Shown: positions 1 to 64,000 of the stretch, in pieces
Layout: the number at the start of each line of letters is the position of its first letter
Position numbering within the stretch: the stretch's first letter is position 1
DNA from: Blastococcus sp. TF02A-30
GTDB lineage: Bacteria; Actinomycetota; Actinomycetes; Mycobacteriales; Geodermatophilaceae
Reading direction: 5' to 3'
Assembly: GCF_003319185.1 (NCBI RefSeq)
Contig: NZ_QOHJ01000006.1
Coordinates: forward strand, 124,001-188,000
Length of the DNA: 64,000 bases
The notes under the pieces: model-generated
Seen by the model: only the letters and a program-made list of their open reading frames with translations
Databases searched by the model: none
What the model was told of the DNA's origin: nothing
Program-made: the position numbers and the translations under genes

Positions 1-117
1 GCCCGCGGCCTGGAGCACGTCGAGCAGGTGCTCGCCGACCCGCGGGTCGACGTCGCGCAGCGGGCTCCAGAGGACGGCGTCGAGGCCGTTGTCGCGGCGG
101 CCGCGTCGTCCGGTCAC
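1..117 (-). CDS. Conserved hypothetical protein, N-terminal fragment
   Basis: Only the first 39 codons lie in the window; the gene runs off the left edge. It starts at a GTG (117-115) whose last two bases belong to the TGA of the upstream hydrolase gene, a GTGA overlap that implies translational coupling. The peptide begins VTGRRGRRDNGLDAVLW and continues with a segment ending VGEHLLDVLQAAG. That looks like the start of a small soluble actinobacterial protein, but I cannot name the family and no catalytic motif is visible. Confidence 0.6.
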   Translation of the reverse strand, partial: MTGRRGRRDNGLDAVLWSPLRDVDPRVGEHLLDVLQAAG

Positions 118-908
118 GGCGTCTCCGGCTCGGTCGCCGGCACGCGGGCCCTGATCCACTCGACCGAGCCGCGGAAGATCCGTGGGGCGTCGTTGTCCAG
201 CGTCGCGACGTGGTAGCTGTCCTCGAGCAGCACCTCGGTGGTGTCGCTGCTCCCGACCCCGGCCAGCAGGACCTCGCTGTTGACCGGCTCGACGACGTGG
301 TCCTCGGCGCTGTGGAAGACGATCACCGGCGCGGTGACCCGGCCCAGGTCGGTGCGGGTGAGGGCCCACAGCGCCCGTAGCTGCATCATCGCCCGGGTCG
401 GCAGCTTCGGGTAGGCGAGCTCGACGACGCCGGCCTTCTTGATGTCGCTGGCGATCGGCGCCCAGCTGGGGGTCAGCCTCGACAGCAGCGGCAGCAGCTT
501 GGCGTCCAGCCGCTGGGTGAGCAGCGCCGGGTTGACCAGCAGCAGGCCGGCGACGTCATCGGGGCGCACCTCGGCCAGCCGGGTGGCCAGCGTGCCGCCC
601 ATGGACAGCCCGGCCACGAACACCCGGTCGCAGCCCGCGCGCAGCTCGTCGAACGCCCGCTCGACCGCCGTCGTCCACTGCTCGTGGGTGCTGGTGTTGC
701 AGTCCTGCCAGGTCGTGCCGTGGCCCGGCAGCAGCGGGCAGCGCACGGTGAACCCCTCGGCCGCGAGGTGCTCGCCCCACGGCCGCATGCTCATCGGGTT
801 GCCGGTGAAGCCGTGCACCAGCAGCACGCCGGTGCGCGCGTCAGCGCCCCGCCCGGGGAAGTCGAACGGCTCGGCGCCGGCCAGCACGGCGGGGGTCGGA
901 CCGGGCAC
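114..908 (-). CDS. Alpha/beta-hydrolase, probable esterase or lipase
   Basis: A 264-residue alpha/beta-hydrolase. It shows the oxyanion-hole motif HGFTG (about residues 32-36) and the nucleophile elbow GLSMGG (Ser about 102); a C-terminal D/H pair follows (AEDHVVEP and SYHVATLD segments). The layout resembles carboxylesterases and monoacylglycerol lipases that act on short acyl esters; the substrate is unknown. There is no signal peptide, so it should be cytosolic. I chose the GTG at 908 because AGGAGG lies six bases upstream; an in-frame GTG at 968 would add 20 basic residues without a ribosome site. Its stop overlaps the next gene by GTGA. It is divergent from the acyltransferase gene, suggesting shared lipid-related biology (inference). 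Confidence 0.85.
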   Translation of the reverse strand: MPGPTPAVLAGAEPFDFPGRGADARTGVLLVHGFTGNPMSMRPWGEHLAAEGFTVRCPLLPGHGTTWQDCNTSTHEQWTTAVERAFDELRAGCDRVFVAGLSMGGTLATRLAEVRPDDVAGLLLVNPALLTQRLDAKLLPLLSRLTPSWAPIASDIKKAGVVELAYPKLPTRAMMQLRALWALTRTDLGRVTAPVIVFHSAEDHVVEPVNSEVLLAGVGSSDTTEVLLEDSYHVATLDNDAPRIFRGSVEWIRARVPATEPETP

Positions 909-1029
909 GGGCGTCCTCCTGGTCGTCCGGCGGCGGGAGCCGACGGGTGGAAAAGTGATCCCTCGCACGGGGACGGCCGATTGTCCTCCAGGCGCAGGGC
1001 TCCCTAGTCTGGCAGCTCACGAGGGAGGC

Positions 1030-1782
1030 GTGTTGTTCTACTGGTTCCTCAAGTTCGTCGCGGTCGGGCCGGTCGCGAAGCTGGTCTTCCGCCCACGCGC
1101 CGAGGGCACCGAGAACGTCCCCGCGGCCGGTGCGGCCATCCTGGCGAGCAACCACCTGTCCGCCGCCGACTGGGTCTTCATGCCCCTGTCGATCAAGCGC
1201 CGCGTCACCTTCCTCGCCAAGCAGGAGTACTTCACCGGCACCGGCATCAAGGGCTGGGGCCAGCGGGTCTTCTTCGCCGGCAGCGGCCAGGTGCCGATCG
1301 ACCGCACCAGCGCCTCGGCGGCCGAGGACGCCATCCAGACCGGCCTGCGCGTGCTGCGCGGGGGCAACCTGCTCGGCATCTACCCCGAGGGCACCCGCTC
1401 GCCCGACGGCCGGCTCTACCGCGGCAAGATCGGCGTGGCCCGGATGGCCCTGGAGACCGGCGTGCCGGTGGTCCCGGTGGCCATGTGCTACTCCACCCGG
1501 AAGCTGCCGTTCGGCAAGAAGCTCATGCGGGTCAAGGTCGTCTTCGGCCGTCCGCTGGACTTCACCCGCTACGAGGGGCTGGCCGGCGACCGCTTCGTCG
1601 AGCGCTCGGTCACCGACGAGATCATGTACGAGATCATGACGCTGTCGGGCCAGGAGTACGTCGACGTCTACGGGGCCTCGGTGAAGAAGGCGCAGGCCAC
1701 GGGGGGCAGCGACGCCGTCGCCACCCTGCAGCCCCCGGCCGCGGAGGCCGGCGACCGCGCCCCGACGTCCCTGGCCGGCTGA
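1030..1782 (+). CDS. 1-acyl-sn-glycerol-3-phosphate acyltransferase (PlsC family)
   Basis: A 250-residue PlsC-type acyltransferase predicted to move an acyl group from acyl-CoA or acyl-ACP to a lysophospholipid at the inner membrane face. The catalytic NHxxxxD box is at about residues 41-47 (His42, Asp47) and the substrate-binding EGTR at about 120-123; a hydrophobic N-terminus (LFYWFLKFVAVGPVAKLV) could sit in the membrane. The GTG at 1030 is preferred, with a TTG three bases later as alternative, because GAGGGAGG lies just upstream at 1021-1028 and a TAGTCT hexamer at 1005-1010 could be the -10. A much longer open frame from 439 is an artefact over the divergent hydrolase gene. Resembles M. 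tuberculosis Rv2182c. Confidence 0.88.
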   Translation: MLFYWFLKFVAVGPVAKLVFRPRAEGTENVPAAGAAILASNHLSAADWVFMPLSIKRRVTFLAKQEYFTGTGIKGWGQRVFFAGSGQVPIDRTSASAAEDAIQTGLRVLRGGNLLGIYPEGTRSPDGRLYRGKIGVARMALETGVPVVPVAMCYSTRKLPFGKKLMRVKVVFGRPLDFTRYEGLAGDRFVERSVTDEIMYEIMTLSGQEYVDVYGASVKKAQATGGSDAVATLQPPAAEAGDRAPTSLAG

Positions 1783-1800
1783 CGGCCGGCCCGCCCCGGA

Positions 1801-2388
1801 TCAGCGTGCGACGAGCCGGTCGAGGACGTCGCGGAGCAGGGCGAGCAGCTCGGGGCGGGTCATCGTCGGCTCGTCCGCCCAGGAGCCGACCAGGTCCTCG
1901 GTGAACGCGAACCAGGCCAGCACCAGCTGGCGGTGCCGGGCGTCGTCGGGCAGGCCGAGCGCCGCCAGCGCCACCTCGACCAGGCGGCCGCGGGTCTCCT
2001 CGTAGACCTCCGACACCCACGGGTCGCCACCGGCGGCGCCGCGCACGAAGGCGAGGTGGCTCTCCCGGAAGGTCTCCACCCAGCCGACGTAGCGGTCGAG
2101 CATGCCGGTCACCTGCTCCTCCGGCGGGGTGCCCGGGGCGGGCATGAGGTGCTCCCACAGGAGGTCCGCGGCGGCCCGGGTGACGGCGGTGTAGTACTCG
2201 CGCTTGTTCGCGAAGTAGTGGAACAGCAGGCTGCGGCTGATCCCCGCCCGCCGCGCCACCTCGTCGATCGTCAGCTCCTGCACCGGCGTGGTGGGCAGGA
2301 GCTCGAGCCCGATCTGCACCAGCTGGGCCCGCCGGTCACCGGCGGTGCGGCGCAACCGGGGGTGCGGTGGGGAGGGGGACCCCGTCAT
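1801..2388 (-). CDS. TetR/AcrR-family transcriptional regulator
   Basis: A 195-residue TetR-type regulator with an N-terminal helix-turn-helix (ELTIDEVARRAGISRSLLFHYF, given here only as a landmark around residues 39-60) and a variable helical ligand-binding domain. It is the last gene of a three-gene unit: its ATG lies four bases after the stop of the hydrolase gene, which itself overlaps the monooxygenase gene. Family practice and this linkage suggest that it represses the divergent monooxygenase/SDR promoters. Two copies of TGAGC-N3-GCTCA between those promoters (4910-4922 and 4940-4954) are candidate operators (inference). The inducer is unknown; a ketone, ester or fatty acid related to the pathway substrate is possible. 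Confidence 0.9.
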   Translation of the reverse strand: MTGSPSPPHPRLRRTAGDRRAQLVQIGLELLPTTPVQELTIDEVARRAGISRSLLFHYFANKREYYTAVTRAAADLLWEHLMPAPGTPPEEQVTGMLDRYVGWVETFRESHLAFVRGAAGGDPWVSEVYEETRGRLVEVALAALGLPDDARHRQLVLAWFAFTEDLVGSWADEPTMTRPELLALLRDVLDRLVAR

Positions 2389-2392
2389 CGGC

Positions 2393-3337
2393 TCACGCGG
2401 CGGCCCGGTCGGCGGCGGCCTCCCCGACCAGCCGGGTCAGGGCGGCGACGGCGAGCTCGGCCCGCTCCTGCGGCAGCATGTGGCCGGTCCGCTCGACGAC
2501 GGCGAGGCGCGCGCCGGGCAGCTGCTCGGCCAGCTGCCGGCTGTGCCGCTCGGGCGTGAGCTTGTCGCTGTCGCCGACGAGGATCTCCACCGGCACCTCG
2601 CGCAGCGCGCTCAGCTCCTCCCGCTTGTCGTGCTCGCCGAGCGCCGGGTAGAAGGCGGCGAAGGCGCGCACCGTCGTGGCGTGCATGATCTCGGCCCCGG
2701 TCAGCACCATCTCGTCGGTCGCGTCGGCGCCGTAGAGCAGGTCCCGGACGATCTTCTGGTGGCGCCGCGACGACGGCGGCAGGGCCTGGCGGATCCCCTC
2801 GAGCACCCGGGCGGCGCCGATGGCGGCGGTGACCGTGCCGGGGGCGAGCCTGAGCTGCAGCCGCTCGAGCAGGGTCTCGCCGCGGGGGGCGAGGTCGCCG
2901 GCGGAGGTGGCGACCAGCGCGGTCCCGCGCACGCGGTCGCCGAACAGCTCCGGCCGGGCCGCGGCCAGGCACATGATGGTCATGCCGCCCATCGAGTGCC
3001 CGCCGAGGACGACCGGGCCGGTGGGGGCGACGTGGTCGAGCAGCTCGCCGAGGTCGGCGCCCAGCTGGTCGATGGACAGCTCGGCGACGTCGTCGGCGTA
3101 GCGGCCCCAGGTGGACCGGCCGTGCCCGCGCTGGTCGTACCGGACCAGCCGCAGCTCGCCGGCCGCGACGTGGGGTCGCAGCAGCAGGGCGACGTCGTCC
3201 CACGCCGCCTGCGACAGCGTCCAGCCGTGCGCGAGCGCCAGCGTGACCGGGGCGTCGTCGTGCCCCTCGACGGTGGCGTGCAGCTGCGCGCCGTCGGGGA
3301 GGGGCACCGCGGCGGTGTGCTTCCGGATCGTGGTCAT
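2393..3337 (-). CDS. Alpha/beta-hydrolase (esterase of the monooxygenase cassette)
   Basis: A 314-residue alpha/beta-hydrolase with the nucleophile elbow GHSMGG (about 113-118, Ser about 115), an upstream AHGWT oxyanion motif and a C-terminal RTGHMLPQE segment supplying the catalytic His. The ATG at 3337 shares an ATGA overlap with the stop of the monooxygenase gene, so the two are probably translated together. A Baeyer-Villiger enzyme turns a ketone into an ester or lactone, and a co-transcribed hydrolase is the usual next step, so I infer that this enzyme opens that ester. A lipid-modifying role as for LipR in the mycobacterial mymA operon is an alternative. No signal peptide. Confidence 0.87.
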   Translation of the reverse strand: MTTIRKHTAAVPLPDGAQLHATVEGHDDAPVTLALAHGWTLSQAAWDDVALLLRPHVAAGELRLVRYDQRGHGRSTWGRYADDVAELSIDQLGADLGELLDHVAPTGPVVLGGHSMGGMTIMCLAAARPELFGDRVRGTALVATSAGDLAPRGETLLERLQLRLAPGTVTAAIGAARVLEGIRQALPPSSRRHQKIVRDLLYGADATDEMVLTGAEIMHATTVRAFAAFYPALGEHDKREELSALREVPVEILVGDSDKLTPERHSRQLAEQLPGARLAVVERTGHMLPQERAELAVAALTRLVGEAAADRAAA

Positions 3338-4857
3338 GCCGCCACCTCCGAGGTGCGGGCCGGGGCGCCGACGTAGTTCTCGCGGTCCAGGGTGCGGGTG
3401 AGCCTGCGGAACCGGAAGGTGAAGTCGGGCCACAGCGTGGTGTTGTGCCCGTGCCGGTCCAGGTACCAGCTGGCGCAGCCGCCGGCCAGCCACACGGTGC
3501 CCTTCGACTTCCGGGCGATCAGCTCGCGGTAGGCCTGCTGCGCCGCCGGCGTCGTCTCCAGGGTCTCCAGGCCCTCGGCCGCCATCGCCTGCAGCGCGCT
3601 GTCCACGTAGGCCACCTGCGACTCGATCATGTAGACCATCGAGGTGTGCCCGACGCCGACGTTGGGCCCGACCAGCAGGAAGAGGTTCGGGAAGCCGGCG
3701 ACCGTGCTGCCGCGGTTGGTCACCATGCCGTCGTCCCAGACCTGGGCCAGGGACCGGCCGTCCCGCCCGCAGATCTTCTCGGCGATCGGCAGGTCGGTCA
3801 CGTGGAAGCCGGTGGCCAGCACGATGGTGCCGGTCGGCCGCTCGATGCCGTCGCGGTCGACGATGGAGCGGGCCCGGACCTCGGCGATGCCCGCCGTCAC
3901 CAGCTCGGCGTTGGGTGCGGCGACCGCGGGGAAGTAGTCGTTGCTGATCAGGATGCGCTTGCAGCCGATCGTGTAGTCCGGGGTGAGCCCCTTGCGGAGC
4001 TTGGGATCGCGCACCTGGCGGTGCAGGTGCGCCCGGGCCAGCTTGCCCACCGGGCGGAGGAAGAGCCGGTTCTTGGCCATCCCGAGCACCAGGAACTCGC
4101 GCACGAGGTAGAGCAGGCCGCGGATCGCCTTCTGCAGCCCCGGCACGGCGCGGTAGAGGCGCTGCCGCCAGCGGGGGACCGGGCGGTCGGTGCGCGGCAC
4201 CACCCAGGCCGGCGTGCGCTGGTACACGGCCAGGCTGCCGACGACGGGCTGGATCGCCGGCACCACCTGGATGGCCGAGGCGCCGGTGCCGATCACCGCG
4301 ACCGCCTCACCGGTGAGGTCGTGGTCGTGGTCCCAGCGGGCCGAGTGCATGACCGTGCCCTCGAAGCCGTCCAGCCCGGGGATGTCGGGGTAGGTCGGGT
4401 CGGCCAGGGCGCCGGCGGCGGAGACGAGCACCTGGGCGCGGAACGTGCCGGCGGTGGTGCGCACCTGCCAGCGGCGGGCGGCGTCGTCCCACCGGGCGTC
4501 GAGGACGTCGGCGCCGAAGACGCAGTGCCGCCGGACGTCGAAGCGGTCGGCCACACCCCGCAGGTAGGCCTGGATCTCGGGCTGCCCCGAGTAGGAGCGC
4601 GGCCACTCCGGGTTGGGCGCGAAGGAGAACGAGTAGAGGTTGGACTGCACGTCGCAGGCCGCGCCCGGGTAGGTGTTGTCGCGCCACGTGCCGCCGACGT
4701 CGGCCGCGCGCTCGAGCAGCACGAAGTCCTGCTCGCCCCGCTCCCGGAGCGCCACGGCCATGCCGATGCCGGCGAACCCGGAGCCGATGATCGCGATCTT
4801 CACCTCGCGCACGGCGCCGGGGGGAGGCGCGAGCTGGGTCTCGAGCGTGCTGGTCAC
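3334..4857 (-). CDS. Flavin-containing Baeyer-Villiger-type monooxygenase
   Basis: A 507-residue FAD/NADPH monooxygenase. Visible are the FAD-binding GSGFAG (25-30), a GGTW segment, the Baeyer-Villiger fingerprint FxGxxxHxxxW as FEGTVMHSARW (165-175), and the NADPH-binding GTGASA (190-195). The expected reaction is oxygen insertion next to a ketone to give an ester or lactone; the substrate is not readable. I chose the GTG at 4857 because AGGAG stands nine bases upstream; the longer frame from a TTG at 4926 would put the operator-like palindrome 4910-4922 inside the gene. Downstream are a coupled hydrolase and a TetR gene; an SDR dehydrogenase is divergent. The set resembles the mycobacterial mymA operon. 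Confidence 0.87.
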   Translation of the reverse strand: MTSTLETQLAPPPGAVREVKIAIIGSGFAGIGMAVALRERGEQDFVLLERAADVGGTWRDNTYPGAACDVQSNLYSFSFAPNPEWPRSYSGQPEIQAYLRGVADRFDVRRHCVFGADVLDARWDDAARRWQVRTTAGTFRAQVLVSAAGALADPTYPDIPGLDGFEGTVMHSARWDHDHDLTGEAVAVIGTGASAIQVVPAIQPVVGSLAVYQRTPAWVVPRTDRPVPRWRQRLYRAVPGLQKAIRGLLYLVREFLVLGMAKNRLFLRPVGKLARAHLHRQVRDPKLRKGLTPDYTIGCKRILISNDYFPAVAAPNAELVTAGIAEVRARSIVDRDGIERPTGTIVLATGFHVTDLPIAEKICGRDGRSLAQVWDDGMVTNRGSTVAGFPNLFLLVGPNVGVGHTSMVYMIESQVAYVDSALQAMAAEGLETLETTPAAQQAYRELIARKSKGTVWLAGGCASWYLDRHGHNTTLWPDFTFRFRRLTRTLDRENYVGAPARTSEVAA

Positions 4858-4909
4858 CTGGACGAACTCCTCGTCGACGGACGGTCCGCGGGATTGCTCC
4901 TCGGCTTGC

Positions 4910-4922
4910 TGAGCAACGCTCA
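4910..4922. promoter_or_regulatory. Candidate TetR operator 1 (TGAGC-N3-GCTCA)
   Basis: The palindrome TGAGCAACGCTCA lies in the 134-bp divergent region between the monooxygenase start (4857, minus) and the SDR start (4992, plus). It is near-identical to the second copy at 4940-4954, about 31 bp (roughly three helical turns) away centre to centre. Spacing and symmetry fit paired TetR dimers, and a tetR gene closes the neighbouring operon. Assignment to that regulator is inference. Confidence 0.6.
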
Positions 4923-4939
4923 ACAAGCTACAACGGCTG

Positions 4940-4954
4940 TTGAGCAGTGCTCAA
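4940..4954. promoter_or_regulatory. Candidate TetR operator 2 (TTGAGC-N3-GCTCAA)
   Basis: TTGAGCAGTGCTCAA is a 15-bp palindrome, perfect except for its central base, placed 37 bp before the SDR start codon. It repeats the core of operator 1 and would cover the promoter of the SDR gene. Either one TetR repressor governs both arms of the divergent cassette, or an unlinked regulator does. Confidence 0.65.
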
Positions 4955-4991
4955 TTCGAGCGCGGAGAACCCCGATCCCAGGGAGCGCCCC

Positions 4992-5894
4992 ATGGCCCGT
5001 CGTCCCCGCACGTCCCGGACCGGGCAGTCGGTCCTCATCACCGGCGCCGCCCGCGGCATCGGCGCCGCGCTGGCCCGCAAGGTGGCCGCCCGCGGCGCGC
5101 GCGTGGCCCTCGTCGGCCTCGAGCCGGAGGAGCTGGCCCGGGTCGCCGACGAGCTGGGCCCCGAGCACCTGTGGGTGGAGGCCGACGTCACCGACCCGGA
5201 GGCGCTGGAGGCCGCCGTCCAGCGGACGGTCGACACCTTCGGCGGGCTGGACGCCGTCGTCGCCAACGCCGGCATCGCGCCGCTGACCACGGTGATGACC
5301 TCGTCGGCGCACGCGCTGGCCCGCACCATCGAGGTCAACCTGATCGGGACGATGCTCACCGCCCACGCGGCGCTGCCGCACATCGCCGAGCGCCGCGGGC
5401 ACGTGCTGCTGATCAGCTCGGCGGCGGCGTTCACGGTGCTGCCCGGCATGAGCGCCTACTGCGCGTCGAAGGCGGGCGTGGAGCGCTTCGGCGACGCGCT
5501 GCGCCTCGAGGTGGCCCACCGCGGGGTCACCGTCGCCAGCGCCCACCCGACCTGGATCGACACCGACATGGTGCGCGACACCGAGGCGGCGCTCCCGACG
5601 TTCAAGCAGACCCGCGCCCAGCTGCCGGGTCCGCTGGGCGCCTACACCTCGGTCGAGGCGTGCGCCGAGGCGCTGGTGGACAACCTGGAGACCCGCCGGC
5701 GCCGGGTGTTCATGCCCCGCTCGGTGGGCACCGTGGCGGCGCTGCGCCAGCTGGTCACGGGTGTGCTCGCGGAGAAGGTGGCGATGCGGGTCTCGGCCGC
5801 GCGCGTGCCGCAGCTGGAGCGCGACATCGCCGCGCTGCAGGGCCGCGAGTTCGGCCCCAACTCCGTCGGCGGCCGCGCCAAGGGCGCCGCCTGA
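4992..5894 (+). CDS. Short-chain dehydrogenase/reductase (SDR)
   Basis: A 300-residue classical SDR. The dinucleotide-binding TGAARGIG is at 17-24, NAG at 92-94, a serine pair at 142-143 and the catalytic YxxxK at Tyr156-Lys160. It should oxidise a secondary alcohol to a ketone or run in reverse; the cofactor preference cannot be read with confidence. The ATG at 4992 is preceded by GGGAG six bases upstream. The gene is divergent from the monooxygenase-hydrolase-tetR operon and shares its palindromic operators. The inferred route is alcohol to ketone (SDR), ketone to ester (monooxygenase), then ester hydrolysis. It ends at a twin palindrome that probably terminates transcription. Confidence 0.88.
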   Translation: MARRPRTSRTGQSVLITGAARGIGAALARKVAARGARVALVGLEPEELARVADELGPEHLWVEADVTDPEALEAAVQRTVDTFGGLDAVVANAGIAPLTTVMTSSAHALARTIEVNLIGTMLTAHAALPHIAERRGHVLLISSAAAFTVLPGMSAYCASKAGVERFGDALRLEVAHRGVTVASAHPTWIDTDMVRDTEAALPTFKQTRAQLPGPLGAYTSVEACAEALVDNLETRRRRVFMPRSVGTVAALRQLVTGVLAEKVAMRVSAARVPQLERDIAALQGREFGPNSVGGRAKGAA

Positions 5895-5895
5895 C

Positions 5896-5952
5896 CAGCT
5901 TTCGGTACCGAAAGCCGGGAACCCACGCTCAGCTTTCGGTACCGAAAGCTGG
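5896..5952. terminator. Twin perfect palindromes, probable bidirectional terminator
   Basis: Two copies of the perfect 18-bp palindrome GCTTTCGGTACCGAAAGC (5898-5915 and 5932-5949) fill the gap between the convergent SDR and glpK genes. The outer flanks are also complementary (GACCA on the left, TGGTC on the right), so the whole 57 bp can fold as two hairpins or one large one. There is no U-tract, as is common in actinomycetes. A terminator role is inferred from position; a mobile palindromic repeat is the alternative. Confidence 0.6.
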
Positions 5953-7428
5953 TCAGCGGGTCCAGCGGCCGGCGCGGCCGACGGCGTCCTGCCAGCGGTC
6001 GTGCCGGCCGTCGTCCCGCCGGCCCGCGACCGGCTCGAACCGGCGGTCCAGCGACCAGGTGTCGGCCAGCTCGTCGGTGGACGACCACACGCCGGTGCCC
6101 AGGCCGGCGAGGAACGCCGCGCCCAGCGCCGTGGTCTCGGTGACCACCGGCCGGCGCACCGGCACGCCGAGCTGGTCGGCCTGCAGCTGGAGCAGCAGGT
6201 CGTTGGCGCTGGCGCCGCCGTCCGCGGAGAGCTCCGGCACGGAGAGCCCCGCCTCGCTGACCATGATGTCGACGACGTCGCGCACCTCGAACGCGATCGC
6301 CTCGAGCGTGGCCCGCGCGATGTGCGCCCGGGTCGTGCCGCGGGTGATGCCGACGATGGCGCCGCGGGCGTGCGGGTCCCAGTGCGGTGCGCCCATGCCG
6401 GTGAGCGCGGGGACGAAGACGACGTCGCCGGAATCGGGCACCGTGCGGGCCAGCCCCTCGATCTCGGCGGCCGAGTCGATCAGCCCCAGCCCGTCGCGCA
6501 GCCACTGCACCGCCGCGCCGGTCACGAAGATCGCGCCCTCGAGCGCGTAGACCAGCCCGTCGCCCAGGTCCCAGGCCACCGTGGTGAGCAGCCCGGCGTC
6601 GGAGCGCACCGGCGTGGGCCCGGTGTTGGTGAGGACGAACGAGCCGGTCCCGTAGGTGCACTTGGACATGCCGGGGGAGAAGCAGGCCTGCCCGAACAGC
6701 GCGGCCTGCTGGTCGCCGGCCAGCCCGGCGACCGGCAGCGACAGGCCGAGGAAGGAGTCGGGGTCGGTGGTGCCGACGACGCCGGAGTTGGGGACCAGCT
6801 CGGGCAGCGCCGAGCGGGGGACGTTGAACAGCTCGCAGAGCTCGTCGCTCCAGCCGCCCTTCTCGAGGTCGTAGAGCAGCGTGCGGCTGGCGTTGCTCGG
6901 GTCGGTGACGTGCGCGGCGCCGCCGGTGAGCCGGGTGACGACGTAGGAGTCGACGGTGCCCAGGGCCAGCGAGCCGTCGTGCACGCCGGCCCACAGGCGC
7001 GGTTCGTGCTCGGCCAGCCAGGCGTACTTGGTCCCGGTGAAGTACGGGTCCAGCCGCAGGCCGGTCAGCTGCGACACCCGGTCCTCGACGCCGTCGGCGC
7101 GCAGCCGGTCGCAGATCCCGGTGGTGCGCCGGTCCTGCCACACGATCGCCGGCCGCGGGGCGTGCAGCGTGCGCCGGTCCCACACGACCGCGGTCTCGCG
7201 CTGGTCGGTGATCCCGACGCAGGTCGGCTGCGCGTCGGTGCCGGCCAGCGCCTCGCGGCAGGCGGCCACCGTCGCCGTCCAGATGTCGTCGGGCTCGTGC
7301 TCCACCCAGCCGGGGCGGGGGAACAGCTGCGCGAACTCGCGGTAACCGCGGGAGAGGACGCCGCCGTCCTCGCCGACGACCAGCGCGGTCACCCCGGTCG
7401 TCCCTGCATCGATCGCGAGCACCGGCAT
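5953..7428 (-). CDS. glpK: Glycerol kinase
   Basis: A 491-residue FGGY-family kinase that phosphorylates glycerol to sn-glycerol 3-phosphate with ATP in the cytosol. The N-terminal phosphate loop reads DAGTTG. The segment ITDQRETAVVWDRRT followed by AIVWQDRRT is the glycerol-kinase signature, and the C-terminal GMGAPHWDP and ADGGASAND motifs belong to the nucleotide domain. Length is normal for GlpK. The ATG has no Shine-Dalgarno sequence, but TAGGTT lies six bases upstream (7435-7440), so the message is probably leaderless. No glpF or glpD is adjacent, so the gene stands alone here. Specificity for glycerol is from signature only. Confidence 0.92.
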   Translation of the reverse strand: MPVLAIDAGTTGVTALVVGEDGGVLSRGYREFAQLFPRPGWVEHEPDDIWTATVAACREALAGTDAQPTCVGITDQRETAVVWDRRTLHAPRPAIVWQDRRTTGICDRLRADGVEDRVSQLTGLRLDPYFTGTKYAWLAEHEPRLWAGVHDGSLALGTVDSYVVTRLTGGAAHVTDPSNASRTLLYDLEKGGWSDELCELFNVPRSALPELVPNSGVVGTTDPDSFLGLSLPVAGLAGDQQAALFGQACFSPGMSKCTYGTGSFVLTNTGPTPVRSDAGLLTTVAWDLGDGLVYALEGAIFVTGAAVQWLRDGLGLIDSAAEIEGLARTVPDSGDVVFVPALTGMGAPHWDPHARGAIVGITRGTTRAHIARATLEAIAFEVRDVVDIMVSEAGLSVPELSADGGASANDLLLQLQADQLGVPVRRPVVTETTALGAAFLAGLGTGVWSSTDELADTWSLDRRFEPVAGRRDDGRHDRWQDAVGRAGRWTR

Positions 7429-7434
7429 GGCCCG

Positions 7435-7440
7435 AACCTA
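7435..7440 (-). promoter_or_regulatory. Probable -10 hexamer of leaderless glpK
   Basis: TAGGTT on the minus strand ends six bases before the glpK ATG, matching the TANNNT -10 pattern with transcription starting at or near the start codon. No purine-rich ribosome site is present between them. Confidence 0.55.
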
Positions 7441-7478
7441 GCGGGCGGCGCGCGCCGGCGTGACCCATCATCGGGCGC

Positions 7479-7925
7479 GTGACCACAGGCATCGAGCTCG
7501 TCCACCCGCCGACGCTGAGCAGCGCGCCGTACGCGTACGCGGCGGTCACCGATCCGGGGCGCATGGTGTTCACCGCCGGCGCCTGCCCGCTGGACGCCGA
7601 CGGGCGGACCGTGGCGGTCGGCGACGTCGCCGGCCAGGCCCGCCAGGTGATGGCCAACCTGACCACCGCGCTGGAGGGCGCGGGGGCCGGGCTGGGCGAC
7701 GTCCTCAAGACCACGGTGTACGTGGCGACGACCGAGCGCGCCGACCTGGTGGCGGCGTGGGACGTCGTCCGCGCGGCCTTCGGCGACCACGACGCCCCGA
7801 GCACCCTGGTCGGGGTCACGGTCCTCGGCCACCCCGACCAGCTGGTCGAGGTGGAGGCCGTGGCCGTGCGGGACAGCTGGCAGGAGCCGGCCCCGCCGCA
7901 CGACGGCTCTACCGTGTCCGCGTGA
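7479..7925 (+). CDS. RidA/YjgF-family protein (enamine/imine deaminase)
   Basis: A 148-residue Rid-family protein; such trimeric enzymes hydrolyse reactive 2-aminoacrylate-type enamines released by PLP enzymes. Recognisable are the strand MVFTAGACPLDADG, the helix region QARQVMANLTTALEGAGAGL with KTTVYVA after it, and STLVGVTVLGHPDQLVEVEAVA near the end. In place of the usual catalytic Arg with the IxxRxxV context, the aligned region reads STLVGVT, so it may belong to a non-deaminase Rid subgroup. The GTG start has a CATCAT hexamer seven bases upstream and no ribosome site. Its stop overlaps the exoribonuclease start as GTGA. Pairing with a nuclease has no obvious metabolic reason. Confidence 0.82.
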   Translation: MTTGIELVHPPTLSSAPYAYAAVTDPGRMVFTAGACPLDADGRTVAVGDVAGQARQVMANLTTALEGAGAGLGDVLKTTVYVATTERADLVAAWDVVRAAFGDHDAPSTLVGVTVLGHPDQLVEVEAVAVRDSWQEPAPPHDGSTVSA

Positions 7926-8413
7926 GCGCCCGCCGGTTCTTCTACGACACCGAGTTCATCGAGGACGGCACGACCATCGACCTCGTCTCCATCGGCGTCG
8001 TGGACGAGCAGGGCCGCGAGTTCTACGCGGTGAGCACCGAGTTCGACGAGCGCAAGGCGATCCCGTGGGTGCGCCGCAACGTGCTCGACCAGCTGCCGCC
8101 TCCGGCGGACCGGGCGTGGCGCAGCCGGGAGCGGATCCGCGAGGACCTGCTGGCCTTCCTCACCGGACCGGGGGAGGAGATCGAGCTCTGGGCCTGGTTC
8201 GCCGCCTACGACCACGTGGCGCTGGCCCAGCTGTGGGGCGCGATGCCGGCGCTTCCGCGGCCCATCCCGCGGTTCACCCGCGAGCTGCGGCAGCGGTGGG
8301 ACGACCTCGGGCAGCCGCCGCTGCCGCCGAAGCCGTCCGGCACGCACGACGCACTCGTCGACGCCCGCTACAACCTGGAGCGCTGGAAGGTCATGGAGGC
8401 AGCGCGCGGCTGA
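7922..8413 (+). CDS. 3'-5' exoribonuclease of the DEDDh type (Rv2179c-like)
   Basis: A 163-residue RNase T-like nuclease. The DEDDh residues are visible: Asp9 and Glu11 in YDTEF, Asp97 in AAYDH, and His142/Asp147 in HDALVDAR. The compact size and the DTEFIEDG start match mycobacterial Rv2179c, a 3'-5' exoribonuclease that trims single-stranded RNA overhangs with divalent metal. The GTG start forms a GTGA overlap with the RidA stop, so the two are co-translated. The longer frame reaching back to 7460 is the shadow of the RidA gene. In M. tuberculosis the homologue sits next to the DAHP synthase gene; here that gene lies about 4.5 kb downstream. Confidence 0.87.
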   Translation: MSARRFFYDTEFIEDGTTIDLVSIGVVDEQGREFYAVSTEFDERKAIPWVRRNVLDQLPPPADRAWRSRERIREDLLAFLTGPGEEIELWAWFAAYDHVALAQLWGAMPALPRPIPRFTRELRQRWDDLGQPPLPPKPSGTHDALVDARYNLERWKVMEAARG

Positions 8414-8451
8414 CCCTTGGCGCCGCGCGCACCCTGGGCCAGCCTGGCCGG

Positions 8452-9090
8452 GTGACCGAGCTGACCGCCGTCGAGGCGCGGACCCTGCTGGCCCGGGCCT
8501 TCGCCGACGACCCGCTGATGGTCTGGTTCTTCCCGGACGAGGAGTCGCGCCCGCACTGCTGCGCGGCGCTGTTCGGCCTGTTCGCCGAGCACTACCTGGC
8601 CGGCGGCCGGGTCGACGTCGTCCGCAGGGAGCGGCCGCTGGCGGTGGCGATGTGGCAGTGGCCGGAGCCCGCGGACGACGACGACGGGGCCGACGAGCTG
8701 CCGTCGATCGGCGGGCTCATGACCGCGCTGATGGGCCCCGAGCGCGCGGCCCGGGTCGGCGGTGCGCTGCGGGGCGTCGGTGAGCGGCGGCCGGACGCCC
8801 CGCACGCCTACCTGCACCTGCTCGGCGTGCACCCGGACGCGCAGGGCCAGGGGCTGGGCGGCCGGCTGCTCGACCAGGGGATCGCCGCGGCGAGCGCCGA
8901 CGGGCTGGTCGCCTGCCTGGACACGATGAACCCCGCCAACGTCCCCTTCTACGAGGCGCACGGCCTGGCGGTGCGCTCCGAGTGGGTGCTGCCGGACGGC
9001 GGCCCCACCGTGTGGAGCATGGCCACCGGTCAGACGGTGAACGCCCCCAGCAGCCGGTTGAGCTCCCGGGAGAGCGCGTCCAGCTCCTGA
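8452..9090 (+). CDS. GNAT-family N-acetyltransferase
   Basis: A 212-residue GNAT acyltransferase. The acetyl-CoA loop is clear at GVHPDAQGQGLGGRLL (the Q/RxxGxG/A pattern), followed by CLDTMNPANVPFYEAHGL, the usual final strand and helix. The early segment ARAFADDPLMVWFFPDE is typical of a GNAT subgroup of unknown substrate. The GTG start at 8452 follows the exoribonuclease by 38 bases. The last 20 codons, after the natural fold end near SMATG, run into the 3' end of the convergent chemoreceptor gene, giving a 61-bp coding overlap and a Ser/Arg-rich tail that may simply reflect loss of a stop codon. Confidence 0.85.
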   Translation: MTELTAVEARTLLARAFADDPLMVWFFPDEESRPHCCAALFGLFAEHYLAGGRVDVVRRERPLAVAMWQWPEPADDDDGADELPSIGGLMTALMGPERAARVGGALRGVGERRPDAPHAYLHLLGVHPDAQGQGLGGRLLDQGIAAASADGLVACLDTMNPANVPFYEAHGLAVRSEWVLPDGGPTVWSMATGQTVNAPSSRLSSRESASSS

Positions 9091-11168
9091 GCCGCGGCGC
9101 GGGCCCGCTCGACGTCGCTCGCGCTGCCCTCGGCGTCCTGGCTGACCGTGGTGAGCGTCGTCGTCACCGTGCCGGCCCCGTCGGCCGCGGCGGCGACGCT
9201 GCGGCTGAGCTCGCCGGTGGTGGCGGTCTGCTCCTCGACGGCGCTGGCGATCGTGGTCTGGTGGTCGTTGATCGAGCGGACCACGTCGGCGATCCGGGAG
9301 ATGGAGCGCACCGCCTCGGTCGTCTCGGCCTGGATGCCCTGCACCCGCTGGGCGATCTCCTCGCTGGCCTTGGCCGTCTCCTGGGCGAGGTCCTTGACCT
9401 CGTTGGCGACGACGGCGAAGCCCTTGCCCGCGTCCCCGGCGCGGGCGGCCTCGATGGTCGCGTTGAGCGCCAGCAGGTTGGTCTGCTCGGCCACCCCTGC
9501 GATCACCTTGACCACGTCGCCGATCTCGGCGGAGCTGGCCCCCAGGGCGGCGATGGTCTGCTCGGTCTGCTCGGCGAGGGCGGCGGCCTGCCGGCCGACC
9601 TCGGCCGCCTCGCTCGCGCTGCGGGAGATCTCACCGATGGAGGCGCCCATCTCCGACGCGCCGGCGGCGGCCGCCGACACGCTGCTGCTGATCTCCGCGG
9701 CGACCTGGTGCGCGCCCTGCGCCTGGTCGCGGCTGCGCGTGGCCCGCTGGGCGAGCCCGTCGGCGACGGTCGAGACGCCGGCCGCGGAGGAGGCCACCTG
9801 CTGCGCGCAGCGGCCGATGTCGCGCACGGTGCCGGCCACCTTGTCGACGAACCGGTTGAAGGCGGCGGACAGCTGGCCGACCTCGTCGGAGCGGTCCTCG
9901 TCCATGCGCTGGGTCAGGTCGCCCTCGCCGTCGGCGATCTCGGCCATGCGGTCGCGCAGGTGCTCCAGCGGGGCGGTGAGCCGCCGGCCGATCCACAGCG
10001 CGACGGCGCCGCCGACCAGCGCGATGGCCACGCCCGCGACGAGCAGCGCCATGAGCATCGACGAGCGGCCGGCCCCGAGGTTGTCCACGGGGCCCGAGAA
10101 GTCGCCGTCCCGGGCGACCGTGGCGATGACCCAGTCCCACGGGGCGTAGTAGGTCAGCCGCGCCGTCGTCGGCCCGGCGTCGGGGTCGACGTAGCGGACG
10201 GTGGCCTGCTCGCCGTCCTCCAGCGCGACGGCGGTCTCCACCATCCGCTGCACGTACGGGGTGCCCTCGGCGTCGGTGGCCTCGACCAGGTTCTCGCCGT
10301 CGCGCACGCCGTCCGGGCTGATCAGCACCGTGCCGGCGCGGTCGGCGGTGCCGCCGTAGACCTCGACGTAGCCGTTGTCGCCCACGGTGGTGCCGTTGAG
10401 GCTCTCCCGCAGGGCGGGCAGGGCCTCCTGCTTGACGCCGACGTAGAGCACACCGACGACGTCGCCGGCCGGGCCGGTGATCGGCGCGTAGGCCGAGACG
10501 AGCCAGGAGTCGACGACGAAGGCGTTGCCCCGGTAGGTCTGGCCGCTCATCACCGTCTGCACCACGGGGCTCGACGAGGGGATGTAGGTGCCGATCGCGC
10601 GGGCGCCGGAGGCGGCGACCACGTTGGTGGCCACGCGCAGGAAGTCGCCCGTCTCCGTCTTCTGGAAGATGGTCACGGTGGCGCCGGTCATCGACTTGAT
10701 CGTGTCGACCACGGGCGTCGGGACGGCGACGTCGGCGTTCTTCCCCAGCCACTGGCCGCCGACGAGCACCCGGGGCAGCTGCACCGGGGTGACCTCGCCC
10801 GAGACCTGGTTCTTGGCGTCCCAGGGCACCAGCCCGGCCTTCGGGTCGGCGATGGAGAAGCCGCCGGCCTGGGCGAGCACGTACTGGGCGGTGGCCAGGT
10901 CGGAGTCCACCTTCGCCGCCGTGGAGGCGCCCTGGGTGGCGACGACGTCGTGCACGCCGTCCGCGGTGCGGGAGATGTCCTCGTCGACCAGCGCGCCGAC
11001 GTCGACCTTGGCGTCGTCGGCGAACCGGCCGCTCTGCCAGGCGCTCACGCCGCCCATCGCGACGCCGGTGACGGCGACGCTGGCGACCGCGAGGGCCACG
11101 ACCTTGGTCCTGATGCCCCAGCCCGAGGGGGCCGCCCAGGTCGGCAGCGTCGGGGGGTGAAGCGGCAC
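9030..11168 (-). CDS. Methyl-accepting chemotaxis protein with extracellular Cache sensor
   Basis: A 712-residue transmembrane chemoreceptor. A first membrane helix (about 22-44) is followed by a roughly 330-residue periplasmic-side region that resembles a Cache sensor (DTIKSMTGATVTIFQK and SAYAPI segments). Then come a second helix (about 371-393), a HAMP domain and a long coiled-coil signalling domain with the conserved hairpin EQTNLLALNATIEAARAG. I start at GTG 11168 because GGAGG lies about six bases upstream; the longer frame from 11330 overlaps the divergent gene. No C-terminal CheR-binding pentapeptide is seen. No other che or flagellar genes are in the window, so its partners must be elsewhere. 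The ligand is unknown; Cache domains often bind small organic acids or amino acids. Confidence 0.9.
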   Translation of the reverse strand: MPLHPPTLPTWAAPSGWGIRTKVVALAVASVAVTGVAMGGVSAWQSGRFADDAKVDVGALVDEDISRTADGVHDVVATQGASTAAKVDSDLATAQYVLAQAGGFSIADPKAGLVPWDAKNQVSGEVTPVQLPRVLVGGQWLGKNADVAVPTPVVDTIKSMTGATVTIFQKTETGDFLRVATNVVAASGARAIGTYIPSSSPVVQTVMSGQTYRGNAFVVDSWLVSAYAPITGPAGDVVGVLYVGVKQEALPALRESLNGTTVGDNGYVEVYGGTADRAGTVLISPDGVRDGENLVEATDAEGTPYVQRMVETAVALEDGEQATVRYVDPDAGPTTARLTYYAPWDWVIATVARDGDFSGPVDNLGAGRSSMLMALLVAGVAIALVGGAVALWIGRRLTAPLEHLRDRMAEIADGEGDLTQRMDEDRSDEVGQLSAAFNRFVDKVAGTVRDIGRCAQQVASSAAGVSTVADGLAQRATRSRDQAQGAHQVAAEISSSVSAAAAGASEMGASIGEISRSASEAAEVGRQAAALAEQTEQTIAALGASSAEIGDVVKVIAGVAEQTNLLALNATIEAARAGDAGKGFAVVANEVKDLAQETAKASEEIAQRVQGIQAETTEAVRSISRIADVVRSINDHQTTIASAVEEQTATTGELSRSVAAAADGAGTVTTTLTTVSQDAEGSASDVERARAAAQELDALSRELNRLLGAFTV

Positions 11169-11265
11169 GAGGGTCCTCCGGTGGTCGGTGCGGCGGCCGT
11201 TCCACCGCCGTCGTCCCCGGGGTTCTCGGCAGCCCGGCGCGGAACCGGAACGGGAAAGGACCTCC

Positions 11266-11805
11266 GTGACCGGATCGTCATCCGGCACGATCCGCACCGT
11301 GACGACGACGCGGACCGACGTCCCCCGCACCGGCGGTGAGCGGGAGCTGCTGCGCGCCTACCTCGACTTCCACCGCGAGACCCTGGCCGGGAAGTGCGCC
11401 GGCCTCGGTGACGAGGAGCTCCGCCGGGCGGCCGCGCCGCCGTCGTCGCTGTCCCTGCTCGGGCTGGTGCGGCACATGGCCGAGGTGGAGCGCTCCTGGT
11501 TCCGCCGGGTCGTGGACGGTCAGGACGTCCCGCTGGTCTGGTCGCCGGGCGGCGACTTCCAGGCCGCCTTCGACGTGGCCGGGGCCTCGGTGGCCGAGGC
11601 CCGCGCCGCGTGGGAGGCCGAGATCGGGCACGCGCGGCGCATCGAGCGGGCCGCGGCGTCGCTGGAGGTGACCGGCGTGGACCGCCGTTCCGGCGAGGAG
11701 TACTCGCTGCGCCGGGTGCTCGTCCACGTGATCCAGGAGTACGCCCGCCACAACGGGCACGCCGATCTCATCCGCGAGCGGATCGACGGCGCCACGGGGG
11801 TCTGA
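11266..11805 (+). CDS. DinB/DUF664-family protein
   Basis: A 179-residue four-helix protein of the DinB-like DUF664 group common in actinomycetes. Characteristic segments are ERELLRAYLDFHRETL, LGLVRHMAEVERSWFRR (His of the putative metal triad) and VLVHVIQEYARHNGHADLIRE (two further His). This family shares the fold of mycothiol- and bacillithiol-dependent enzymes, so a thiol-transferase or hydrolase role with a divalent metal is possible but unproven. The GTG at 11266 has AAAGGA five bases upstream; an in-frame GTG at 11299 has none. It is divergent from the chemoreceptor gene and lies 57 bases before pfkA. Confidence 0.8.
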   Translation: MTGSSSGTIRTVTTTRTDVPRTGGERELLRAYLDFHRETLAGKCAGLGDEELRRAAAPPSSLSLLGLVRHMAEVERSWFRRVVDGQDVPLVWSPGGDFQAAFDVAGASVAEARAAWEAEIGHARRIERAAASLEVTGVDRRSGEEYSLRRVLVHVIQEYARHNGHADLIRERIDGATGV

Positions 11806-11862
11806 CCTGCGGCATCATGGCGGCGACCACCCGTCCGCGGGACCGTCCTCCCGGAGGCACCC

Positions 11863-12888
11863 ATGCGCATCGGCATCCTGACCGGAGGGGGCGACTGCCC
11901 CGGTCTCAACGCGGTGATCCGGGCCGTGGTGCGCAAGGGGCTCGGCGAGCACGGCGACGAGGTCGTCGGCTTCCGGGACGGCTGGCGGGGGCTGCTGGAG
12001 GACGACGCGGTGCCCCTGGACCTCGCCTCGGTCCGGGGGATCCTGCCGCGCGGCGGCACCGTGCTGGGCACCTCGCGCACCAACCCCTACGGCGTGGACG
12101 GCGGGCCGGAGCGGGTGCTGGAGACGCTGCAGCGGCACCGCATCGACGCGCTCGTCCCGATCGGCGGCGAGGACACCCTCGGCGTGGCCGCCCGGCTGGG
12201 GGAGGCCGGCGTACGCGTGGTCGGGGTGCCCAAGACGATCGACAACGACCTCAACGGCACCGACTACACGTTCGGCTTCGACACCGCGGTCGGCGTGGCC
12301 ATGGAGGCCGTCGACCGGCTGCACACCACGGGCGACAGCCACCACCGGACCCTGGTGGTCGAGGTCATGGGCCGGCACGCCGGCTGGATAGCGCTGCACG
12401 CCGGCATGGCCGGTGGGGCCACCGTGATCCTCGTCCCCGAGAACCCGTTCGACGTCGACGCCGTGGTGGAGCACTGCCGGCACCGGTTCGCGTCGGGCTT
12501 CTCGCCGATCGTGGTGGTCTCCGAGGGGGCCGCGCCCAAGCAGGGCGCGCTGACGACCTCCACCGGCCAGCTCGACGCCTTCGGGCACGTACGGCTGGGT
12601 GGGATCGGGGCCGCGCTGGCCGCTCTCATCGAGGAGCGGACCGGCCGGGAGGCGCGCGCGGTGGTGCTCGGCCACCTGCAGCGTGGCGGCACGCCGTCCC
12701 AGTTCGACCGCGTGCTGGCGACGCGGTTCGGGCTGGCCGCGGTCGACGCCGTCCACGACGGGCAGTCCGGCGTCATGGTCGCGCTGCGCGGCACCGACAT
12801 CGTGCGGGTGCCGCTCGCCGAGGCGACGGCGCAGCTCAAGCTGGTGCCGGTCGAGCGCTACGCCGAGGCCGAGGTGTTCTTCGGATGA
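11863..12888 (+). CDS. pfkA: 6-phosphofructokinase, probably pyrophosphate-dependent
   Basis: A 341-residue PfkA-type enzyme that makes fructose 1,6-bisphosphate in glycolysis. The start GILTGGGDCPGLNA, the catalytic TIDND (Asp127, Asp129) and MGRHAGWIA are all present. The phosphoryl-donor residues read GGED (101-104) and PKTIDND (Lys124): Asp104 with Lys124 is the combination known from pyrophosphate-using enzymes such as that of Amycolatopsis methanolica, while ATP enzymes have Gly104. I therefore predict a reversible PPi-PFK (inference from residues only). GGAGG stands five bases before the ATG. The next gene is DAHP synthase, 46 bases on, with its own promoter. Confidence 0.9.
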   Translation: MRIGILTGGGDCPGLNAVIRAVVRKGLGEHGDEVVGFRDGWRGLLEDDAVPLDLASVRGILPRGGTVLGTSRTNPYGVDGGPERVLETLQRHRIDALVPIGGEDTLGVAARLGEAGVRVVGVPKTIDNDLNGTDYTFGFDTAVGVAMEAVDRLHTTGDSHHRTLVVEVMGRHAGWIALHAGMAGGATVILVPENPFDVDAVVEHCRHRFASGFSPIVVVSEGAAPKQGALTTSTGQLDAFGHVRLGGIGAALAALIEERTGREARAVVLGHLQRGGTPSQFDRVLATRFGLAAVDAVHDGQSGVMVALRGTDIVRVPLAEATAQLKLVPVERYAEAEVFFG

Positions 12889-12907
12889 GACGCGTCCCGC
12901 GGGCTAG

Positions 12908-15275
<2,368 letters not shown>

Positions 15276-15282
15276 CGCCGGC

Positions 15283-15339
15283 CGAGTGCGACGAACTCGT
15301 GGCGATCAGCCGCTGATGGCCACGAGTTCGTCGCACTCG
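15283..15339. terminator. Long perfect hairpin between convergent ltaE and nfo
   Basis: Arms 15283-15303 and 15319-15339 are perfectly complementary over 21 bp; they include GTGCGACGAACTCGTGGC on the left. The 15-base loop itself can pair through ATCAG and CTGAT. It sits in the 80-bp gap between two 3' ends, so a bidirectional terminator is the simplest reading. The stem is longer and less GC-biased than local DNA, so a dispersed palindromic repeat is also possible. Confidence 0.65.
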
Positions 15340-15355
15340 ACGTCGGGTCGGGCGG

Positions 15356-16237
15356 TCAGTCGCCGATCAGCGAGTTGAGCAGCTTGATGTCGGCGGCGTG
15401 CCCGCCGCACGGGTCGCCGTCCTTCTCGCTCGGGGTCTCCACGACGACGGCGATGCCGTCCATCGACGGGTGGGCCAGCAGCTCGGCGAACGGCGCGACC
15501 CCGATCGAGCCCTCGCCGATGGTCGTGTGCCGGTCGCGCTTGGAGCCGCAGCCGTCCAGCGAGTCGTTGGCGTGCACCAGCCCCAGCCGGCCAGGACCCA
15601 CGGTGGCCCCCAGCAGGTCCAGCGTGGCGGTCATCCCGCCGGGCGTCGCCAGGTCGTGCCCGGCGGCCCAGATGTGGCAGGTGTCGAAGCAGACGCCGAG
15701 CAGCGGGTGGTCCTCCAGCGCGGCGAAGTAGGGGCCGAGCTCCTCGACGGTCGCGGCCAGCGCCTTGCCCCCGCCCGCGGTCGGCTCGATCAGCAGCCGG
15801 GGCCCGTCCGGGTCGGCGGCCTCCAGCACCGGCAGCAGCTGCTCGTGCAGCTGGCGCAGCGCGGCCTCGTAGCGGTCCTCGCCGACGGCGGAGCCCGCGT
15901 GGACGACGACGCCGTCGCAGCCCAGCTGGGCGCCGCGCGCGAGGTTGTGCCCGATCGCGGCGATCGACTGCTCGACGGTCGCCTCGGTCGGCGAGCCGAC
16001 GTTCACCAGGAACGGCGTGTGGATGAACGACGGGATGCCGCGCTCGGTGCACCCGGCGGTGAACAGGGCGTCCTGCTTCGGGTCGCCGGGGGTGAGCTTC
16101 CAGCCGCGCGGGTTGCCGACGAAGACCTGGACCGCGAGGGCGCCGACGGCGTCGGTGTAGGGGAGGCCGCCCTTGGCCAGGCCGCCCTTGATCTGGATGT
16201 GCGCGCCGATGGGCGGCACACGCCGGGGTGTGCTCAC
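15356..16237 (-). CDS. nfo: Endonuclease IV (AP endonuclease)
   Basis: A 293-residue TIM-barrel AP endonuclease of base-excision repair, cutting 5' of abasic sites with zinc. Metal-ligand segments are visible in order: IGAHIQIKGGL at the N-terminus, HTPFLVNVGSP, VVHAGS, LLIEPTAGGG (Glu), GVCFDTCHIWAAGHD (Asp/His), LVHANDSL and HTTIGEGSIG. Length is normal. The GTG start lies 13 bases after the pknL stop with no clear ribosome site, suggesting readthrough transcription from pknL. Linkage of a repair nuclease to a cell-wall kinase is probably positional only. Confidence 0.9.
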   Translation of the reverse strand: MSTPRRVPPIGAHIQIKGGLAKGGLPYTDAVGALAVQVFVGNPRGWKLTPGDPKQDALFTAGCTERGIPSFIHTPFLVNVGSPTEATVEQSIAAIGHNLARGAQLGCDGVVVHAGSAVGEDRYEAALRQLHEQLLPVLEAADPDGPRLLIEPTAGGGKALAATVEELGPYFAALEDHPLLGVCFDTCHIWAAGHDLATPGGMTATLDLLGATVGPGRLGLVHANDSLDGCGSKRDRHTTIGEGSIGVAPFAELLAHPSMDGIAVVVETPSEKDGDPCGGHAADIKLLNSLIGD

Positions 16238-16250
16238 GAGAGAGGAGTGC

Positions 16251-18224
16251 CTATCCGAAGGTGAGGAGGATGGTGACCTTGGTGCCCTGCTCGACCGACT
16301 CGCCGGCCTTGACGCTCTGCCGGAAGACCCGGTCGCCGAAGAACTTCGTCGCCTCGACCTGCAGGCCGGCGGCCTGGAGCGCGGCGGTGGCCTCGGCCTC
16401 GCTCATGCCGACGACGTCGGGCACGGTCACCATCGGCACGCCCTCGGAGACCTGGATCGTCACCGTGCTCCGGTAGGGAGCTGCCGCGCCGGGCGCCGGG
16501 TCGACGGCCATGACCTCGCCCTTGTCGACGTCGGCGCTGCGGCCGTCCGCCGCCCGCTCGACGGTGAAGCCGAGGGCTTCCAGGTTGGCCGTGGCCTGCT
16601 CCGGGGTCTGCCCGCGGACGTCGGGCACCGCCACCGGCGCGTGGCCCTTGCTGACGTTGACGGTGACCACCTGGTCGCGCTTGAGCTCGGTGCCCGCGGG
16701 CGGGTCGAACCCGGCCACCAGGCCGGCGTCGATCTCGTCGTCGTAGACCTCGGCGAGCTGGATCTGCACCGGCAGGCTGTCGGTGAGCTCCGCCTCGACC
16801 TCGGCGACCGGCCGGCCGACGAGGTCGGGGGAGACCTCGTAGCGCTCGGGGCCCTTGGAGACGACGACGGTCACGTCGGTGCCGCGGATGGCCTCGCGAC
16901 CGGCCCCGGGGTCGGTGGAGATGACGGCCCCGGCGGCCACCGTCTCGCTCCACTCCTCGACCGGCTTCGGGTCCAGCCCGGCGTCCTGCAGCAGGTCGAC
17001 GGCGGCCTCGCGGGACTTGCCCTCCAGCGCCGGGACGTCGGTCCACCGGCCGCTGCCGAACCACCAGCCGATGGCGCCCACCGTGACCACCATGAGCAGC
17101 ACGACGGCGACGGCCAGCCGCGCGCGACGGCGGCGCACGTGCTGCGGCACGCCGGGGCGCACGGGGGGACGGCGCCCGCCGACGTTGGTCGTCGGGCCGG
17201 CGCCCGGGGCGGGGAGCATGCTCGTGCGCTTGCTGGCACCCATGACGGCCGTGCCCGGCGCGCTGGGGTGCCGGTCGTGCGGGCGCGGCCGGGTGGGGCG
17301 GTTGGTCGGGCGCAGCGTGCCCGGGCCGGCGGTGCTGCGGCCGGTGGGCACGGGCACCGGCTCGATGCCCAGCTCCTTGCGCAGCGCGGCGAGCTCGGCG
17401 AGGAACGCCCCGGCGTCGATCGGGCGGCCACCGGGGTCACGCCGCGTGCTGCGGGCGACCAGCTCGTCGACCTGCCACGGCAGCCCGGGGACCTCCTCGG
17501 ACGGCGCCGGGACGTCGTTGTGCACGTGCTGGTAGGCGACCGCGAGAGGGGTGTCGCCGCCGTAGGGCGGGTGCCCGGTGAGCATCTCGAACAGCACGAT
17601 CCCGGCCGCGTAGATGTCGCTGCGCGCGTCGGCCTTGCCGCGCTCGAGCTGCTCCGGGGAGAGGTAGGCGACGGTGCCGATGAGCACCCCGCCGGTCTGG
17701 CTGGCCTGGGCGGTGCCGTTGCCGACGACGGCGCGGGCCAGGCCGAAGTCGGCCACCTTCACCACGCCGTCGACCCCGATGAGCACGTTCTCGGGCTTGA
17801 TGTCGCGGTGCACGATGCCGGCGCGGTGCGCGGCGGTGAGCCCGGCCAGCACCGGCTCGAGCACGGCGAAGGCCTCGGCGACCGTGAGCCGGCCGCGGGC
17901 GGTCAGCAGGTCGCGCAGCGTCCGGCCGCGGACCAGCTCCATCACCAGGAAGACCAGGCCCTGGTCGCTGCCCTGGTCGCTGACGTTGACGACGTTCGGG
18001 TGGCTGAGCATCGCCGCGGCCCGCGCCTCGCGGGTGAACCGGTCGACGAACGTGGGGTCGTGGGCCAGGTGCTCGGCCATGACCTTGACCGCCACCGTCC
18101 GGTGCAGCCGGAGGTCGGTGGCCGAGTAGACGGTGGACATGCCGCCGCGCGCCACCCGCTCCTCGAGGCGGTAGCGCCCCTCGAGAACGAGGCCGACCAC
18201 GGGGTCGGTCACGGCGGTGTCCAC
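16251..18224 (-). CDS. pknL: Serine/threonine protein kinase with four PASTA domains (PknL-like)
   Basis: A 657-residue membrane kinase. The kinase domain has the ATP lysine in VAVKVM (Lys47), HRDIKPEN (139-145) and DFG (159-161). A Pro/Arg-rich linker, one membrane helix (about 369-389) and four PASTA repeats (about 395-657) follow; these bind muropeptide or lipid II fragments outside the cell in related kinases. The context matches mycobacterial pknL: an Rv2175c-like gene, its known substrate in M. tuberculosis, lies 2.8 kb away, and DAHP synthase is nearby. Unlike M. tuberculosis PknL it carries PASTA domains, as in corynebacteria. TACACT lies seven bases before the GTG, so it is likely leaderless. 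Confidence 0.92.
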   Translation of the reverse strand: MDTAVTDPVVGLVLEGRYRLEERVARGGMSTVYSATDLRLHRTVAVKVMAEHLAHDPTFVDRFTREARAAAMLSHPNVVNVSDQGSDQGLVFLVMELVRGRTLRDLLTARGRLTVAEAFAVLEPVLAGLTAAHRAGIVHRDIKPENVLIGVDGVVKVADFGLARAVVGNGTAQASQTGGVLIGTVAYLSPEQLERGKADARSDIYAAGIVLFEMLTGHPPYGGDTPLAVAYQHVHNDVPAPSEEVPGLPWQVDELVARSTRRDPGGRPIDAGAFLAELAALRKELGIEPVPVPTGRSTAGPGTLRPTNRPTRPRPHDRHPSAPGTAVMGASKRTSMLPAPGAGPTTNVGGRRPPVRPGVPQHVRRRRARLAVAVVLLMVVTVGAIGWWFGSGRWTDVPALEGKSREAAVDLLQDAGLDPKPVEEWSETVAAGAVISTDPGAGREAIRGTDVTVVVSKGPERYEVSPDLVGRPVAEVEAELTDSLPVQIQLAEVYDDEIDAGLVAGFDPPAGTELKRDQVVTVNVSKGHAPVAVPDVRGQTPEQATANLEALGFTVERAADGRSADVDKGEVMAVDPAPGAAAPYRSTVTIQVSEGVPMVTVPDVVGMSEAEATAALQAAGLQVEATKFFGDRVFRQSVKAGESVEQGTKVTILLTFG

Positions 18225-18231
18225 CTGGCCG

Positions 18232-18237
18232 AGTGTA
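18232..18237 (-). promoter_or_regulatory. Probable -10 hexamer of leaderless pknL
   Basis: TACACT on the minus strand, then seven bases, then the pknL GTG. It matches the TANNNT-N7-start layout seen at several genes in this window. Confidence 0.55.
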
Positions 18238-18279
18238 GGAGCGCCGACGGGCGCCCGGGTCCAACGACGCGGTCCAGGG

Positions 18280-18329
18280 GGCGGCCGGGACCGGTGGTGC
18301 GGGTGAAAAGCACCTCAGTCCCGGCCGCC
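18280..18329 (-). terminator. Hairpin terminator after glyA
   Basis: GGCGGCCGGGAC (18280-18291) and GTCCCGGCCGCC (18318-18329) form a perfect 12-bp stem nine bases after the glyA stop, with a second short stem (GGTGC/GCACC) inside the loop. It separates glyA from the pknL promoter on the same strand. Confidence 0.7.
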
Positions 18330-18337
18330 GGGGGCCC

Positions 18338-19798
18338 TCAGGCCAGGTCCAGCCCCGGGTACAGCGGGTGGGCGGCGAGCAGCTCGGCGGTCGCCGCGCG
18401 GGTGCGCTCGGCCAGCCCGTCGGCCAGCACGTACTTCGCCTGCGAGACGCCGCCGTCGCGGGTCGCGGTGGGGGTGGCGCCGGACAGGACGTCGACGATG
18501 AGCTCCGCCGTCCGGTCGAACTCGGCGGCACCGAAGCCGCGGCTGGTCAGCGCCGGGGTGCCCAGCCGGATGCCGGAGGTGTACCAGGCGCCGTTCGGGT
18601 CGGCCGGGATGGCGTTGCGGTTGGTGACGATGCCGGCGTCCAGCAGCGCCGACTCCGCCTGCCGGCCGGTGAGGCCGAAGCCGGTGACGTCGACCAGCAC
18701 CAGGTGGTTGTCGGTGCCGCCGGTGACCAGCCGGGCGCCGCGACCGGTCAGGCCCTCGGCGAGGCTCTGCGCGTTGTCGGCCACCTGCTGGGCGTAACCG
18801 GCGAACTCGGGGCGGCGGGCCTCGGCGAAGGCGACGGCCTTGGCGGCCATGACGTGGGGGAGCGGGCCGCCCAGGACCATCGGGCAGCCGCGGTCGACGG
18901 CGTCGGCGAACTCCGGCTGGGCCAGCACGAAGCCGCCGCGCGGGCCGCGCAGCGACTTGTGGCTGGTGCTGGTGACGACGTGCGCGTGCGGCACCGGGTC
19001 GAAGTCGCCGGTGAGCACCTTGCCCGCGACCAGGCCGGCGAAGTGCGCCATGTCGACGACGAGCGTGGCGCCCACCTCGTCGGCGATCTCGCGCATGGTC
19101 GCGAAGTTCACCCGCCGCGGGTAGGCGGAGTAGCCGGCCATGAGGATCAGCGGCTTGAACTCCCGCGCCCGGGCGCGGACGGCGTCGTAGTCGAGCAGGC
19201 CGGTCGCCGGGTCGGTGCCGTAGGAGGACTGCTCGAACATCTTGCCGCTGATGTTGGGGCGGAACCCGTGGGTCAGGTGGCCGCCGGCGTCCAGCGACAT
19301 GCCGAGCATCCGCTGGTCGCCGAGAGCCCGGCGGAGGGTGGCCCAGTCGGCGTCGGTGAGGTCGTTGACGTGCCGCACACCGGCCGCGGCGAGCGCGGGC
19401 GCCTCCACCCGCTGGGCGAGGACGGCCCAGAAGGCGACCAGGTTGGCGTCGATGCCCGAGTGCGGCTGGACGTAGGCGTAGGGGGCGCCGAACAGCTCGC
19501 GGGCGTGCTCGGCGGCCAGCGCCTCGACGGTGTCCACGTTCTGGCAGCCGGCGTAGAAGCGGTGGCCGACGGTGCCCTCGGCGTACTTGTCGCTGAACCA
19601 GTTGCCCATGGTCAGCAGCACCGCGGGGCTGGCGTAGTTCTCGCTGGCGATCAGCTTCAGCGACTCGCGCTGGTCGGTCAGCTCCTGGCTGATCGCGGCG
19701 GCGACCCGGGGCTCGACGGCGCCGATGACCTCCAGCGCGCTGCGGTAGGCGGTCGAGGCCGTGGCGGCGTCGAAGGACGTGGAGGGCGCAACGGTCAT
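18338..19798 (-). CDS. glyA: Serine hydroxymethyltransferase, long form
   Basis: A 486-residue PLP enzyme interconverting serine and glycine with tetrahydrofolate, feeding one-carbon metabolism. Hallmarks are [24 protein letters not shown], the pocket [13 protein letters not shown], and the PLP lysine in [16 protein letters not shown]. It is about 60 residues longer than E. coli GlyA because of an insert around [19 protein letters not shown], typical of a long actinobacterial subtype. The ATG at 19798 has AGGAG seven bases upstream; the frame further upstream is noncoding leader. That leader holds a ZTP riboswitch (19832-19912), so expression should rise when ZTP/ZMP signals low formyl-tetrahydrofolate. 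Confidence 0.93.
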
Positions 19799-19831
19799 GA
19801 GGGTCTCCTGCGGGGGCCGGCGTCGACAGCG

Positions 19832-19912
19832 GTGGGCGCCCAGGCGCGCGGCAGCGGTGCAGGGCCGCTCCCCGGTGGGTGCCCACCTCTTCGCGCCAGT
19901 CACGGCCCGGTT
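19832..19912 (-). promoter_or_regulatory. ZTP riboswitch (pfl motif) upstream of glyA
   Basis: Read on the minus strand, the leader begins within a few bases of the upstream stop codon and contains the three conserved parts of the pfl/ZTP aptamer in order. They are CGTGACTGGCG in the first stem region, CCACCGGGGAGCG in the internal loop, and a CGCGCGCCTGGGC segment in the P3/pseudoknot. The glyA ribosome site follows about 20 bases after. Family knowledge: these RNAs sense ZMP/ZTP and turn on folate one-carbon genes, often glyA. Boundaries are approximate. Confidence 0.85.
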
Positions 19913-19917
19913 CGATG

Positions 19918-21036
19918 CTAGCCGCCGCCTCCGGCGCGGGCGGGGGCCACCGTGTCGCGGGGCACCTCGCGCACCGAGGCCAGCCCGCACAGCGCCATCG
20001 TGTGGGCCAGCTCCGCGGTCAGCCCGTCGAGCACCGCGGTGACGCCGGCCTGTCCCGCGGCGGCCAGCCCCCAGATGACCGGCCGGCCGAGGAACACCGC
20101 CCGGGCGCCGAGGGCGAGCGCGGTGAGGACGTCGGACCCGGCGCGCAGCCCGCCGTCGGCGTAGACCTCCACCTCGTCACCGACGGCGGCGACCACCTCC
20201 GGCAGGGCGGCGGCGCTGGGGACCACCGGATCGGCCTGCCGGCCGCCGTGCGTCGACACCCAGACCGCCGCGGCGCCCGCCTGGACGCACCGGACGGCGT
20301 CGTCGCCGCGCAGCACGCCCTTGACGACGACGGGCAGGCCGGAGATCTCGCCGAACCGGGCGACGTCGTCGAAGGTCCACGTCGCCGTCTCCAGGGAACG
20401 CAGCCCGGGGCGCTCGCCGTCGTCGGCCGGTGGGTGGTTGGCCATGCGGAGGTCGGCGGGCAGCGCGAAGTCGTGCCGCAGGTCGCGCAGGCGGCGGCCC
20501 AGCAGCGGCAGGTCGACGGTCATGACCAGCGCCCGGTAGCCCGCGTCGCCGGCCCGGCGGGCGAGGTCCTCGGTGTGCGCGGTCGAGTGCAGCCGGTACA
20601 GCTGGAACCAGGCCGGCCCCTCGGTGGCCGCCCGGACCTCCTCGAGCGCGTGCGTCGCGCTGGTGGACACCGTCATCAGCGCACCGGCCGCGGCGGCGCC
20701 GCGGGCCGTGGCCAGCTCGCCCTCCGGCGTGGCCATCGCCTGGTAGGCCCAGGGGGCGACGCCGATCGGCGTGCGCACCTCGCTGCCCAGCAGGCTGGTG
20801 CCGAGCTCGACGGTCGACACCCCGCGCAGCACCCGGGGGCGCAGCCGCCACCCGCGCCAGGCGCCGGTCGCCTCGCGCAGCGTCGTCGCCAGCTCGGCGC
20901 CCCCGGCGTAGTAGTCGTAGACGTCGGCGGGCAACCGCTCCCGGGCGCGGGCCTCGAGCCGGTCGAGGTCGAGGAGGGGCGGCTCCTGACCCAGGTCGTC
21001 GGGGGTCGGGCTGGAGAGCGGTCCGGCGGTCGCCAT
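19918..21036 (-). CDS. FMN-dependent alpha-hydroxy-acid oxidising protein
   Basis: A 372-residue TIM-barrel flavoenzyme of the lactate/glycolate oxidase family, oxidising a 2-hydroxy acid to the keto acid. Visible are [16 protein letters not shown] near the N-terminus, [27 protein letters not shown], the FMN lysine in VVVKGVLR, and the active-site STHGGRQ carrying the catalytic His and Arg. The usual NHGGRQLD is replaced by THGGRQAD, so substrate preference may differ. The ATG lies only 12 bp from the divergent DNA-binding gene, and a TANNNT hexamer seven bases upstream indicates a leaderless mRNA. The stop is five to ten bases before the glyA riboswitch. Confidence 0.87.
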
Positions 21037-21052
21037 AGGCTCGACCCTATGG
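21033..21052. promoter_or_regulatory. Symmetrical leaderless bidirectional promoter
   Basis: Only 12 bases separate the two divergent ATG codons, and the segment is an inverted repeat: CCATAGG, six bases, CCTATGG. On the plus strand TAGGCT, seven bases, ATG; on the minus strand TAGGGT, seven bases, ATG. Each -10 hexamer overlaps the other gene's start codon. Transcription should begin at the A of each ATG on both strands. Confidence 0.6.
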
Positions 21053-21372
21053 AGACGCTGACGCCCGCGGAGGTCGCCGACGCCCTGGGGGTCTCCCCGA
21101 ACCGGGTCCGGCAGCTGATCCGCGACGGCAAGCTGATGGCCGTACCCGGCAGCGGCAACGCGAAGATCCCGGCCGACTTCATCCAGGAGGGCGCGGTGCT
21201 CAAGCACCTGCCCGGCCTGCTGACGGTGCTGCGCGACGGCGGGTTCTCCGAGCAGGAGACCTTCGACTGGCTGTTCCGCGAGGACGAGTCGCTGCCCGGG
21301 ACGCCGGTGCAGGCGCTGCGCGACGACCGGCACACCGAGGTGACCCGCCGGGCCCAGGCCTCGGCGTTCTGA
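21049..21372 (+). CDS. Rv2175c-like helix-turn-helix DNA-binding protein
   Basis: A 107-residue protein with an excisionase/MerR-like winged helix at the N-terminus (TPAEVADALGVSPNRVRQLI, about residues 5-24) and a C-terminal region with the conserved FDWLFREDESLPGTPVQAL. This matches mycobacterial Rv2175c, a DNA-binding protein whose activity is switched off by PknL phosphorylation; the pknL gene lies nearby. It is shorter than Rv2175c (about 146) because the N-terminal Thr-bearing extension is missing or very short, so regulation by kinase may work through another site. The ATG is probably at the mRNA 5' end (TAGGCT seven bases upstream). DNA targets are unknown. Confidence 0.85.
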   Translation: METLTPAEVADALGVSPNRVRQLIRDGKLMAVPGSGNAKIPADFIQEGAVLKHLPGLLTVLRDGGFSEQETFDWLFREDESLPGTPVQALRDDRHTEVTRRAQASAF

Positions 21373-21415
21373 CCCCGGTGCATCCGTCCCCGGCGCGCAG
21401 GGGGAAGGACGTGCC

Positions 21416-21760
21416 GTGGAGCAGCTGACCTACCTCGGCCTGCTGGTCGGCTGCCTCGTGGTGACCGCGCCGCTGGAGCTGGTCCTGCGGGTGCGCGTGT
21501 ACGCCCGCTGGCGCCGGCTGCTCGTGGCGGTGCTGCCCGAGTTCACCGTCTTCGTCGTCTGGGTGCTCCACGCGATCGCGCAGGGGCACTGGGACTACTC
21601 GGCGGTGCGGACCCTCGACGTCCGGCTGCCCGGCGGCATCCCGGTCGAGGAGGTGCTCTTCTTCCTCGTCGTCCCGCTGTGCTCGGTGCTGGCGCTGGAG
21701 GCGGTGCGGAAGGTGACCGGCTGGGACGCCGGCTACCCGCGCGAGGAGGCGGACGCGTGA
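21416..21760 (+). CDS. crtYc: Lycopene beta-cyclase subunit (CrtYc type)
   Basis: A 114-residue integral membrane protein with three hydrophobic helices and the lycopene-cyclase-domain motif PVEEVLFFLVVPL. Actinomycetes use two small subunits, CrtYc and CrtYd, as a heterodimeric cyclase that closes a beta-ionone ring on lycopene. AAGGA lies six bases before the GTG. Its stop overlaps the crtYd start as GTGA, as expected for subunits needed in equal amounts. It converges on the crtE-crtI-crtB genes that supply lycopene. A lycopene elongase-cyclase role (C50) is less likely since no elongase gene is adjacent. Confidence 0.85.
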   Translation: MEQLTYLGLLVGCLVVTAPLELVLRVRVYARWRRLLVAVLPEFTVFVVWVLHAIAQGHWDYSAVRTLDVRLPGGIPVEEVLFFLVVPLCSVLALEAVRKVTGWDAGYPREEADA

Positions 21761-22104
21761 GCTACTCCGCCCTGGCCGTGACCGCCGTCGTCGCCGTCCT
21801 CGTGGTCGACCTGGTGGTGTACCGCACCCGGATGGTGACCCGGCCGGTGTTCTGGGTGGCCTACGCGATCATCGTGAGCTTCCAGCTGCTGATGAACGGC
21901 GTGCTGACCGGCCTGGACGTCGTCGTCTACGACGAGCGGGCGATCTGGGGCCCGCGGATCGCCTACGCGCCGGTGGAGGACCTGCTCTTCGGCTTCGCCA
22001 TGGTCACGCTCACCCTGGCCAGCTGGGCGGCGGTCAACCGGCGGGCGAACACGGCCAGGCGGCGCGGCTTGGACACCGACACCCGGCGGTCGAGCACCCG
22101 GTAA
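21757..22104 (+). CDS. crtYd: Lycopene beta-cyclase subunit (CrtYd type)
   Basis: A 115-residue membrane protein with three helices and the motif APVEDLLFGFAMVTL, partner of the preceding CrtYc-type subunit. GAGGAGG lies about eight bases before the GTG, inside the crtYc 3' end. Its last 47 codons overlap the 3' end of crtB on the other strand (142 bp), an unusually long convergent coding overlap. The catalytic PVED motif lies within the overlap while the final 20 residues (Arg-rich) look dispensable. With CrtYc it should make gamma- or beta-carotene from lycopene. Confidence 0.83.
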   Translation: MSYSALAVTAVVAVLVVDLVVYRTRMVTRPVFWVAYAIIVSFQLLMNGVLTGLDVVVYDERAIWGPRIAYAPVEDLLFGFAMVTLTLASWAAVNRRANTARRRGLDTDTRRSSTR

Positions 22105-22916
22105 TCCGCGCGCTCGATCTCGCGCAGGATGCCGCCGTACAGGTCGGTGGCCGCCCGCACGCAGTCGCGGGACTCCGGCGCCAGCATCGGGGTGCCGGGC
22201 GCGGCGTCGTCGTACCGGCGGCGGACGACCGCCACCATCTCCCGCATCAGCTCGCGGAAGTTCGCGTCGAACCGCTTGGCCTCGAGCTGCCCGCGGGTCA
22301 CCCCGTGCGCGGCCATGAGGTCCTCGGGCAGGTACACCCGGCCGCGGTCGACGTCCTCCCCGACGTCACGGAGGAAGTTGGTGAGCTGGAACGCCTCGCC
22401 GAGCGCGATCGCGTGCGGCGCGGCCTCCTCCCGGGTGACGCCGGGCGCCGTGCCGAGCACCGGCAGCACCTGCAGGCCGATGACCGAGGCGGAGCCCCAC
22501 ATGTACCGGTCCAGCGCGTCGAAGTCGGGGTAGGAGTCGACCTCGAGGTCGCTGGTCATGGCGGCGAGGAAGTCGACCAGGTGCTCGAGCGGGATGTCGT
22601 AGCGCCGGTAGGTGTGCACCAGCGCCAGCCGGACCGGGTCGTCCGACCAGCCGGCCTCCAGCTCCTCGAGCAGCGCCTTCGACCAGGTCATGAGGTCGCC
22701 GGCGGGGTCCGCGCCGGGGTGGTCGACGAAGTCGTCGGCGACGCGGGCGGCGGCGTAGAGCGCGTGCACCGCGGGCCGGCGGTCGGGTGTGAGCAGCCGG
22801 GTGGCGAGGTGGTAGCTCTTGCCGTGCTCGGCGGCGATGGCGGCGCAGTGCCGGTAGGCCGCGGTGAGCTGCTCCTGGCGCGCGGCCTGCGTGCCGGGCG
22901 GCCGCAGGAGGCTCAC
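21963..22916 (-). CDS. crtB: Phytoene synthase
   Basis: A 317-residue trans-isoprenyl synthase joining two geranylgeranyl diphosphates into phytoene. Both Asp-rich motifs are seen: ADDFVD in YAAARVADDFVDHPG and the second in NFLRDVGEDVDRGRVYLPED; QLTNFLRD and MAYWxG-like segments are in place. The GTG forms a GTGA overlap with the crtI stop. The C-terminal region after RRLAVFARRL lies antisense to crtYd. It ends the crtE-crtI-crtB transcription unit. The tail AQLARVSVTMAKPKSRSSTGA is probably unstructured. Confidence 0.92.
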   Translation of the reverse strand: MSLLRPPGTQAARQEQLTAAYRHCAAIAAEHGKSYHLATRLLTPDRRPAVHALYAAARVADDFVDHPGADPAGDLMTWSKALLEELEAGWSDDPVRLALVHTYRRYDIPLEHLVDFLAAMTSDLEVDSYPDFDALDRYMWGSASVIGLQVLPVLGTAPGVTREEAAPHAIALGEAFQLTNFLRDVGEDVDRGRVYLPEDLMAAHGVTRGQLEAKRFDANFRELMREMVAVVRRRYDDAAPGTPMLAPESRDCVRAATDLYGGILREIERADYRVLDRRVSVSKPRRLAVFARRLTAAQLARVSVTMAKPKSRSSTGA

Positions 22917-24406
22917 CGGCCCACCGGCCCGGTGATCCGCTCGGCGGCCAGCCGGCCGCTGATCAGCACCATGGGCACGCCGACGCCCGGCTGCACGGAC
23001 GAGCCGGCCAGCACGACGTTCTCCGGCCCGCGGCGGGGCAGCGTCGAGGGGCGGAACGGCCCGGTCTGGCCGAAGGTGTGCGCCAGCGCGAACGGGGTGC
23101 CGGCCGCCATGCCCTGCTGGGCCCAGGTGAGCGGGGTGTCGAGGTGCTCGACCTCGACGGCGTCGGAGATCCCGGTCCAGCCGCGCTGCTCGAGCGTGGC
23201 CAGCAGCTCGTCGCGGTAGCGCGGGGCGAGTGCCGTCCAGTCGAGATCGGGGTTGCCGCCGCTGCGCCGGTCGAGGTTCGGCGTCGGCGCCACGACGCTG
23301 ACCACCTGGCCGCCCTCGGGGGCCAGGGAGCGGTCGGTCCGCGACGGCATGCTGATCAGCAGGCTCGGGTCGGTCATCGGCCGGCCCTCGCGGGTGAGCT
23401 CGTCGAACACGCCCCGCCACGACTCCCCGAAGCTGATCGTGTGGTGCGCCTGCCCGGGCAGCTCGTCCCGCACGCCGACGTGCAGCGCCACGCAGGACGG
23501 CGACCAGACCGGCCGGCGCGGTCCGCGGAGCCCCGGCACCAGCTGCCACGGCTGGTCCGCGGTGACGACGACGGCGTCGGCCGGCAGCCGCTCGCCGTCG
23601 TCGAGCAGCACGGCGGTGACCCGGTCGCCGGCCGTCTCCAGCTCGCGCACCGCCGTCCCGTACCGGAGGGCGACGCCGGCGTCGGACGCCGCGGCGGCCA
23701 GCGCGCGGGGGACGGCGCCGATGCCGCCCACCGGGTGCCAGACGCCGGCGCCGATGTCGAGCTGGGCGATGACCGCGTAGGCCGCGATCGCCCGGAACGG
23801 CGAGACGCCGGCGTAGAGCGCCTGGAAGCTGAACAGCCGGCGCAGCCGGTCGTCCGCGAAGTACCTGCCGACGTGCGAGGAGAGCCGGCCGAACCCGCCG
23901 CGGCGGGCCAGCTGCACCAGCTCGGGTCCGAGCAGGTCGAGCGGGGAGTCGAGGTTGCGGTCGATGAACGTGGCCAGCTGCAGCCGGTACAGCTCGGCCA
24001 GGTCGGCGAGGTAGCGGCGCAGGCTGTCGGCCTCGGCCGGGCCGCAGAGCGCCGCGACCTCGGCGGCGAAGGCCTCGGGGTCGGCGTGCACGTCGAGGTG
24101 CGTGCCGTCGGCGTACTGCGCCCGGTAGCTGGTCTCCAGCGGGAGCAGCTCCAGCCGGTCGTCGAGCTTCTCGCCGACGGCGGCGAGGGTGTCGGCCAGG
24201 ACCTCGGGAGCGGTGAACACCGAGGGCCCGGTGTCCAGCGCGTAGCCGCGCTCCTCGATCCGGCCGGCGCGGCCGCCGGGACCGGGGCCCCGCTCGACCA
24301 CGGTGACCTCGCGGCCCGCGCCGCGCAGCCGCAGCGCGGTGGCCAGCCCGGCCAGCCCCGCGCCGACGACGACGACGCGGTCGGTGCGCCCGGGGACGGT
24401 TCGCAC
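22913..24406 (-). CDS. crtI: Phytoene desaturase
   Basis: A 497-residue CrtI-type FAD enzyme that converts phytoene to lycopene in several desaturation steps at the membrane. The N-terminus shows VVVVGAGLAGLATALRL and the ERGPGPGGRAG dinucleotide region; the C-terminus has the bacterial-type signature VVLAGSSVQPGVGVPMVLISGRLAAE. Length is normal. The GTG start follows the crtE stop by a single base, and its stop overlaps crtB, so all three are co-translated. A second, divergent member of this superfamily lies in the 32-34 kb operon and may act later in the pathway. Confidence 0.92.
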   Translation of the reverse strand: MRTVPGRTDRVVVVGAGLAGLATALRLRGAGREVTVVERGPGPGGRAGRIEERGYALDTGPSVFTAPEVLADTLAAVGEKLDDRLELLPLETSYRAQYADGTHLDVHADPEAFAAEVAALCGPAEADSLRRYLADLAELYRLQLATFIDRNLDSPLDLLGPELVQLARRGGFGRLSSHVGRYFADDRLRRLFSFQALYAGVSPFRAIAAYAVIAQLDIGAGVWHPVGGIGAVPRALAAAASDAGVALRYGTAVRELETAGDRVTAVLLDDGERLPADAVVVTADQPWQLVPGLRGPRRPVWSPSCVALHVGVRDELPGQAHHTISFGESWRGVFDELTREGRPMTDPSLLISMPSRTDRSLAPEGGQVVSVVAPTPNLDRRSGGNPDLDWTALAPRYRDELLATLEQRGWTGISDAVEVEHLDTPLTWAQQGMAAGTPFALAHTFGQTGPFRPSTLPRRGPENVVLAGSSVQPGVGVPMVLISGRLAAERITGPVGR

Positions 24407-24407
24407 G

Positions 24408-25604
24408 TCAGGCGGTGCGGGTGGTCGCGGCGACGGCCAGCGCGTCGAGCGCGGCGCGGGCGTCCTCGGCCAGGGGGGCCTCGGCGATCGCGGTGCGCGC
24501 GCGCTCGGTGCTCTCGGCGATCCGCTGCTCGACGCGGGCCCGGGCCCCGGTGCTCTCGATCAGCCCGCGCAGCGCCCCGAACTCGTCGGGACCGGCGGCG
24601 GGGTTGCCGAGCGCGCCGGCGAGCAGCCGTCGGCCGGCGTCGTCCGCGGCCTCCTCGGCCAGGGCGATGAGCAGCGTCTGCTTGCCCTCGCGCAGGTCGT
24701 CGTCGGCGGACTTGCCGGTGACGGCGGGGTCGCCGAACACCCCCAGGACGTCGTCGCGCAGCTGGAACGCCTCGCCCAGCGGCAGACCGATCGCCGTCGT
24801 GGCCTCGACCACCCGGGGGCCGGCGCCGGCCAGCGCGACGCCGAGCTGGAGCGGCCGCTGCACGGTGTAGCCGGCGCTCTTGTAGCGGGCCACCCGCAGC
24901 GCGCCGTCGGGACCGGGCAGCCCGCCGGCGGCGCGCAGCAGGTCCAGGTACTGGCCGGCGGTGACCTCGGTGCGCATGGTGTCCCACACGGCGCGGGCCC
25001 GGCTCAGCGCGTTCTCCGAGATGCCGGAGCAGCGCAGCAGCTCGTCGGACCACACGAGGGCCAGGTCGCCGACGAGGATCGCCGCGCCGGTGCCGAACAG
25101 CTCTCCGTCGCCGGTGAGGGCGTCGGCGGCGTGCCGGGCGGCGAAGCCGACGTGCGTGGAGGGCCGGCCGCGGCGGGTGCCGGCGCCGTCCATGACGTCG
25201 TCGTGCACCAGCGCGCTGGCGTGCACGAACTCCAGCGCGGCCACCGCCCGCAGCACCGCGGCGTCGTCCTCGGCGGCGCCGGGGCCGAGGTCGCGGGCGC
25301 CGCGCCAGCCCCAGTAGGCGAAGGAGGGCCGCAGCCGCTTGCCCCCGGAGGCCAGGGCGGCGACCTCGTCGACGATCGGGACCAGCCCGGCGTCCATCCC
25401 GGCCAGCGTGGTGCGCTGGCGGTCGAGGAACTCGGTGAGCGCCTCCGAGACGGCGGCGCGCAGGCGGTCCAGCTCGGCGGCGGCCAGCGAGGGCGCCGGG
25501 CGTGCGGCGGACTCGGTCTGCTGCGTCCCGGTGGTCACCCGGTCAGTATCGCCCGATCCGATCGCGCGCGACGACGGCCAGGTCGTGCCGGCGTTCCCGT
25601 TCAT
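24408..25604 (-). CDS. crtE: Geranylgeranyl diphosphate synthase (CrtE/IdsA type)
   Basis: A polyprenyl synthetase (398 residues from this start) that elongates allylic diphosphates with isopentenyl diphosphate, most likely to C20 for carotenoids. The first Asp-rich motif is [13 protein letters not shown] and the second [20 protein letters not shown] is also present. The ATG at 25604 has GGAGGAG upstream and is preferred; an in-frame GTG at 25538 (376 residues) fits the usual family start better and remains possible. Relation to mycobacterial IdsA2 (Rv2173), beside the MetF-like Rv2172c, mirrors the divergent metF here. It heads the crtE-crtI-crtB unit. Confidence 0.88.
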
Positions 25605-25691
25605 CTGCTCCTCCGCTGGTCGGGTGGTCCGCTGCGACTCCTTCCGCCGCGGGGGCCCGTCCGGATGCACCGGGTCCGGGAAGGGTGCCCG

Positions 25692-25697
25692 TACCCT
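25692..25697 (+). promoter_or_regulatory. Probable -10 hexamer of leaderless metF
   Basis: TACCCT followed by eight bases and the GTG start at 25706; no ribosome site lies between. The same hexamer precedes the DAHP synthase gene. Confidence 0.5.
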
Positions 25698-25705
25698 CGG
25701 TGCCC

Positions 25706-26629
25706 GTGACCCAGACGGTGCGCGAGCTGCTCGCCTCGCAGCGGCCCACGTTGTCCTTCGAGTTCTTCCCGCCGAAGACGCCGGAGGCCGAGCCCCAGCT
25801 GTGGACCGCGCTGCGCGAGCTCGAGCGGCTGCAGCCCTCGTTCGTGTCGGTGACCTACGGCGCCGGCGGCTCCACCCGCGAGGGGACCGTCTCGGTCACC
25901 GAGCGGATCGCCACCGAGACGACGATGACGCCGATGGCGCACCTGACCGCCGTCGACCACAGCACCGCCGAGCTGCGGCACGTGGTCAGCCGGCTGGCCG
26001 CCGCCGGGGTCCGCAACATCATGGCGCTGCGCGGCGACCCGCCCGGCGCGGATCCGCAGGCGGAGTGGGTCGCCCATCCCGAGGGGCTGTCCTACGCCGC
26101 CGAGCTGGTCGAGCTGATCCGGTCGATGGGCGACTTCTCGGTCGGGGTGGCGGCCTTCCCCGAGCGGCACCCGCGCTCGCCGGACTTCGACACCGACGTC
26201 GAGATGTTCGTGGCGAAGTGCCGGGCCGGCGCCGACTTCGCGATCACCCAGATGTTCTTCCGCGCCGAGGACTACCTGCGCATGCGCGACCGCGTGGTCG
26301 CCCGCGGCTGCGACGTCCCGATCGTCGCCGGGGTCATGCCGGTGACCAACGCGCGGCAGATCACCCGCATCGTGCAGCTGTCGGGGCAGGCGTTCCCGGC
26401 CGAGCTCGCCGAGCGCTTCGCCGAGCTCGACGGCGACCGGCCGGAGGACAAGGCGGCCGTGCGCGCCTACGGCGTCGAGGTGGCCACCGAGCTGTGCCGC
26501 ACGCTGCTCGACGAGGGCGTGCCCGGCATCCACTTCATCACCATGAACCGGTCGACGGCCACCCGGGAGGTCTACGCCAACCTGGCGGCGACGGTGCCCG
26601 AGGTCGTGCCGGTCACGCCCGCGCGCTGA
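25706..26629 (+). CDS. metF: 5,10-methylenetetrahydrofolate reductase
   Basis: A 307-residue TIM-barrel flavoprotein reducing methylene- to methyltetrahydrofolate for methionine synthesis. [13 protein letters not shown] at the N-terminus, [25 protein letters not shown], and the FAITQMFF barrel segment are all diagnostic. The start is a GTG with no Shine-Dalgarno sequence and a TACCCT hexamer eight bases upstream; the frame upstream to 25502 is the shadow of the divergent leader. Its 3' end overlaps the convergent hypothetical gene by 17 bp. With glyA and ltaE it forms a scattered one-carbon group in this window. Confidence 0.93.
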
Positions 26630-27257
26630 CGCCGGCGTCCCCGAGGAACCGGGCCGCCCGCGAGGCGGCCCGGCGCAACCCCTCCCGCTCGGAGAGGTAG
26701 CCGCCGGCCACGCCGACGACCGGCAGGTTGGACAGCGCGCGGTGCCGCAGCTTGCCCTTCGGGCGGGCGTCGAGCGACTCGTCGATGCGGGAGAGCAGGC
26801 GGGCGGCCCGCCAGATGGTGCGGGCGGGACCGAGGGCCCCCCGGCGCCGGTCGGCGGCGCCGAAGGCCTCCTCCCGGTAGGTGCCCCTCGCGTGCGAGAG
26901 CAGCGGCCGCACCGTGCCCGGGGGCAGGTCGCGGTCGAGCAGCACGCGGGCCAGCAGGGCGACCCGCTCGGCCGGGTCGTCCACCCCGTGCTCACCTGCC
27001 ACGCCGAGCACCACGACGGACTGCACCGCCGAGCCCACCGTGTTCTGCAGCGGCAGCAGGTCGGCCAGCTTGCCGGCGAACCGCGGGGCGGCGGAGACGC
27101 CGGCCGCCACGCGGGAGACCTGGTCGGCCCACCACGCGTCGCGCTCCTCCTGCGGGAGCGCCGGTGGGCGGCCGAGGCGGTTCACGAGCGGGGTGAGCAG
27201 CCGGTCGAGCCGGCGCAGGACGTCGACGACGACGGCGTCGCTGATCGGGGCAGCCAT
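26613..27257 (-). CDS. Conserved hypothetical protein
   Basis: A 214-residue protein I cannot assign. It has a central hydrophobic stretch ([25 protein letters not shown]), a helical segment [24 protein letters not shown], and a C-terminal Arg-rich [35 protein letters not shown] suggests a second membrane-proximal helix. No catalytic motif is evident. The ATG at 27257 has GGAG about six bases upstream, and a longer frame to 27716 only mirrors the lipase gene. It lies 41 bases after the lipase stop on the same strand and ends inside metF (convergent, 17-bp overlap). Codon-position GC is like its neighbours, so it is probably a native gene. Confidence 0.65.
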
Positions 27258-27298
27258 GGGGGCTCCATGCCCCGGGGCGCGGGGGCTCACGCCCGGCG

Positions 27299-28090
27299 TC
27301 ACCCGCGCAGGTGCGCGCAGTCCTCCGGACCCAGCTCGACCGGCTCGTCGGCGGACAGCTGCTCGACGACGACGCCCTGGGTGAGCGGGTCGGTGGGCAG
27401 CTGGGCGTGGGAGACCTGCGCGTCGCTGCAGACGGACTGGAGGACGAGGTTGAGCGCGCCGTCCAGCCGGGCGGACTCCGGGGGCGTGACCGTGCTGTCC
27501 TGCGTCGTCCAGACCGAGATCCACTCCACGCCGTCGGGGCTCTCGTCGGTGTTGAGCCCGGCGAGCAGCTCGCTGCCCGGGACCATCTGCCGGCAGGCCT
27601 CCGGGCACTGCTGCGGGGAGAAGCTGCCGGCCAGCCCGGCGAGCGAGGTGCCGTGGTGCGGCGAGCCGAGGGTGACCACCCGCCGGACCGCGTCGGCGTG
27701 GCCGTCGGCCACCCACAGCCGGGCGACCAGCCCACCGGCGGAGTAGCCGACGACGTCGACGCTCTCGTCCCCGGTGCGGTCCAGCGCCGCCTCCGCCGCC
27801 TCGCCGAGAGCGGCGGCCGAGACGCGCAGGTCGCCGGTGCCGTTCCCCGGGAGCGGCACCACGGTGGCGTCGCGGCCGGCCTCGCGCAGCCGCTGGGCCA
27901 GGGGCTCGAGCCCGGCGGTGTTCCCGCCGTAACCCGGGACCAGCAGCACCGGACCGGCCGGCTCGGGGGCCGCCGCGGAGCTCGCGGCGGCCGGGCCGCT
28001 CCCCTCCTCGGCTGCCGAGCAGCCGGCGAGCAGGGCGCCCAGCAGGAGCGGGGCGAGCAGGCGGCGCGTCCGGGAACCGGCGGGGAGCAT
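27299..28090 (-). CDS. Secreted lipoprotein lipase/esterase (alpha/beta-hydrolase)
   Basis: A 263-residue exported hydrolase. The N-terminus is a lipoprotein signal peptide: RTRR, then LLAPLLLGALLAGC with the lipobox Cys at 24, so the mature protein should be membrane-anchored outside the cell. After an Ala/Ser-rich linker come the oxyanion motif VPGYGGN, the nucleophile elbow GYSAGG (Ser117) and LGSPHHGTSLAGLAG, typical of the triacylglycerol lipase/PGAP1-like group. Several Cys residues in the second half could form disulphides. It is divergent from the CDP-alcohol phosphatidyltransferase gene with 38 bp between the starts. Confidence 0.88.
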   Translation of the reverse strand: MLPAGSRTRRLLAPLLLGALLAGCSAAEEGSGPAAASSAAAPEPAGPVLLVPGYGGNTAGLEPLAQRLREAGRDATVVPLPGNGTGDLRVSAAALGEAAEAALDRTGDESVDVVGYSAGGLVARLWVADGHADAVRRVVTLGSPHHGTSLAGLAGSFSPQQCPEACRQMVPGSELLAGLNTDESPDGVEWISVWTTQDSTVTPPESARLDGALNLVLQSVCSDAQVSHAQLPTDPLTQGVVVEQLSADEPVELGPEDCAHLRG

Positions 28091-28128
28091 GGCCCTACTG
28101 TCCCTGGTGTGACGGGGGAGGGGCGCAG

Positions 28129-28815
28129 GTGCTGAGCCGGGAGGAGTACCTCGCCGCGTGGTCGCGGTGGCACGGCGGGGCCGACACGAGCAGCGGGCTG
28201 GTGCGGGGCTGGCTGTCGCTGGCCTGGGCGCTGGCCCAGCCGCTGGCTGCCCTCCCGCCGCTGCTCGTCACCGCGCTCGGGCTGGTGGTCGCGCTCGCCG
28301 TCGTCCCGGCGGCCGCGGCCGGTGGTGCCTGGCTGGTCGCGGCCGGGCTGCTCGCGGGGCTGTCCGGGCTGCTCGACTCCCTGGACGGCGCGCTGGCCAT
28401 CGGGACCGGCCGGGCCTCGCGGAAGGGTTTCGTGCTCGACTCGGCGGTCGACCGGCTGACCGAGATCGCCTACGCGGTCGCGCTGTGGGCCGCCGGCGCC
28501 CCCGGGTGGCTGGCGGTCGCCTTCGGCGCGCTGTGCTGGCTGCCCGACTACCTGCGGGCGCGCGCCGGGCAGGCCGGGCTCACCCGCACCGGGCCGATCT
28601 CGGTCTGGGAGCGCCCCATGCGCGTGGCGATGACCGGCTTCGTCCTCGGCGGCGCCGGGGTCCTCTCGGGCGTCGACGCCGACGCGGAGGTGGTCACCAC
28701 CGGGACCGCGGCGGGTGCGCTGCTGGGCGTCGTCGGCGTCGTCCAGCTCGGGCTGTGGCTGCGGCGGGAGCTCTCCGGCCCCGGGGAGCCCGGGCCCCCT
28801 CTGAACGGCGGGTGA
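28129..28815 (+). CDS. CDP-alcohol phosphatidyltransferase family protein
   Basis: A 228-residue multi-pass membrane enzyme that should swap CMP for an alcohol to make a phospholipid or phospholipid-linked head group. The family motif DGxxARx8Gx3Dx3D is seen as Asp86-Gly87, Ala90, Gly100, Asp104, Asp108, with an extra acidic Asp83. The usual Arg after the Ala is an Ile here, a change at a CDP-binding position. Hydrophobic helices flank the motif. GGGGGAGGGG precedes the GTG, and a TACTGT -10 lies at 28096-28101. The head-group substrate (inositol phosphate, glycerol phosphate or other) cannot be told. Confidence 0.85.
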   Translation: MLSREEYLAAWSRWHGGADTSSGLVRGWLSLAWALAQPLAALPPLLVTALGLVVALAVVPAAAAGGAWLVAAGLLAGLSGLLDSLDGALAIGTGRASRKGFVLDSAVDRLTEIAYAVALWAAGAPGWLAVAFGALCWLPDYLRARAGQAGLTRTGPISVWERPMRVAMTGFVLGGAGVLSGVDADAEVVTTGTAAGALLGVVGVVQLGLWLRRELSGPGEPGPPLNGG

Positions 28816-28884
28816 ACGGCGGGCCTCCTACAGTGTGCGGTGCCTCGACCGCCGTCGGGTCCCGTCCAGCCAGGGAGCTCCACC

Positions 28885-29862
28885 GTGCCCGTCGTCGTCA
28901 CCGGCTCGATCGCCACCGACCACCTCATGACCTTCCCCGGGAAGTTCGTCGAGCAGTTCGTCGAGGGGCAGATGGAGAACGTCTCGCTGTCGTTCCTCGT
29001 CGACGACCTGGTCCAGCACCGCGGCGGCGCGGGCGCCAACATGGCCTACGGCCTGGGCCTGCTCGGCCTGGAGCCGGTCCTCGTCGGTGCCGTGGGCAGC
29101 GACTTCGCCGACTACGAGGCGTGGCTCAACCGGCACGGCGTGGACACCGGCAGCGTGCACTGGTCGGAGCTGAAGCACACCGCCCGCTTCGTCTGCACGA
29201 CCGACTCCGCGAACAACCAGATCGCGTCGTTCTACTCGGGCGCCATGTCGGAGGCCTCGCAGATCGAGCTGGCGCCGGTCGCCCGCCGGGTCGGGCAGCC
29301 CGACCTGGTGGTCGTGGGCCCGAACGACCCCACGGCGATGGTCCGGCACACCCAGGAGTGCCGCGACCGCGGGCTCGCCTTCGCCGCCGACCCGAGCCAG
29401 CAGCTGGCCTGGGCCGACGGCGAGATGATCCGCGACCTGGTCGATGGCGCCGACCTGCTGTTCACCAACGAGTACGAGTCGCACCTGCTCCAGCAGAAGA
29501 CCGGCTGGGACGCCGACGAGGTGCTGGCGCGGGTCGGCACCTGGGTGACCACGCGGGCCAAGGACGGCGTGGTCGTGCGCCGCGAGGGCGAGGAGCCGAT
29601 CGAGGTCATCGCGGTGCCGGAGACCAAGCCGGTCGAGCCGACCGGTGGCGGCGACGCGCTGCGGGCCGGGTTCATCGCCGGGCGGATGTGGGGCCTGGGC
29701 CTCGAGCGGGCCACCCAGCTGGGTTCCGCCGTCGCGACCGCCGCCGTGGAGGTCATCGGCACGCAGGAGTACGACCTGCCGCGCGAGAGCTTCCTGCGCC
29801 GGTTCGCCGAGGCCTTCGGTGCCGACGCCGCCGACGAGGTGGCCGCGCACCTGCCGGCCTAG
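28885..29862 (+). CDS. adoK: Adenosine kinase (AdoK, PfkB family)
   Basis: A 325-residue ribokinase-fold enzyme phosphorylating adenosine to AMP. The start VVVTGSIATDHLMTFPGKF, the LSFLVDDLVQHRGGAGANMAYG region, FAADPSQQLAWADGE, and the catalytic GGGDALRAGFIAGR follow M. tuberculosis AdoK (Rv2202c) almost segment by segment, including length. The anion-hole motif usually reads GVGDAFRAGF; here GGGDAL. The GTG at 28885 has GGGAG seven to nine bases upstream, with TACAGT further up as a possible -10. The stop shares the CTAG with the convergent flavin-reductase-like gene. Specificity for adenosine over other nucleosides rests on similarity as recalled. Confidence 0.87.
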   Translation: MPVVVTGSIATDHLMTFPGKFVEQFVEGQMENVSLSFLVDDLVQHRGGAGANMAYGLGLLGLEPVLVGAVGSDFADYEAWLNRHGVDTGSVHWSELKHTARFVCTTDSANNQIASFYSGAMSEASQIELAPVARRVGQPDLVVVGPNDPTAMVRHTQECRDRGLAFAADPSQQLAWADGEMIRDLVDGADLLFTNEYESHLLQQKTGWDADEVLARVGTWVTTRAKDGVVVRREGEEPIEVIAVPETKPVEPTGGGDALRAGFIAGRMWGLGLERATQLGSAVATAAVEVIGTQEYDLPRESFLRRFAEAFGADAADEVAAHLPA

Positions 29863-30515
29863 CCGCCCCGGAGGCGCTCGCCGATCGAGGGGTCCTCGGA
29901 CCAGGTGGTGAACGGGATGCGGGCGATCTCCAGGACCTCGCCGATGGTGGCCCACTCGTTGCCGCCGAGGCGGGCCAGCGGGCGCAGGTGCTCGATCCGC
30001 GGCCGGCCGTCCTGCACGACCTCGGCCCAGGCGCTGATGTGCCGCACCCGCCCGAAGACCACCGTGCTGTCGCCCAGCCGCACCGTGGAGTGCAGCTCGC
30101 ACTCGACCGACACGGGGGAGTCGGCCACCCGCATCGCGTCCACCGTCTCGGCCGGCTCCAGGCGGACGCCGGTGTGCTCGGCCTCGCTGTGGTCGGGCGG
30201 GAAGTCGGTGCCGGTGGCGTTGATCTGCTCGAACAGGGCCTCGGGCGTGAGGCTGATCGTGAACTCGCCGGTGGCCTCGACGTTGCGCAGCGAGTCCTTG
30301 CGGCCCACGGAGGTGAACTGCACGACCGGCGGGTCGACGCAGGCCACGGTGTAGAAGGAGTGCGGCGCCAGGTTGTGCACGCCGGCAGCCGAGCGGCTGC
30401 ACACCCAGGCGATGGGCCGGGGCACCACCACGGAGTTGAGCACCCGGTAGAAGTCGCGGGTGGGCATGGCGGCCGGGTCGAAGTGCACGCGCTCGCGCGC
30501 GCCGGGGGAGGTCAC
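29859..30515 (-). CDS. Flavin-reductase-like FMN-binding protein (DUF447/split barrel)
   Basis: A 218-residue split-barrel flavoprotein. VVPRPIAWVCS, GVHNLAPHSFYTVACVDPPVVQFTSVGRKDSLRN (as landmarks) and TGEFTISL form the FMN site; the family includes NADH:FMN reductases and flavoprotein oxygenase partners. The GTG overlaps the glycosyltransferase stop (GTGA), making it the last gene of the carotenoid-modification operon. It could supply reduced flavin to the desaturase-like enzyme upstream or carry out a separate redox step; this is inference from position. Its stop shares four bases with adoK on the other strand. Confidence 0.85.
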   Translation of the reverse strand: MTSPGARERVHFDPAAMPTRDFYRVLNSVVVPRPIAWVCSRSAAGVHNLAPHSFYTVACVDPPVVQFTSVGRKDSLRNVEATGEFTISLTPEALFEQINATGTDFPPDHSEAEHTGVRLEPAETVDAMRVADSPVSVECELHSTVRLGDSTVVFGRVRHISAWAEVVQDGRPRIEHLRPLARLGGNEWATIGEVLEIARIPFTTWSEDPSIGERLRGG

Positions 30516-31657
30516 CGGTCCATCGTCGCGGTCGCCGCGTCCGCGGGCGGGACGGGGGTGGCCACGGCGCGCCCGCGCCAGGTCAGCGTGCCGCGCCGGT
30601 GGTCCCGGACCGAGCGCAGCAGCAGCACGTCCAGCAGCAGCACCGAGACGGGGTGGGCCAGCGCGTCCGGCCACGCCCGCCCGCCGGTCGCCGCCGCGCT
30701 GACCGCACGCCCGGCGACCCCCGCCGCGTAGCCGAGCAGCCCGGCGCGCGACCCGCGCAGCGCCGCGAGCGGCGGGACCACGTGCACGGCGGTCAGCGCG
30801 GCGGCGGCCGCGACCCCCGCCGCCGGGGAGCCCCCGACCGCCGCCCACAGCGACTTGCCGTAGCCGTCGCGCACCCCGGCCCAGCCGTCGTACATGCGGC
30901 AGACGGCCAGCCGGGAGCCGTCGACGACGACGCCCCGCCCGCCGCTCGCCTTGACCGCCCGCAGCAGGGCGACGTCCTCGACCACCTCGCCCCCGACGGC
31001 GCCGTGCCCCCCGGCCCGCTCGTAGGCCGACCGCCGGACGACGAGGAACTGCCCGTTGGCCGCCGCGAGGCTCGGCCGGGGCGAGCGCTCGGCGAGCCGG
31101 AGGGGGAGCAGCGTCGACCACAGCCACTGCTGGAGCGGCTGGACCAGCCGTTCCGCCGCCGACCCGGCCAGCTGGCACGGCCACGGGGAGACGAGGTCGA
31201 GACCGGCCTCGTCCAGGACGGCGACGGCGGCGGCGAGCGCATCGGGCATCAGCCGCACGTCGGCGTCCACGAAGACCAGCACGTCGGCGTCGCCGGCCGC
31301 GGCCGCCCCCTGCGCGCAGGCGTTCGGCTTGCCGAGCCAGCCAGGACCCGGCGGCACCGCCCGGACCAGCCGCACCCGCGGGTCGAGGTGCCCGGACACC
31401 AGCTCCGCGGTGCCGTCGGTCGAGCCGTCGTCGACGACGACCACGGACAGGTCCGGGACGCCGCGCTGGTCGAGGACGGCGGCCAGGCAGTCGAGCACGT
31501 GCGCGGCCTCGTCGCGGACCGGCAGCACCACGGCCACGCGTCGGCGCACCGGTGGCGGCGCGGACGGCGGCCGGCGCAGCAGCGCGGCGTTGACCGCCGC
31601 GTGCACCGCCCCGGCGACGGACAGACCGGCGAGGACGCGCAGCACCCGGCCGCTCAC
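30512..31657 (-). CDS. Family 2 glycosyltransferase, CruG-like
   Basis: A 381-residue membrane-associated GT2 enzyme. The A-type domain shows VAVVLPVRDEAAH, VVVVDDGSTDGTAE, VLVFVDADVRL (the DxD metal site) and a later EVVEDVALLRAVK matching the catalytic ED. Hydrophobic segments lie at the N-terminus and C-terminal third. In cyanobacteria the CruG glycosyltransferase adds a sugar to the 2'-hydroxyl made after CruF hydration; here the gene overlaps a CruF-like gene (GTGA), so I infer a carotenoid glycosyltransferase. A lipid or polysaccharide acceptor is the alternative. The sugar donor is unknown. Confidence 0.8.
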   Translation of the reverse strand: MSGRVLRVLAGLSVAGAVHAAVNAALLRRPPSAPPPVRRRVAVVLPVRDEAAHVLDCLAAVLDQRGVPDLSVVVVDDGSTDGTAELVSGHLDPRVRLVRAVPPGPGWLGKPNACAQGAAAAGDADVLVFVDADVRLMPDALAAAVAVLDEAGLDLVSPWPCQLAGSAAERLVQPLQQWLWSTLLPLRLAERSPRPSLAAANGQFLVVRRSAYERAGGHGAVGGEVVEDVALLRAVKASGGRGVVVDGSRLAVCRMYDGWAGVRDGYGKSLWAAVGGSPAAGVAAAAALTAVHVVPPLAALRGSRAGLLGYAAGVAGRAVSAAATGGRAWPDALAHPVSVLLLDVLLLRSVRDHRRGTLTWRGRAVATPVPPADAATATMDR

Positions 31658-32457
31658 CGGCGGCTCCGGGCCGCCTGCCGCGCCAGGACGGCGAGCACCG
31701 GCACCGCCAGGACCGCTCCCCACGCCGCGGAGCCGGGCAGGTCGAGCCAGCCGGCGTGCGCGAGGGCGCCGCCGAGCGTCATCCAGCCCAGCGCGAGAAA
31801 CGGGGCGCCGGCACCGATCGCGGGACCGGTCGCCGTGCGCTCCACGAGGAGGTCGAGCAGCGTCATGAGGACGGCGCCGGCGAGCAGCCAGCCGGCCAGG
31901 TTGGTCAGCGGGACGGTGTCGATGCCCGGGAGCCCGGGGGTGGGGTGCTCCCAGGTCCAGTAGCCGGCGTCGACCATCTGCGGGTCGAGGACGACGTCCC
32001 AGGCGGCGAAGACGCCGGCCGCCCACGCGATGCGGGCCGCGCGCCGCCGACCCGGGCGGACCGGCGCCGCCAGGCGCGCACCCAGCAGCCAGCTGGGCCA
32101 GGCCATCATCAGCCAGGCCAGCGGCACCAGGAACGGGACGCCGAGCAGCGTCGGGCCGAGCACGGAGCTGTAGGTCCAGCTGCCGTACGGGAAGCCGGTG
32201 GCCAGGCCGAGGGCCTCGAACCCGATCGAGGTGACGAGGACGAGCAGCAGCACGCCGGCGCCGGTGCGGGCGCCCCGGCTCAGCCCGGCGTGGGTCACCG
32301 AGAGCGCGCCGCCGAGCAGCACGATCGTCCAGCTGACCGCGTCGCGGGTCCCGCCGTCGGTGAGCGGGTAGGCGATCGCGGTCAGCACCAGGAGGCCGGC
32401 CAGCGCCCACGGGACCGCCTGCCGCACGCCGCCCCGCGGCGGCGCCGCCGTCGTCAC
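31654..32457 (-). CDS. cruF: Carotenoid biosynthesis membrane protein, CruF-like hydratase
   Basis: A 267-residue integral membrane protein with about seven hydrophobic helices. The segment EALGLATGFPYGSWTYSSVLGPTLLGVPFLVPLAW (landmark only) and AAWDVVLDPQMVDAGYWTWE are the conserved core of COG2324 carotenoid proteins, which include cyanobacterial CruF and archaeal CruF. Those enzymes add water across the C1'-C2' double bond of an acyclic carotenoid end. It overlaps both neighbours by GTGA. With the single-ring cyclase from crtYc/crtYd this gives a monocyclic 1'-hydroxy-carotenoid, ready for desaturation and glycosylation (inference). Confidence 0.82.
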   Translation of the reverse strand: MTTAAPPRGGVRQAVPWALAGLLVLTAIAYPLTDGGTRDAVSWTIVLLGGALSVTHAGLSRGARTGAGVLLLVLVTSIGFEALGLATGFPYGSWTYSSVLGPTLLGVPFLVPLAWLMMAWPSWLLGARLAAPVRPGRRRAARIAWAAGVFAAWDVVLDPQMVDAGYWTWEHPTPGLPGIDTVPLTNLAGWLLAGAVLMTLLDLLVERTATGPAIGAGAPFLALGWMTLGGALAHAGWLDLPGSAAWGAVLAVPVLAVLARQAARSRR

Positions 32458-34079
32458 GCGCGGCTCCGGATCCGGCGCAGCGCCCGGGCGACCGGCCGCC
32501 GGTCGGCGAGCACGACCCGCGCCGCGGACCGGCCCGAGTTGCCCGACACCCCGCCACCGGGGTGGGTGGAGGCGCCCGCGAGGTAGAGCCCGGGCAGCCC
32601 CGGTACCCGGTAACCGGACAGCGCCGGTGTGGGCCGGAAGCCGAACATGCTGGCCAGGCCCATCTCGACGTGCATGACGTTGCCGCGGGGGAGGCCGAGC
32701 TCCTGCTCGAGGAGCAGCGGGGTCTGCACGTAGGTCTCGCGGACGGAGGCGGCGAACCCGGGTGCGTACCGGTCGACGGCGTCGACCAGCCGGCGTGCCT
32801 CGGTCTCGGCCAGGTCGGTCCAGTCCGCGCCGTCGGCGAGCGCGTAGGGGTACCACTGCCCCCAGATCGTGACGACGTGCTGCCCGGCCGGCGCGAGCGT
32901 CGCGTCGCTCGCCGAGAACGACATCGCCAGCGGCACCGGCTCGCGGGGGACCCGGCCGGCGCCCCAGTCGCCGTGCGCCGCGGCGAGCTGCCCGCGGTCG
33001 GTGCACAGCAGCTGCAGCCCCTGCAGCGACTCCGGGCCGGCGCCCGGGTAGGACGGCGGCGCGTCGGTCAGCGCCCGCACGACCAGGCCGAAGCCGTTGC
33101 CGATCGGCGGGTCCGCCTCGGCGAGCGCGGGGGGCGCGGCGTCACCGGCGAGCGCCCGGGTGACCCCGAGGTGGCAGGCGGCGACGACGGTGCCGGCCGC
33201 GATCCGCCGTCCGGAGGTCGTCTCCACGCCGGTCACCCGGCCCCCGTGCACGAGCAGCCGCGCGGCGCCGTCGCCGAGCACGACCCGGCCGCCGTCGGCC
33301 TCGAGCCGCCGGCGCAGCGCCTGGGTCAGGCCGCCGGACCCGCCGACCGGGTGGCCGGGCGGGACGTCGTGCAGCAGCGCCACCCAGCCGACCATCGCCG
33401 CGGTGCCGGGCTCGGACATGGGGGGACCGGACTGCGCGCCGAACCAGGCCAGCGCCGCCTTCAGCCGCTCGCTGGTGAACCAGCGGTCGAGCAGCGCGTC
33501 GCCCGAGCCGAGGAAGTCGACGGCGAGCTCGCCGCCGGGCGTGCGCGGCCGGCCGTCGCGGGGGGCGCCCAGCGGCCAGAAGGCGCGGGCGAGCCCGCCG
33601 GCGCTCGGGCGGCGGCCGAAGGAGTCGACGACGGCGCGGCTGCGCGGTGCCCACACCTCGACGAAGCGGCGGTAGGCGGCTGCGTCGTCGGCACCGCAGG
33701 CGGCCTCGATCGAGGCGCAGGTGGCGTCGAGGTCGACCGAGAAGACCAGCGGCCGGCCGTCCGGGCCGTCGTCGCCGGGGACGGGCGCCGGGGCGAATCC
33801 CCACGGGTCGCAGTCGACGTAGCGCAGGCCGTGCGCGGCCAGCTCCAGCTCCTCGGTGATCCCGCTGTGCCGGATGATCACGTGCGCGCTGGACCCCCGG
33901 TCGACCCGCACCCCGGGCCACCGCTCGACGGTGGAGACGGCGCCGCCCAGGACGGTGTCGGACTCGACCACCTCGACCCGCAGCCCGGCCCGGGCGAGGT
34001 AGCAGGCCGCGACCAGCCCGTTGTGGCCGGAGCCGATGACGACGACGTCGGCCGAGGACTCGGCGGCGGGAGGGGTCAC
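32454..34079 (-). CDS. CrtI/CrtO-superfamily FAD oxidoreductase (carotenoid desaturase or ketolase)
   Basis: A 541-residue flavoprotein with the N-terminal DVVVIGSGHNGLVAACYLARAG fold region and C-terminal GLYLAGASTHPGGGVSGNSGRSAA. The latter is closer to CrtO-type ketolases and the COG1233 NAD(P)/FAD group than to classical CrtI. Between lie the VVESDTVLGGAVST cofactor segment and GGLTQALRRRLEADGG. Context: directly upstream of and overlapping (GTGA) the CruF-like hydratase, so it may introduce the 3',4' double bond or a keto group into the carotenoid end. Which of these cannot be decided from sequence reading alone. Confidence 0.82.
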   Translation of the reverse strand: MTPPAAESSADVVVIGSGHNGLVAACYLARAGLRVEVVESDTVLGGAVSTVERWPGVRVDRGSSAHVIIRHSGITEELELAAHGLRYVDCDPWGFAPAPVPGDDGPDGRPLVFSVDLDATCASIEAACGADDAAAYRRFVEVWAPRSRAVVDSFGRRPSAGGLARAFWPLGAPRDGRPRTPGGELAVDFLGSGDALLDRWFTSERLKAALAWFGAQSGPPMSEPGTAAMVGWVALLHDVPPGHPVGGSGGLTQALRRRLEADGGRVVLGDGAARLLVHGGRVTGVETTSGRRIAAGTVVAACHLGVTRALAGDAAPPALAEADPPIGNGFGLVVRALTDAPPSYPGAGPESLQGLQLLCTDRGQLAAAHGDWGAGRVPREPVPLAMSFSASDATLAPAGQHVVTIWGQWYPYALADGADWTDLAETEARRLVDAVDRYAPGFAASVRETYVQTPLLLEQELGLPRGNVMHVEMGLASMFGFRPTPALSGYRVPGLPGLYLAGASTHPGGGVSGNSGRSAARVVLADRRPVARALRRIRSRA

Positions 34080-34669
34080 GCCGGGTTGTTCGCCCGGGCG
34101 CCGTCCCGTGGATGCAGCGGCAGGGTGGCACCGAGGATCGCGAAGGGCCGGGAGTCGCCGGGGAAGTGGTAGCCGCGCGCCAGGTCGACGAAGCCGTCGG
34201 CGTGGTAGAGCCGGAAGGCCTTCGTGTCGGCGTCCGGGGTGGACAGCAGCGCCACCGGGTGGGGCACGCCCTCGACCAGCGCGTGCAGGAGCTGCCGGCC
34301 CAGGCCGCGGCTCTGGTGATCGGGGTGGACGTGCAGCTCGCAGACCTCGAAGGCGCCGGGCAGCCACTTCTTCGCCGTCCGCCGGTCCAGCGCGGCCCGG
34401 ACCTGGTCGTGCCACCACTGGCCGGGGGCCACGACGTAGCCGTAGCCGAAGCCGACGAGCTGCTCGCCGTCCGGGGTGGCGGCGAACGCGCCGACGGCCC
34501 GGAAGCCGGGGCGCTCGGTGTGCTGGACGGCGTAGCCGTAGCGGCCGGCCACGACGGACGGGTCGTAGCCCATGGCCAGGCCGTAGATGGCCAGCGCCTC
34601 GTGCATGTGGTCGCGGAACCACGGGGTGGGCAGCTCCACGATCCGGGTGGCGGGTGTCGTGCCTGTCAC
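34076..34669 (-). CDS. GNAT-family N-acetyltransferase
   Basis: A 197-residue GNAT protein. EVCELHVHPDHQSRGLGRQLLHAL contains the acetyl-CoA loop (Q/RxxGxG), and ALLSTPDADTKAFRLYHADGFVDL is the closing strand-helix. Before it, YGYVVAPGQWWHDQVRAAL is a subgroup-specific insert. It overlaps both neighbours by GTGA, so it is translated with the YbaK-like protein upstream and the flavoprotein downstream. Its role in a carotenoid operon is unclear; it may belong with the YbaK gene as a translation-quality pair that shares the promoter. Confidence 0.82.
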   Translation of the reverse strand: MTGTTPATRIVELPTPWFRDHMHEALAIYGLAMGYDPSVVAGRYGYAVQHTERPGFRAVGAFAATPDGEQLVGFGYGYVVAPGQWWHDQVRAALDRRTAKKWLPGAFEVCELHVHPDHQSRGLGRQLLHALVEGVPHPVALLSTPDADTKAFRLYHADGFVDLARGYHFPGDSRPFAILGATLPLHPRDGARANNPA

Positions 34670-35220
34670 GTGCCGACCGCCTCCGCGACGTCCGGGGTGG
34701 GGGAGCCGTCCACCGTTCCGGTGGCCGGGGTCGAGGGGCCGTCGCCGACCTCGGCGGCGGTGCCCGCCGTGAGCGCGAGCAGCTCCTCGTAGGTGGTGGG
34801 GAAGACCGCGGCGGGGTGGCCGGCGGCGGCCCACACCCGGGGGTGGCGGGCGAGCTCGACGTCGACCAGCGTGCCGATGGGCTCGGGGTGGCCGACGGGG
34901 GCGACGCCGCCGATCGGCTGGCCGGTGACCTCGCGGACCACCTCGGGCGCGGCCTTCTCCAGCGACGGGACGCCGAGCAGCGCGGCCACCTTGCCGCCGT
35001 CGACCCGGTGTGCCCCGCTGGTGAGGACCAGCACCGGCTGGCCCACGGCGGTGAAGAGCAGGCTGTTGACGATGGCGCCGACCGGCACCTCCAGCGCGGC
35101 GGCGGCCGCGGCGGCGGTGCGCACGTCGGCCGGCAGCACGCGGACCTCCCCGGAGGACCCGGCCTCGCGCAGGATCCGGGCGACCTCGGTCACCCGGGGG
35201 TGCACGGGCGGCGGGGTCAT
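34666..35220 (-). CDS. YbaK/ProX-family aminoacyl-tRNA deacylase-like protein
   Basis: A 184-residue protein of the YbaK/EbsC/ProRS-INS fold. Members hydrolyse mischarged tRNAs such as Ala- or Cys-tRNA(Pro). Family segments: AAAALEVPVGAIVNSLLF, PVLVLTSGAHRVDGGKVAALLG (the conserved Lys region) and GQPIGGVAPVGHPEPIGTLVD, the substrate loop. The C-terminal Thr/Pro-rich tail is not conserved. It is the first gene of the six-gene minus-strand operon and starts at an ATG with GGCAGGA-like purines upstream. Its stop overlaps the GNAT start by GTGA. Confidence 0.85.
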   Translation of the reverse strand: MTPPPVHPRVTEVARILREAGSSGEVRVLPADVRTAAAAAAALEVPVGAIVNSLLFTAVGQPVLVLTSGAHRVDGGKVAALLGVPSLEKAAPEVVREVTGQPIGGVAPVGHPEPIGTLVDVELARHPRVWAAAGHPAAVFPTTYEELLALTAGTAAEVGDGPSTPATGTVDGSPTPDVAEAVGT

Positions 35221-35284
35221 GCGTCGATCCTGCCACCGCCCCACGTTCTGCGCCCCGGGCCGTCCACCGCTGCCTCCTGCCCGC

Positions 35285-36781
35285 TCAGCCCCGGAGGGGA
35301 TCGGGTGGAGCGACGTCGTCCAGCCACGGCGGGTCGGGCTCGGGCTCGTGGTACCAGCCCGGCGGACGGGTGGACCTGGTGACACCCGATGGCGTGCGGA
35401 CGACCAGCCGGCCGTCGGTGAGCCGGGTGAACGACCAGCCGGGCGCGAAGGTCTTGATGCGGTGGTGCCGCCGGCACAGGCAGCAGAGGTTCCAGCAGGC
35501 GGTCTGCCCGCCGGCGCCGTGCGCGCGCACGTGGTCGATGTCGCAGCGTCCGGCACGCCGCCGGCAGCCCGGCATCCGGCAGTGCCGGTCGCGGGTGGTG
35601 GTGAGCCGGCATTGCGCGGCGGACGGTCGGTAACCCGGCCTGGCCGGTGGAGAGTGGAGGCCAGGACCGTCACCGGTGGCTGCCGCGCGGCCGGTCCGGC
35701 GGCGGACCTGCCGGCCGGTGCCCGCTCCGCGCCGCAGCTCGGCGCGGGTGGCCACGGCCAGCGTCTCCCCGGTGACCGGGTCGTCGATGGCGATGCGGAT
35801 CGATCCGCCGGGCGGGGGCGGTCCGAGACGGAGCATGCCGAGGGAGGCGAGCAGCGCCCGGCACTGGGCGGCGGAGACCAGCTGCCCGTCCAGCTCGGCG
35901 GGCTGCGCCCCGTCGGGCGCGTCGCCCCGGAGCGCCGGCAGTGCTGCGTGGATGACCAGGTGCGCAGTCACGGGCGGGCGCCGGGTGTCCCACGGCCGCA
36001 GGATCAGGTCCAGTGCCGCGGTGGAGCGGAGCACGCCGATCGGCCGGTCGTCGCCGTCAGCTCGCATCCACCGGGCGTACCGGTCGGCGGCGTCCCGCGC
36101 GGCGTGCACCGCCGGTACCGGGCCCTCGATGATCAACCGGCCCAGGCCATCGGCCGTGCGCTCGACGTGCACGTCGGCCTTCCGCTCCGCCTCGCGGCGG
36201 CGGCGCTCCTTGGCCGCGGCATCCAGCCGGTAGAGGTGGTAGCGCGCCCGGTCGGCCAGGCGCGACGGCGGGCAGTCCTCGGCGCGGGGGAGCACCCGAG
36301 CCTGCACCTCGGCGGCCACGCCGTCGGAGGCGTCGCCGAGCAGGTCGAGCAGGATCCGGGCCTTGCGCACGGTCAGCCGTCCGGCGTAGAGCTCCGACCA
36401 GGTCGGTGCCAGCTTCGTGGTGAGCAGGATCGACTCGGCGGCCAGCCGGCTCGCCTCGGTCTCCGAGCAGCGGCGGATGACGGCCAGCTCGGAGACGAAG
36501 TCGTCGGCGACGTCGGCCAGCGCCGCCGGTCGCGCCGCCCGCGTGTCAGGTCCGGCGGCACCCCGGTCGCCGGACGCGGCGTCGCGCTCGACCGAGCGCC
36601 GGCGCGCGAGCTCGGCGATCGTCGCGGCTTGCCAGGCGTGCTCGCGGGCCATGCGGGCGTCGGTCGACCAGATGTCGCAGACCAGCTCGAACTCGGCCGA
36701 CCGCGGGGAGGCGACCTCGGCCGGCAGCACGGGGATCGGCTCGCCGAGCTCCGGTGCCGGCGGCACCGCTCCGTCCTCCAT
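35285..36781 (-). CDS. DUF222/HNH-endonuclease-domain protein (13E12 type)
   Basis: A 498-residue protein with the actinobacterial DUF222 region (about 30-330) and a C-terminal HNH domain: CRMPGCRRRAGRCDIDHVRAHGAGG then a NLCCLCRRHHRIK segment, with the Cys pairs and the DH and H of an active HNH/zinc site. Such genes occur in many copies in Mycobacterium (13E12 repeats) and Geodermatophilaceae; the function is unproven, and some lie near mobile DNA. No inteins, transposase or repeats flank this one. TAGGTT sits six bases before the ATG, so it appears leaderless. It is divergent from the SOS cassette. Confidence 0.87.
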   Translation of the reverse strand: MEDGAVPPAPELGEPIPVLPAEVASPRSAEFELVCDIWSTDARMAREHAWQAATIAELARRRSVERDAASGDRGAAGPDTRAARPAALADVADDFVSELAVIRRCSETEASRLAAESILLTTKLAPTWSELYAGRLTVRKARILLDLLGDASDGVAAEVQARVLPRAEDCPPSRLADRARYHLYRLDAAAKERRRREAERKADVHVERTADGLGRLIIEGPVPAVHAARDAADRYARWMRADGDDRPIGVLRSTAALDLILRPWDTRRPPVTAHLVIHAALPALRGDAPDGAQPAELDGQLVSAAQCRALLASLGMLRLGPPPPGGSIRIAIDDPVTGETLAVATRAELRRGAGTGRQVRRRTGRAAATGDGPGLHSPPARPGYRPSAAQCRLTTTRDRHCRMPGCRRRAGRCDIDHVRAHGAGGQTACWNLCCLCRRHHRIKTFAPGWSFTRLTDGRLVVRTPSGVTRSTRPPGWYHEPEPDPPWLDDVAPPDPLRG

Positions 36782-36787
36782 GCACCG

Positions 36788-36793
36788 AACCTA
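36788..36793 (-). promoter_or_regulatory. Probable -10 hexamer of leaderless DUF222/HNH gene
   Basis: TAGGTT on the minus strand followed by six bases and the ATG at 36781. The same hexamer and spacing precede glpK. Confidence 0.5.
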
Positions 36794-36844
36794 GGGAGGG
36801 GGTCCGACAGTTCTCCGCCGGTCCGCGGTCGTGCGTGCGCCGTC

Positions 36845-36873
36845 TTGACGGCGCGACCGGCCTCCGGTCTACT
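36845..36873 (+). promoter_or_regulatory. Promoter of the SOS cassette
   Basis: TTGACG (36845-36850), a 17-base spacer, and TCTACT (36868-36873) resemble a sigma-70-type -35/-10 pair. The LexA box begins four bases after the -10, so bound repressor would cover the transcription start. Confidence 0.55.
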
Positions 36874-36876
36874 GGA

Positions 36877-36904
36877 CGTCGTTCGAACACGCGTTCGAAC
36901 GACG
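36877..36904. promoter_or_regulatory. LexA-binding SOS box before the DUF6504-HEPN-dnaE2 cassette
   Basis: The core at 36883-36898 is TCGAAC, ACGC, GTTCGA, an exact match to the actinobacterial SOS consensus TCGAAC-N4-GTTCGA. The symmetry extends to a perfect 12-bp inverted repeat (CGTCGTTCGAAC and its complement) around the four-base centre. It lies about 100 bp before the first start codon. Confidence 0.9.
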
Positions 36905-37002
36905 GTCTGCGATCCACCGGATCCGCCGCCGTTCCCGGATCTTCCCCTCCGGGGCGGTGGCCCGGTGGGCGCGGCGGGGGACGAGGCGTGGGGAGGTCGG
37001 CC

Positions 37003-37338
37003 ATGAGCCGGGTGCTGGGTGAGGTCGTCGGCCGGGTCGACGAGGCGGTCGGCGAGGAGGTGCAGGTCGAACGCGGTCCGCTGGGGCCGGCGCAGTTCTG
37101 GCGCGGGCCGTCCCGCTACGTGGTGGGGGAGCTGCTCGACTCGTGGCGCGAGACGGCGCCGTGGTGGCAGCGCGGCGGCGGGTCCGGTGGCGCCTCGGCC
37201 GACCTGGTCGCCCCCCGGGAGGTCTGGCGGGTGGAGGCGGTCCGGGCCGGGCGGTCGCGGATGAGCTTCGCCGGGGTGTTCGACCTGTCCTGGGACGCGG
37301 CGGCCAACCGCTGGTGGCTCGTGCGGGTGCACGACTGA
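37003..37338 (+). CDS. DUF6504-like small protein of the SOS cassette
   Basis: A 111-residue protein. The core RPVVGELLDSWRETAPWW-type region (here SRYVVGELLDSWRETAPWW), then EVWRVEAV and NRWWLVRVHD at the C-terminus, match DUF6504 as I recall it. That domain is also found as the C-terminal tail of actinobacterial ImuB-type polymerases. Here it is a free-standing protein, and no imuB lies nearby. GGGAGG stands six bases before the ATG. It is first in the LexA-controlled unit and its stop shares one base with the next start (TGATG). I infer a DnaE2-accessory role, perhaps replacing the ImuB tail. Confidence 0.75.
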   Translation: MSRVLGEVVGRVDEAVGEEVQVERGPLGPAQFWRGPSRYVVGELLDSWRETAPWWQRGGGSGGASADLVAPREVWRVEAVRAGRSRMSFAGVFDLSWDAAANRWWLVRVHD

Positions 37339-37847
37339 TGGGCGCCGCACGCGCCGTCCCGGCCGGCCAGCTGCCCCTGCCCCCGGCGCTGCCCGCCGCG
37401 GCCGCCACGCTGCTCGACCAGGCCCACCGCGGACTGGCCGAGGCCACGGCGACCGCCGATCCCCGCCTGCGGTACGCCACCGCGCACCTGGGTGCGCTGC
37501 GGGCCGCGGCCGCGGTGCTGGCCGCCCGCACCCGTCCCGAGTCCGGGCGGCGCCGGCCGCGCAGCGCCTGGGACCTGCTCGGCCAGGTCGCCCCCGAGCT
37601 GGGGGAGTGGGCCACCTTCTTCGCCGCCGGCGCGGCCAAGCGCGCGGCCGCCGAGGCGGGGCTCTCCTCCGCGGTCACCGAGCGGGAGGCCGACGACCTG
37701 GTCCGCGACGTCGGTGCCTTCCTCGCCGTCGTGGAGAGCTGCCTGAGCGTGCTCGCCGAGCCGGCCTACCCCCGGCCGCAGCTCGTCGGCGGCACCACGG
37801 CGACCGGCGCCCGGTCCGATTCCCGATCCTCGTCCCGCCGGCGGTGA
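37338..37847 (+). CDS. SAV_6107-like HEPN-type protein of the SOS cassette
   Basis: A 169-residue all-helical protein. AAATLLDQAHRGLAEATATADPRLRYATAHLGALRAAAAVLA and AWDLLGQVAPELGEWATFFAAGAAKRAAAE (landmarks) match the SAV_6107 family, classed as HEPN-like; the classical RxxxxH RNase motif is not evident, so it is more likely a binding or scaffold protein than a nuclease. The start overlaps the previous stop (TGATG) and its own stop overlaps dnaE2 as GTGA, so its output is tied to the polymerase. The Ser/Arg-rich C-terminus looks disordered. A role in DnaE2 mutagenesis is inference from linkage and LexA control. Confidence 0.75.
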   Translation: MGAARAVPAGQLPLPPALPAAAATLLDQAHRGLAEATATADPRLRYATAHLGALRAAAAVLAARTRPESGRRRPRSAWDLLGQVAPELGEWATFFAAGAAKRAAAEAGLSSAVTEREADDLVRDVGAFLAVVESCLSVLAEPAYPRPQLVGGTTATGARSDSRSSSRRR

Positions 37848-40800
37848 GCGACCCCTTCGTCCACCTGCACGTCGCGTCGGGCTACTCCATGCGGTACGGG
37901 GCCAACCACCCCGCCGACCTGGTCGCCCGGGCCGCCGAGCACGGCATGAGCGCGTTGGCCCTCACCGACCGCGACGGGCTGTACGGGGCGGTGAAGTTCG
38001 CGCTGGCCTGCCGGTCGGCCGGGGTGCGGCCGATCTTCGGCGTCGACCTCGCGGTCGCCCCCGGTGCGGACGGCACGGTGCCGCCCGCGCTCGCGCACGC
38101 CCTCGGGGGCGCGTCCTCCGGTGCGCGGCCGTCGCGGCTGCGCACCGCGCCGGCGCCCGCGCACGGCCGCCGCTCGCCGGCGCGGGGCGGGGCCAGCGTC
38201 GACCCGCGGCTGCCCCGGGTCACCTTCCTCGCCCGCGACGGCGCCGGCTGGCGGTCGCTGTGCCGGCTCACCAGCGCCACCCACCTGCGCGGCACGCGGG
38301 GGGAGCCGGTGAGCTCGCTGGCCACCGCCGCCGAGCACGCCGCCGGACTGGTCGCGCTGCTCGGCCCCGACTCGCCGGTGGGCCGGGCGCTGCTCGCCGG
38401 GCGGGCCGACCTCGCCGCGGCCCAGCTGGACGTCTGGCGTGCCGCCTTCGGGCCGCACGTCGTCCTGGAGCTGGTGCACCACCGCGGCCGGGGTGACCGG
38501 CAGCGCGCGCAGGCGATGCTCCGGTTCGCCACCGAGCAAGGTGTGCCGGTCGTGCTCAGCAACGCCGTCCGGTACGCCGACGCCCTCGACGCCCCCACCG
38601 CCGACGTCCTCGACGCCGCGCGCCGGCTGGTCCCGCTCGCGGAGCGGAACGTCGACCGGCGCACCGCCGAGGGCTACCTGAAGTCGGGCAAGGAGATGGC
38701 CGAGGTGGCCGAGGACCTCACCGGTCCCGACCGCGAGGCCGCGCTCCGGCTGCTCGAGCGCACCGCCCGGCTGGCCGAGCAGTGCGCCGTCGACATCCGC
38801 GAGGACCTCGGCATCGGCAGCGTCCGCTACCCCGAGCTCGACGTCGTCACCACCCCCGCGGAGCGGGGGATGGGCCCCTCGCAGGTGCTGCGCGCCCGTT
38901 GCGAGGCCGGCCTCGGCCGGCGCGGCATGCCGCTGACCGAGCGGGTGCGGGTCCGGCTGGAGGAGGAGCTGGAGGTCATCGACTCCCTCGGCTACCCCTC
39001 CTACTTCCTCACCGTCGCCGACGTGGTCGACCTCATCAAGAGCTTGAGGGTCCGCGCCGCCGCGCGGGGGTCGGGCGCCGGCAGCCTGGTCACCTACCTG
39101 CTCGGCATCTCCGACGTCGACCCGATCCGCTACGGCCTGCTGATGGAGCGGTTCCTCTCCCCGCTGCGCCACCAGCTGCCCGACATCGACATCGACGTGG
39201 AGTCCGCCCGCCGGATGGAGGTCTACGACGCCGTCCTCGACCGGTTCGGCGCCGACCGGGTCAGCTGCATCTCGATGATGGACACCTACCGGGTGCGGCA
39301 CGCCATCCGCGACGTCGGCGCCGCGCTGGGGCTGCCCCCGGCCGAGATCGACGCCGTCGCCAAGGCCTTCCCGCACATCCGGGCCAACCAGGTGCACGCC
39401 GCGCTCAAGGACCTCCCGGAGCTGCGGGCCAGCCGGTACGGCTCGAAGCGGGCCGGCGGCACCGGTGACCTCGACCTGCTCTTCGACCTGGCCTCCCGGC
39501 TCGACGGGCTGCCCCGCCACATCGCGCTGCACCCGTGCGGGGTGCTGCTCTCCGACGCCACGCTGCTCGACCGCACCCCGGTCGAGAGCAGCTACCTCGG
39601 CTACCCGATGAGCCAGTTCGACAAGGACGACGTCGAGGAGCTCGGGCTGCTCAAGCTCGACCTGCTGGGCATCCGGATGCAGTCGGCGATCGCGCACGCC
39701 CTCGACGAGGTCGCGCGGGTCGACGGCGAGACCGTCGACATCGACGCCGTCCCGCGCGACGACCCGACGACCTTCGAGCTGATCCGCTCGACCCGCACGC
39801 TCGGCATGTTCCAGATCGAGTCGCCGGGGCAGCGCGAGCTGGTCGGCAAGTTCGGCCCGCAGACCTTCGAGGACATCATCGTCGACATCTCGCTGTTCCG
39901 GCCCGGGCCGGTGAAGAGCGACATGGTCACCCCGTTCCTCATGGCCCGGAACGGCTGGCGGGAGACCGTCTACCCGCACCCCGACCTGGAGTTCGCGCTC
40001 GCCGAGACCGCGGGCGTCGTGGTCTTCCACGAGCAGGTGCTGCAGGTGGTGTCCCGGATGACCGGCTGCTCGCTGGCGGAGGCCGACGAGGTCCGGCGGG
40101 CGCTGGGGGAGAAGGACGCCCACCCGGAGGTGCGCACCTGGTTCGTGCCGCGCGCGCTGGAGGCCGGCTACCCGGTGGAGGTGGCCGAGCAGGTGTGGGA
40201 GGTGCTGGTCGCCTTCGGCTCGTTCGGCTTCTGCAAGGCGCACGCGGCGGCGTTCGCGCTGCCCACCTACCAGTCGGCCTGGCTCAAGGCGCACCACCCG
40301 GCGGCGTTCCTCGCCGGGGTGCTCACCCACGACCCCGGCATGTACCCGAAGCGGCTGATCCTCGACGACGCCCGCAACTTCGGCGTCCGGGTGCTCGGCC
40401 TCGACGTCAACGCCTCCGGGGCCACCTACCGCATCGAGCGGGTGGACCATGACCCTGAGCTGGAGGGTGAGGGTTGGCGGCGTCCGGACTGGATGCCCGC
40501 CTCGATGCCCGATCCCTCCCGCTACGGCATCCGGCTGGCGCTGGCCGACGTGAAGGGCATCTCCGACGACGAGGTGGCCCGGATCGTCGAGGGCCAGCCC
40601 TACCGCTCGCTGGCCGACTTCTGGGCCCGCGCGTCGGTGTCCCGGCCGGTGGTCGAGCGGCTGGTGCTCGCCGGCGGCTTCGACTCCCTCTACGGGTTCG
40701 GCATCCGCGACCGCGAGTCCCGGCGCCCGGCGCACCGCCGCCACCAGGTGACCCGCCGCGACCTGCTGCTGCAGATCGGCGAGCTGGACCGGTGGAGCCG

Positions 40801-41596
40801 CAGCGGGGCCAGGGCCGGGTCGGCCGGCCAGCTCAGCCTCGACCTCATGGGCATGGAGGGGGCCGGGCCGGAGGCCGGCGCCGAGGAGGCGGGGCTGGGA
40901 TGGGCCGAGGGCAGCGGGCTGCCGGAGTTCACCGACGCCGAGCTGGTCCGCGCCGAGCTGGAGGTGCTGGGCCTGGACGCCAGCCGGCACGTCGTCGACT
41001 TCTACAAGCCGTTCCTGGCCGCGCTGGGCGCCGTCCCGGCGGGGGAGCTGCTGGGCTGCCGCAGCGGCTCGGAGGTGCTGGTCGCCGGCGTCAAGGTGGC
41101 CACCCAGACACCACCGATCCGCTCGGGCCGCCGGGTGGTCTTCGTGACCCTGGACGACGGCAGCGGGTGCACCGACTCCACCTTCTTCGAGGACGCCCAG
41201 GGGCCCTACGCCGCGACCGTCTTCCACTCGTGGCTGCTGGTCATCCGCGGGGTGCTGCGCCGCACCGGCCCGCGCGGGGTGTCGCTGCGGGCCACCGGCG
41301 CGTGGGAGCTGCCGGCGCTGCACGAGGCGTGGGAGACCGGCGGGCTGGACGCGGTGCGCGAGCTGATGGTCGCGCCGGGGGAGATCACCGAGCAGGCCAT
41401 CTCCGGGGCCGCCGCGTCGCGGAGCAGCCGGCCGGTGGTGGTCAAGCCGGTGCTCGTGCACCCGACGGGCTTCCGGATGTCGCCCTACGCCGACATCAAG
41501 CCCGCCGGCGACGACGCGGCGACCGCCGCCCGACGGGCAGCGGCCGCCCCACCGCGCAAGCTCTGGCACTCCAGCCCGGGCAGCTCCGGGCACTGA
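37844..41596 (+). CDS. dnaE2: Error-prone DNA polymerase III alpha subunit (DnaE2)
   Basis: A 1250-residue C-family DNA polymerase. An N-terminal PHP domain starts at HLHVASGYS (His7, His9). The polymerase catalytic residues are Asp449/Asp451 in PDIDID (446-451) and Asp606 in LLKLDLLG. KAHAAAFALPTYQSAWLKAHHPAAF is the conserved thumb/tau-facing segment, and an OB fold (VLVAGVKVATQTPPIRSGRRVVFVTLDDG region) lies near the C-terminus. It lacks the long C-terminal tau-binding tail of replicative DnaE1. It is about 130 residues longer than many DnaE2 proteins, with an Ala/Arg/Pro-rich insert around residues 80-125. The LexA box upstream and coupled DUF6504/HEPN genes mark it as the SOS translesion enzyme. 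Confidence 0.9.
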   Translation: MSDPFVHLHVASGYSMRYGANHPADLVARAAEHGMSALALTDRDGLYGAVKFALACRSAGVRPIFGVDLAVAPGADGTVPPALAHALGGASSGARPSRLRTAPAPAHGRRSPARGGASVDPRLPRVTFLARDGAGWRSLCRLTSATHLRGTRGEPVSSLATAAEHAAGLVALLGPDSPVGRALLAGRADLAAAQLDVWRAAFGPHVVLELVHHRGRGDRQRAQAMLRFATEQGVPVVLSNAVRYADALDAPTADVLDAARRLVPLAERNVDRRTAEGYLKSGKEMAEVAEDLTGPDREAALRLLERTARLAEQCAVDIREDLGIGSVRYPELDVVTTPAERGMGPSQVLRARCEAGLGRRGMPLTERVRVRLEEELEVIDSLGYPSYFLTVADVVDLIKSLRVRAAARGSGAGSLVTYLLGISDVDPIRYGLLMERFLSPLRHQLPDIDIDVESARRMEVYDAVLDRFGADRVSCISMMDTYRVRHAIRDVGAALGLPPAEIDAVAKAFPHIRANQVHAALKDLPELRASRYGSKRAGGTGDLDLLFDLASRLDGLPRHIALHPCGVLLSDATLLDRTPVESSYLGYPMSQFDKDDVEELGLLKLDLLGIRMQSAIAHALDEVARVDGETVDIDAVPRDDPTTFELIRSTRTLGMFQIESPGQRELVGKFGPQTFEDIIVDISLFRPGPVKSDMVTPFLMARNGWRETVYPHPDLEFALAETAGVVVFHEQVLQVVSRMTGCSLAEADEVRRALGEKDAHPEVRTWFVPRALEAGYPVEVAEQVWEVLVAFGSFGFCKAHAAAFALPTYQSAWLKAHHPAAFLAGVLTHDPGMYPKRLILDDARNFGVRVLGLDVNASGATYRIERVDHDPELEGEGWRRPDWMPASMPDPSRYGIRLALADVKGISDDEVARIVEGQPYRSLADFWARASVSRPVVERLVLAGGFDSLYGFGIRDRESRRPAHRRHQVTRRDLLLQIGELDRWSRSGARAGSAGQLSLDLMGMEGAGPEAGAEEAGLGWAEGSGLPEFTDAELVRAELEVLGLDASRHVVDFYKPFLAALGAVPAGELLGCRSGSEVLVAGVKVATQTPPIRSGRRVVFVTLDDGSGCTDSTFFEDAQGPYAATVFHSWLLVIRGVLRRTGPRGVSLRATGAWELPALHEAWETGGLDAVRELMVAPGEITEQAISGAAASRSSRPVVVKPVLVHPTGFRMSPYADIKPAGDDAATAARRAAAAPPRKLWHSSPGSSGH

Positions 41597-41611
41597 AGGC
41601 CGGTGGCGAGC

Positions 41612-41806
41612 TCAGCCGTTGCTGTCCTCGCCGTCGGTGGCGTCCTCGACCTCCTGCTCGGCGTCGTCGACGCCCTCCTCGATGTTCTGCTCCACGTCGT
41701 CGTCGACGACGTCCGAGCCGCAGGCGACGGTGGTGAGCGACGCGGCGGCGATCGCGAACGCGGCCATCGTGGCGCGCAGCGGGCGGGGACGGGTGGACCT
41801 GGGCAT
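41612..41806 (-). CDS. Small secreted lipoprotein, acidic
   Basis: A 64-residue predicted lipoprotein: a basic N-terminus, a hydrophobic stretch AFAIAAASLTTVAC ending in a lipobox Cys (about 29), and a mature tail of about 35 residues that is mostly Asp/Glu (DDDVEQNIEEGVDDAEQEVE). The ATG has GAGGAG five bases upstream, supporting a real gene despite its size. It lies 15 bases after dnaE2 in convergent orientation, and divergent from the VOC gene. The acidic tail may bind cations or cell-wall amines; no function is known to me. Similar short acidic lipoproteins are common in actinomycetes. Confidence 0.7.
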   Translation of the reverse strand: MPRSTRPRPLRATMAAFAIAAASLTTVACGSDVVDDDVEQNIEEGVDDAEQEVEDATDGEDSNG

Positions 41807-41955
41807 GGCGGCTCCTCGTCGACGGAACTGTTTCCGGGAGGGAGTGCCCGGCCACCGCGGGTCGGCAAACGATCACGGGCCGGCACGCCGATGAGTCGGG
41901 GACCGTCGGGCCGTCCTACCTCCGGCAGCACCACGACGGCGAGAGGACGACGACG

Positions 41956-42450
41956 ATGCCCCAGCAGATCCCGTGCCTGTGGTTCGACGGTCAGGCGGAG
42001 CAGGCCGCGCAGCTCTACACCTCGGTCTTCCCGAACTCCAGCATCGGCCGGATCACCCGCTACGGCCCCGACATGCCGCCCCCGATGAGGGAGGGCGACG
42101 TCCTGACGGTGGACTTTGTCCTCGACGGCCGGCCGTACACCGCCCTCAACGGGGGGCCGCAGTTCCCGTTCAGCGAGGCGGTCTCGATCCAGGTCGTCTG
42201 CGCCGACCAGGAGGAGGTCGACCACTACTGGTACGGCCTGATGGAGGGCGGCGGCGAGGAGAGCATGTGCGGCTGGCTCAAGGACCGGTTCGGCTTCTCC
42301 TGGCAGGTCTTCCCTGAGGAGCTGCTGGCCCTGACCAACGACCCCGATCCGGGCCGTGCGCAGCGGGCCACCCAGGCGATGCTGCAGATGCGCCGCATCG
42401 ACCTCGCCGAGATCCGGCGGGCCGCCGACGCCGTCCCGGCCGAGGCGTAG
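41956..42450 (+). CDS. VOC-superfamily protein (PhnB/3-demethylubiquinone-like)
   Basis: A 164-residue VOC-fold protein: PCLWFDGQAEQAAQLYTSVFPNS at the start, FVLDGRPYTALNGGPQFPFSEAVSIQVVC in the middle, and CGWLKDRFGFSWQVFPEEL near the end. These match the PhnB-like group often labelled 3-demethylubiquinone-9 methyltransferase, although no methyltransferase fold is present and the true role is unknown (possible resistance or isomerase function). A GAGAGGA purine stretch lies about nine bases before the ATG. It stands alone, 62 bases before the methyltransferase gene. Confidence 0.87.
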   Translation: MPQQIPCLWFDGQAEQAAQLYTSVFPNSSIGRITRYGPDMPPPMREGDVLTVDFVLDGRPYTALNGGPQFPFSEAVSIQVVCADQEEVDHYWYGLMEGGGEESMCGWLKDRFGFSWQVFPEELLALTNDPDPGRAQRATQAMLQMRRIDLAEIRRAADAVPAEA

Positions 42451-42500
42451 GAACCCGGCGGCGCCCACCGCGGGGATGGGTGGGCGCCGCCGCCCGCCAC

Positions 42501-42506
42501 TAGGCT
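42501..42506 (+). promoter_or_regulatory. Probable -10 hexamer of leaderless methyltransferase gene
   Basis: TAGGCT followed by six bases and the GTG at 42513. It is the same hexamer as at the Rv2175c-like gene. Confidence 0.5.
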
Positions 42507-42512
42507 CGCGAC

Positions 42513-43238
42513 GTGCCGACAGCCCCCGCCTCGCCGTCTGAGCAGACCTCCCCGCGCGGGGCGGCCGTCTGGGCGGCGCTCGACCCGGTGGTCTCCGCCG
42601 GCGCCCCGCTGCGGGTGCTCGACGTCGGCGGCGGCAGCGGCATCTTCGCCGTCCCGCTGGCCCGCGCCGGTCACCAGGTGACCGTCGTCGACCCGAGCGC
42701 CGACGCCCTGGCCACGCTCGCCCGCCGGGCGGCCACCGCCGGCGTCGGCGGGGCCGTCCGCGGCGTGCAGGGCGACGGCGACCTGCTGCACGAGGTGCTC
42801 GGCGGCGAGGCCGGCGACGGCGGCTACGACCTCGCCCTGTGCCACTCGGTGCTCGAGGTGGTCGACGACCCCGCGGTGACCCTCCGCGAGATCGCGCGGG
42901 CGGTGCGCCCCGGCGGGCAGGTCAGCGTGGCCACGGCCAACCGTGCCGGCGCCGTCCTCGCCCGGGCCGCCGCCGGGCACCCGGTCGAGGCGCTCGCCCT
43001 CCTCGAGGGGCGCGACACCGCCCGCCGCCGGTTCGCCCCGGACGACCTCCTCGCCCTCGTCGAGGGCGCCGGCCTGACCCCCGGCCCCTGGCGCGGCGTC
43101 GGCGTCGTCGCCGACCTGCTGGACGCCGCCTCCGGTGCCGACCCCGACGCCGTCCGGGCGCTCGAGCTGGCGCTGGCCGGCGTCTCGCCCTACCGCGACG
43201 TCGCCACCGGCCTGCACGTCCTCGCCACCCGGCCGTGA
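42513..43238 (+). CDS. Class I SAM-dependent methyltransferase
   Basis: A 241-residue Rossmann-fold methyltransferase. Motif I is VLDVGGGSGIFAVPLA (SAM loop), motif II is VTVVDPSADALATLARRA, and the acidic YDLALCHSVLEVVDDP follows. The sequence resembles CmoM/SmtA-type enzymes found in the actinobacterial dcw neighbourhood, but the substrate (tRNA or small molecule) is uncertain. A TAGGCT hexamer six bases before the GTG indicates a leaderless mRNA. Its stop overlaps the next gene as GTGA, so the two are co-translated. Confidence 0.85.
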   Translation: MPTAPASPSEQTSPRGAAVWAALDPVVSAGAPLRVLDVGGGSGIFAVPLARAGHQVTVVDPSADALATLARRAATAGVGGAVRGVQGDGDLLHEVLGGEAGDGGYDLALCHSVLEVVDDPAVTLREIARAVRPGGQVSVATANRAGAVLARAAAGHPVEALALLEGRDTARRRFAPDDLLALVEGAGLTPGPWRGVGVVADLLDAASGADPDAVRALELALAGVSPYRDVATGLHVLATRP

Positions 43239-44404
43239 CGCTCCTGGCGGACCTGGCCGTCCCCGCCTACGGGACGGCGACCCTCGCCGACGTCCTCCCC
43301 GGCGTGGCGGCCGCGCTCGGCGTGACCCCCGCGCGGGGCGACCTCCCCGCCGACCCGCTCGGCCTCACCGCGACCCTCGCCGGCGCCCGGCGCGTGGCGG
43401 TGCTGCTCGTCGACGGCCTGGGGGCGGATCTGGTCCGCGCGCACGCCGACCTGGCGCCCACCCTCGCCGCGCTGAGCGCCCCCGTCGGCGACCTCGCCGC
43501 GCCCTGCCCCAGCACCACCCCGGTCAGCCTGGCCACGCTCGGCACCGGCCTGCCGCCGGGCAGCCACGGCATCCTCGGCTTCGTCACCGACGTCCCGGGC
43601 GAGGACCGCACCCTCACCCACACGCAGTGGCAGGACGACCCCGACCCCGCCGTCTGGCAGCAGTGCCCGACCGTCTTCGAGCAGGCCGCCGCCGCGGGGC
43701 TCCCGGTCACCGTCGTCGCGCCGTGGTCGTTCGCCGGGTCCGGGCTCAGCGTCTCGGCCTACCGCGGCGCCACGTACACCGGCACCGTGGGCGCCGGTGA
43801 CCTCAGCGCCCAGGTGCTGCGGGCGCTGCGGGCCGCCCCCCGCGGGCTGGTCTACGGCTACTTCGCCGACCTCGACCTCACCGGCCACGTCCGCGGCGTC
43901 GGCTCCGACAGCTGGCGCGCCCAGCTGCAGCTGGTCGACCGGATGGTCGCGCAGGTCGTCGACGGGCTCCCGGACGACGCCGCGCTGCTGGTCACCGCGG
44001 ACCACGGGATGCTCGACGTCCCCGCCGGCACGAGGCTGGACCTGGACGCCCACCCCGACCTGGCGGAGGGGGTGCGCGTGCTGGCCGGCGAGCCGCGCGC
44101 CCGCTACGTGCACGCGCTCCCCGGCGCGGCCGACGACGTGCTGGCCCGCTGGCAGGAGGTGCTGGCCGAGCGCGCCTGGGTGGTCGCCCGCGACGAGGCG
44201 GTGGCCAGCGGCATCTTCGGCCCGGTGGACGACGCCGTGGTCGAGCGGATCGGCGACGTCGTGGCCCTGGCCCGCGGCACCTGGGCGCTGACCGCCACCG
44301 ACCGCGAGCCCGGGCCGAGCCGGCTCGCCGCCTACCACGGCTCGCTCACCGCGACAGAGCTGGCGATCCCGCTGCTGCTCGCCCGGGGCCGCGCCCTCAG
44401 CTGA
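43235..44404 (+). CDS. Alkaline-phosphatase-superfamily phosphodiesterase/nucleotide pyrophosphatase
   Basis: A 389-residue metal enzyme of the NPP type I phosphodiesterase group. The expected residues are visible: VLLVDGLGADL (first Asp), the Thr nucleophile in CPSTTPVSLATLGTG, the second metal site in FADLDLTGH, TADHGMLDV (Asp-His) and YHGSLTATEL (final His). No signal peptide or lipobox is seen, so it is likely cytosolic. It hydrolyses phosphodiester or pyrophosphate bonds in an unknown substrate. It is GTGA-coupled to the methyltransferase and ends 8 bp inside the convergent sucrase/ferredoxin-like gene. Confidence 0.85.
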   Translation: MTLLADLAVPAYGTATLADVLPGVAAALGVTPARGDLPADPLGLTATLAGARRVAVLLVDGLGADLVRAHADLAPTLAALSAPVGDLAAPCPSTTPVSLATLGTGLPPGSHGILGFVTDVPGEDRTLTHTQWQDDPDPAVWQQCPTVFEQAAAAGLPVTVVAPWSFAGSGLSVSAYRGATYTGTVGAGDLSAQVLRALRAAPRGLVYGYFADLDLTGHVRGVGSDSWRAQLQLVDRMVAQVVDGLPDDAALLVTADHGMLDVPAGTRLDLDAHPDLAEGVRVLAGEPRARYVHALPGAADDVLARWQEVLAERAWVVARDEAVASGIFGPVDDAVVERIGDVVALARGTWALTATDREPGPSRLAAYHGSLTATELAIPLLLARGRALS

Positions 44405-45350
44405 CCGACAGGCGGTGCCAGGTGCGGACCCGGCCCGGCCGGGCCGCCGAGCAGGTGAGGTGCACCAGCTCCGGCGAGGGGCGGCTCTCCACGACGACCA
44501 CCACCGGGCCGTCCGGGCCGGCCAGCGCGACCTCCCACCGCTCCACCTCGGGCTCCGGCGGGTCGAGCCGCGTCACCGACAGCGGCGCGAGGTCGTCCAC
44601 GCCGAGCAGCCCCAGCTCCTCCCGCGCACCGTGCTGCGCCGCCTGCACCGGCGCGGGCAGCCCCGCCCGGCCGCGCAGCCACGGCAGCGCCACCCGGCCG
44701 CGCTCGTGCGCCTCCACCAGCAGCCCGCCGTCGCCCGGCACCTGCCCGTAGTAGAAGCCGTGCGGCAGCACCAGCACGTTGGCCGCGAACCGGTCGCCGC
44801 CCAGGTGGCTGCACTCCCAGACGTCGGCCGGCCCGGGCGCCGGCAGCGCGCGGGCCAGCGGCCGGCCGCGCAGCGCGCAGCACGCATCGTGCCCGCCGTG
44901 CGTGCAGACCAGGTACGCCGGGCGGGCGGCCGGCTCGCCCACCGAGCCGTCCCAGGGTGCGGTCAGCAGGTCCGCGTCCTCCGCCCGCACCGACCACCAC
45001 ATGCCCTCCCGCCCGGGACGGCTGTCCGCGTACGCCCAGCGGCGACCGGAGTCGGCCAGCCGGTCCCCGGGACGGCGCACGAGCAGCACCCGCACGCCCT
45101 CCTGCCGGGCCCGCTCGGCGAGCAGCGGCGCGACGTGCGCGTCGAACCGCGACTGGGTCAGGGCGTCGCGACCCCAGGGGCCGGGCTGCTCCACCAGCAG
45201 CCAGCGCTGCACGGGGGAGGCGGTGGCGATCGAGGAGTCGCCGCGCTCCATCGCCTGCACCGAGCACCGCGACGCGTCCAGCCGCCCCGCCGGCCGCGCC
45301 GGGACGTCGGTGCGGCAGAAGTCGTCCGGGGGTCGCGCGCCGGCGGTCAC
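44397..45350 (-). CDS. Sucrase/ferredoxin-like protein (thioredoxin-fold 2Fe-2S)
   Basis: A 317-residue protein of the sucrase/ferredoxin-like family. The Cys-rich core reads VCTHGGHDACCALRG (Cys149, Cys157, Cys158) and WECSHLGGDRFAAN (Cys180, His182); these resemble the ligands of thioredoxin-like [2Fe-2S] ferredoxins. An additional Cys lies in DASRCSVQAM near the N-terminus. The family has no established reaction in bacteria. It is the third gene of the operon with the cupin oxygenase (GTGA overlap) and the DGGA-repeat polypeptide. An electron-transfer role to the iron oxygenase is a reasonable guess, not shown by sequence. It ends over the 3' end of the phosphodiesterase gene. Confidence 0.85.
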   Translation of the reverse strand: MTAGARPPDDFCRTDVPARPAGRLDASRCSVQAMERGDSSIATASPVQRWLLVEQPGPWGRDALTQSRFDAHVAPLLAERARQEGVRVLLVRRPGDRLADSGRRWAYADSRPGREGMWWSVRAEDADLLTAPWDGSVGEPAARPAYLVCTHGGHDACCALRGRPLARALPAPGPADVWECSHLGGDRFAANVLVLPHGFYYGQVPGDGGLLVEAHERGRVALPWLRGRAGLPAPVQAAQHGAREELGLLGVDDLAPLSVTRLDPPEPEVERWEVALAGPDGPVVVVVESRPSPELVHLTCSAARPGRVRTWHRLSVS

Positions 45351-46597
45351 GGTCCCGCGGTCGCGTCCGGGACCACCGCGATCGACTCGGTGACCAGCCG
45401 GCGGGCCAGGGCGATCCCCTCGGCGGGGTCGAGGCCGGGCAGATCGCCCACCTTGAGCTCGCCGACCGCCAGCAGCTCGGCCAGCGCCGGCCGCGCCGAC
45501 GCCGGGAACGTGTGCGTGCGGCGGCCGCCGACCAGCACGACCTCACCCTCGTCGCCGTCGCCCAGCCGGCAGCGGAGCCGGCGGCGCAGCCGCAGCACGG
45601 TGTCGGGGGAGAGGGACGCCGCGGCGGTCGCCTGCGCCAGCGGCGCCACCGGCTCGGGGCGCACCTGCGACCAGGTGCGGGCGCGCAGCCGCTCGGCCAC
45701 CTCGTCGGGGTCGACCCGGGCCAGCCAGTCGCGCAGCCCCTCGACCACGGCGACGACGTCGTCGCGCACGCTCCCGGGATCGGCCAGGTCCACGCCCAGC
45801 GGCAGCGAGCCGCGCAGCGCGCCGTCCTCGGCGGCCAGGGTGCGCACCAGGTCCAGCGCCGCCTCCGCCGCGCCCCAGCGGGTCACCGAGTGGATGCCGA
45901 TGGTCAGGTGCGCGCTGATCTCGCCCAGCGCCGTCGCCGAGTGCAGGAAGCCGCGGGGGAGGTAGAGGACGTCGCCCGGCTCGAGGACGGCGTCGACCAC
46001 CGGCTCGCGGGTGGCCGCCTCGGCCACCTCCGCACGGCGGTCGGTCCACACCTGGCTGCGCAGCGGGTCGCGCAGCACCGGCTCGTGGATGGTCCAGTGC
46101 TTCTGCCCGGCGACCTGGAGGACGAAGACGTCGTGCACGTCGTAGTGCGGGTCGAACCCGCGCGAGGACGGCGGGGTGACGTAGGCGTTGACCTGGGTGG
46201 GGTGGCCGAGGTCGGCGGCCAGCTGGTCGGCGAACTCGATCAGCGGCGGCCACAGCCGGTGCAGGCCCTGCAGGACCACGGTGCTGCCGTCGGCGAACAG
46301 CCGCAGGACCGAGTCGGTGCTCACCTGGTCGGCGATCTCCGCGCCGGCGCCAGCCGGGCCGGTGAACCGCGTGGCGTCGACGACCTGGCCGTCCTTGGCG
46401 ATGCGCAGGAAGGGGGTGCGCAGCCCGCGACGGGACAGCAGCTCGTCGACCGCCGCGAGGTCGAGCAGGTCGGTGAAGTCGCTCCCGGTGTCGGCGGCGC
46501 GGGTCAGCAGGGGGCGGCGGCCCCAGTACTCCTCCGCGAAGACGGCGGGGTCGACGTGCGTGCACCGCCGCAAGGCCGGGCGGAGCGGCTGCTCCAC
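45347..46597 (-). CDS. JmjC/cupin-type Fe(II) oxygenase (ribosomal-oxygenase-like)
   Basis: A 416-residue cupin of the JmjC/RoxA (YcfD, MINA53) group, which hydroxylate His, Arg or Asp/Asn side chains of proteins using Fe(II), oxygen and 2-oxoglutarate. The HxD...H triad is seen as His151-Tyr-Asp153 in FDPHYDVHD and His219 in LPRGFLHSA; GQKHWTIHEP supplies the following strand, and a helical dimerisation/winged-helix part follows (about 270-416). The start EEYWGRRPLL is a typical RoxA-family entry. The gene begins 26 bases after the stop of the DGGA-repeat gene and overlaps the sucrase/ferredoxin-like gene. I infer that the repeat polypeptide is its substrate; a ribosomal protein is the alternative. 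Confidence 0.87.
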   Translation of the reverse strand: MEQPLRPALRRCTHVDPAVFAEEYWGRRPLLTRAADTGSDFTDLLDLAAVDELLSRRGLRTPFLRIAKDGQVVDATRFTGPAGAGAEIADQVSTDSVLRLFADGSTVVLQGLHRLWPPLIEFADQLAADLGHPTQVNAYVTPPSSRGFDPHYDVHDVFVLQVAGQKHWTIHEPVLRDPLRSQVWTDRRAEVAEAATREPVVDAVLEPGDVLYLPRGFLHSATALGEISAHLTIGIHSVTRWGAAEAALDLVRTLAAEDGALRGSLPLGVDLADPGSVRDDVVAVVEGLRDWLARVDPDEVAERLRARTWSQVRPEPVAPLAQATAAASLSPDTVLRLRRRLRCRLGDGDEGEVVLVGGRRTHTFPASARPALAELLAVGELKVGDLPGLDPAEGIALARRLVTESIAVVPDATAGP

Positions 46598-46623
46598 CCG
46601 GCCCCCCGGGGTGGTGTCCTCGC

Positions 46624-46902
46624 TCAGGCCGAACCGTCCGCGCCGCCGTCGGCGCCGCCGTCCGCGCCGCCGTCGGCACCGCCGTCCGCGCCACCGTCCG
46701 CGCCACCGTCCGCGCCACCGTCCGCGCCGCCATCGGCGCCGCCATCGGCCCCGCCGTCCGCACCGCCGTCGTGGCCGCCGGGGGTACCGGAGGCGCCGTG
46801 GTCCGCGGTGCCCGCGCCACCGTCGGCCGGGCCGTGCGCCCCGCCGTCCGCGCCGCCGTCGGCCCCGCCGTCGCCGCTGGTCATCTCGTCGTCCAGAGCC
46901 AT
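46624..46902 (-). CDS. Small DGGA-repeat polypeptide
   Basis: A 92-residue low-complexity protein: a short leader MALDDEMTSGDGG, an irregular Gly/Ala/His middle, then 11 units of Asp-Gly-Gly-Ala and a final Asp-Gly-Ser-Ala. A GGAGGAG ribosome site three bases before the ATG and the operon position argue that it is translated. The many Asp residues spaced every four positions would suit a hydroxylase that modifies Asp side chains, and the leader-plus-core shape is reminiscent of a ribosomally made, modified peptide, though no protease or transporter gene is adjacent. I do not recognise a named family. The unit DNA is a 12-bp minisatellite, so copy number may vary between strains. Confidence 0.72.
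   Translation of the reverse strand: MALDDEMTSGDGGADGGADGGAHGPADGGAGTADHGASGTPGGHDGGADGGADGGADGGADGGADGGADGGADGGADGGADGGADGGADGSA
46627..46770 (-). repeat. 12-bp coding minisatellite (DGGA repeats)
   Basis: Twelve tandem 12-bp units, each encoding Asp-Gly-Gly-Ala on the minus strand (the last is Asp-Gly-Ser-Ala). Third positions vary (GTC/ATC, CGC/GGC, GCC/ACC on the plus strand) while the peptide stays constant, which suggests selection on protein. Confidence 0.85.
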
Positions 46903-47072
46903 GGGCTCCTCCGCTCGTCTCGGGATCCGGGCCGCCGGTCGGCGGCTCCCCGGCCGCTGCTTACCTCCCGCATCCTGGCCCGACACATGCCGTCCCACCA
47001 GCGGGGATCCGGCGCGGGTCACGAGTGGGGCACGGCGCGGTGGCGCGGTGCGCCGGTCGCGGCCGTGCGGGC

Positions 47073-47106
47073 TACTCTCCGGGCAGTGCTTCGAACAGGT
47101 GTTCGA
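47073..47106 (+). promoter_or_regulatory. dinB promoter -10 and LexA-binding SOS box
   Basis: TACTCT at 47073-47078 fits a TANNNT -10. Twelve bases later TCGAAC, AGGT, GTTCGA (47091-47106) is an exact match to the actinobacterial SOS consensus, overlapping the start of the dinB message. LexA control is inferred from this match. Confidence 0.88.
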
Positions 47107-47122
47107 CGAGTGGGGAGGGTTC

Positions 47123-48382
47123 GTGACCGGGCGGGCGCAGGGGTGCACCGTGCTGCACGTCGACATGGACGCGTTCTTCGCCAGCGTCGAGGTGCGGCGC
47201 CGGCCGGAGCTGGCCGGCACGCCGGTGATCGTCGGTGGCGCAGGCAACCGGGGCGTGGTCACCTCGGCCACCTACGAGGCGCGCCGCTACGGGGTGCACG
47301 CGGCCATGCCCACCGGCCGGGCGCTGCGGCTGTGCCCGACCGCGACGGTGCTGCCGGGGGACATGGCGCTCTACACCGAGGTCTCCCGGTCGGTGATGGC
47401 GCTGTTCCGGTCGATCACCCCGCTGGTCGAGCCGCTGAGCCTGGACGAGGCGTTCCTCGACGTCTCCGGGGCCGGCCGCCGGCTGGGTGACGCCGCCGAG
47501 ATCGGCGAGTACGTCCGCGCCCGGGTGTTCGACGAGCAGGGCATCACCTGCTCGGTGGGGGTCGCGCCCACCAAGTTCGTCGCCAAGCTCGCCTCCACCG
47601 CGGCCAAGCCCGACGGCATGCGGGTGGTCCGCCCGGCCGAGGTCATGGACTTCCTGCACCCGCTGCCGGTCGGCGCGCTGTGGGGGGTGGGGCCGAAGAC
47701 CGAGGAGCAGCTGCTGCGGCTGGGGATGCGCACCGTCGGCGACCTCGCCCACGTGCCGGCGAAGACGCTGCAGCGCGCGCTGGGCCCGGCGCAGGGCGCG
47801 CACCTGCACGAGCTGGCGTGGGGCCGCGATCCGCGCCGGGTGGTGCCCGACGAGCCGGAGCGCTCCACCGGCGCGGAGGAGACCTTCGGCACCGACGTCG
47901 ACGACCCCGCGGTCATCCACCGCGAGCTGCTGCACCTGTCGGAGCGGACGGCGGGCCGGTTGCGCTCCACCGGGCACCTGGCCCGCACGGTGACGATCAA
48001 GGTCCGCTTCGCCGACTTCGCCACGATCACCCGCAGCCGCACCCTCGAGGTCCCCACCGACGTCGGCCAGGAGCTCTACGACACCGCCCGCGCGCTGTAC
48101 GACGCGCTCGGCCTGGACCGGGCGCGCATCCGGCTGGTGGGGGTGCGGGCCGAGCGGCTGGTCGAGGCCGGGTCCGCGCCGCGCCAGCTCGAGCTCGGTG
48201 CCCGGGAGCACGGCCGGCGCGACGCCGAGCTGGCCGCCGACCGCGCCGCGCGCCGGTTCGGCGCCGGAGCGGTCCGCCCGGCGACCCTGCTGCGCCGCGG
48301 TGGGCGACCCGGCGGGAGCAGCCCCACGGGAGGCGTCCGGAACTCCCGGCCGCGCCCGGTCGTCGACCACTCCGAAGGGTGA
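47123..48382 (+). CDS. dinB: DNA polymerase IV (Y family)
   Basis: A 419-residue translesion polymerase. The palm shows VLHVDMDAFFASVEV (first metal Asp), YEARRYGV, and SLDEAFLDVSG (catalytic DE). CSVGVAPTKFVAKLAS and GVGPKTEEQLLRLG (HhH/thumb) follow, then the little-finger domain. The C-terminus ends without a clear beta-clamp peptide except QLELG, a plausible clamp-binding motif. The GTG at 47123 has GGGAGGG close upstream. An exact SOS box precedes it, so together with DnaE2 it forms the window's damage-tolerance set. The very long upstream frame is an antisense artefact through the DGGA gene. Confidence 0.92.
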   Translation: MTGRAQGCTVLHVDMDAFFASVEVRRRPELAGTPVIVGGAGNRGVVTSATYEARRYGVHAAMPTGRALRLCPTATVLPGDMALYTEVSRSVMALFRSITPLVEPLSLDEAFLDVSGAGRRLGDAAEIGEYVRARVFDEQGITCSVGVAPTKFVAKLASTAAKPDGMRVVRPAEVMDFLHPLPVGALWGVGPKTEEQLLRLGMRTVGDLAHVPAKTLQRALGPAQGAHLHELAWGRDPRRVVPDEPERSTGAEETFGTDVDDPAVIHRELLHLSERTAGRLRSTGHLARTVTIKVRFADFATITRSRTLEVPTDVGQELYDTARALYDALGLDRARIRLVGVRAERLVEAGSAPRQLELGAREHGRRDAELAADRAARRFGAGAVRPATLLRRGGRPGGSSPTGGVRNSRPRPVVDHSEG

Positions 48383-48507
48383 TCGGTCGAGCTTCCCGGC
48401 GGGTCGCCGCACGGTCGCCTTTCGCGCCCTGCAAAGGGCTCGTATCCTCGATGTCACCGTCGGCGGGAGCCTCCGACGGCTTTGGCTCCGCCCACCTGGA
48501 GGTCGAC

Positions 48508-48918
48508 GTGCCGCTCTCCGAGCACGAGCAGCGTCTGCTGGAGCAGATCGAGCGCGCCCTCGTCGATGACGATCCCAAGTTCGCCTCGTCCGTCCGCACC
48601 GGCGACCGGCGCCTGAAGGCCCGCCGCCGGCTGCAGATCGGCGCGGCGCTGGTCGTCGTCGGCTTCGCCGCGCTGGTCGGCGGCGCGGTCGCCGAGTCGG
48701 TGATCCTCGGGGTCATCGGCTTCCTCGTCGCCTTCGGCGGCGCGGCCCTCGCCGTCCTGAACTACAAGGCCGCCACCGGCGCGGTCGAGGCCGGTCCGAC
48801 CCCGGCCGGCGGTCGCGGTCCCGCCGGTACCGGCCGCGGCGGACGTGCCGCCCGCGCCGGGCGGCAGCCGCTCAAGAACCGCCTCGAGGAGCGTTTCCGC
48901 CGCCGCTACGACCAGTAG
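48508..48918 (+). CDS. DUF3040 small membrane protein
   Basis: A 136-residue protein with the DUF3040 start PLSEHEQRLLEQIERALVDDDPKF, two adjacent membrane helices (about 47-66 and 68-88) and a basic, Gly-rich C-terminal tail ending RLEERFRRRYDQ. This family sits just before the mraZ cluster in many actinomycetes and is thought to be cell-envelope linked; its function is unknown. GGAGG stands five bases before the GTG. TATCCT at 48443-48448 may be the -10. It is convergent with the transglutaminase gene. Confidence 0.87.
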   Translation: MPLSEHEQRLLEQIERALVDDDPKFASSVRTGDRRLKARRRLQIGAALVVVGFAALVGGAVAESVILGVIGFLVAFGGAALAVLNYKAATGAVEAGPTPAGGRGPAGTGRGGRAARAGRQPLKNRLEERFRRRYDQ

Positions 48919-48985
48919 CCCTCCGCGCAGTTCCGCACGCAGCCGCCGCCCTCCGGGGTGGCGGCTGCGTGTCGTTGCGGGGGTC

Positions 48986-51307
48986 TCAGGCCGGGCGGGT
49001 CGCCGGGCGGCGGGTGCGCCACCACGTGACCACCCCGGCGCGGACCGCCGCCGGCAGCGACGCCGGCCAGAGCAGCGCCCGGAGCCGGGCCCGCCTGCCG
49101 GCCCGGTGCGCCAGCCCGCGCCGGGCGGCGCGCAGCGCCTCCGCCAGCCCGGCCCCGCCGTCGGTCGCGGACGCGGGGCCGTAGCTGGCCCGCTCCTCGG
49201 CCCGGGCCAGCTGCCCGATGGCGGCGCGGGCCGGACCCTCCGGTGCGGCGGTCGCGAGGGCTGCCGCGGTCTCCCGCGGCGTCCAGGCCGGGTCCCGGGG
49301 CAGGCCGAGGTCGGCGGCGGTGGCCGCGAGCTCGTCCCACAGCGCACCCGGGGAACCGTCGGCCAGCCGCCGGCGCCGCAGCCCGGCGCGGGCGGCCGCC
49401 GGGAGCCCGAGCAGCGCGGCGGCTCCCAGGACGGCGCCCGTCCACGGCAGCCAGCGCCCCGCCCCGGACGACCCGCCTCCGGAGAGCGGGCCGGTGGCCA
49501 GCGGGTCCTCGTCCAGGTTCCGGGGGGCCGTCGGCGCCGGCTCGGGCGCCACCGGCTCGGGGACGTCGAGCGGGGTCTCCGGCGTCTCCTCGACCTCCAC
49601 CCGCGGCGCCCACGGCAGCGCCGCCCGCCGGTCCACGTCGATGGGGGTCGGGTCGAAGGGCACCCAGCCGAGGCCGGCGAAGTACACCTCCACCCACGCG
49701 TGCGCGTCGTCGGTGGTGATCACGCGGCTGCCGTCGTCCTGCACGGTGCCGGCCGTGTAGCCCAGCGCGACGCGGGCCGGCACCCCGGCCGCCCGCACCA
49801 TCACGGCCATGGCACCGGCGTACTGCTCGCAGTAGCCCCGGCGCTCGTCGAGGAAGTCGACCAGGTCGTCGCCGCTGGTTCCGGGATCGGTGGCGAGGGA
49901 GTAGCTGAACCCGTTGTCGCGGTCGGTGAGGAAGTCGAGGATCGACCGGACCCGCGCGTAGGGGCCCTCCGCCGCGCCGACCAGCTCGGCGACCAGCGCG
50001 GTCACCCGGGGGTCGAGCTCGGGGAGCGCGGTGTACCGCTCCCGCACGGGGCTGCCGTCGCCGACCGGCGGGCTCGACGCGAGCAGGTCCGCCGAGGGGC
50101 GGGGTTCGGCCGCGGTCACCCGGTAGCTGCGGTCGGCCGTGGTGACGCCGCGGCCGAAGACCGTGCCGGTGGAGGGGTCGAACCGCCAGTCCGCGTCGTC
50201 GCCGCCGAGCTCGACCGACAGCGGCGACGTCGGGAGCGGCAGGAAGCGGTCGTCGTGCTCCAGCACCTCCACCACCGCCGTCACCTCGCGCCCGGCCTGC
50301 TGCCGGGGGAGCGGTGCCAGCGCCCGGCTCTCCAGCACCGAGACCTGGCCGTCGAGGTTGCTCAGCGACCACCCCTCCTCGACGTCGTAGCTGTCGATGG
50401 TGACCGAGCGCAGGTAGCCGGGGTCGGCGACGGAGGTCCGCAGCCGCAGCAGGTCGATCGGCTCCGGCCGGGTCAGCTCGCCGGCCATCGCCGCCACCGG
50501 GTCCAGCGACGTCCCGGTCGAGGAGCCGCCGGCCCCGCCCAGCCCGGTGGCCAGGGAGCCCTCCGCGAGGGTGGGCACGAAGGCGCCGGCCACCAGCGCC
50601 GTGAGCAGGGCGACCAGGCCGATGCGGAACGCCGGGCCCCCACCCGAGGTGAGCCGCGCCGCTCCCGCGCGCGGCTGGTCGTCGAGCCGGCGCCGCTGGT
50701 CGGTCCAGAGCAGCACCGCCAGACCCGCGGCCGGCCCGGCCAGCGCGACCACGCCGATCCCGCCGGTGATGGTCACCAGGGGCACGGCGAAGAGGCCGAG
50801 CAGCGCCGCCCCGGCGAGGGCCACCCGGCGGCCCGGGACGGTCACGACGTCGACCACGACGGCGACGAGGCCGACGAACAGGGTGGTCAGCGCGACCAGG
50901 CCGGGCAGCGGGATGGCCGGCGTGGCCTGCTCGCGGGTCTCGGCGGCGCCCTCCCCGAGCACGGTGAGCAGGTCCGGCACGCTCGCCGAGGTCGGCAGCA
51001 CGCCCCACAGCGCCGGCTCCGGTGTCCACCGCGAGGTGAGCAGGAGAACCAGGGCGCCCACCTGGACCAGGGGCACGGCGACGGCGCCGAGCGCCGCCAC
51101 CCGGCGCGGCACCGGCCGCCCGGCGGCCAGCCGGGCCCAGCCGGCGCGACCGGCCGCGCGCAGCGCGATCCCGGTGCCGGCGACGACGACCACGGCCAGG
51201 AACACCGGCCGGAACCAGGCGGCGGAGGAGAAGACGGGGGTCAGGGCCAGCGAGCCGAGGACGGTCGCCGCCGCCGCGCCGAGCGCCGTCCGCAGGTCCG
51301 GCCTCAC
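48986..51307 (-). CDS. Transglutaminase-like membrane protein (TgpA type)
   Basis: A 773-residue protein: about six membrane helices in the first 200 residues, an extracytoplasmic transglutaminase domain with Cys in RRGYCEQYAGAMAVMVRAAG and His/Asp in TTDDAHAWVEVYF with WVPFDPTP, another helix (about 630-650), and a C-terminal cytoplasmic domain. The catalytic Cys-His-Asp set is intact. It is the third gene of the moxR-DUF58-TgpA operon, joined to the DUF58 gene by a GTGA overlap. Family knowledge: such triads are thought to assist folding or activation of cell-surface protein complexes; the substrate here is unknown. Confidence 0.87.
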   Translation of the reverse strand: MRPDLRTALGAAAATVLGSLALTPVFSSAAWFRPVFLAVVVVAGTGIALRAAGRAGWARLAAGRPVPRRVAALGAVAVPLVQVGALVLLLTSRWTPEPALWGVLPTSASVPDLLTVLGEGAAETREQATPAIPLPGLVALTTLFVGLVAVVVDVVTVPGRRVALAGAALLGLFAVPLVTITGGIGVVALAGPAAGLAVLLWTDQRRRLDDQPRAGAARLTSGGGPAFRIGLVALLTALVAGAFVPTLAEGSLATGLGGAGGSSTGTSLDPVAAMAGELTRPEPIDLLRLRTSVADPGYLRSVTIDSYDVEEGWSLSNLDGQVSVLESRALAPLPRQQAGREVTAVVEVLEHDDRFLPLPTSPLSVELGGDDADWRFDPSTGTVFGRGVTTADRSYRVTAAEPRPSADLLASSPPVGDGSPVRERYTALPELDPRVTALVAELVGAAEGPYARVRSILDFLTDRDNGFSYSLATDPGTSGDDLVDFLDERRGYCEQYAGAMAVMVRAAGVPARVALGYTAGTVQDDGSRVITTDDAHAWVEVYFAGLGWVPFDPTPIDVDRRAALPWAPRVEVEETPETPLDVPEPVAPEPAPTAPRNLDEDPLATGPLSGGGSSGAGRWLPWTGAVLGAAALLGLPAAARAGLRRRRLADGSPGALWDELAATAADLGLPRDPAWTPRETAAALATAAPEGPARAAIGQLARAEERASYGPASATDGGAGLAEALRAARRGLAHRAGRRARLRALLWPASLPAAVRAGVVTWWRTRRPATRPA

Positions 51308-52622
51308 CCGGCCACCCCCGCCACGGGCGGCCCGGCCAGGCCGGCGGAACTGCCGCCGAGCTCGGCCCAGACGGCCGCGATGTCGCTCCCCGCCCCGGCG
51401 ACGGCGACCCGCCAGCCGGCCGCGCCCAGCACCCGCGCGGCCTCGGCCCGCTGCTCGGCGAGCACCGCGGCGGCCGCGGCGGGCCGGCGTCCCCGGCCGG
51501 CGGTGCCCCAGCTGGCCACGTCGAGCAGGACCGCGCGGTCGGCGGTGGGACCGGAGCGGGTGCGCACCAGCTCGGCGACGTCGTCGGGTCCGACCAGGCC
51601 GAGGACGCAGACCACCGGACCGTCGCCCGCGACGCGGACCAGCCGGTCGACGCCGGCCGACAGCCCGGGGGAGCGGGAGGGGCCGAGCAGCGCTAGCCGC
51701 TCGAGCAGGTCCCCGCCGGGGGTGCCCAGCTCGCCGGCGTCGGTGAGCACCCGGACGGCGGCACCCCGCCGGCCCAGCGCCGTGCCGATGCTGGCCGCGG
51801 CCTCCACGGCCCACTCGAAGCTGTCGGGCGGCGCGACGCCCGGTGTCCGGTTCCCCGCCGAGGTGAGCAGGTGCGCCCGGGCGCGGGTGTCCAGCAGCAG
51901 CGTCGCCTCGGCCCGCCACGGGCGCTCCTCGAGCCGCACCATCAGCTCGCCGGTGCGCGCGGTCGCCCGCCAGTGCACCTTGCGCAGGTCGTCGCCGTGC
52001 CGGTACCCGCGGATGCTCACGTCGTCCTCGCCGTGGACGGCGATCGACCGTCGGACGCCGTCGCCGCCACCGTGCCCGGCCGCCGCCCCGACCGGCCCGA
52101 GCGGGTGCACCCGGGGGACGACGAGGACCGGCGCGGTGCCGGTGCCGGTCGCGCTGCGCTCCACGAGCCCGAACGGGTCGACGACGCGCAGCTGCAGCGG
52201 GCCGAGCTCGTGCCGACCGCGCCGGCTCCCGGAGACCGCGTAGCGCAGCGCCACGCTGCTGCCCGGCGGGAGCCGGTCGACGGTGAACCGGGGGGAGGGG
52301 CCGAGCTCGGCGGGCACCGACTCGCGCAGCAGCCACAGCCCGCCCGTGCGCGGCCCCGTGCTGCTCACCTCCAGCAGCACCTCGGCGGCATCGCCGCGGG
52401 GGATCCGCGCCGGCGCCGGCGTGCGCCGGGCGGCCAGCCGGAACCGCTCGCGGGCCACCACGCCGGCGGAGAGCAGCGGCAGGGCGAGCAGGAAGACCGC
52501 CAGCTGCACCAGGGCGCGCTCGCCCAGCAGCGCTCCCACGGCCAGCAGGCCCAGCGCGCCGCCGACCAGCCAGCGGCCGCGGGGGTGAGCGACCCCAGCG
52601 CCCGTCGGCCCGCCCCGCGCAC
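51304..52622 (-). CDS. DUF58 protein with apparent N-terminal frameshift
   Basis: A DUF58 protein of about 439 residues if one missing base is restored. Two membrane helices (LVGGALGLLAVGALL, ALVQLAVFLLALPLLSAG), then the DUF58 core with IRGYRHGDDLRKVHWRATARTGELMVR and a vWA-like tail follow. The gene reads correctly only from about 52575 downstream; a typical start (GTG at 52622, two bases after the moxR stop, coding RGAGRRALGSLTP) is in another frame. A G5 run at 52581-52585 would join the frames if it were G6. Either this is a sequencing error, a real frameshift, or translation begins at GTG 52539 (411 residues). Stop overlaps TgpA (GTGA). Confidence 0.8.
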
Positions 52623-52624
52623 GC

Positions 52625-53608
52625 TCAGCGCCCGCGGGGGACCGGTGTGGTCGCCAGCAGCTCGGCGACCACCTGCTCGGGGGTGCGGCGGCCGACTGCG
52701 GCGTCGGCCCCCAGCAGCAGGCGGTGCGCGAGCACGGGGACGGCGAGGTCCTTGACGTCGTCGGGCAGCACCAGATCGCGGCCGGCGAGGGCGGCGGAGG
52801 CGCGGGCGGCGCGCAGCAGCTGGAGCCCGGCCCGCGGCGAGGCGCCCAGCCGCAGGTGGGGGGAGCGGCGGGTGGCCTCCACCAGGTCGACGACGTAGCG
52901 GCGCACGCCCTCGGAGACGTGCAGCCGGCCCACGGCGGCGACCAGCGCGCGGACCGAGGCCGCGTCCGCGACCGGGGCGAGCCCGGCCAGCGGATCGGTG
53001 GTGGCGCGGTCGTCGAGCATCGCCAGCTCGGCGTCGCGGCCCGGGTAGCCCATCGAGACCCGGGCGGTGAACCGGTCGCGCTGCGCCTCCGGGAGGGGGT
53101 AGGTGCCCTCCATCTCCAGCGGGTTCTGGGTGGCCATGACCAGGAACGGCCGGGCCAGCTCGTAGCTGACGCCGTCGATGGTGACCTGGCGTTCCTCCAT
53201 GCACTCCAGCAGCGCGGACTGCGTCTTCGGCGAGGCCCGGTTGATCTCGTCGGCCACGACGATGTTGGCGAACACCGCGCCGGGCTTGAACTCGAACGCC
53301 CGCGTCTCCTGGTCGTAGACCGCGACGCCGGTGACGTCGCTCGGCAGCAGGTCCGGCGTGAACTGGATGCGGCGGACGCTCGCGTCGATCGAGGCGGCCA
53401 GCGCCTTGGCCAGCGTCGTCTTCCCGACACCGGGCACGTCCTCGACGAGGAGGTGGCCCTCGGCGAGCAGCACCACGAGGGAGAGGCGGACGACGTCGTC
53501 CTTGCCCTGCACGACCCGCGCCACGTTGGCCGCGATGCGCGCGCCGTCGGCGGCGACGTCGACCTGCGGGCCGACCGGCTCCCCGGCGGTCCGTGTCACC
53601 TCCGTCAC
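52625..53608 (-). CDS. MoxR-family AAA+ ATPase
   Basis: A 327-residue AAA+ ATPase. Walker A is GVGKTTLAKAL, Walker B NIVVADEINRAS, sensor MATQNPLEMEGTYPLPEAQRDRF, and the lid domain is in the C-terminal third. MoxR proteins assist maturation of partner vWA/DUF58 proteins; the DUF58 gene starts two bases after its stop. The GTG at 53608 has TACGGT six bases upstream (possible leaderless start); a second GTG at 53599 with GAGAGG upstream would give 324 residues. GTGGGG repeats at 53665-53701, like MraZ boxes, lie upstream on this strand. Confidence 0.9.
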   Translation of the reverse strand: MTEVTRTAGEPVGPQVDVAADGARIAANVARVVQGKDDVVRLSLVVLLAEGHLLVEDVPGVGKTTLAKALAASIDASVRRIQFTPDLLPSDVTGVAVYDQETRAFEFKPGAVFANIVVADEINRASPKTQSALLECMEERQVTIDGVSYELARPFLVMATQNPLEMEGTYPLPEAQRDRFTARVSMGYPGRDAELAMLDDRATTDPLAGLAPVADAASVRALVAAVGRLHVSEGVRRYVVDLVEATRRSPHLRLGASPRAGLQLLRAARASAALAGRDLVLPDDVKDLAVPVLAHRLLLGADAAVGRRTPEQVVAELLATTPVPRGR

Positions 53609-53614
53609 CTCTCC

Positions 53615-53620
53615 ACCGTA
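53615..53620 (-). promoter_or_regulatory. Possible -10 hexamer of moxR
   Basis: TACGGT on the minus strand followed by six bases and the GTG at 53608. It is about 45-80 bp downstream of the GTGGGG array. Confidence 0.4.
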
Positions 53621-53664
53621 CGTGCCCGACGGGCCACCGGGGGGCGTGCGCGCAGCCGGTCCTC

Positions 53665-53701
53665 CCCACCGCTCCCCACCGCCAGCCCCACCGCGCCCCA
53701 C
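53665..53701 (-). promoter_or_regulatory. GTGGGG repeat array facing moxR (MraZ-box-like)
   Basis: On the minus strand four GTGGGG motifs start at 53701, 53691, 53679 and 53669, with intervals of 10, 12 and 10 bases. MraZ is known to bind direct GTGGG-type repeats with 10-bp period; the array is oriented toward moxR and lies between moxR and mraZ. Binding by MraZ is inferred. Confidence 0.55.
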
Positions 53702-53814
53702 CGCGGCTGCCGGCGCCCGTGCGGCGCCGTGCGGAGGGGGCCGAACCCTCCCGCGACCAGCGGTCCCGGGCCCCGGAGGGCCGGGTGGAGCGGACAGGTC
53801 ACGACACGGCGTCG

Positions 53815-53860
53815 AGTGGTGTCGAGTGGGGGCTAGTGGGTTACTGTGTCGCCCGGTGGG
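53815..53860 (+). promoter_or_regulatory. MraZ-box repeats and -10 of the mraZ promoter
   Basis: Three AGTGG pentamers lie exactly 10 bp apart (53815, 53825, 53835), and GTGGG appears again at 53856, two periods on. TACTGT at 53842-53847 is a TANNNT -10. Spacing and position match the autoregulatory MraZ binding repeats known upstream of mraZ in other bacteria. Confidence 0.75.
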
Positions 53861-53922
53861 GAGGCAGGGACCGTCCAGGGGTCCTGCAGAGCCATGGGAG
53901 GACCGATGCAGGGGGTGATCCG

Positions 53923-54357
53923 GTGTTCGTCGGCAGCTACCAGCTGCGGCTGGACGAGAAGGGCCGGCTCGCCCTCCCCGTCCGGTTCCGCGACCAGGTG
54001 GCCGACGGCATGGTGATCAAGAAGGGCCAGGAGCGCTGCATCTACGGCCTCACCATGGCCCGGGTCGCCGAGCAGAGCGCCGCGATGGCCGCGATGGCCC
54101 CCTCCGACACCGCCGCCGCCCGCATGCGGGCCCGCATGAGCTTCGGCTCGATGGTCGAGCTGGAGCCGGACAAGACCGGCCGCATCACCATCCCGGCCGG
54201 CCTGCGCGAGTACGCCCACCTCGACCGCGACGTCGTCGTGGTCGGCGTGGACACCCGCTTCGAGATCTGGGACGCCGTCACCTGGGAGGCCTACGTGGCC
54301 GAGCAGGAGGCCGCCTTCGCCGACATGGAGAGCGAGGGGATGCCGACGCTGTCGTGA
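53923..54357 (+). CDS. mraZ: Transcriptional regulator MraZ
   Basis: A 144-residue MraZ with two AbrB-like half domains: MFVGSYQLRLDEKGRLALPVRFRDQV and, later, MVELEPDKTGRITIPAGLREYA, each with the conserved DxKGR or DxxGRI turn. It binds repeats before its own gene and controls the division/cell-wall cluster. The GTG is preceded by GGGGG about seven bases upstream. Direct repeats of the right type and 10-bp period sit in its promoter and, in the other direction, before moxR. It is followed by a 423-bp gap before rsmH, longer than usual. Confidence 0.95.
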   Translation: MFVGSYQLRLDEKGRLALPVRFRDQVADGMVIKKGQERCIYGLTMARVAEQSAAMAAMAPSDTAAARMRARMSFGSMVELEPDKTGRITIPAGLREYAHLDRDVVVVGVDTRFEIWDAVTWEAYVAEQEAAFADMESEGMPTLS

Positions 54358-54780
54358 TCCCGCAGGCCGCCCCCACCCGCCACCCGGCGGGCTCGCGGAG
54401 CACCGCACGAGCCGCCTTCCCCGCGGCTCGACCGGCACCGGCCCCAGCCGCCTTCCCCGCTGCTGGGTCCACCCGCTCCCCGACGCCCCGCCCCGGCGGG
54501 CAGGCGACCTCCCCGTCTCCCGCGGGGCACCACCTGACGCTCTTCCCCGACGCCAGGCGGCGCCCCGCGGGGGCCGGATCCCCACCGGGAGGAGATCCAC
54601 CCCGTCCGCAGCGCCCGCCGCCCCACCAGGTCCCACTCTCCCCACCACGCCCCACCCCACGGGGCCCCACCCGTCCCACCGGCCGATCCCGTTCCGCCGG
54701 CGGGCTCCGCATCCCCCCGCCGCCACCCGCGGCGCGGCACCATCCGGAGTCCACGGACCCGATCCGAGAGGCAGTCGACG
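54358..54780 (+). other. 423-bp C-rich intergenic region between mraZ and rsmH
   Basis: No gene with support is present. A proline-rich frame opens with a GTG overlapping the mraZ stop (54354) and runs into rsmH, but it shows no conserved motif and looks like a compositional artefact. The distal half contains a cluster of CCCAC motifs with about 10-bp period. An rsmH promoter could lie here; no clear -35/-10 pair was found. Confidence 0.6.
54622..54679 (-). promoter_or_regulatory. CCCAC repeat cluster (reverse MraZ-box-like)
   Basis: Seven CCCAC motifs start at 54622, 54632, 54641, 54651, 54656, 54666 and 54675; most intervals are 9-10 bases. Read on the minus strand they are GTGGG repeats, the pattern bound by MraZ. 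The region is C-rich, so chance is a real alternative. Confidence 0.4.
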
Positions 54781-55767
54781 ATGAGCGCTCCCGGCCCCGC
54801 GGCCACGCCGCAGCCGCCGGTGCACGTGCCCGTCCTCCTCGAGCGGGTCACCGAGCTGCTCGCCCCCGCCTGCGCCGCCCCGGGCGCCGTCCTCGTCGAC
54901 GCCACCCTGGGCCTGGCCGGCCACTCCACCGCGCTGCTGGACGCCCACCCCGGCCTCCGGCTCATCGGCCTGGACCGCGACCCCGACGCCCGCGCGGAGG
55001 CCGCCCGCCGCCTTGAGGCCGCCGGGCACGCCGACCGGGTCACCCTCGTGCCCGCCGTCTTCGACGAGCTGCCCGACGTCCTCGACCGCCTCGGCGTCGA
55101 CGAGGTGCAGGCGGTGCTGTTCGACCTCGGCGTCTCCTCGCTCCAGCTGGATCGCCCGGACCGGGGCTTCAGCTACAGCACCGACGCCCCGCTGGACATG
55201 CGGATGAACCCGGAGGCGGGGCGCACCGCGGCCGACGTCGTGAACACCTACCCGGCCAAGGAGCTGGCCCGGGTGCTGCGCGTCTACGGCGAGGAGCGGT
55301 TCGCCTCCCGGATCGCCGCCGCCATCGAGCGCGAGCGCGCGCGGGAGCCCTTCACCTCGACGGCCCGCCTGGCCGACCTGGTGCGCGCCTCCATCCCCGC
55401 CGCCACCCGGCGCACCGGCGGCCACCCCGCCAAGCGGACCTTCCAGGCGCTGCGGATCGAGGTCAACGACGAGCTGGGCGTGCTGGAGCGCGCGCTGCCG
55501 GCGGCCATCGAGGCCCTGGCGGTCGGCGGCCGGATCGCCGTCATCACCTTCCACTCGCTCGAGGACCGCATCGTCAAGCAGACCCTCGCCGAGGGCGCGA
55601 CCGACCACACCCCGCCGGAGATGCCGGTGCCCCTGCCGGAGCACAGCCCCGTCCTCCGGCTGCTGACCCGTGGCGGCGAAGCCGCCTCCGACGCCGAGGT
55701 GGCCGCCAACCCGCGGTCCGCCTCGGCCCGCGTCCGCGCGGCCGAGCGCATCCGGAGGGCGGCATGA
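54781..55767 (+). CDS. rsmH: 16S rRNA (cytosine(1402)-N4)-methyltransferase
   Basis: A 328-residue SAM enzyme methylating 16S rRNA C1402 in the P site. Motifs: [28 protein letters not shown] (SAM loop), [28 protein letters not shown], and the C-terminal [15 protein letters not shown]. The [21 protein letters not shown] segment is diagnostic. The ATG is preceded by GAGAGGCAG-type purines. It overlaps ftsL by ATGA. Its position after mraZ and before ftsL is the standard cluster order. Confidence 0.94.
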
Positions 55768-56255
55768 GCAGCCGAGCCACGGCCCGGGTCCAGGCGACCC
55801 CCCGCACCACCACCCGCACGCCGGGTCCCCGCGCCGGGGCGCGCACCACGCCGCGCCCGCAGCTGCGCGTGGTCCCCTCGGCGCCGGCCCGCACGCGGCG
55901 TCCCGCCCGCGCGCTCGCCGGCCGGCGGGCGCCGTTCGTGCTGCTGATCGTCGCGCTGCTCGCCGGCACCACGCTGGGGCTGCTGGTGCTCAACACCGCG
56001 ATCGCCGTCGACTCGCTCAAGGCCACCCAGCTGCGGGCGGAGAACGCCCAGCGGGCCGAGGAGGTGCAGCGCCTGGAGCGCAGCGTCGTGGAGGGCAACA
56101 CCCCCGCCGAGATCGCGCGCGCCGCCGTCGCGGCCGGGCTGGTGCCCGCGGGCAGCGCGGCCTACCTCGTCCTGGACCCCGACGGCGGATCGGTCCTGCG
56201 CGGCACCCCGGCCCCGGCCGAGCCGACCGCGGACGGCGCGACGGACGGGGGCTGA
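55764..56255 (+). CDS. ftsL: Cell division protein FtsL-like
   Basis: A 163-residue bitopic membrane protein: a basic, Thr/Arg/Pro-rich cytoplasmic part (1-55), one membrane helix (about 56-77), then a leucine-zipper-like region [21 protein letters not shown] and an Asp/Gly-rich tail. Sequence conservation is low, as always for FtsL, but the topology and place between rsmH and ftsI identify it. It should form the FtsQ-FtsL-FtsB complex with the division transpeptidase. ATGA overlap with rsmH; one base separates its stop from ftsI. Confidence 0.85.
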
Positions 56256-56256
56256 C

Positions 56257-58101
56257 GTGCCGGGATCCGTCCGCGGCCCCGGCGGCCCACCGCGCAGCGG
56301 CGGCCAGCGCGGCACGCCCGGGCCGTTCACCTCGCGCCGCGCGCCCGGGAGCCGACGCAGCGGGGGCGCGGGGCTGTCGGTGAACCAGCGGCTGCTGCGC
56401 AACCGCTGGGGACTGCTGGTCATGGTGCTGCTGCTGGTCGCCGTGGTCGTCCGGCTCGGCTTCCTGCAGGGCGTGGACGGCGCGGAGTACGCCAACGCCG
56501 CCCAGCAGGACCGGCTGCGGACCTACCCGATCGCCGCCCTGCGGGGGGAGATCCTCGACCGGGACGGCCAGCCCTTCGCCTACACCGTCGACGCCTACAA
56601 GGTGACCGCGGACCCCACCGTCGTCCAGGACCCCGAGAAGACGGCTGAGGCGCTGAGCCCGCTCCTCGGCGTCCCGGCGGCCGAGCTGGCGGAGAAGCTG
56701 TCCCGGGACGGCCGCTACGTCGTCCTGGCCTCGCAGGTGCCGCCGCAGACCACCGACGCGATCGACGCCCTCGAGCTGCCCGGCGTGATCGTCGCCGAGC
56801 AGGACCCGCAGCGCCTCTACCCTGCCGGCTCGGTCGGTGGGCAGGTCGTCGGGTTCGTCGGGCGCGAGGGCGAGGGCCTGGCCGGCATCGAGCGGACCTT
56901 CCAGGAGGAGCTCGCCGGGACGCCGGGGGAGCGCCGGGTCGAGGTCGGCAGCGGCGGCAACCCGATCCCGTCGGGCATCGAGGAGTCGACGCCGGCGACC
57001 GACGGCGACTCGATCAGCCTCACCCTCGACCAGGACCTCCAGTACGTGATGGAGGAGCGGCTGCAGGCGGCGTGCACCGACGGTTCCACGACGCGGGCCT
57101 CGGCCGTCGTCCAGGACGTGAAGACCGGCCAGGTGGTCGCCATGGGGTCGTGCCCCGGGTACGACCCCGGCAACTACTCGGCCACCGACCCCGACCTGCT
57201 CGGCAACCCCGTCGTGTCGGACGTCTTCGAGCCCGGCTCCGTCATGAAGGCCGTGACGCTGGCCGCCGCGGTCGAGGAGGGCGTGGCCACGCCGGACGAG
57301 GTGCTCACCGTCAACGGGCACATCGAGGCCGGCGACCGGGTGGTCACCGACGCCCACGACCACGCGCCGATCGACTGGACGGTCACCGGGATCCTGGCCA
57401 AGTCCAGCAACGTCGGCACGATCATGCTGGCCCGCGAGGTGGGCGACGAGAAGCTGGAGGAGTACCTCCGGGCGTTCGGCATCGGCAGCACGACCGGCAT
57501 CGAGCTGCCCGGCGAGAGCGCCGGCATCCTGCAGGACTCCGAGGACTGGAGCGGCATCCGCGCGGCCAACGTGGCGATCGGCCAGGGCGTCTCGGTGACC
57601 ACCCTGCAGATGGCGTCGGTGTTCCAGGCGATCGCCAACGACGGCGTCCGCATCGAGCCGCGCATCGTGCGGTCGGTGACGTCGCCGGACGGGACGGTCA
57701 CCCGCACCGAGCAGCCCGAGGGCACCCGGGTGGTCAGCGAGGCCACCGCCGACGCGCTGGCCTACATGCTCGAGGCCGTCGTCGGCCCGGGCGGGACCGC
57801 GCCCCTGGGGCAGATCGAGGGCTTCCGGGTCGCCGGCAAGACCGGTACGGCGCAGCGGCCCAACCCGGAGTGCAACTGCTACGCCGGCGGCGGGTACGTC
57901 ACCACGTTCGTCGGGTTCGCGCCCGCCGACGACCCCCAGTACGTGGTCGCCGTCGACCTCGAGCGCCCGACCAGCGCCGCCGAGGGCGGCCAGGTCGCCG
58001 CCCCCGTGTTCGCCGACATCCTGCGCTACGCGCTGACCGCGGACGCCGTCGTCCCGTCGGGGACGCCGCGGCCCGACTTCCGCCTCACCGCCGACGACTG
58101 A
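56257..58101 (+). CDS. ftsI: Division-specific peptidoglycan transpeptidase (PBP2/FtsI)
   Basis: A 614-residue class B penicillin-binding protein: Arg/Gly-rich N-terminus, one membrane helix (about 46-68), the dimerisation domain (RLGFLQG...AALRGEILDRDG), and the transpeptidase with SVMK (Ser328, Lys331), SSN (383-385) and KTG (528-530). No PASTA repeats, which fits actinobacterial FtsI/PbpB. Cys pairs around ECNCYAGG are near the active-site rim. It is translated with ftsL. A strong hairpin after the stop separates it from murE. Confidence 0.94.
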   Translation: MPGSVRGPGGPPRSGGQRGTPGPFTSRRAPGSRRSGGAGLSVNQRLLRNRWGLLVMVLLLVAVVVRLGFLQGVDGAEYANAAQQDRLRTYPIAALRGEILDRDGQPFAYTVDAYKVTADPTVVQDPEKTAEALSPLLGVPAAELAEKLSRDGRYVVLASQVPPQTTDAIDALELPGVIVAEQDPQRLYPAGSVGGQVVGFVGREGEGLAGIERTFQEELAGTPGERRVEVGSGGNPIPSGIEESTPATDGDSISLTLDQDLQYVMEERLQAACTDGSTTRASAVVQDVKTGQVVAMGSCPGYDPGNYSATDPDLLGNPVVSDVFEPGSVMKAVTLAAAVEEGVATPDEVLTVNGHIEAGDRVVTDAHDHAPIDWTVTGILAKSSNVGTIMLAREVGDEKLEEYLRAFGIGSTTGIELPGESAGILQDSEDWSGIRAANVAIGQGVSVTTLQMASVFQAIANDGVRIEPRIVRSVTSPDGTVTRTEQPEGTRVVSEATADALAYMLEAVVGPGGTAPLGQIEGFRVAGKTGTAQRPNPECNCYAGGGYVTTFVGFAPADDPQYVVAVDLERPTSAAEGGQVAAPVFADILRYALTADAVVPSGTPRPDFRLTADD

Positions 58102-58105
58102 GAAG

Positions 58106-58158
58106 GGCCCCGCTGCCCCCGCCGCTCGCAGGCTCGCGGCGGGCCCTGCAGCGGGGCC
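58106..58158 (+). terminator. Nested hairpin between ftsI and murE
   Basis: Outer arms GGCCCCGCTGC (58106-58116) and GCAGCGGGGCC (58148-58158), inner arms CCCGCCGC (58118-58125) and GCGGCGGG (58136-58143), around a 10-base loop. It starts four bases after the ftsI stop. No U-tract follows, as is usual for actinomycete terminators. Confidence 0.7.
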
Positions 58159-58204
58159 GCGGCGCCCGGACGCGCAGCTGCGCGGATCCCGCCGAGCCCG
58201 CCGG

Positions 58205-58210
58205 TAGATT
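58205..58210 (+). promoter_or_regulatory. Probable -10 hexamer of leaderless murE
   Basis: TAGATT, eight bases, then the murE GTG. GGAG directly after the hexamer could also act as a weak ribosome site, so either a leaderless or a short-leader message is possible. Confidence 0.5.
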
Positions 58211-58218
58211 GGAGCCCC

Positions 58219-59727
58219 GTGACCCCGACCGATCTCGCCGCGCTCGCCGACCTCGTCGGCACGGTGCCCGCGGAGGCGGCCGGCGTGCAGGTCTCCGGCG
58301 TCACCCTGGCCTCCGGTGAGGTGCAGCCGGGCCACCTCTACGCCGCGCTCCCGGGTGCCCGCACGCACGGGGTCCGCTACGTCGCCGACGCCGTCGCGAG
58401 GGGGGCCGTCGCCGTCCTGACCGATCCCACCGGCCGCGCCGAGGCCGAGGCGTCCGGCCTGCCGGTCTGCGTCGTCGACGACCCGCGCGCCGTCCTCGGT
58501 GCCGTGGCCGACCGCGTGTACGGGGAGCCGAGCCGCCGGCTGCGGGTCATCGGCATCACCGGCACCAACGGCAAGACGACGACGAGCTACCTGGTCGAGG
58601 CCGGGCTGGCCGCGGCCGGGATGGCCACCGGGCTCATCGGCACCGTGCGCACCCAGACCCGCGCCGCCGACGGCACGGTCACCGCCCTGCCGAGCGTCCG
58701 CACCACCCCGGAGGCCCCGGCGCTGCACGAGCTGCTGGCCGGGATGGCCGACGCCGGCGTGTCCGCCGTGGTCATGGAGGTGTCCAGCCACGCGCTGGTG
58801 CAGGGCCGGGTGGGCGGGGTCCGCTTCGCCGCCGCCGGCTTCACCAACCTCGGCCGCGACCACCTCGACTTCCACGGCGACCTCGAGGCCTACTTCCAGG
58901 CGAAGGCGCTGCTGTTCGACGGGCGCGCGGCCGCCGAGGTGGTCGACGTCGACGACGCCTCGGGTCGCCGGCTGCGCGACCGCCCGGGCCGGTCCCGACC
59001 GGTCACCGTCTCGACCGCGGGGGCCGATGCCGACTGGTCGGCCGTCGACGTGCAGCCCGCGCCCGACGGCGGTTCGGCCTTCACGCTGCTCGGCCCCGGT
59101 GGGCTCCGCCGCCCCGCCAGGGTGCGGCTGCCCGGCCGGTTCAACGTGGCCAACGCCGTGCTGGCGGTCGCCCTCCTCGACGCCGTGGGCGTGCCGGTCG
59201 ACGCCGCGCTCCAGGGCATCGCCACCACCGTGGTGCCGGGGCGCATGGAGCCGGTCGACGCGGGCCAGCCGTTCGTGGCCCTCGTCGACTACGCGCACAC
59301 GCCCGACGCCGTCGCCACGGCGCTCGCCGCGCTGCGCACCGCCACCGGGGGGCGGCTGATCACCGTGCTCGGGTGCGGCGGTGACCGCGACCCGGGCAAG
59401 CGCGCGGCGATGGGCGCCGCCGCGGCCGTCGGCAGCGACGTCGTCGTGGTCACCGACGACAACCCCCGCTCGGAGGACCCGGCGGCCATCCGCGCCGCGG
59501 TGCTGGCAGGCGTCACCGAGGTGCCCGAGGAGCAGCGGGCCGAGGTCCACGAGGTCGGTGACCGGCGCGCCGCCATCGCCGCCGCCGTCGCGCTGGCCGC
59601 GCCCGGGGACACCGTGCTGGTCGCGGGCAAGGGCCACGAGACCGGCCAGGAGGTGGCCGGCACGGTGCACCCGTTCGACGACCGAGAGGTGCTCCGCGAG
59701 GTCCTGGCCGGGGCGGTGACCCGGTGA
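58219..59727 (+). CDS. murE: UDP-MurNAc-tripeptide synthetase (meso-DAP-adding)
   Basis: A 502-residue Mur ligase adding the third stem-peptide residue. ITGTNGKTTT is the ATP loop, VMEVSSHAL and FTNLGRDHLDFHG follow, and the C-terminal DNPRSEDP motif is the meso-diaminopimelate signature (Lys enzymes differ there). Adding meso-DAP fits an actinomycete cell wall. The GTG is coupled to an upstream TAGATT hexamer. The stop overlaps murF by GTGA. Confidence 0.94.
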   Translation: MTPTDLAALADLVGTVPAEAAGVQVSGVTLASGEVQPGHLYAALPGARTHGVRYVADAVARGAVAVLTDPTGRAEAEASGLPVCVVDDPRAVLGAVADRVYGEPSRRLRVIGITGTNGKTTTSYLVEAGLAAAGMATGLIGTVRTQTRAADGTVTALPSVRTTPEAPALHELLAGMADAGVSAVVMEVSSHALVQGRVGGVRFAAAGFTNLGRDHLDFHGDLEAYFQAKALLFDGRAAAEVVDVDDASGRRLRDRPGRSRPVTVSTAGADADWSAVDVQPAPDGGSAFTLLGPGGLRRPARVRLPGRFNVANAVLAVALLDAVGVPVDAALQGIATTVVPGRMEPVDAGQPFVALVDYAHTPDAVATALAALRTATGGRLITVLGCGGDRDPGKRAAMGAAAAVGSDVVVVTDDNPRSEDPAAIRAAVLAGVTEVPEEQRAEVHEVGDRRAAIAAAVALAAPGDTVLVAGKGHETGQEVAGTVHPFDDREVLREVLAGAVTR

Positions 59728-61115
59728 TCGCCCTGACGCTGGCCGAGGTCGCGGAGCTGACCGGCGGCACCCTGAGCGGTGCCACCGCCCCGGTGACCGG
59801 CGCGGTGACGCTCGACTCGCGGTCCCTCGCCCCCGGCGACCTGTTCGTCGCGGTGGCGGGGGAGCGGGTCGACGGGCACGACTTCCTGCCGGCCGCCGCG
59901 GCCGCCGGAGCGGCCGGTGCCCTGTGCGCCCGCCCCGATCCGGCGCTGGCGTGCGTCGTGGTCGACGACGTCGTGGCCGCCCTCGGCCGGCTCGCCGCGG
60001 GGGTGCACACCCGCCTCGCCGCCGGCGGCCTGGTCACCCTGGGGATCACCGGCTCGTCGGGCAAGACCTCGACCAAGGACCTGCTCGGCCAGGTGCTCGC
60101 CGCGGCCGGCCCCACGGTGAGCCCGCCCGGCTCGTACAACAACGACATCGGGCTGCCGCTGACCGTGCTCTCCGCCGACGAGGGCACCCGCTTCCTGGTG
60201 CTGGAGATGGGCGCCCGCGGATTGGGCCACATCGCCCGCCTGTGCCGGGTCGCCCGCCCGCAGATCGGCGTCGTGCTCAACGTCGGCTCGGCGCACCTGG
60301 GCGAGTTCGGCAGCCCCGAGGTGATCGCGCAGGCCAAGGGCGAGCTGGTCGAGGCGCTGCCCGACGACGGCACCGCCGTGCTCAACGCCGACGACCCGCG
60401 GGTGATCGGCATGGCCCCGCGCACCCGGGCACGGGTGCTGCGCACCGGCCGCGGGCAGGACGCCGACGTCCGGGCCGCGGAGGTCACCCTCGACGGGTCC
60501 GCCCGCGCCCGGTTCACCCTGGTGGCCGCCGGTGAGGAGCACCCGGTCGCGCTGCAGGTCGTGGGCGAGCACCAGGTCGCCAACGCGCTGTCGGCCGCCG
60601 GCGCCGCGCTCGCCGCCGGCATGGCGCCGGCCGCCGTCGCCGCCGCGCTCTCCGCCGCCGGGCCGCGCAGCCGCTGGCGGATGGAGGTCACCCGCCGCGC
60701 CGACGGCGTCACCGTGGTCAACGACGCCTACAACGCCAACCCGGAGTCGATGCGGGCCGCCCTGGCCGCGCTCGCCGGGCTGCCCGCCACCCGGCGGGTC
60801 GCCGTGCTCGGTGGCATGGCCGAGCTCGGCGCCGACGCCGACGCGGAGCACCGGCGGCTCGGGGTCGACGCCGTCGCCGCGGGGGTCGACGTGGTCGTGG
60901 CCGTCGGACCGGATGCGGTAGGGATAGCCGAGGCCGCGGTCACCGCCGGGCTCCGCGCAGGAGAGGGATCGATGCACGTGCCGGACCGGGCCGCCGCCCA
61001 CCAGTTGCTGGCCGAGGAGCTGCGCCCCGGTGACGTCGTGCTCGTGAAGGCCAGCCGCTCCTACGGCCTCGAACTGCTCGCCGCCGACCTCCTCGACGGG
61101 GAGGCCGGCGCGTGA
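59724..61115 (+). CDS. murF: UDP-MurNAc-tripeptide-D-Ala-D-Ala ligase
   Basis: A 463-residue Mur ligase adding D-Ala-D-Ala to the tripeptide. ITGSSGKTSTKDLL is the ATP loop, LEMGARGLGHIARLC the central-domain motif, and VNDAYNANPESMRAAL the C-terminal signature that separates MurF from MurE/D. The N-terminal substrate domain has VTLDSRSLAPGDLFVAV. It overlaps murE and mraY by GTGA, so the whole set is co-translated. Confidence 0.94.
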   Translation: MIALTLAEVAELTGGTLSGATAPVTGAVTLDSRSLAPGDLFVAVAGERVDGHDFLPAAAAAGAAGALCARPDPALACVVVDDVVAALGRLAAGVHTRLAAGGLVTLGITGSSGKTSTKDLLGQVLAAAGPTVSPPGSYNNDIGLPLTVLSADEGTRFLVLEMGARGLGHIARLCRVARPQIGVVLNVGSAHLGEFGSPEVIAQAKGELVEALPDDGTAVLNADDPRVIGMAPRTRARVLRTGRGQDADVRAAEVTLDGSARARFTLVAAGEEHPVALQVVGEHQVANALSAAGAALAAGMAPAAVAAALSAAGPRSRWRMEVTRRADGVTVVNDAYNANPESMRAALAALAGLPATRRVAVLGGMAELGADADAEHRRLGVDAVAAGVDVVVAVGPDAVGIAEAAVTAGLRAGEGSMHVPDRAAAHQLLAEELRPGDVVLVKASRSYGLELLAADLLDGEAGA

Positions 61116-62191
61116 GGAGCGTCCTCATCGCGGCCGGGCTCGGCCTGATCCTGTCCATCCTGCTCACGCCGCTGGCCATCCGCGCCTTCCGGCGGCAGGG
61201 GCTGGGCCAGGAGATCCGGGACGACGGCCCCGAGAGCCACCTGTCGAAGAAGGGCACGCCCACGATGGGCGGCACGGTGATCGTGGGCGCCACGGTCGTC
61301 GGTTACCTCGCCGCCCACCTGGCCTTCGCCGGGCAGGACAGCTGGGGGTTCAGCGCCTCCGGGCTCCTGCTGCTGTTCCTCATGGTCGGCATGGGCACCG
61401 TCGGCTTCCTCGACGACTACCTCAAGATCCGGCACCGCCGCAGCCTCGGGCTGAACAAGACGGCGAAGCTGGTCGGGCAGCTGGTCGTGGGGGTCACCTT
61501 CGCCGTCCTCGCGATCAACTTCGGCAACGACGACGGCATCACGCCGGCCTCCACCTCGATCTCCTACGTGCGCGACATCGCGCCGCTGGCGATCGGGCCG
61601 ATCCTGTTCGTGGTCTTCGCGTACCTGTTCATCGCCGGGTTCTCCAACGCGGTGAACCTCACCGACGGCCTGGACGGGCTGGCCGCCGGCTCCTCGGCCA
61701 TGGTCTTCGCCTCCTACCTGATCATCTCGTTCTGGCAGTTCACCCACGACTGCGCCCGCGAGGCGATCGACGGGTGCTACGTGGTCCGCGACCCGCTCGA
61801 CGTCACGCTCATCGCCGCGGCCGGCATGGGCGCCTGCCTGGGCTTCCTGTGGTGGAACACCAGCCCCGCGCGGATCTTCATGGGCGACACCGGCTCCCTC
61901 GCCCTCGGCGGCGTCATCTCCGGCCTGGCCATCGTCACCCGCACCGAGCTGCTGCTCGTCGTCCTCGGCGGGCTGTTCGTGGCGGTCACGCTGTCGGTGG
62001 TCATCCAGGTCGCCTTCTTCCGCGCGACCCGGCGGCGGGTCTTCCGGATGGCCCCGCTGCACCACCACTTCGAGCTGGCGGGCTGGACCGAGAACACGGT
62101 CATCGTCCGGTTCTGGCTGGTGACCGGGATGGCCGTGGCCTTCGGCCTGGGGCTCTTCTACGCCGACTGGCTCTCCTTCGCGGGGCTGTGA
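61112..62191 (+). CDS. mraY: Phospho-MurNAc-pentapeptide translocase
   Basis: A 359-residue membrane enzyme with about ten helices that joins phospho-MurNAc-pentapeptide to undecaprenyl phosphate to make lipid I. Active-site motifs: FLDDYLKIRH, FSNAVNLTDGLDGLAAGSS, FMGDTGSLALGG and the HHHFE loop. GTGA overlaps on both sides tie it to murF and murD. Length and motif order are standard. Confidence 0.95.
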   Translation: MRSVLIAAGLGLILSILLTPLAIRAFRRQGLGQEIRDDGPESHLSKKGTPTMGGTVIVGATVVGYLAAHLAFAGQDSWGFSASGLLLLFLMVGMGTVGFLDDYLKIRHRRSLGLNKTAKLVGQLVVGVTFAVLAINFGNDDGITPASTSISYVRDIAPLAIGPILFVVFAYLFIAGFSNAVNLTDGLDGLAAGSSAMVFASYLIISFWQFTHDCAREAIDGCYVVRDPLDVTLIAAAGMGACLGFLWWNTSPARIFMGDTGSLALGGVISGLAIVTRTELLLVVLGGLFVAVTLSVVIQVAFFRATRRRVFRMAPLHHHFELAGWTENTVIVRFWLVTGMAVAFGLGLFYADWLSFAGL

Positions 62192-63627
62192 CGGTGGCCG
62201 ACCTCGACGGCGCCACGGTCCTCGTCGCCGGGCTGGGCGTCTCCGGCGTCGCCGCCGCCCGGGTGCTCCTCGACCGCGGCGCCCGGGTGCTGCTCACCGA
62301 CGCCGCGGAGCGGCCCGTGGTCGCGGAGCTGAGCGCTGCCGGCGCCACCTGGCTGGGCGGGCTCGACGCCGTCCCCGGGGACACCGACCTGGTGGTCACC
62401 TCGCCGGGCTGGCGTCCCGACTCCCCGCTGCTGGTCGACGCCGCCCGGCGGGGCATCGAGGTCGTCGGCGAGCCGGAGCTGGCCTGGCGGCTGCGCGTCG
62501 CCGGCCCGGACGGCCGCCCGGCCCCGTGGCTGGCGGTCACCGGTACCAACGGCAAGACGACGACGGTCACGATGCTCGAGGCGGTCCTGCAGGCGGCCGG
62601 GCTGCGTGCGGTGGCCGCCGGGAACGTGGGCCGCCCGCTGGTCGAGGTGGTCACCGCCCGCGACCCCGACGGCCGGCCGTCGTTCGACGCGATCGCGGTG
62701 GAGCTGTCGAGCTTCCAGCTGCACTGGTCGTCCTCCCTCGCGCCGGCCGCCGCGGCGGTGCTCAACGTCGCCGACGACCACACCGACTGGCACGGCTCCT
62801 TCGCCGCCTACCGCGACGCCAAGGCACGGATCCTCGAGCGCGCGCCGGTCGCGGTGGCCGACGCCGGCGACCCGGTCGCGTCGTCGCTGGTCGCCGCCCA
62901 CCCGCACCCGGTGACGGTCACCCTCGGCGAGCCGGGAGCCGGGCAGCTGGGCGTGCGGGGCGGGGTGCTGGTGGATCGCGCCTTCGCCGCCGACCCCGCG
63001 GGGGAGGCGCTGCTCGAGCGGGACCGGCTGCAGGTGCCCGGCCCGCACAACGTGGTCAACGCGCTGGTGGCCGCCGCCCTGGCCCGCGCGGCGGGCGTGG
63101 ACGCGGAGGCCGTGGGCCGTGGCCTGGCCGGATTCCGCGGCGGGGCCCACCGCAACGTCCGGGTGGCGTCCACGGGCGGGGTCGACTGGGTCGACGACAG
63201 CAAGGCGACCAACCCGCACGCGGCCGGTGCCTCGCTGTCGGCCTACCCGCGGGTCGTCTGGATCGCGGGCGGCCTGCTCAAGGGGGCCGACGTCGACCCG
63301 CTGGTGGCCGCGGTCGCCCCGCGGCTGACCGGAGCGGTGCTGCTGGGCCGTGACCGGGCGCAGATCGCCGCCTCGCTGGCGCGACACGCCCCGACGGTGC
63401 CGGTCGTCGAGGTGCCCAGCGGCGACGATGGCGGGGTGGACGGGACGGGTGTGACTGCAGAGGCGACGATGGCGCAGGTCGTCGCCGCGGCCGCGCGGCT
63501 GGCCGGCCCCGGCGACACGGTGCTGCTCGCGCCCGCGGCCGCCTCCATGGACGTCTTCCGCGACTACGCGCACCGCGGGGACGCCTTCGCCGCGGCCGTG
63601 CGGGCGCTGGCGCCGGGCCGGCCGTGA
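62188..63627 (+). CDS. murD: UDP-MurNAc-L-alanine--D-glutamate ligase
   Basis: A 479-residue Mur ligase. The N-terminal domain has VLVAGLGVSGVAAARVL, ATP binding is VTGTNGKTTTV, and the central domain has IAVELSSFQLHW and NVADDHTDWHG. The C-terminal VDDSKATNPHAAGASL is diagnostic for MurD. The GTG at 62188 overlaps the mraY stop and its own stop overlaps the next gene. The longer frame to 61774 only mirrors mraY. Confidence 0.94.
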   Translation: MTVADLDGATVLVAGLGVSGVAAARVLLDRGARVLLTDAAERPVVAELSAAGATWLGGLDAVPGDTDLVVTSPGWRPDSPLLVDAARRGIEVVGEPELAWRLRVAGPDGRPAPWLAVTGTNGKTTTVTMLEAVLQAAGLRAVAAGNVGRPLVEVVTARDPDGRPSFDAIAVELSSFQLHWSSSLAPAAAAVLNVADDHTDWHGSFAAYRDAKARILERAPVAVADAGDPVASSLVAAHPHPVTVTLGEPGAGQLGVRGGVLVDRAFAADPAGEALLERDRLQVPGPHNVVNALVAAALARAAGVDAEAVGRGLAGFRGGAHRNVRVASTGGVDWVDDSKATNPHAAGASLSAYPRVVWIAGGLLKGADVDPLVAAVAPRLTGAVLLGRDRAQIAASLARHAPTVPVVEVPSGDDGGVDGTGVTAEATMAQVVAAAARLAGPGDTVLLAPAAASMDVFRDYAHRGDAFAAAVRALAPGRP

Positions 63628-64000
63628 CGACGACGGAGGTCCGCCCGGCCGCCCCCAGGCGCCCGCGCGCGCAGCGACCCGCCCCCCGCGCCCCCCGCTG
63701 GACCGGGCCGGCCTGGCTCGACGGCCCCATGACCAGCTGCCACCTGGTGCTGGGCGCCGCCGGGCTGCTGCTGGTCATCGGCCTGGTGATGGTGTTCAGC
63801 GCCTCCTCGATCGAGGCGGCCCTGGCCGACGAGCCGGCGTGGGCGCCCGGCGTCCAGCAGCTGATCTGGGCCTTCCTCGGCCTGATCGCCATGGGGGTGG
63901 CGCTGCGGCTGCCGGTCGGCTTCCTCCGCCGGTGGTCCCCGATCGCGCTGGTCGGCGTCGCCTTCCTCCTCCTGCTGGTGCTCGTCCCGGGTATCGGCGT
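63624..64000 (+). CDS. ftsW: Peptidoglycan glycosyltransferase FtsW, N-terminal part
   Basis: The first 125 codons of a SEDS protein, cut by the window edge. A Pro/Arg-rich cytoplasmic N-terminus of about 40 residues precedes the first helix with LVMVFSASS, the SEDS family hallmark, and two more helices follow. FtsW polymerises lipid II at the septum with FtsI. GTGA overlap with murD. Rod-shape homologue RodA is the alternative, but the cluster position makes FtsW much more likely. Confidence 0.88.
   Translation, partial: MTTTEVRPAAPRRPRAQRPAPRAPRWTGPAWLDGPMTSCHLVLGAAGLLLVIGLVMVFSASSIEAALADEPAWAPGVQQLIWAFLGLIAMGVALRLPVGFLRRWSPIALVGVAFLLLLVLVPGIG

Follow-up and report, generated by a model that had tools for sequence, protein, structure and literature searches.

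Conserved linkage of an Asp-rich repeat peptide, a JmjC_2 oxygenase and, usually, a ferredoxin-like protein in actinobacteria suggests a module for peptide aspartate hydroxylation

We show that a repeat peptide, a JmjC oxygenase and, usually, an iron-sulfur protein constitute a conserved module in many actinobacteria, which came to light in a window (the whole stretch of DNA analysed, 64,000 nt) of Blastococcus sp. TF02A-30. We suggest, with a probability of roughly two in three and on the strength of sequence comparison, that the module is a RiPP-like two-gene core with a redox partner, in which the peptide would be the dedicated substrate of the oxygenase and would be β-hydroxylated on Asp at many sites.

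All three genes lie on the minus strand of the window, at the coordinates given by a sequence-only reading: that of the repeat peptide (92 aa; 46624..46902), the presumed precursor or substrate, with a leader-like start and then an Asp-Gly-Ala-rich core; that of a JmjC_2/cupin 2OG-Fe(II) oxygenase (416 aa; 45347..46597), with an H151xD153...H219 triad and K166; and that of a sucrase/ferredoxin-like (PF06999) protein (317 aa; 44397..45350), with CX8C (C149–C158) and H182-X3-D186. The same reading proved accurate on the 26 bp between the peptide gene and the JmjC-type oxygenase gene with its HxD...H triad, on the GTGA overlap joining the oxygenase gene to the sucrase/ferredoxin-like gene (Suc_Fer-like in Pfam), on the array of 11 DGGA units plus DGSA (46627..46770, minus strand; codon table and tandem-repeat scan) and on the good ribosome-binding site, GGAGGAG (46906..46912, minus strand), just 5' of the peptide ATG. 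Four further DGGA lie in the peptide outside the array, whose three rows outscore all others (21 rows in total) in a tandem-repeat scan of the window. The leader-like N terminus, MALDDEMTS (46876..46902, minus strand), carries the motif D..[IM]x[TSV], sought within the first 22 aa. Upstream of the peptide gene stands a palindrome, GCCGCCG-AC-CGGCGGC (46931..46946), and a perfect arm score of at least 7 is reached in 41/62 upstream regions of the family (window included) versus 28/310 shuffled ones. NCBIfam gave nothing above cut-off for the peptide, oxygenase or ferredoxin of the window.

Loss or disruption of the repeat ORF next to the cupin in relatives had been named beforehand as evidence against the proposed link; instead, an open DGGA-type repeat ORF stands directly upstream of the oxygenase gene at 62/62 evaluable named loci and at 98/100 evaluable order/class loci with an oxygenase of at least 360 bits. 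The linkage is conserved, and 0/2619 control positions carry such a repeat ORF. In other classes of the phylum the oxygenase is preceded by other Asp-rich repeats (17/18 unique evaluable loci, and 8/9 additional ones), and among 20 weaker listed places an Asp-rich repeat peptide is present in 14/14 evaluable at 196 bits or more. Enzymes below about 190 bits are mostly accompanied by other short peptides or by no peptide, and the sister loci L226 and L227 have an acidic but non-repetitive one. Core type tracks the enzyme tree, with three changes where shuffling gave 29.1 on average and none of 500 shuffles as few. Within one family the oxygenase is found in 94/96 good genomes, and the module has a fixed locus there, adjoining dinB at 57/59 loci and a phosphodiesterase-like gene at 59/62.

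That the array is an untranslated DNA or RNA repeat, its open frame being incidental, was already disfavoured, and we regard it as hardly credible. GC-rich repeats commonly leave open frames, and other frames across the array also hold long ORFs; against this, variation is largely confined to third codon positions, both within the array (12 units, positions 1 and 2 constant except in the Ser codon of DGSA) and over the last eight codons of the 62 named loci (mean minor-allele frequency 0.016, 0.028 and 0.105 at positions 1, 2 and 3). Moreover, the ribosome-binding site, start and non-repetitive leader recur, and Asp richness is kept across different repeat types. A similar acidic leader appears to stand above variable cores, the strict motif being present within the first 22 aa of 145/195 peptides; it is unmet in 50/195, among them a clade starting MSx(n)EGPADGGA, and a looser motif is matched by 167/195 (138 + 29), a count made on script-chosen start codons with no control count alongside.

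The window oxygenase matches JmjC_2 (PF08007) at 100.2 bits (cut-off 22, E 8e-29), and the HxD...H iron triad is kept in 154/154 aligned rows together with K166, which we take to be the 2OG-binding Lys. Among solved structures, those of the protein hydroxylases NO66 and MINA are closest to it, and the profile alignment to NO66 also covers the C-terminal region (profile 11–402), where ribosomal oxygenases have a winged helix; the 117-aa C-terminal piece by itself matched no Pfam family at E<=3, and the divergent L256 oxygenase gave a weak HTH_IclR match, below cut-off. NO66/RIOX1, MINA53/RIOX2 and YcfD/RoxA act on ribosomal proteins, and it might be supposed that the window enzyme is likewise an ordinary ribosomal-protein oxygenase, the acidic peptide being a regulator, chaperone-like partner or inhibitor. 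The ribosomal oxygenases are indeed the closest solved relatives, and no second PF08007 protein was found in the genome; yet a long array of varying copy number (5–18 DGGA per peptide at the 62 named loci) is not required of a regulator, nor is a switch to other Asp-rich repeats together with the enzyme clades, and we consider this explanation improbable.

As to the target residue, known relatives of the oxygenase hydroxylate Lys, Arg, His or Asn. Among 195 cores Lys is present in 29, Arg in 51, Asn in 44, His in 143 and Cys in none; His or Arg as a universal target, by analogy with NO66, MINA and YcfD, was rejected, 52/195 cores being without His and 144/195 without Arg. Asp is in all 195 and never below 13%, a universality that is partly by construction, since peptides were admitted by Asp-containing tetrads or an Asp content of at least 20%, with preference for the most acidic upstream frame; Gly is found just as widely, and Ala almost as widely. 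Each of Lys, Arg, His and Asn is lacking in a good number of cores, so that Asp remains the likely common target. We infer binding, hydroxylation and its site as follows. The short acidic leader (LxDDD[IM]xT-like) would be recognized by the oxygenase, perhaps via its C-terminal domain, while the flexible core would offer an Asp (mostly Asp-Gly) every 2–4 residues, to be β-hydroxylated at many sites with Fe(II), O2 and 2-oxoglutarate. The role of the ferredoxin (PF06999, thioredoxin-like) may be to give electrons, which would either keep the oxygenase iron as Fe(II) or reduce product-bound Fe(III).

The latter protein matches Suc_Fer-like (PF06999) at 63 bits in the window (cut-off 34.9, E 5e-17). 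By profile search its gene follows that of the oxygenase at 63/65, 97/125 and 15/18 loci in three locus sets (median gaps 47, -10 and -26 bp, respectively), and at 15/15 of the weaker listed places at 196 bits or more. This search ruled out that the gene is merely a local neighbour in Geodermatophilaceae, as tblastn misses (L065/L067) had implied. CxH..D.CC or CX8C is conserved in 177/179 module ferredoxin-like proteins, in which a cluster would presumably be bound; at the fourth ligand position Asp is found 148 times, Cys 24 times, Glu twice and His once, four of the 179 proteins being unmatched, and the window protein has H-X3-D rather than bis-histidine HX3H ligands. In family f16 (groups with named Micromonosporaceae) the gene is adjacent at 0/6 loci and found in 0/7 whole genomes, which have the peptide–oxygenase pair alone; the ferredoxin is a non-obligatory part of the module. 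The sequence-only reading of substrate, oxygenase and redox partner is partly supported: the repeat ORF and the ferredoxin gene are linked to the oxygenase gene, and the abundance of Asp fits hydroxylation at many Asp sites, with a putative role of the ferredoxin in electron transfer.

Outside the module, a Nostoc plasmid has the same gene order (small ORF, JmjC_2, sucrase ferredoxin) with a small ORF that is not an Asp repeat, and a plasmid JmjC_2 locus of S. albidoflavus also has a small ORF without Asp repeats; the Asp core is consequently not universal for PF08007. A clear Asp peptide was not seen at the plasmid JmjC_2 loci of Pseudanabaena (L284) and S. cadmiisoli (L287), the latter adjoining a YcaO-like gene, nor, at the level of the annotation table, at that of Dolichospermum (L295).

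We further consider it possible, though doubtful, that the product is a poly-β-hydroxyaspartate polypeptide that chelates or stores Fe(III) inside the cell, the PF06999 protein being its ferric reductase; this would extend rather than replace the proposed Asp hydroxylation. Relatives of the Nostoc ferredoxin occur in 28 plasmid records, of which 13, hand-picked, were examined; 8 of the 11 annotated loci have, within 2.5 kb, a gene for a siderophore/iron ABC transporter or for a TonB-dependent receptor, counting L304, whose receptor is not specified as siderophore-type. Given that ferredoxin relatives in other phyla are thus often beside iron-siderophore uptake genes, the module product may bind iron, and β-hydroxyAsp is an Fe(III) ligand in the siderophore gramibactin, according to the accessible part of the source (PMC9679993). 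In addition, the fixed locus and near-universal occurrence in one family suit a housekeeping function better than an accessory metabolite. However, the eight iron-linked relatives have just 26–31% identity to the Nostoc query, so that an iron role may not carry over; neither a transporter nor a ferritin gene is a conserved neighbour; and in f16 genomes the pair occurs without a ferredoxin gene. No strict DtxR/IdeR-type box, by what we recall as its consensus, was found in 62 + 145 upstream regions, which speaks against regulation by iron through such a box. More speculatively still, the product may be a phylum-wide housekeeping poly-β-hydroxyaspartate that its own JmjC oxygenase makes into a multidentate chelator of Fe(III) or another metal, a dedicated [2Fe-2S] reductase releasing the metal. 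If so, the polypeptide would amount to an iron buffer that is genetically encoded and siderophore-like, and, its synthesis needing Fe(II), O2 and 2-oxoglutarate, it could also sense them.

The module has a precursor-type peptide encoded beside a modifying enzyme, as in RiPP systems, and with its apparent leader and variable core it might yield a natural product, the hydroxylated core being a small bioactive peptide that is excised and exported. Divergent JmjC_2 loci in family f31 (L249, L256) have prolyl oligopeptidase and 4'-phosphopantetheinyl transferase genes nearby, L249 also ABC transporter genes, and on a plasmid of S. clavuligerus JmjC_2 is accompanied by a 48-aa peptide rich in Asp and by an S9 peptidase gene in convergent orientation; bacterial PF08007 JmjC homologues have been placed in 'RiPP-like genomic contexts' in the accessible part of an RRE survey (PMC12710340). 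We nevertheless judge such a product unlikely: across 100 regions, within 4 kb and outside the module span, no ORF family recurs in more than seven loci or 5/24 families, hence no protease for leader removal or exporter is conserved there, candidates standing only beside the divergent f31 and S. clavuligerus enzymes, and family-wide near-universality at a fixed locus is unlike an accessory cluster.

The repeat strings of the peptide gave no match in the literature searched, and no description of the module was among the best-ranked literature on JmjC/RiPP, hydroxyaspartate, ribosomal oxygenases and sucrase ferredoxin, most subscription journals lying outside both searches. To our knowledge, Asp is not a described target of this JmjC subfamily. 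If the preferred reading of Asp hydroxylation holds, Asp would join those targets, a JmjC oxygenase clade would gain encoded substrates with many repeated sites, and the poorly understood sucrase/ferredoxin-like proteins would gain a partner and a possible role. A common actinobacterial unit would also have been overlooked by annotation, given the lack of NCBIfam matches; on two Streptomyces plasmids, small ORFs that adjoin related cupins are annotated as hypothetical.

Finally, several known systems resemble parts of the module. RRE-like folds fused to PF08007 are reported in the survey cited above (PMC12710340), the accessible part of which names no Asp-repeat peptide, ferredoxin partner or function for them. 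In the biphenomycin RiPP clusters, as far as the accessible parts of the reports describe them, a precedent is offered by the JmjC protein BipG, which hydroxylates ornithine in a peptide (PMC12707348), and BpmG is a predicted JmjC peptide hydroxylase (PMC12257519), the substrate being, as proposed for the module enzyme, a genetically encoded peptide; BipG is, however, a γ-ornithine hydroxylase of one residue in an Arg/Orn core, and its larger cluster also contains other oxidases and a transporter, and the Asp repeats and PF06999 gene of the window module do not figure in these descriptions. Apd1/Aim32-type thioredoxin-like [2Fe-2S] proteins (PF06999) share CX8C and a downstream H-X3-x pair with the module proteins, but where the Aim32 motif, in the accessible text, is CX8CXnHX3H (PMC8482512), the fourth ligand position is here mostly Asp and rarely His. 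NO66/RIOX1, MINA53/RIOX2 and bacterial YcfD/RoxA share the Pfam domain (PF08007), HxD...H and Lys with the window enzyme, whereas the module places the gene of a repeat peptide directly before that of the oxygenase and, usually, a ferredoxin-like gene after it.

In the window, a 92-aa repeat peptide (46624–46902), a 416-aa JmjC_2 (PF08007) protein (45347–46597) and a 317-aa Suc_Fer-like protein (44397–45350) are encoded in that order on the minus strand, in the layout that the sequence-only reading had described: the peptide (MALDDEMTSGDGG...) ends C-terminally in 11 DGGA units and DGSA, 26 bp separate its gene from the oxygenase gene, and the latter joins the ferredoxin-like gene through a GTGA overlap. 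A GGAGGAG site precedes the ATG of the peptide gene. We suggest, with a probability of roughly two in three, that this module comprises a dedicated substrate, its own oxygenase and, in most cases, an Fe-S redox partner. Within the window array third codon positions vary, while first and second positions differ only in the Ser codon, and mean minor-allele frequencies over the last eight codons at 62 named loci (relatives in named genomes) were 0.016, 0.028 and 0.105 at codon positions 1, 2 and 3; this pattern suggests that the reading frame is probably under selection as a protein. A palindrome of the GGGCCGCCG nn CGGCGGCCC type lies about 45–25 bp 5' of the peptide start (46931–46946 in the window, and upstream of L002–L068, L-numbers being individual loci), with an arm score of at least 7 in 41/62 upstreams versus 28/310 mononucleotide shuffles; it shows apparent compensatory changes between genera and is a candidate operator or 5'-UTR hairpin. 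Further upstream (near −80 to −60 relative to the peptide start; L001–L068), a TGTG...GAGGTA.GCAG stretch conserved in the Geodermatophilaceae is perhaps the promoter in this family; one such pattern was found in 26/62 family upstreams, and two such patterns in 3/145 and 0/145 other upstreams.

The supposed co-occurrence of a DGGA-type repeat ORF with this cupin family was borne out. Such an ORF stands at 62/62 named loci with enough upstream DNA (67 in all, five being cut by contig ends) and at 98 of 100 evaluable order/class loci whose oxygenase match is at least 360 bits (102 loci, two cut short; L128, one of the 98, is the same record as the named L023); the tetrad or Asp test was passed at 0/2619 control positions, drawn at random from the L157–L256 regions no closer than 1.3 kb to the oxygenase, the control Asp test being slightly stricter in that it also required net acidity. 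L226 and L227, from one genus, carry an acidic non-repetitive peptide in place of the repeat (L227 passes the Asp rule yet was left out of the repeat count); this peptide ends in GPT(V/I)EPGA and precedes a 413-bit oxygenase. Asp-rich peptides occur at 6/6 loci at 300–360 bits, at 7/9 evaluable loci at 190–300 bits and, in other classes of the phylum, at 18/19 evaluable loci (17/18 unique, L274 duplicating L241), L268 failing the Asp rule while bearing a repeat peptide at 13% Asp. Among 20 further loci, one of which has no upstream DNA, the 14 evaluable ones at or above 196 bits all encode an Asp-rich repeat peptide whose start is LxDD[DE][IM]-like (8 from other classes, where nine were evaluable). 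Below 190 bits 3/9 pass the Asp rule, L248 among them looking spurious and two belonging to the five loci of family f31 with a 35–38 aa precursor-like peptide (MDPMEFEVEVEDL...DGTDGSSDFI type); three loci have no evident peptide upstream of the oxygenase. At or below 144 bits 0/5 further loci have an Asp-rich repeat peptide of the module kind, L316 carrying the f31-type peptide instead, and L324 and L326 an ORF ending ...RSDGND like that of S. albidoflavus.

Several divergent JmjC_2 genes follow small ORFs of other kinds. An apparently separate type of RiPP cluster has a 35–38 aa peptide (...VEVEDL.EVTSRD.TAGG..DGTD.SSDFI) at L249, L250, L253, L254, L256 and L316, with prolyl oligopeptidase and 4'-phosphopantetheinyl transferase genes nearby at L249 and L256, and ABC transporter genes at L249. 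Small ORFs with a common end (...(S)DGGGTGRSDGND or ...GGRSDGND) at L286 (2190–2336), L324 and L326 are possibly another precursor type, and L283 (2811–4206, S. clavuligerus plasmid), where a 48-aa peptide rich in Asp and Pro stands with JmjC_2 and an S9 peptidase in convergent orientation, is a candidate for another JmjC RiPP locus. At L287 (841–3541, S. cadmiisoli plasmid) a YcaO-like gene directly precedes JmjC_2, and at L240 JmjC_2 follows a different, Cys-containing precursor-like ORF of 45 aa that ends ...SDDCWIVCNPNYCY.

The oxygenase, the one PF08007 protein found in the window genome, was detected as protein or by profile in 108/112 family genomes (94/96 of the good ones), 169/298 order and 88/394 class genomes (E≤1e-40) and 42/296 genomes of a phylum sample (E≤1e-20); these samples overlap. 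Almost all named relatives belong to the Geodermatophilaceae (Blastococcus, Geodermatophilus, Modestobacter, Goekera, Trujillonella); the others are Actinoplanes and Mangrovihabitans. Within the family the locus is fixed, with dinB divergent upstream at 57/59 and a phosphodiesterase-like gene convergent downstream at 59/62 loci with enough DNA (L002–L068, including two Micromonosporaceae without these neighbours). The iron triad, Lys and W168 are invariant in 154/154 aligned rows. The nearest solved proteins are NO66, alignable up to profile position 402, and MINA; an RRE survey (PMC12710340) reports RRE-like folds in PF08007 proteins, with bacterial homologues in RiPP-like contexts.

Two core types were distinguished: type I (DGGA / GPADGGA...(H/S)DGGADG(S/G)A), with Asp spacing mostly 4 (1418 of the 2180 spacings no longer than 13), and type II (TDGDATDG, DADAADAD, DADGTDSGD and similar), with spacing 2–3 (457/563). 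Core type changes three times on the tree of 154 oxygenases versus a shuffled mean of 29.1, the tree being a quick one with several long branches, and close kin among its rows inflating the degree of clustering. A leader-like D..[IM]x[TSV] motif occurs in 145/195 peptides, a count with some error and a bias to acidic starts because start codons were picked by script on RBS score and acidity (clearly wrongly for L023 and L128); one clade retains only MSx(n)EGPADGGA at its start. Better-known JmjC hydroxylases act on His, Arg, Lys and Asn. Among 195 cores (residue 19 onward) His is present in 143, Arg in 51, Lys in 29, Asn in 44, Pro in 159 and Cys in none, and therefore His, Arg, Lys and Asn, each missing from part of the cores, are ruled out as the common target. 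Asp is found in 195/195 (minimum 13%), a universality that follows in part from the use of Asp content to class the peptides. Gly, which follows 2203 of 3138 Asp residues (all chosen peptides, duplicates counted), is equally universal, and Ala nearly so (194/195), but Gly offers no side-chain carbon for hydroxylation. Judged from core composition, beta-hydroxylation of Asp would be the simplest common reaction of the module oxygenases.

By profile, a co-directional PF06999 gene lies 3' of the oxygenase at 63/65 named, 97/125 order/class and 15/18 other-class evaluable loci, within 150 bp at 61/63, 96/97 and 15/15 of these, and at 15/20 further loci, namely every one at or above 196 bits. It is not beside the oxygenase in f31 or most divergent enzymes; in four f43 loci, as in L226 and L227, it is not adjacent but occurs elsewhere in each genome, and in f16, which groups with named Micromonosporaceae, it is adjacent at 0/6 loci and present in 0/7 whole genomes. 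PF06999 also occurs without the oxygenase, 165/298 order genomes having one (E≤1e-10), not all of them the genomes that carry the oxygenase. On a Nostoc plasmid JmjC_2 is preceded by a small ORF and followed by sucrase ferredoxin, the order of the module. Of 28 plasmid records that encode a relative of this ferredoxin, 13 hand-picked ones were inspected; iron/siderophore transport or TonB-receptor genes adjoin the relative in 8 of the 11 annotated, the others being the Nostoc module itself, L303 (MbtH genes) and L306 (Tsukamurella). The sucrase/ferredoxin-like proteins of those eight loci (L296–L299, L301, L302, L304 and L305; Cyanobacteria and Deinococcus) are candidate ferric-siderophore reductases.

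In the ranking by number of families, the top clusters of neighbouring ORFs (at least 90 aa long, up to 4 kb from the oxygenase, L157–L256 regions, module-overlapping ORFs left out) did not exceed 7 loci in 5/24 families; across families, therefore, conservation extends to no protease, transporter or regulator, although clusters that occur in just one or two families can be bigger. Since the module has a fixed place in the core genome of one family and export genes are absent, we favour an intracellular role over a secreted natural product. The boldest reading, that the modified peptide would be a metal-binding polypeptide, comes from beta-hydroxyAsp being an Fe(III) ligand in gramibactin (PMC9679993) and from the link of the ferredoxin relatives to iron uptake elsewhere. 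We consider it unlikely; against it, a strict iron box was found in 0/207 upstream regions of the module (some duplicated, some set by a script-picked start), and the f16 lineage lacks the ferredoxin.

In the literature searched by text, the repeat strings were absent and no description of a peptide–oxygenase–ferredoxin module was found. The module PF06999 proteins, with CX8C...HX3[D/C], differ from Aim32, for which PMC8482512 gives a motif of the HX3H type. JmjC peptide hydroxylases are already known in RiPPs, BipG being one; the iron-chelator reading, if true, would be categorically new.
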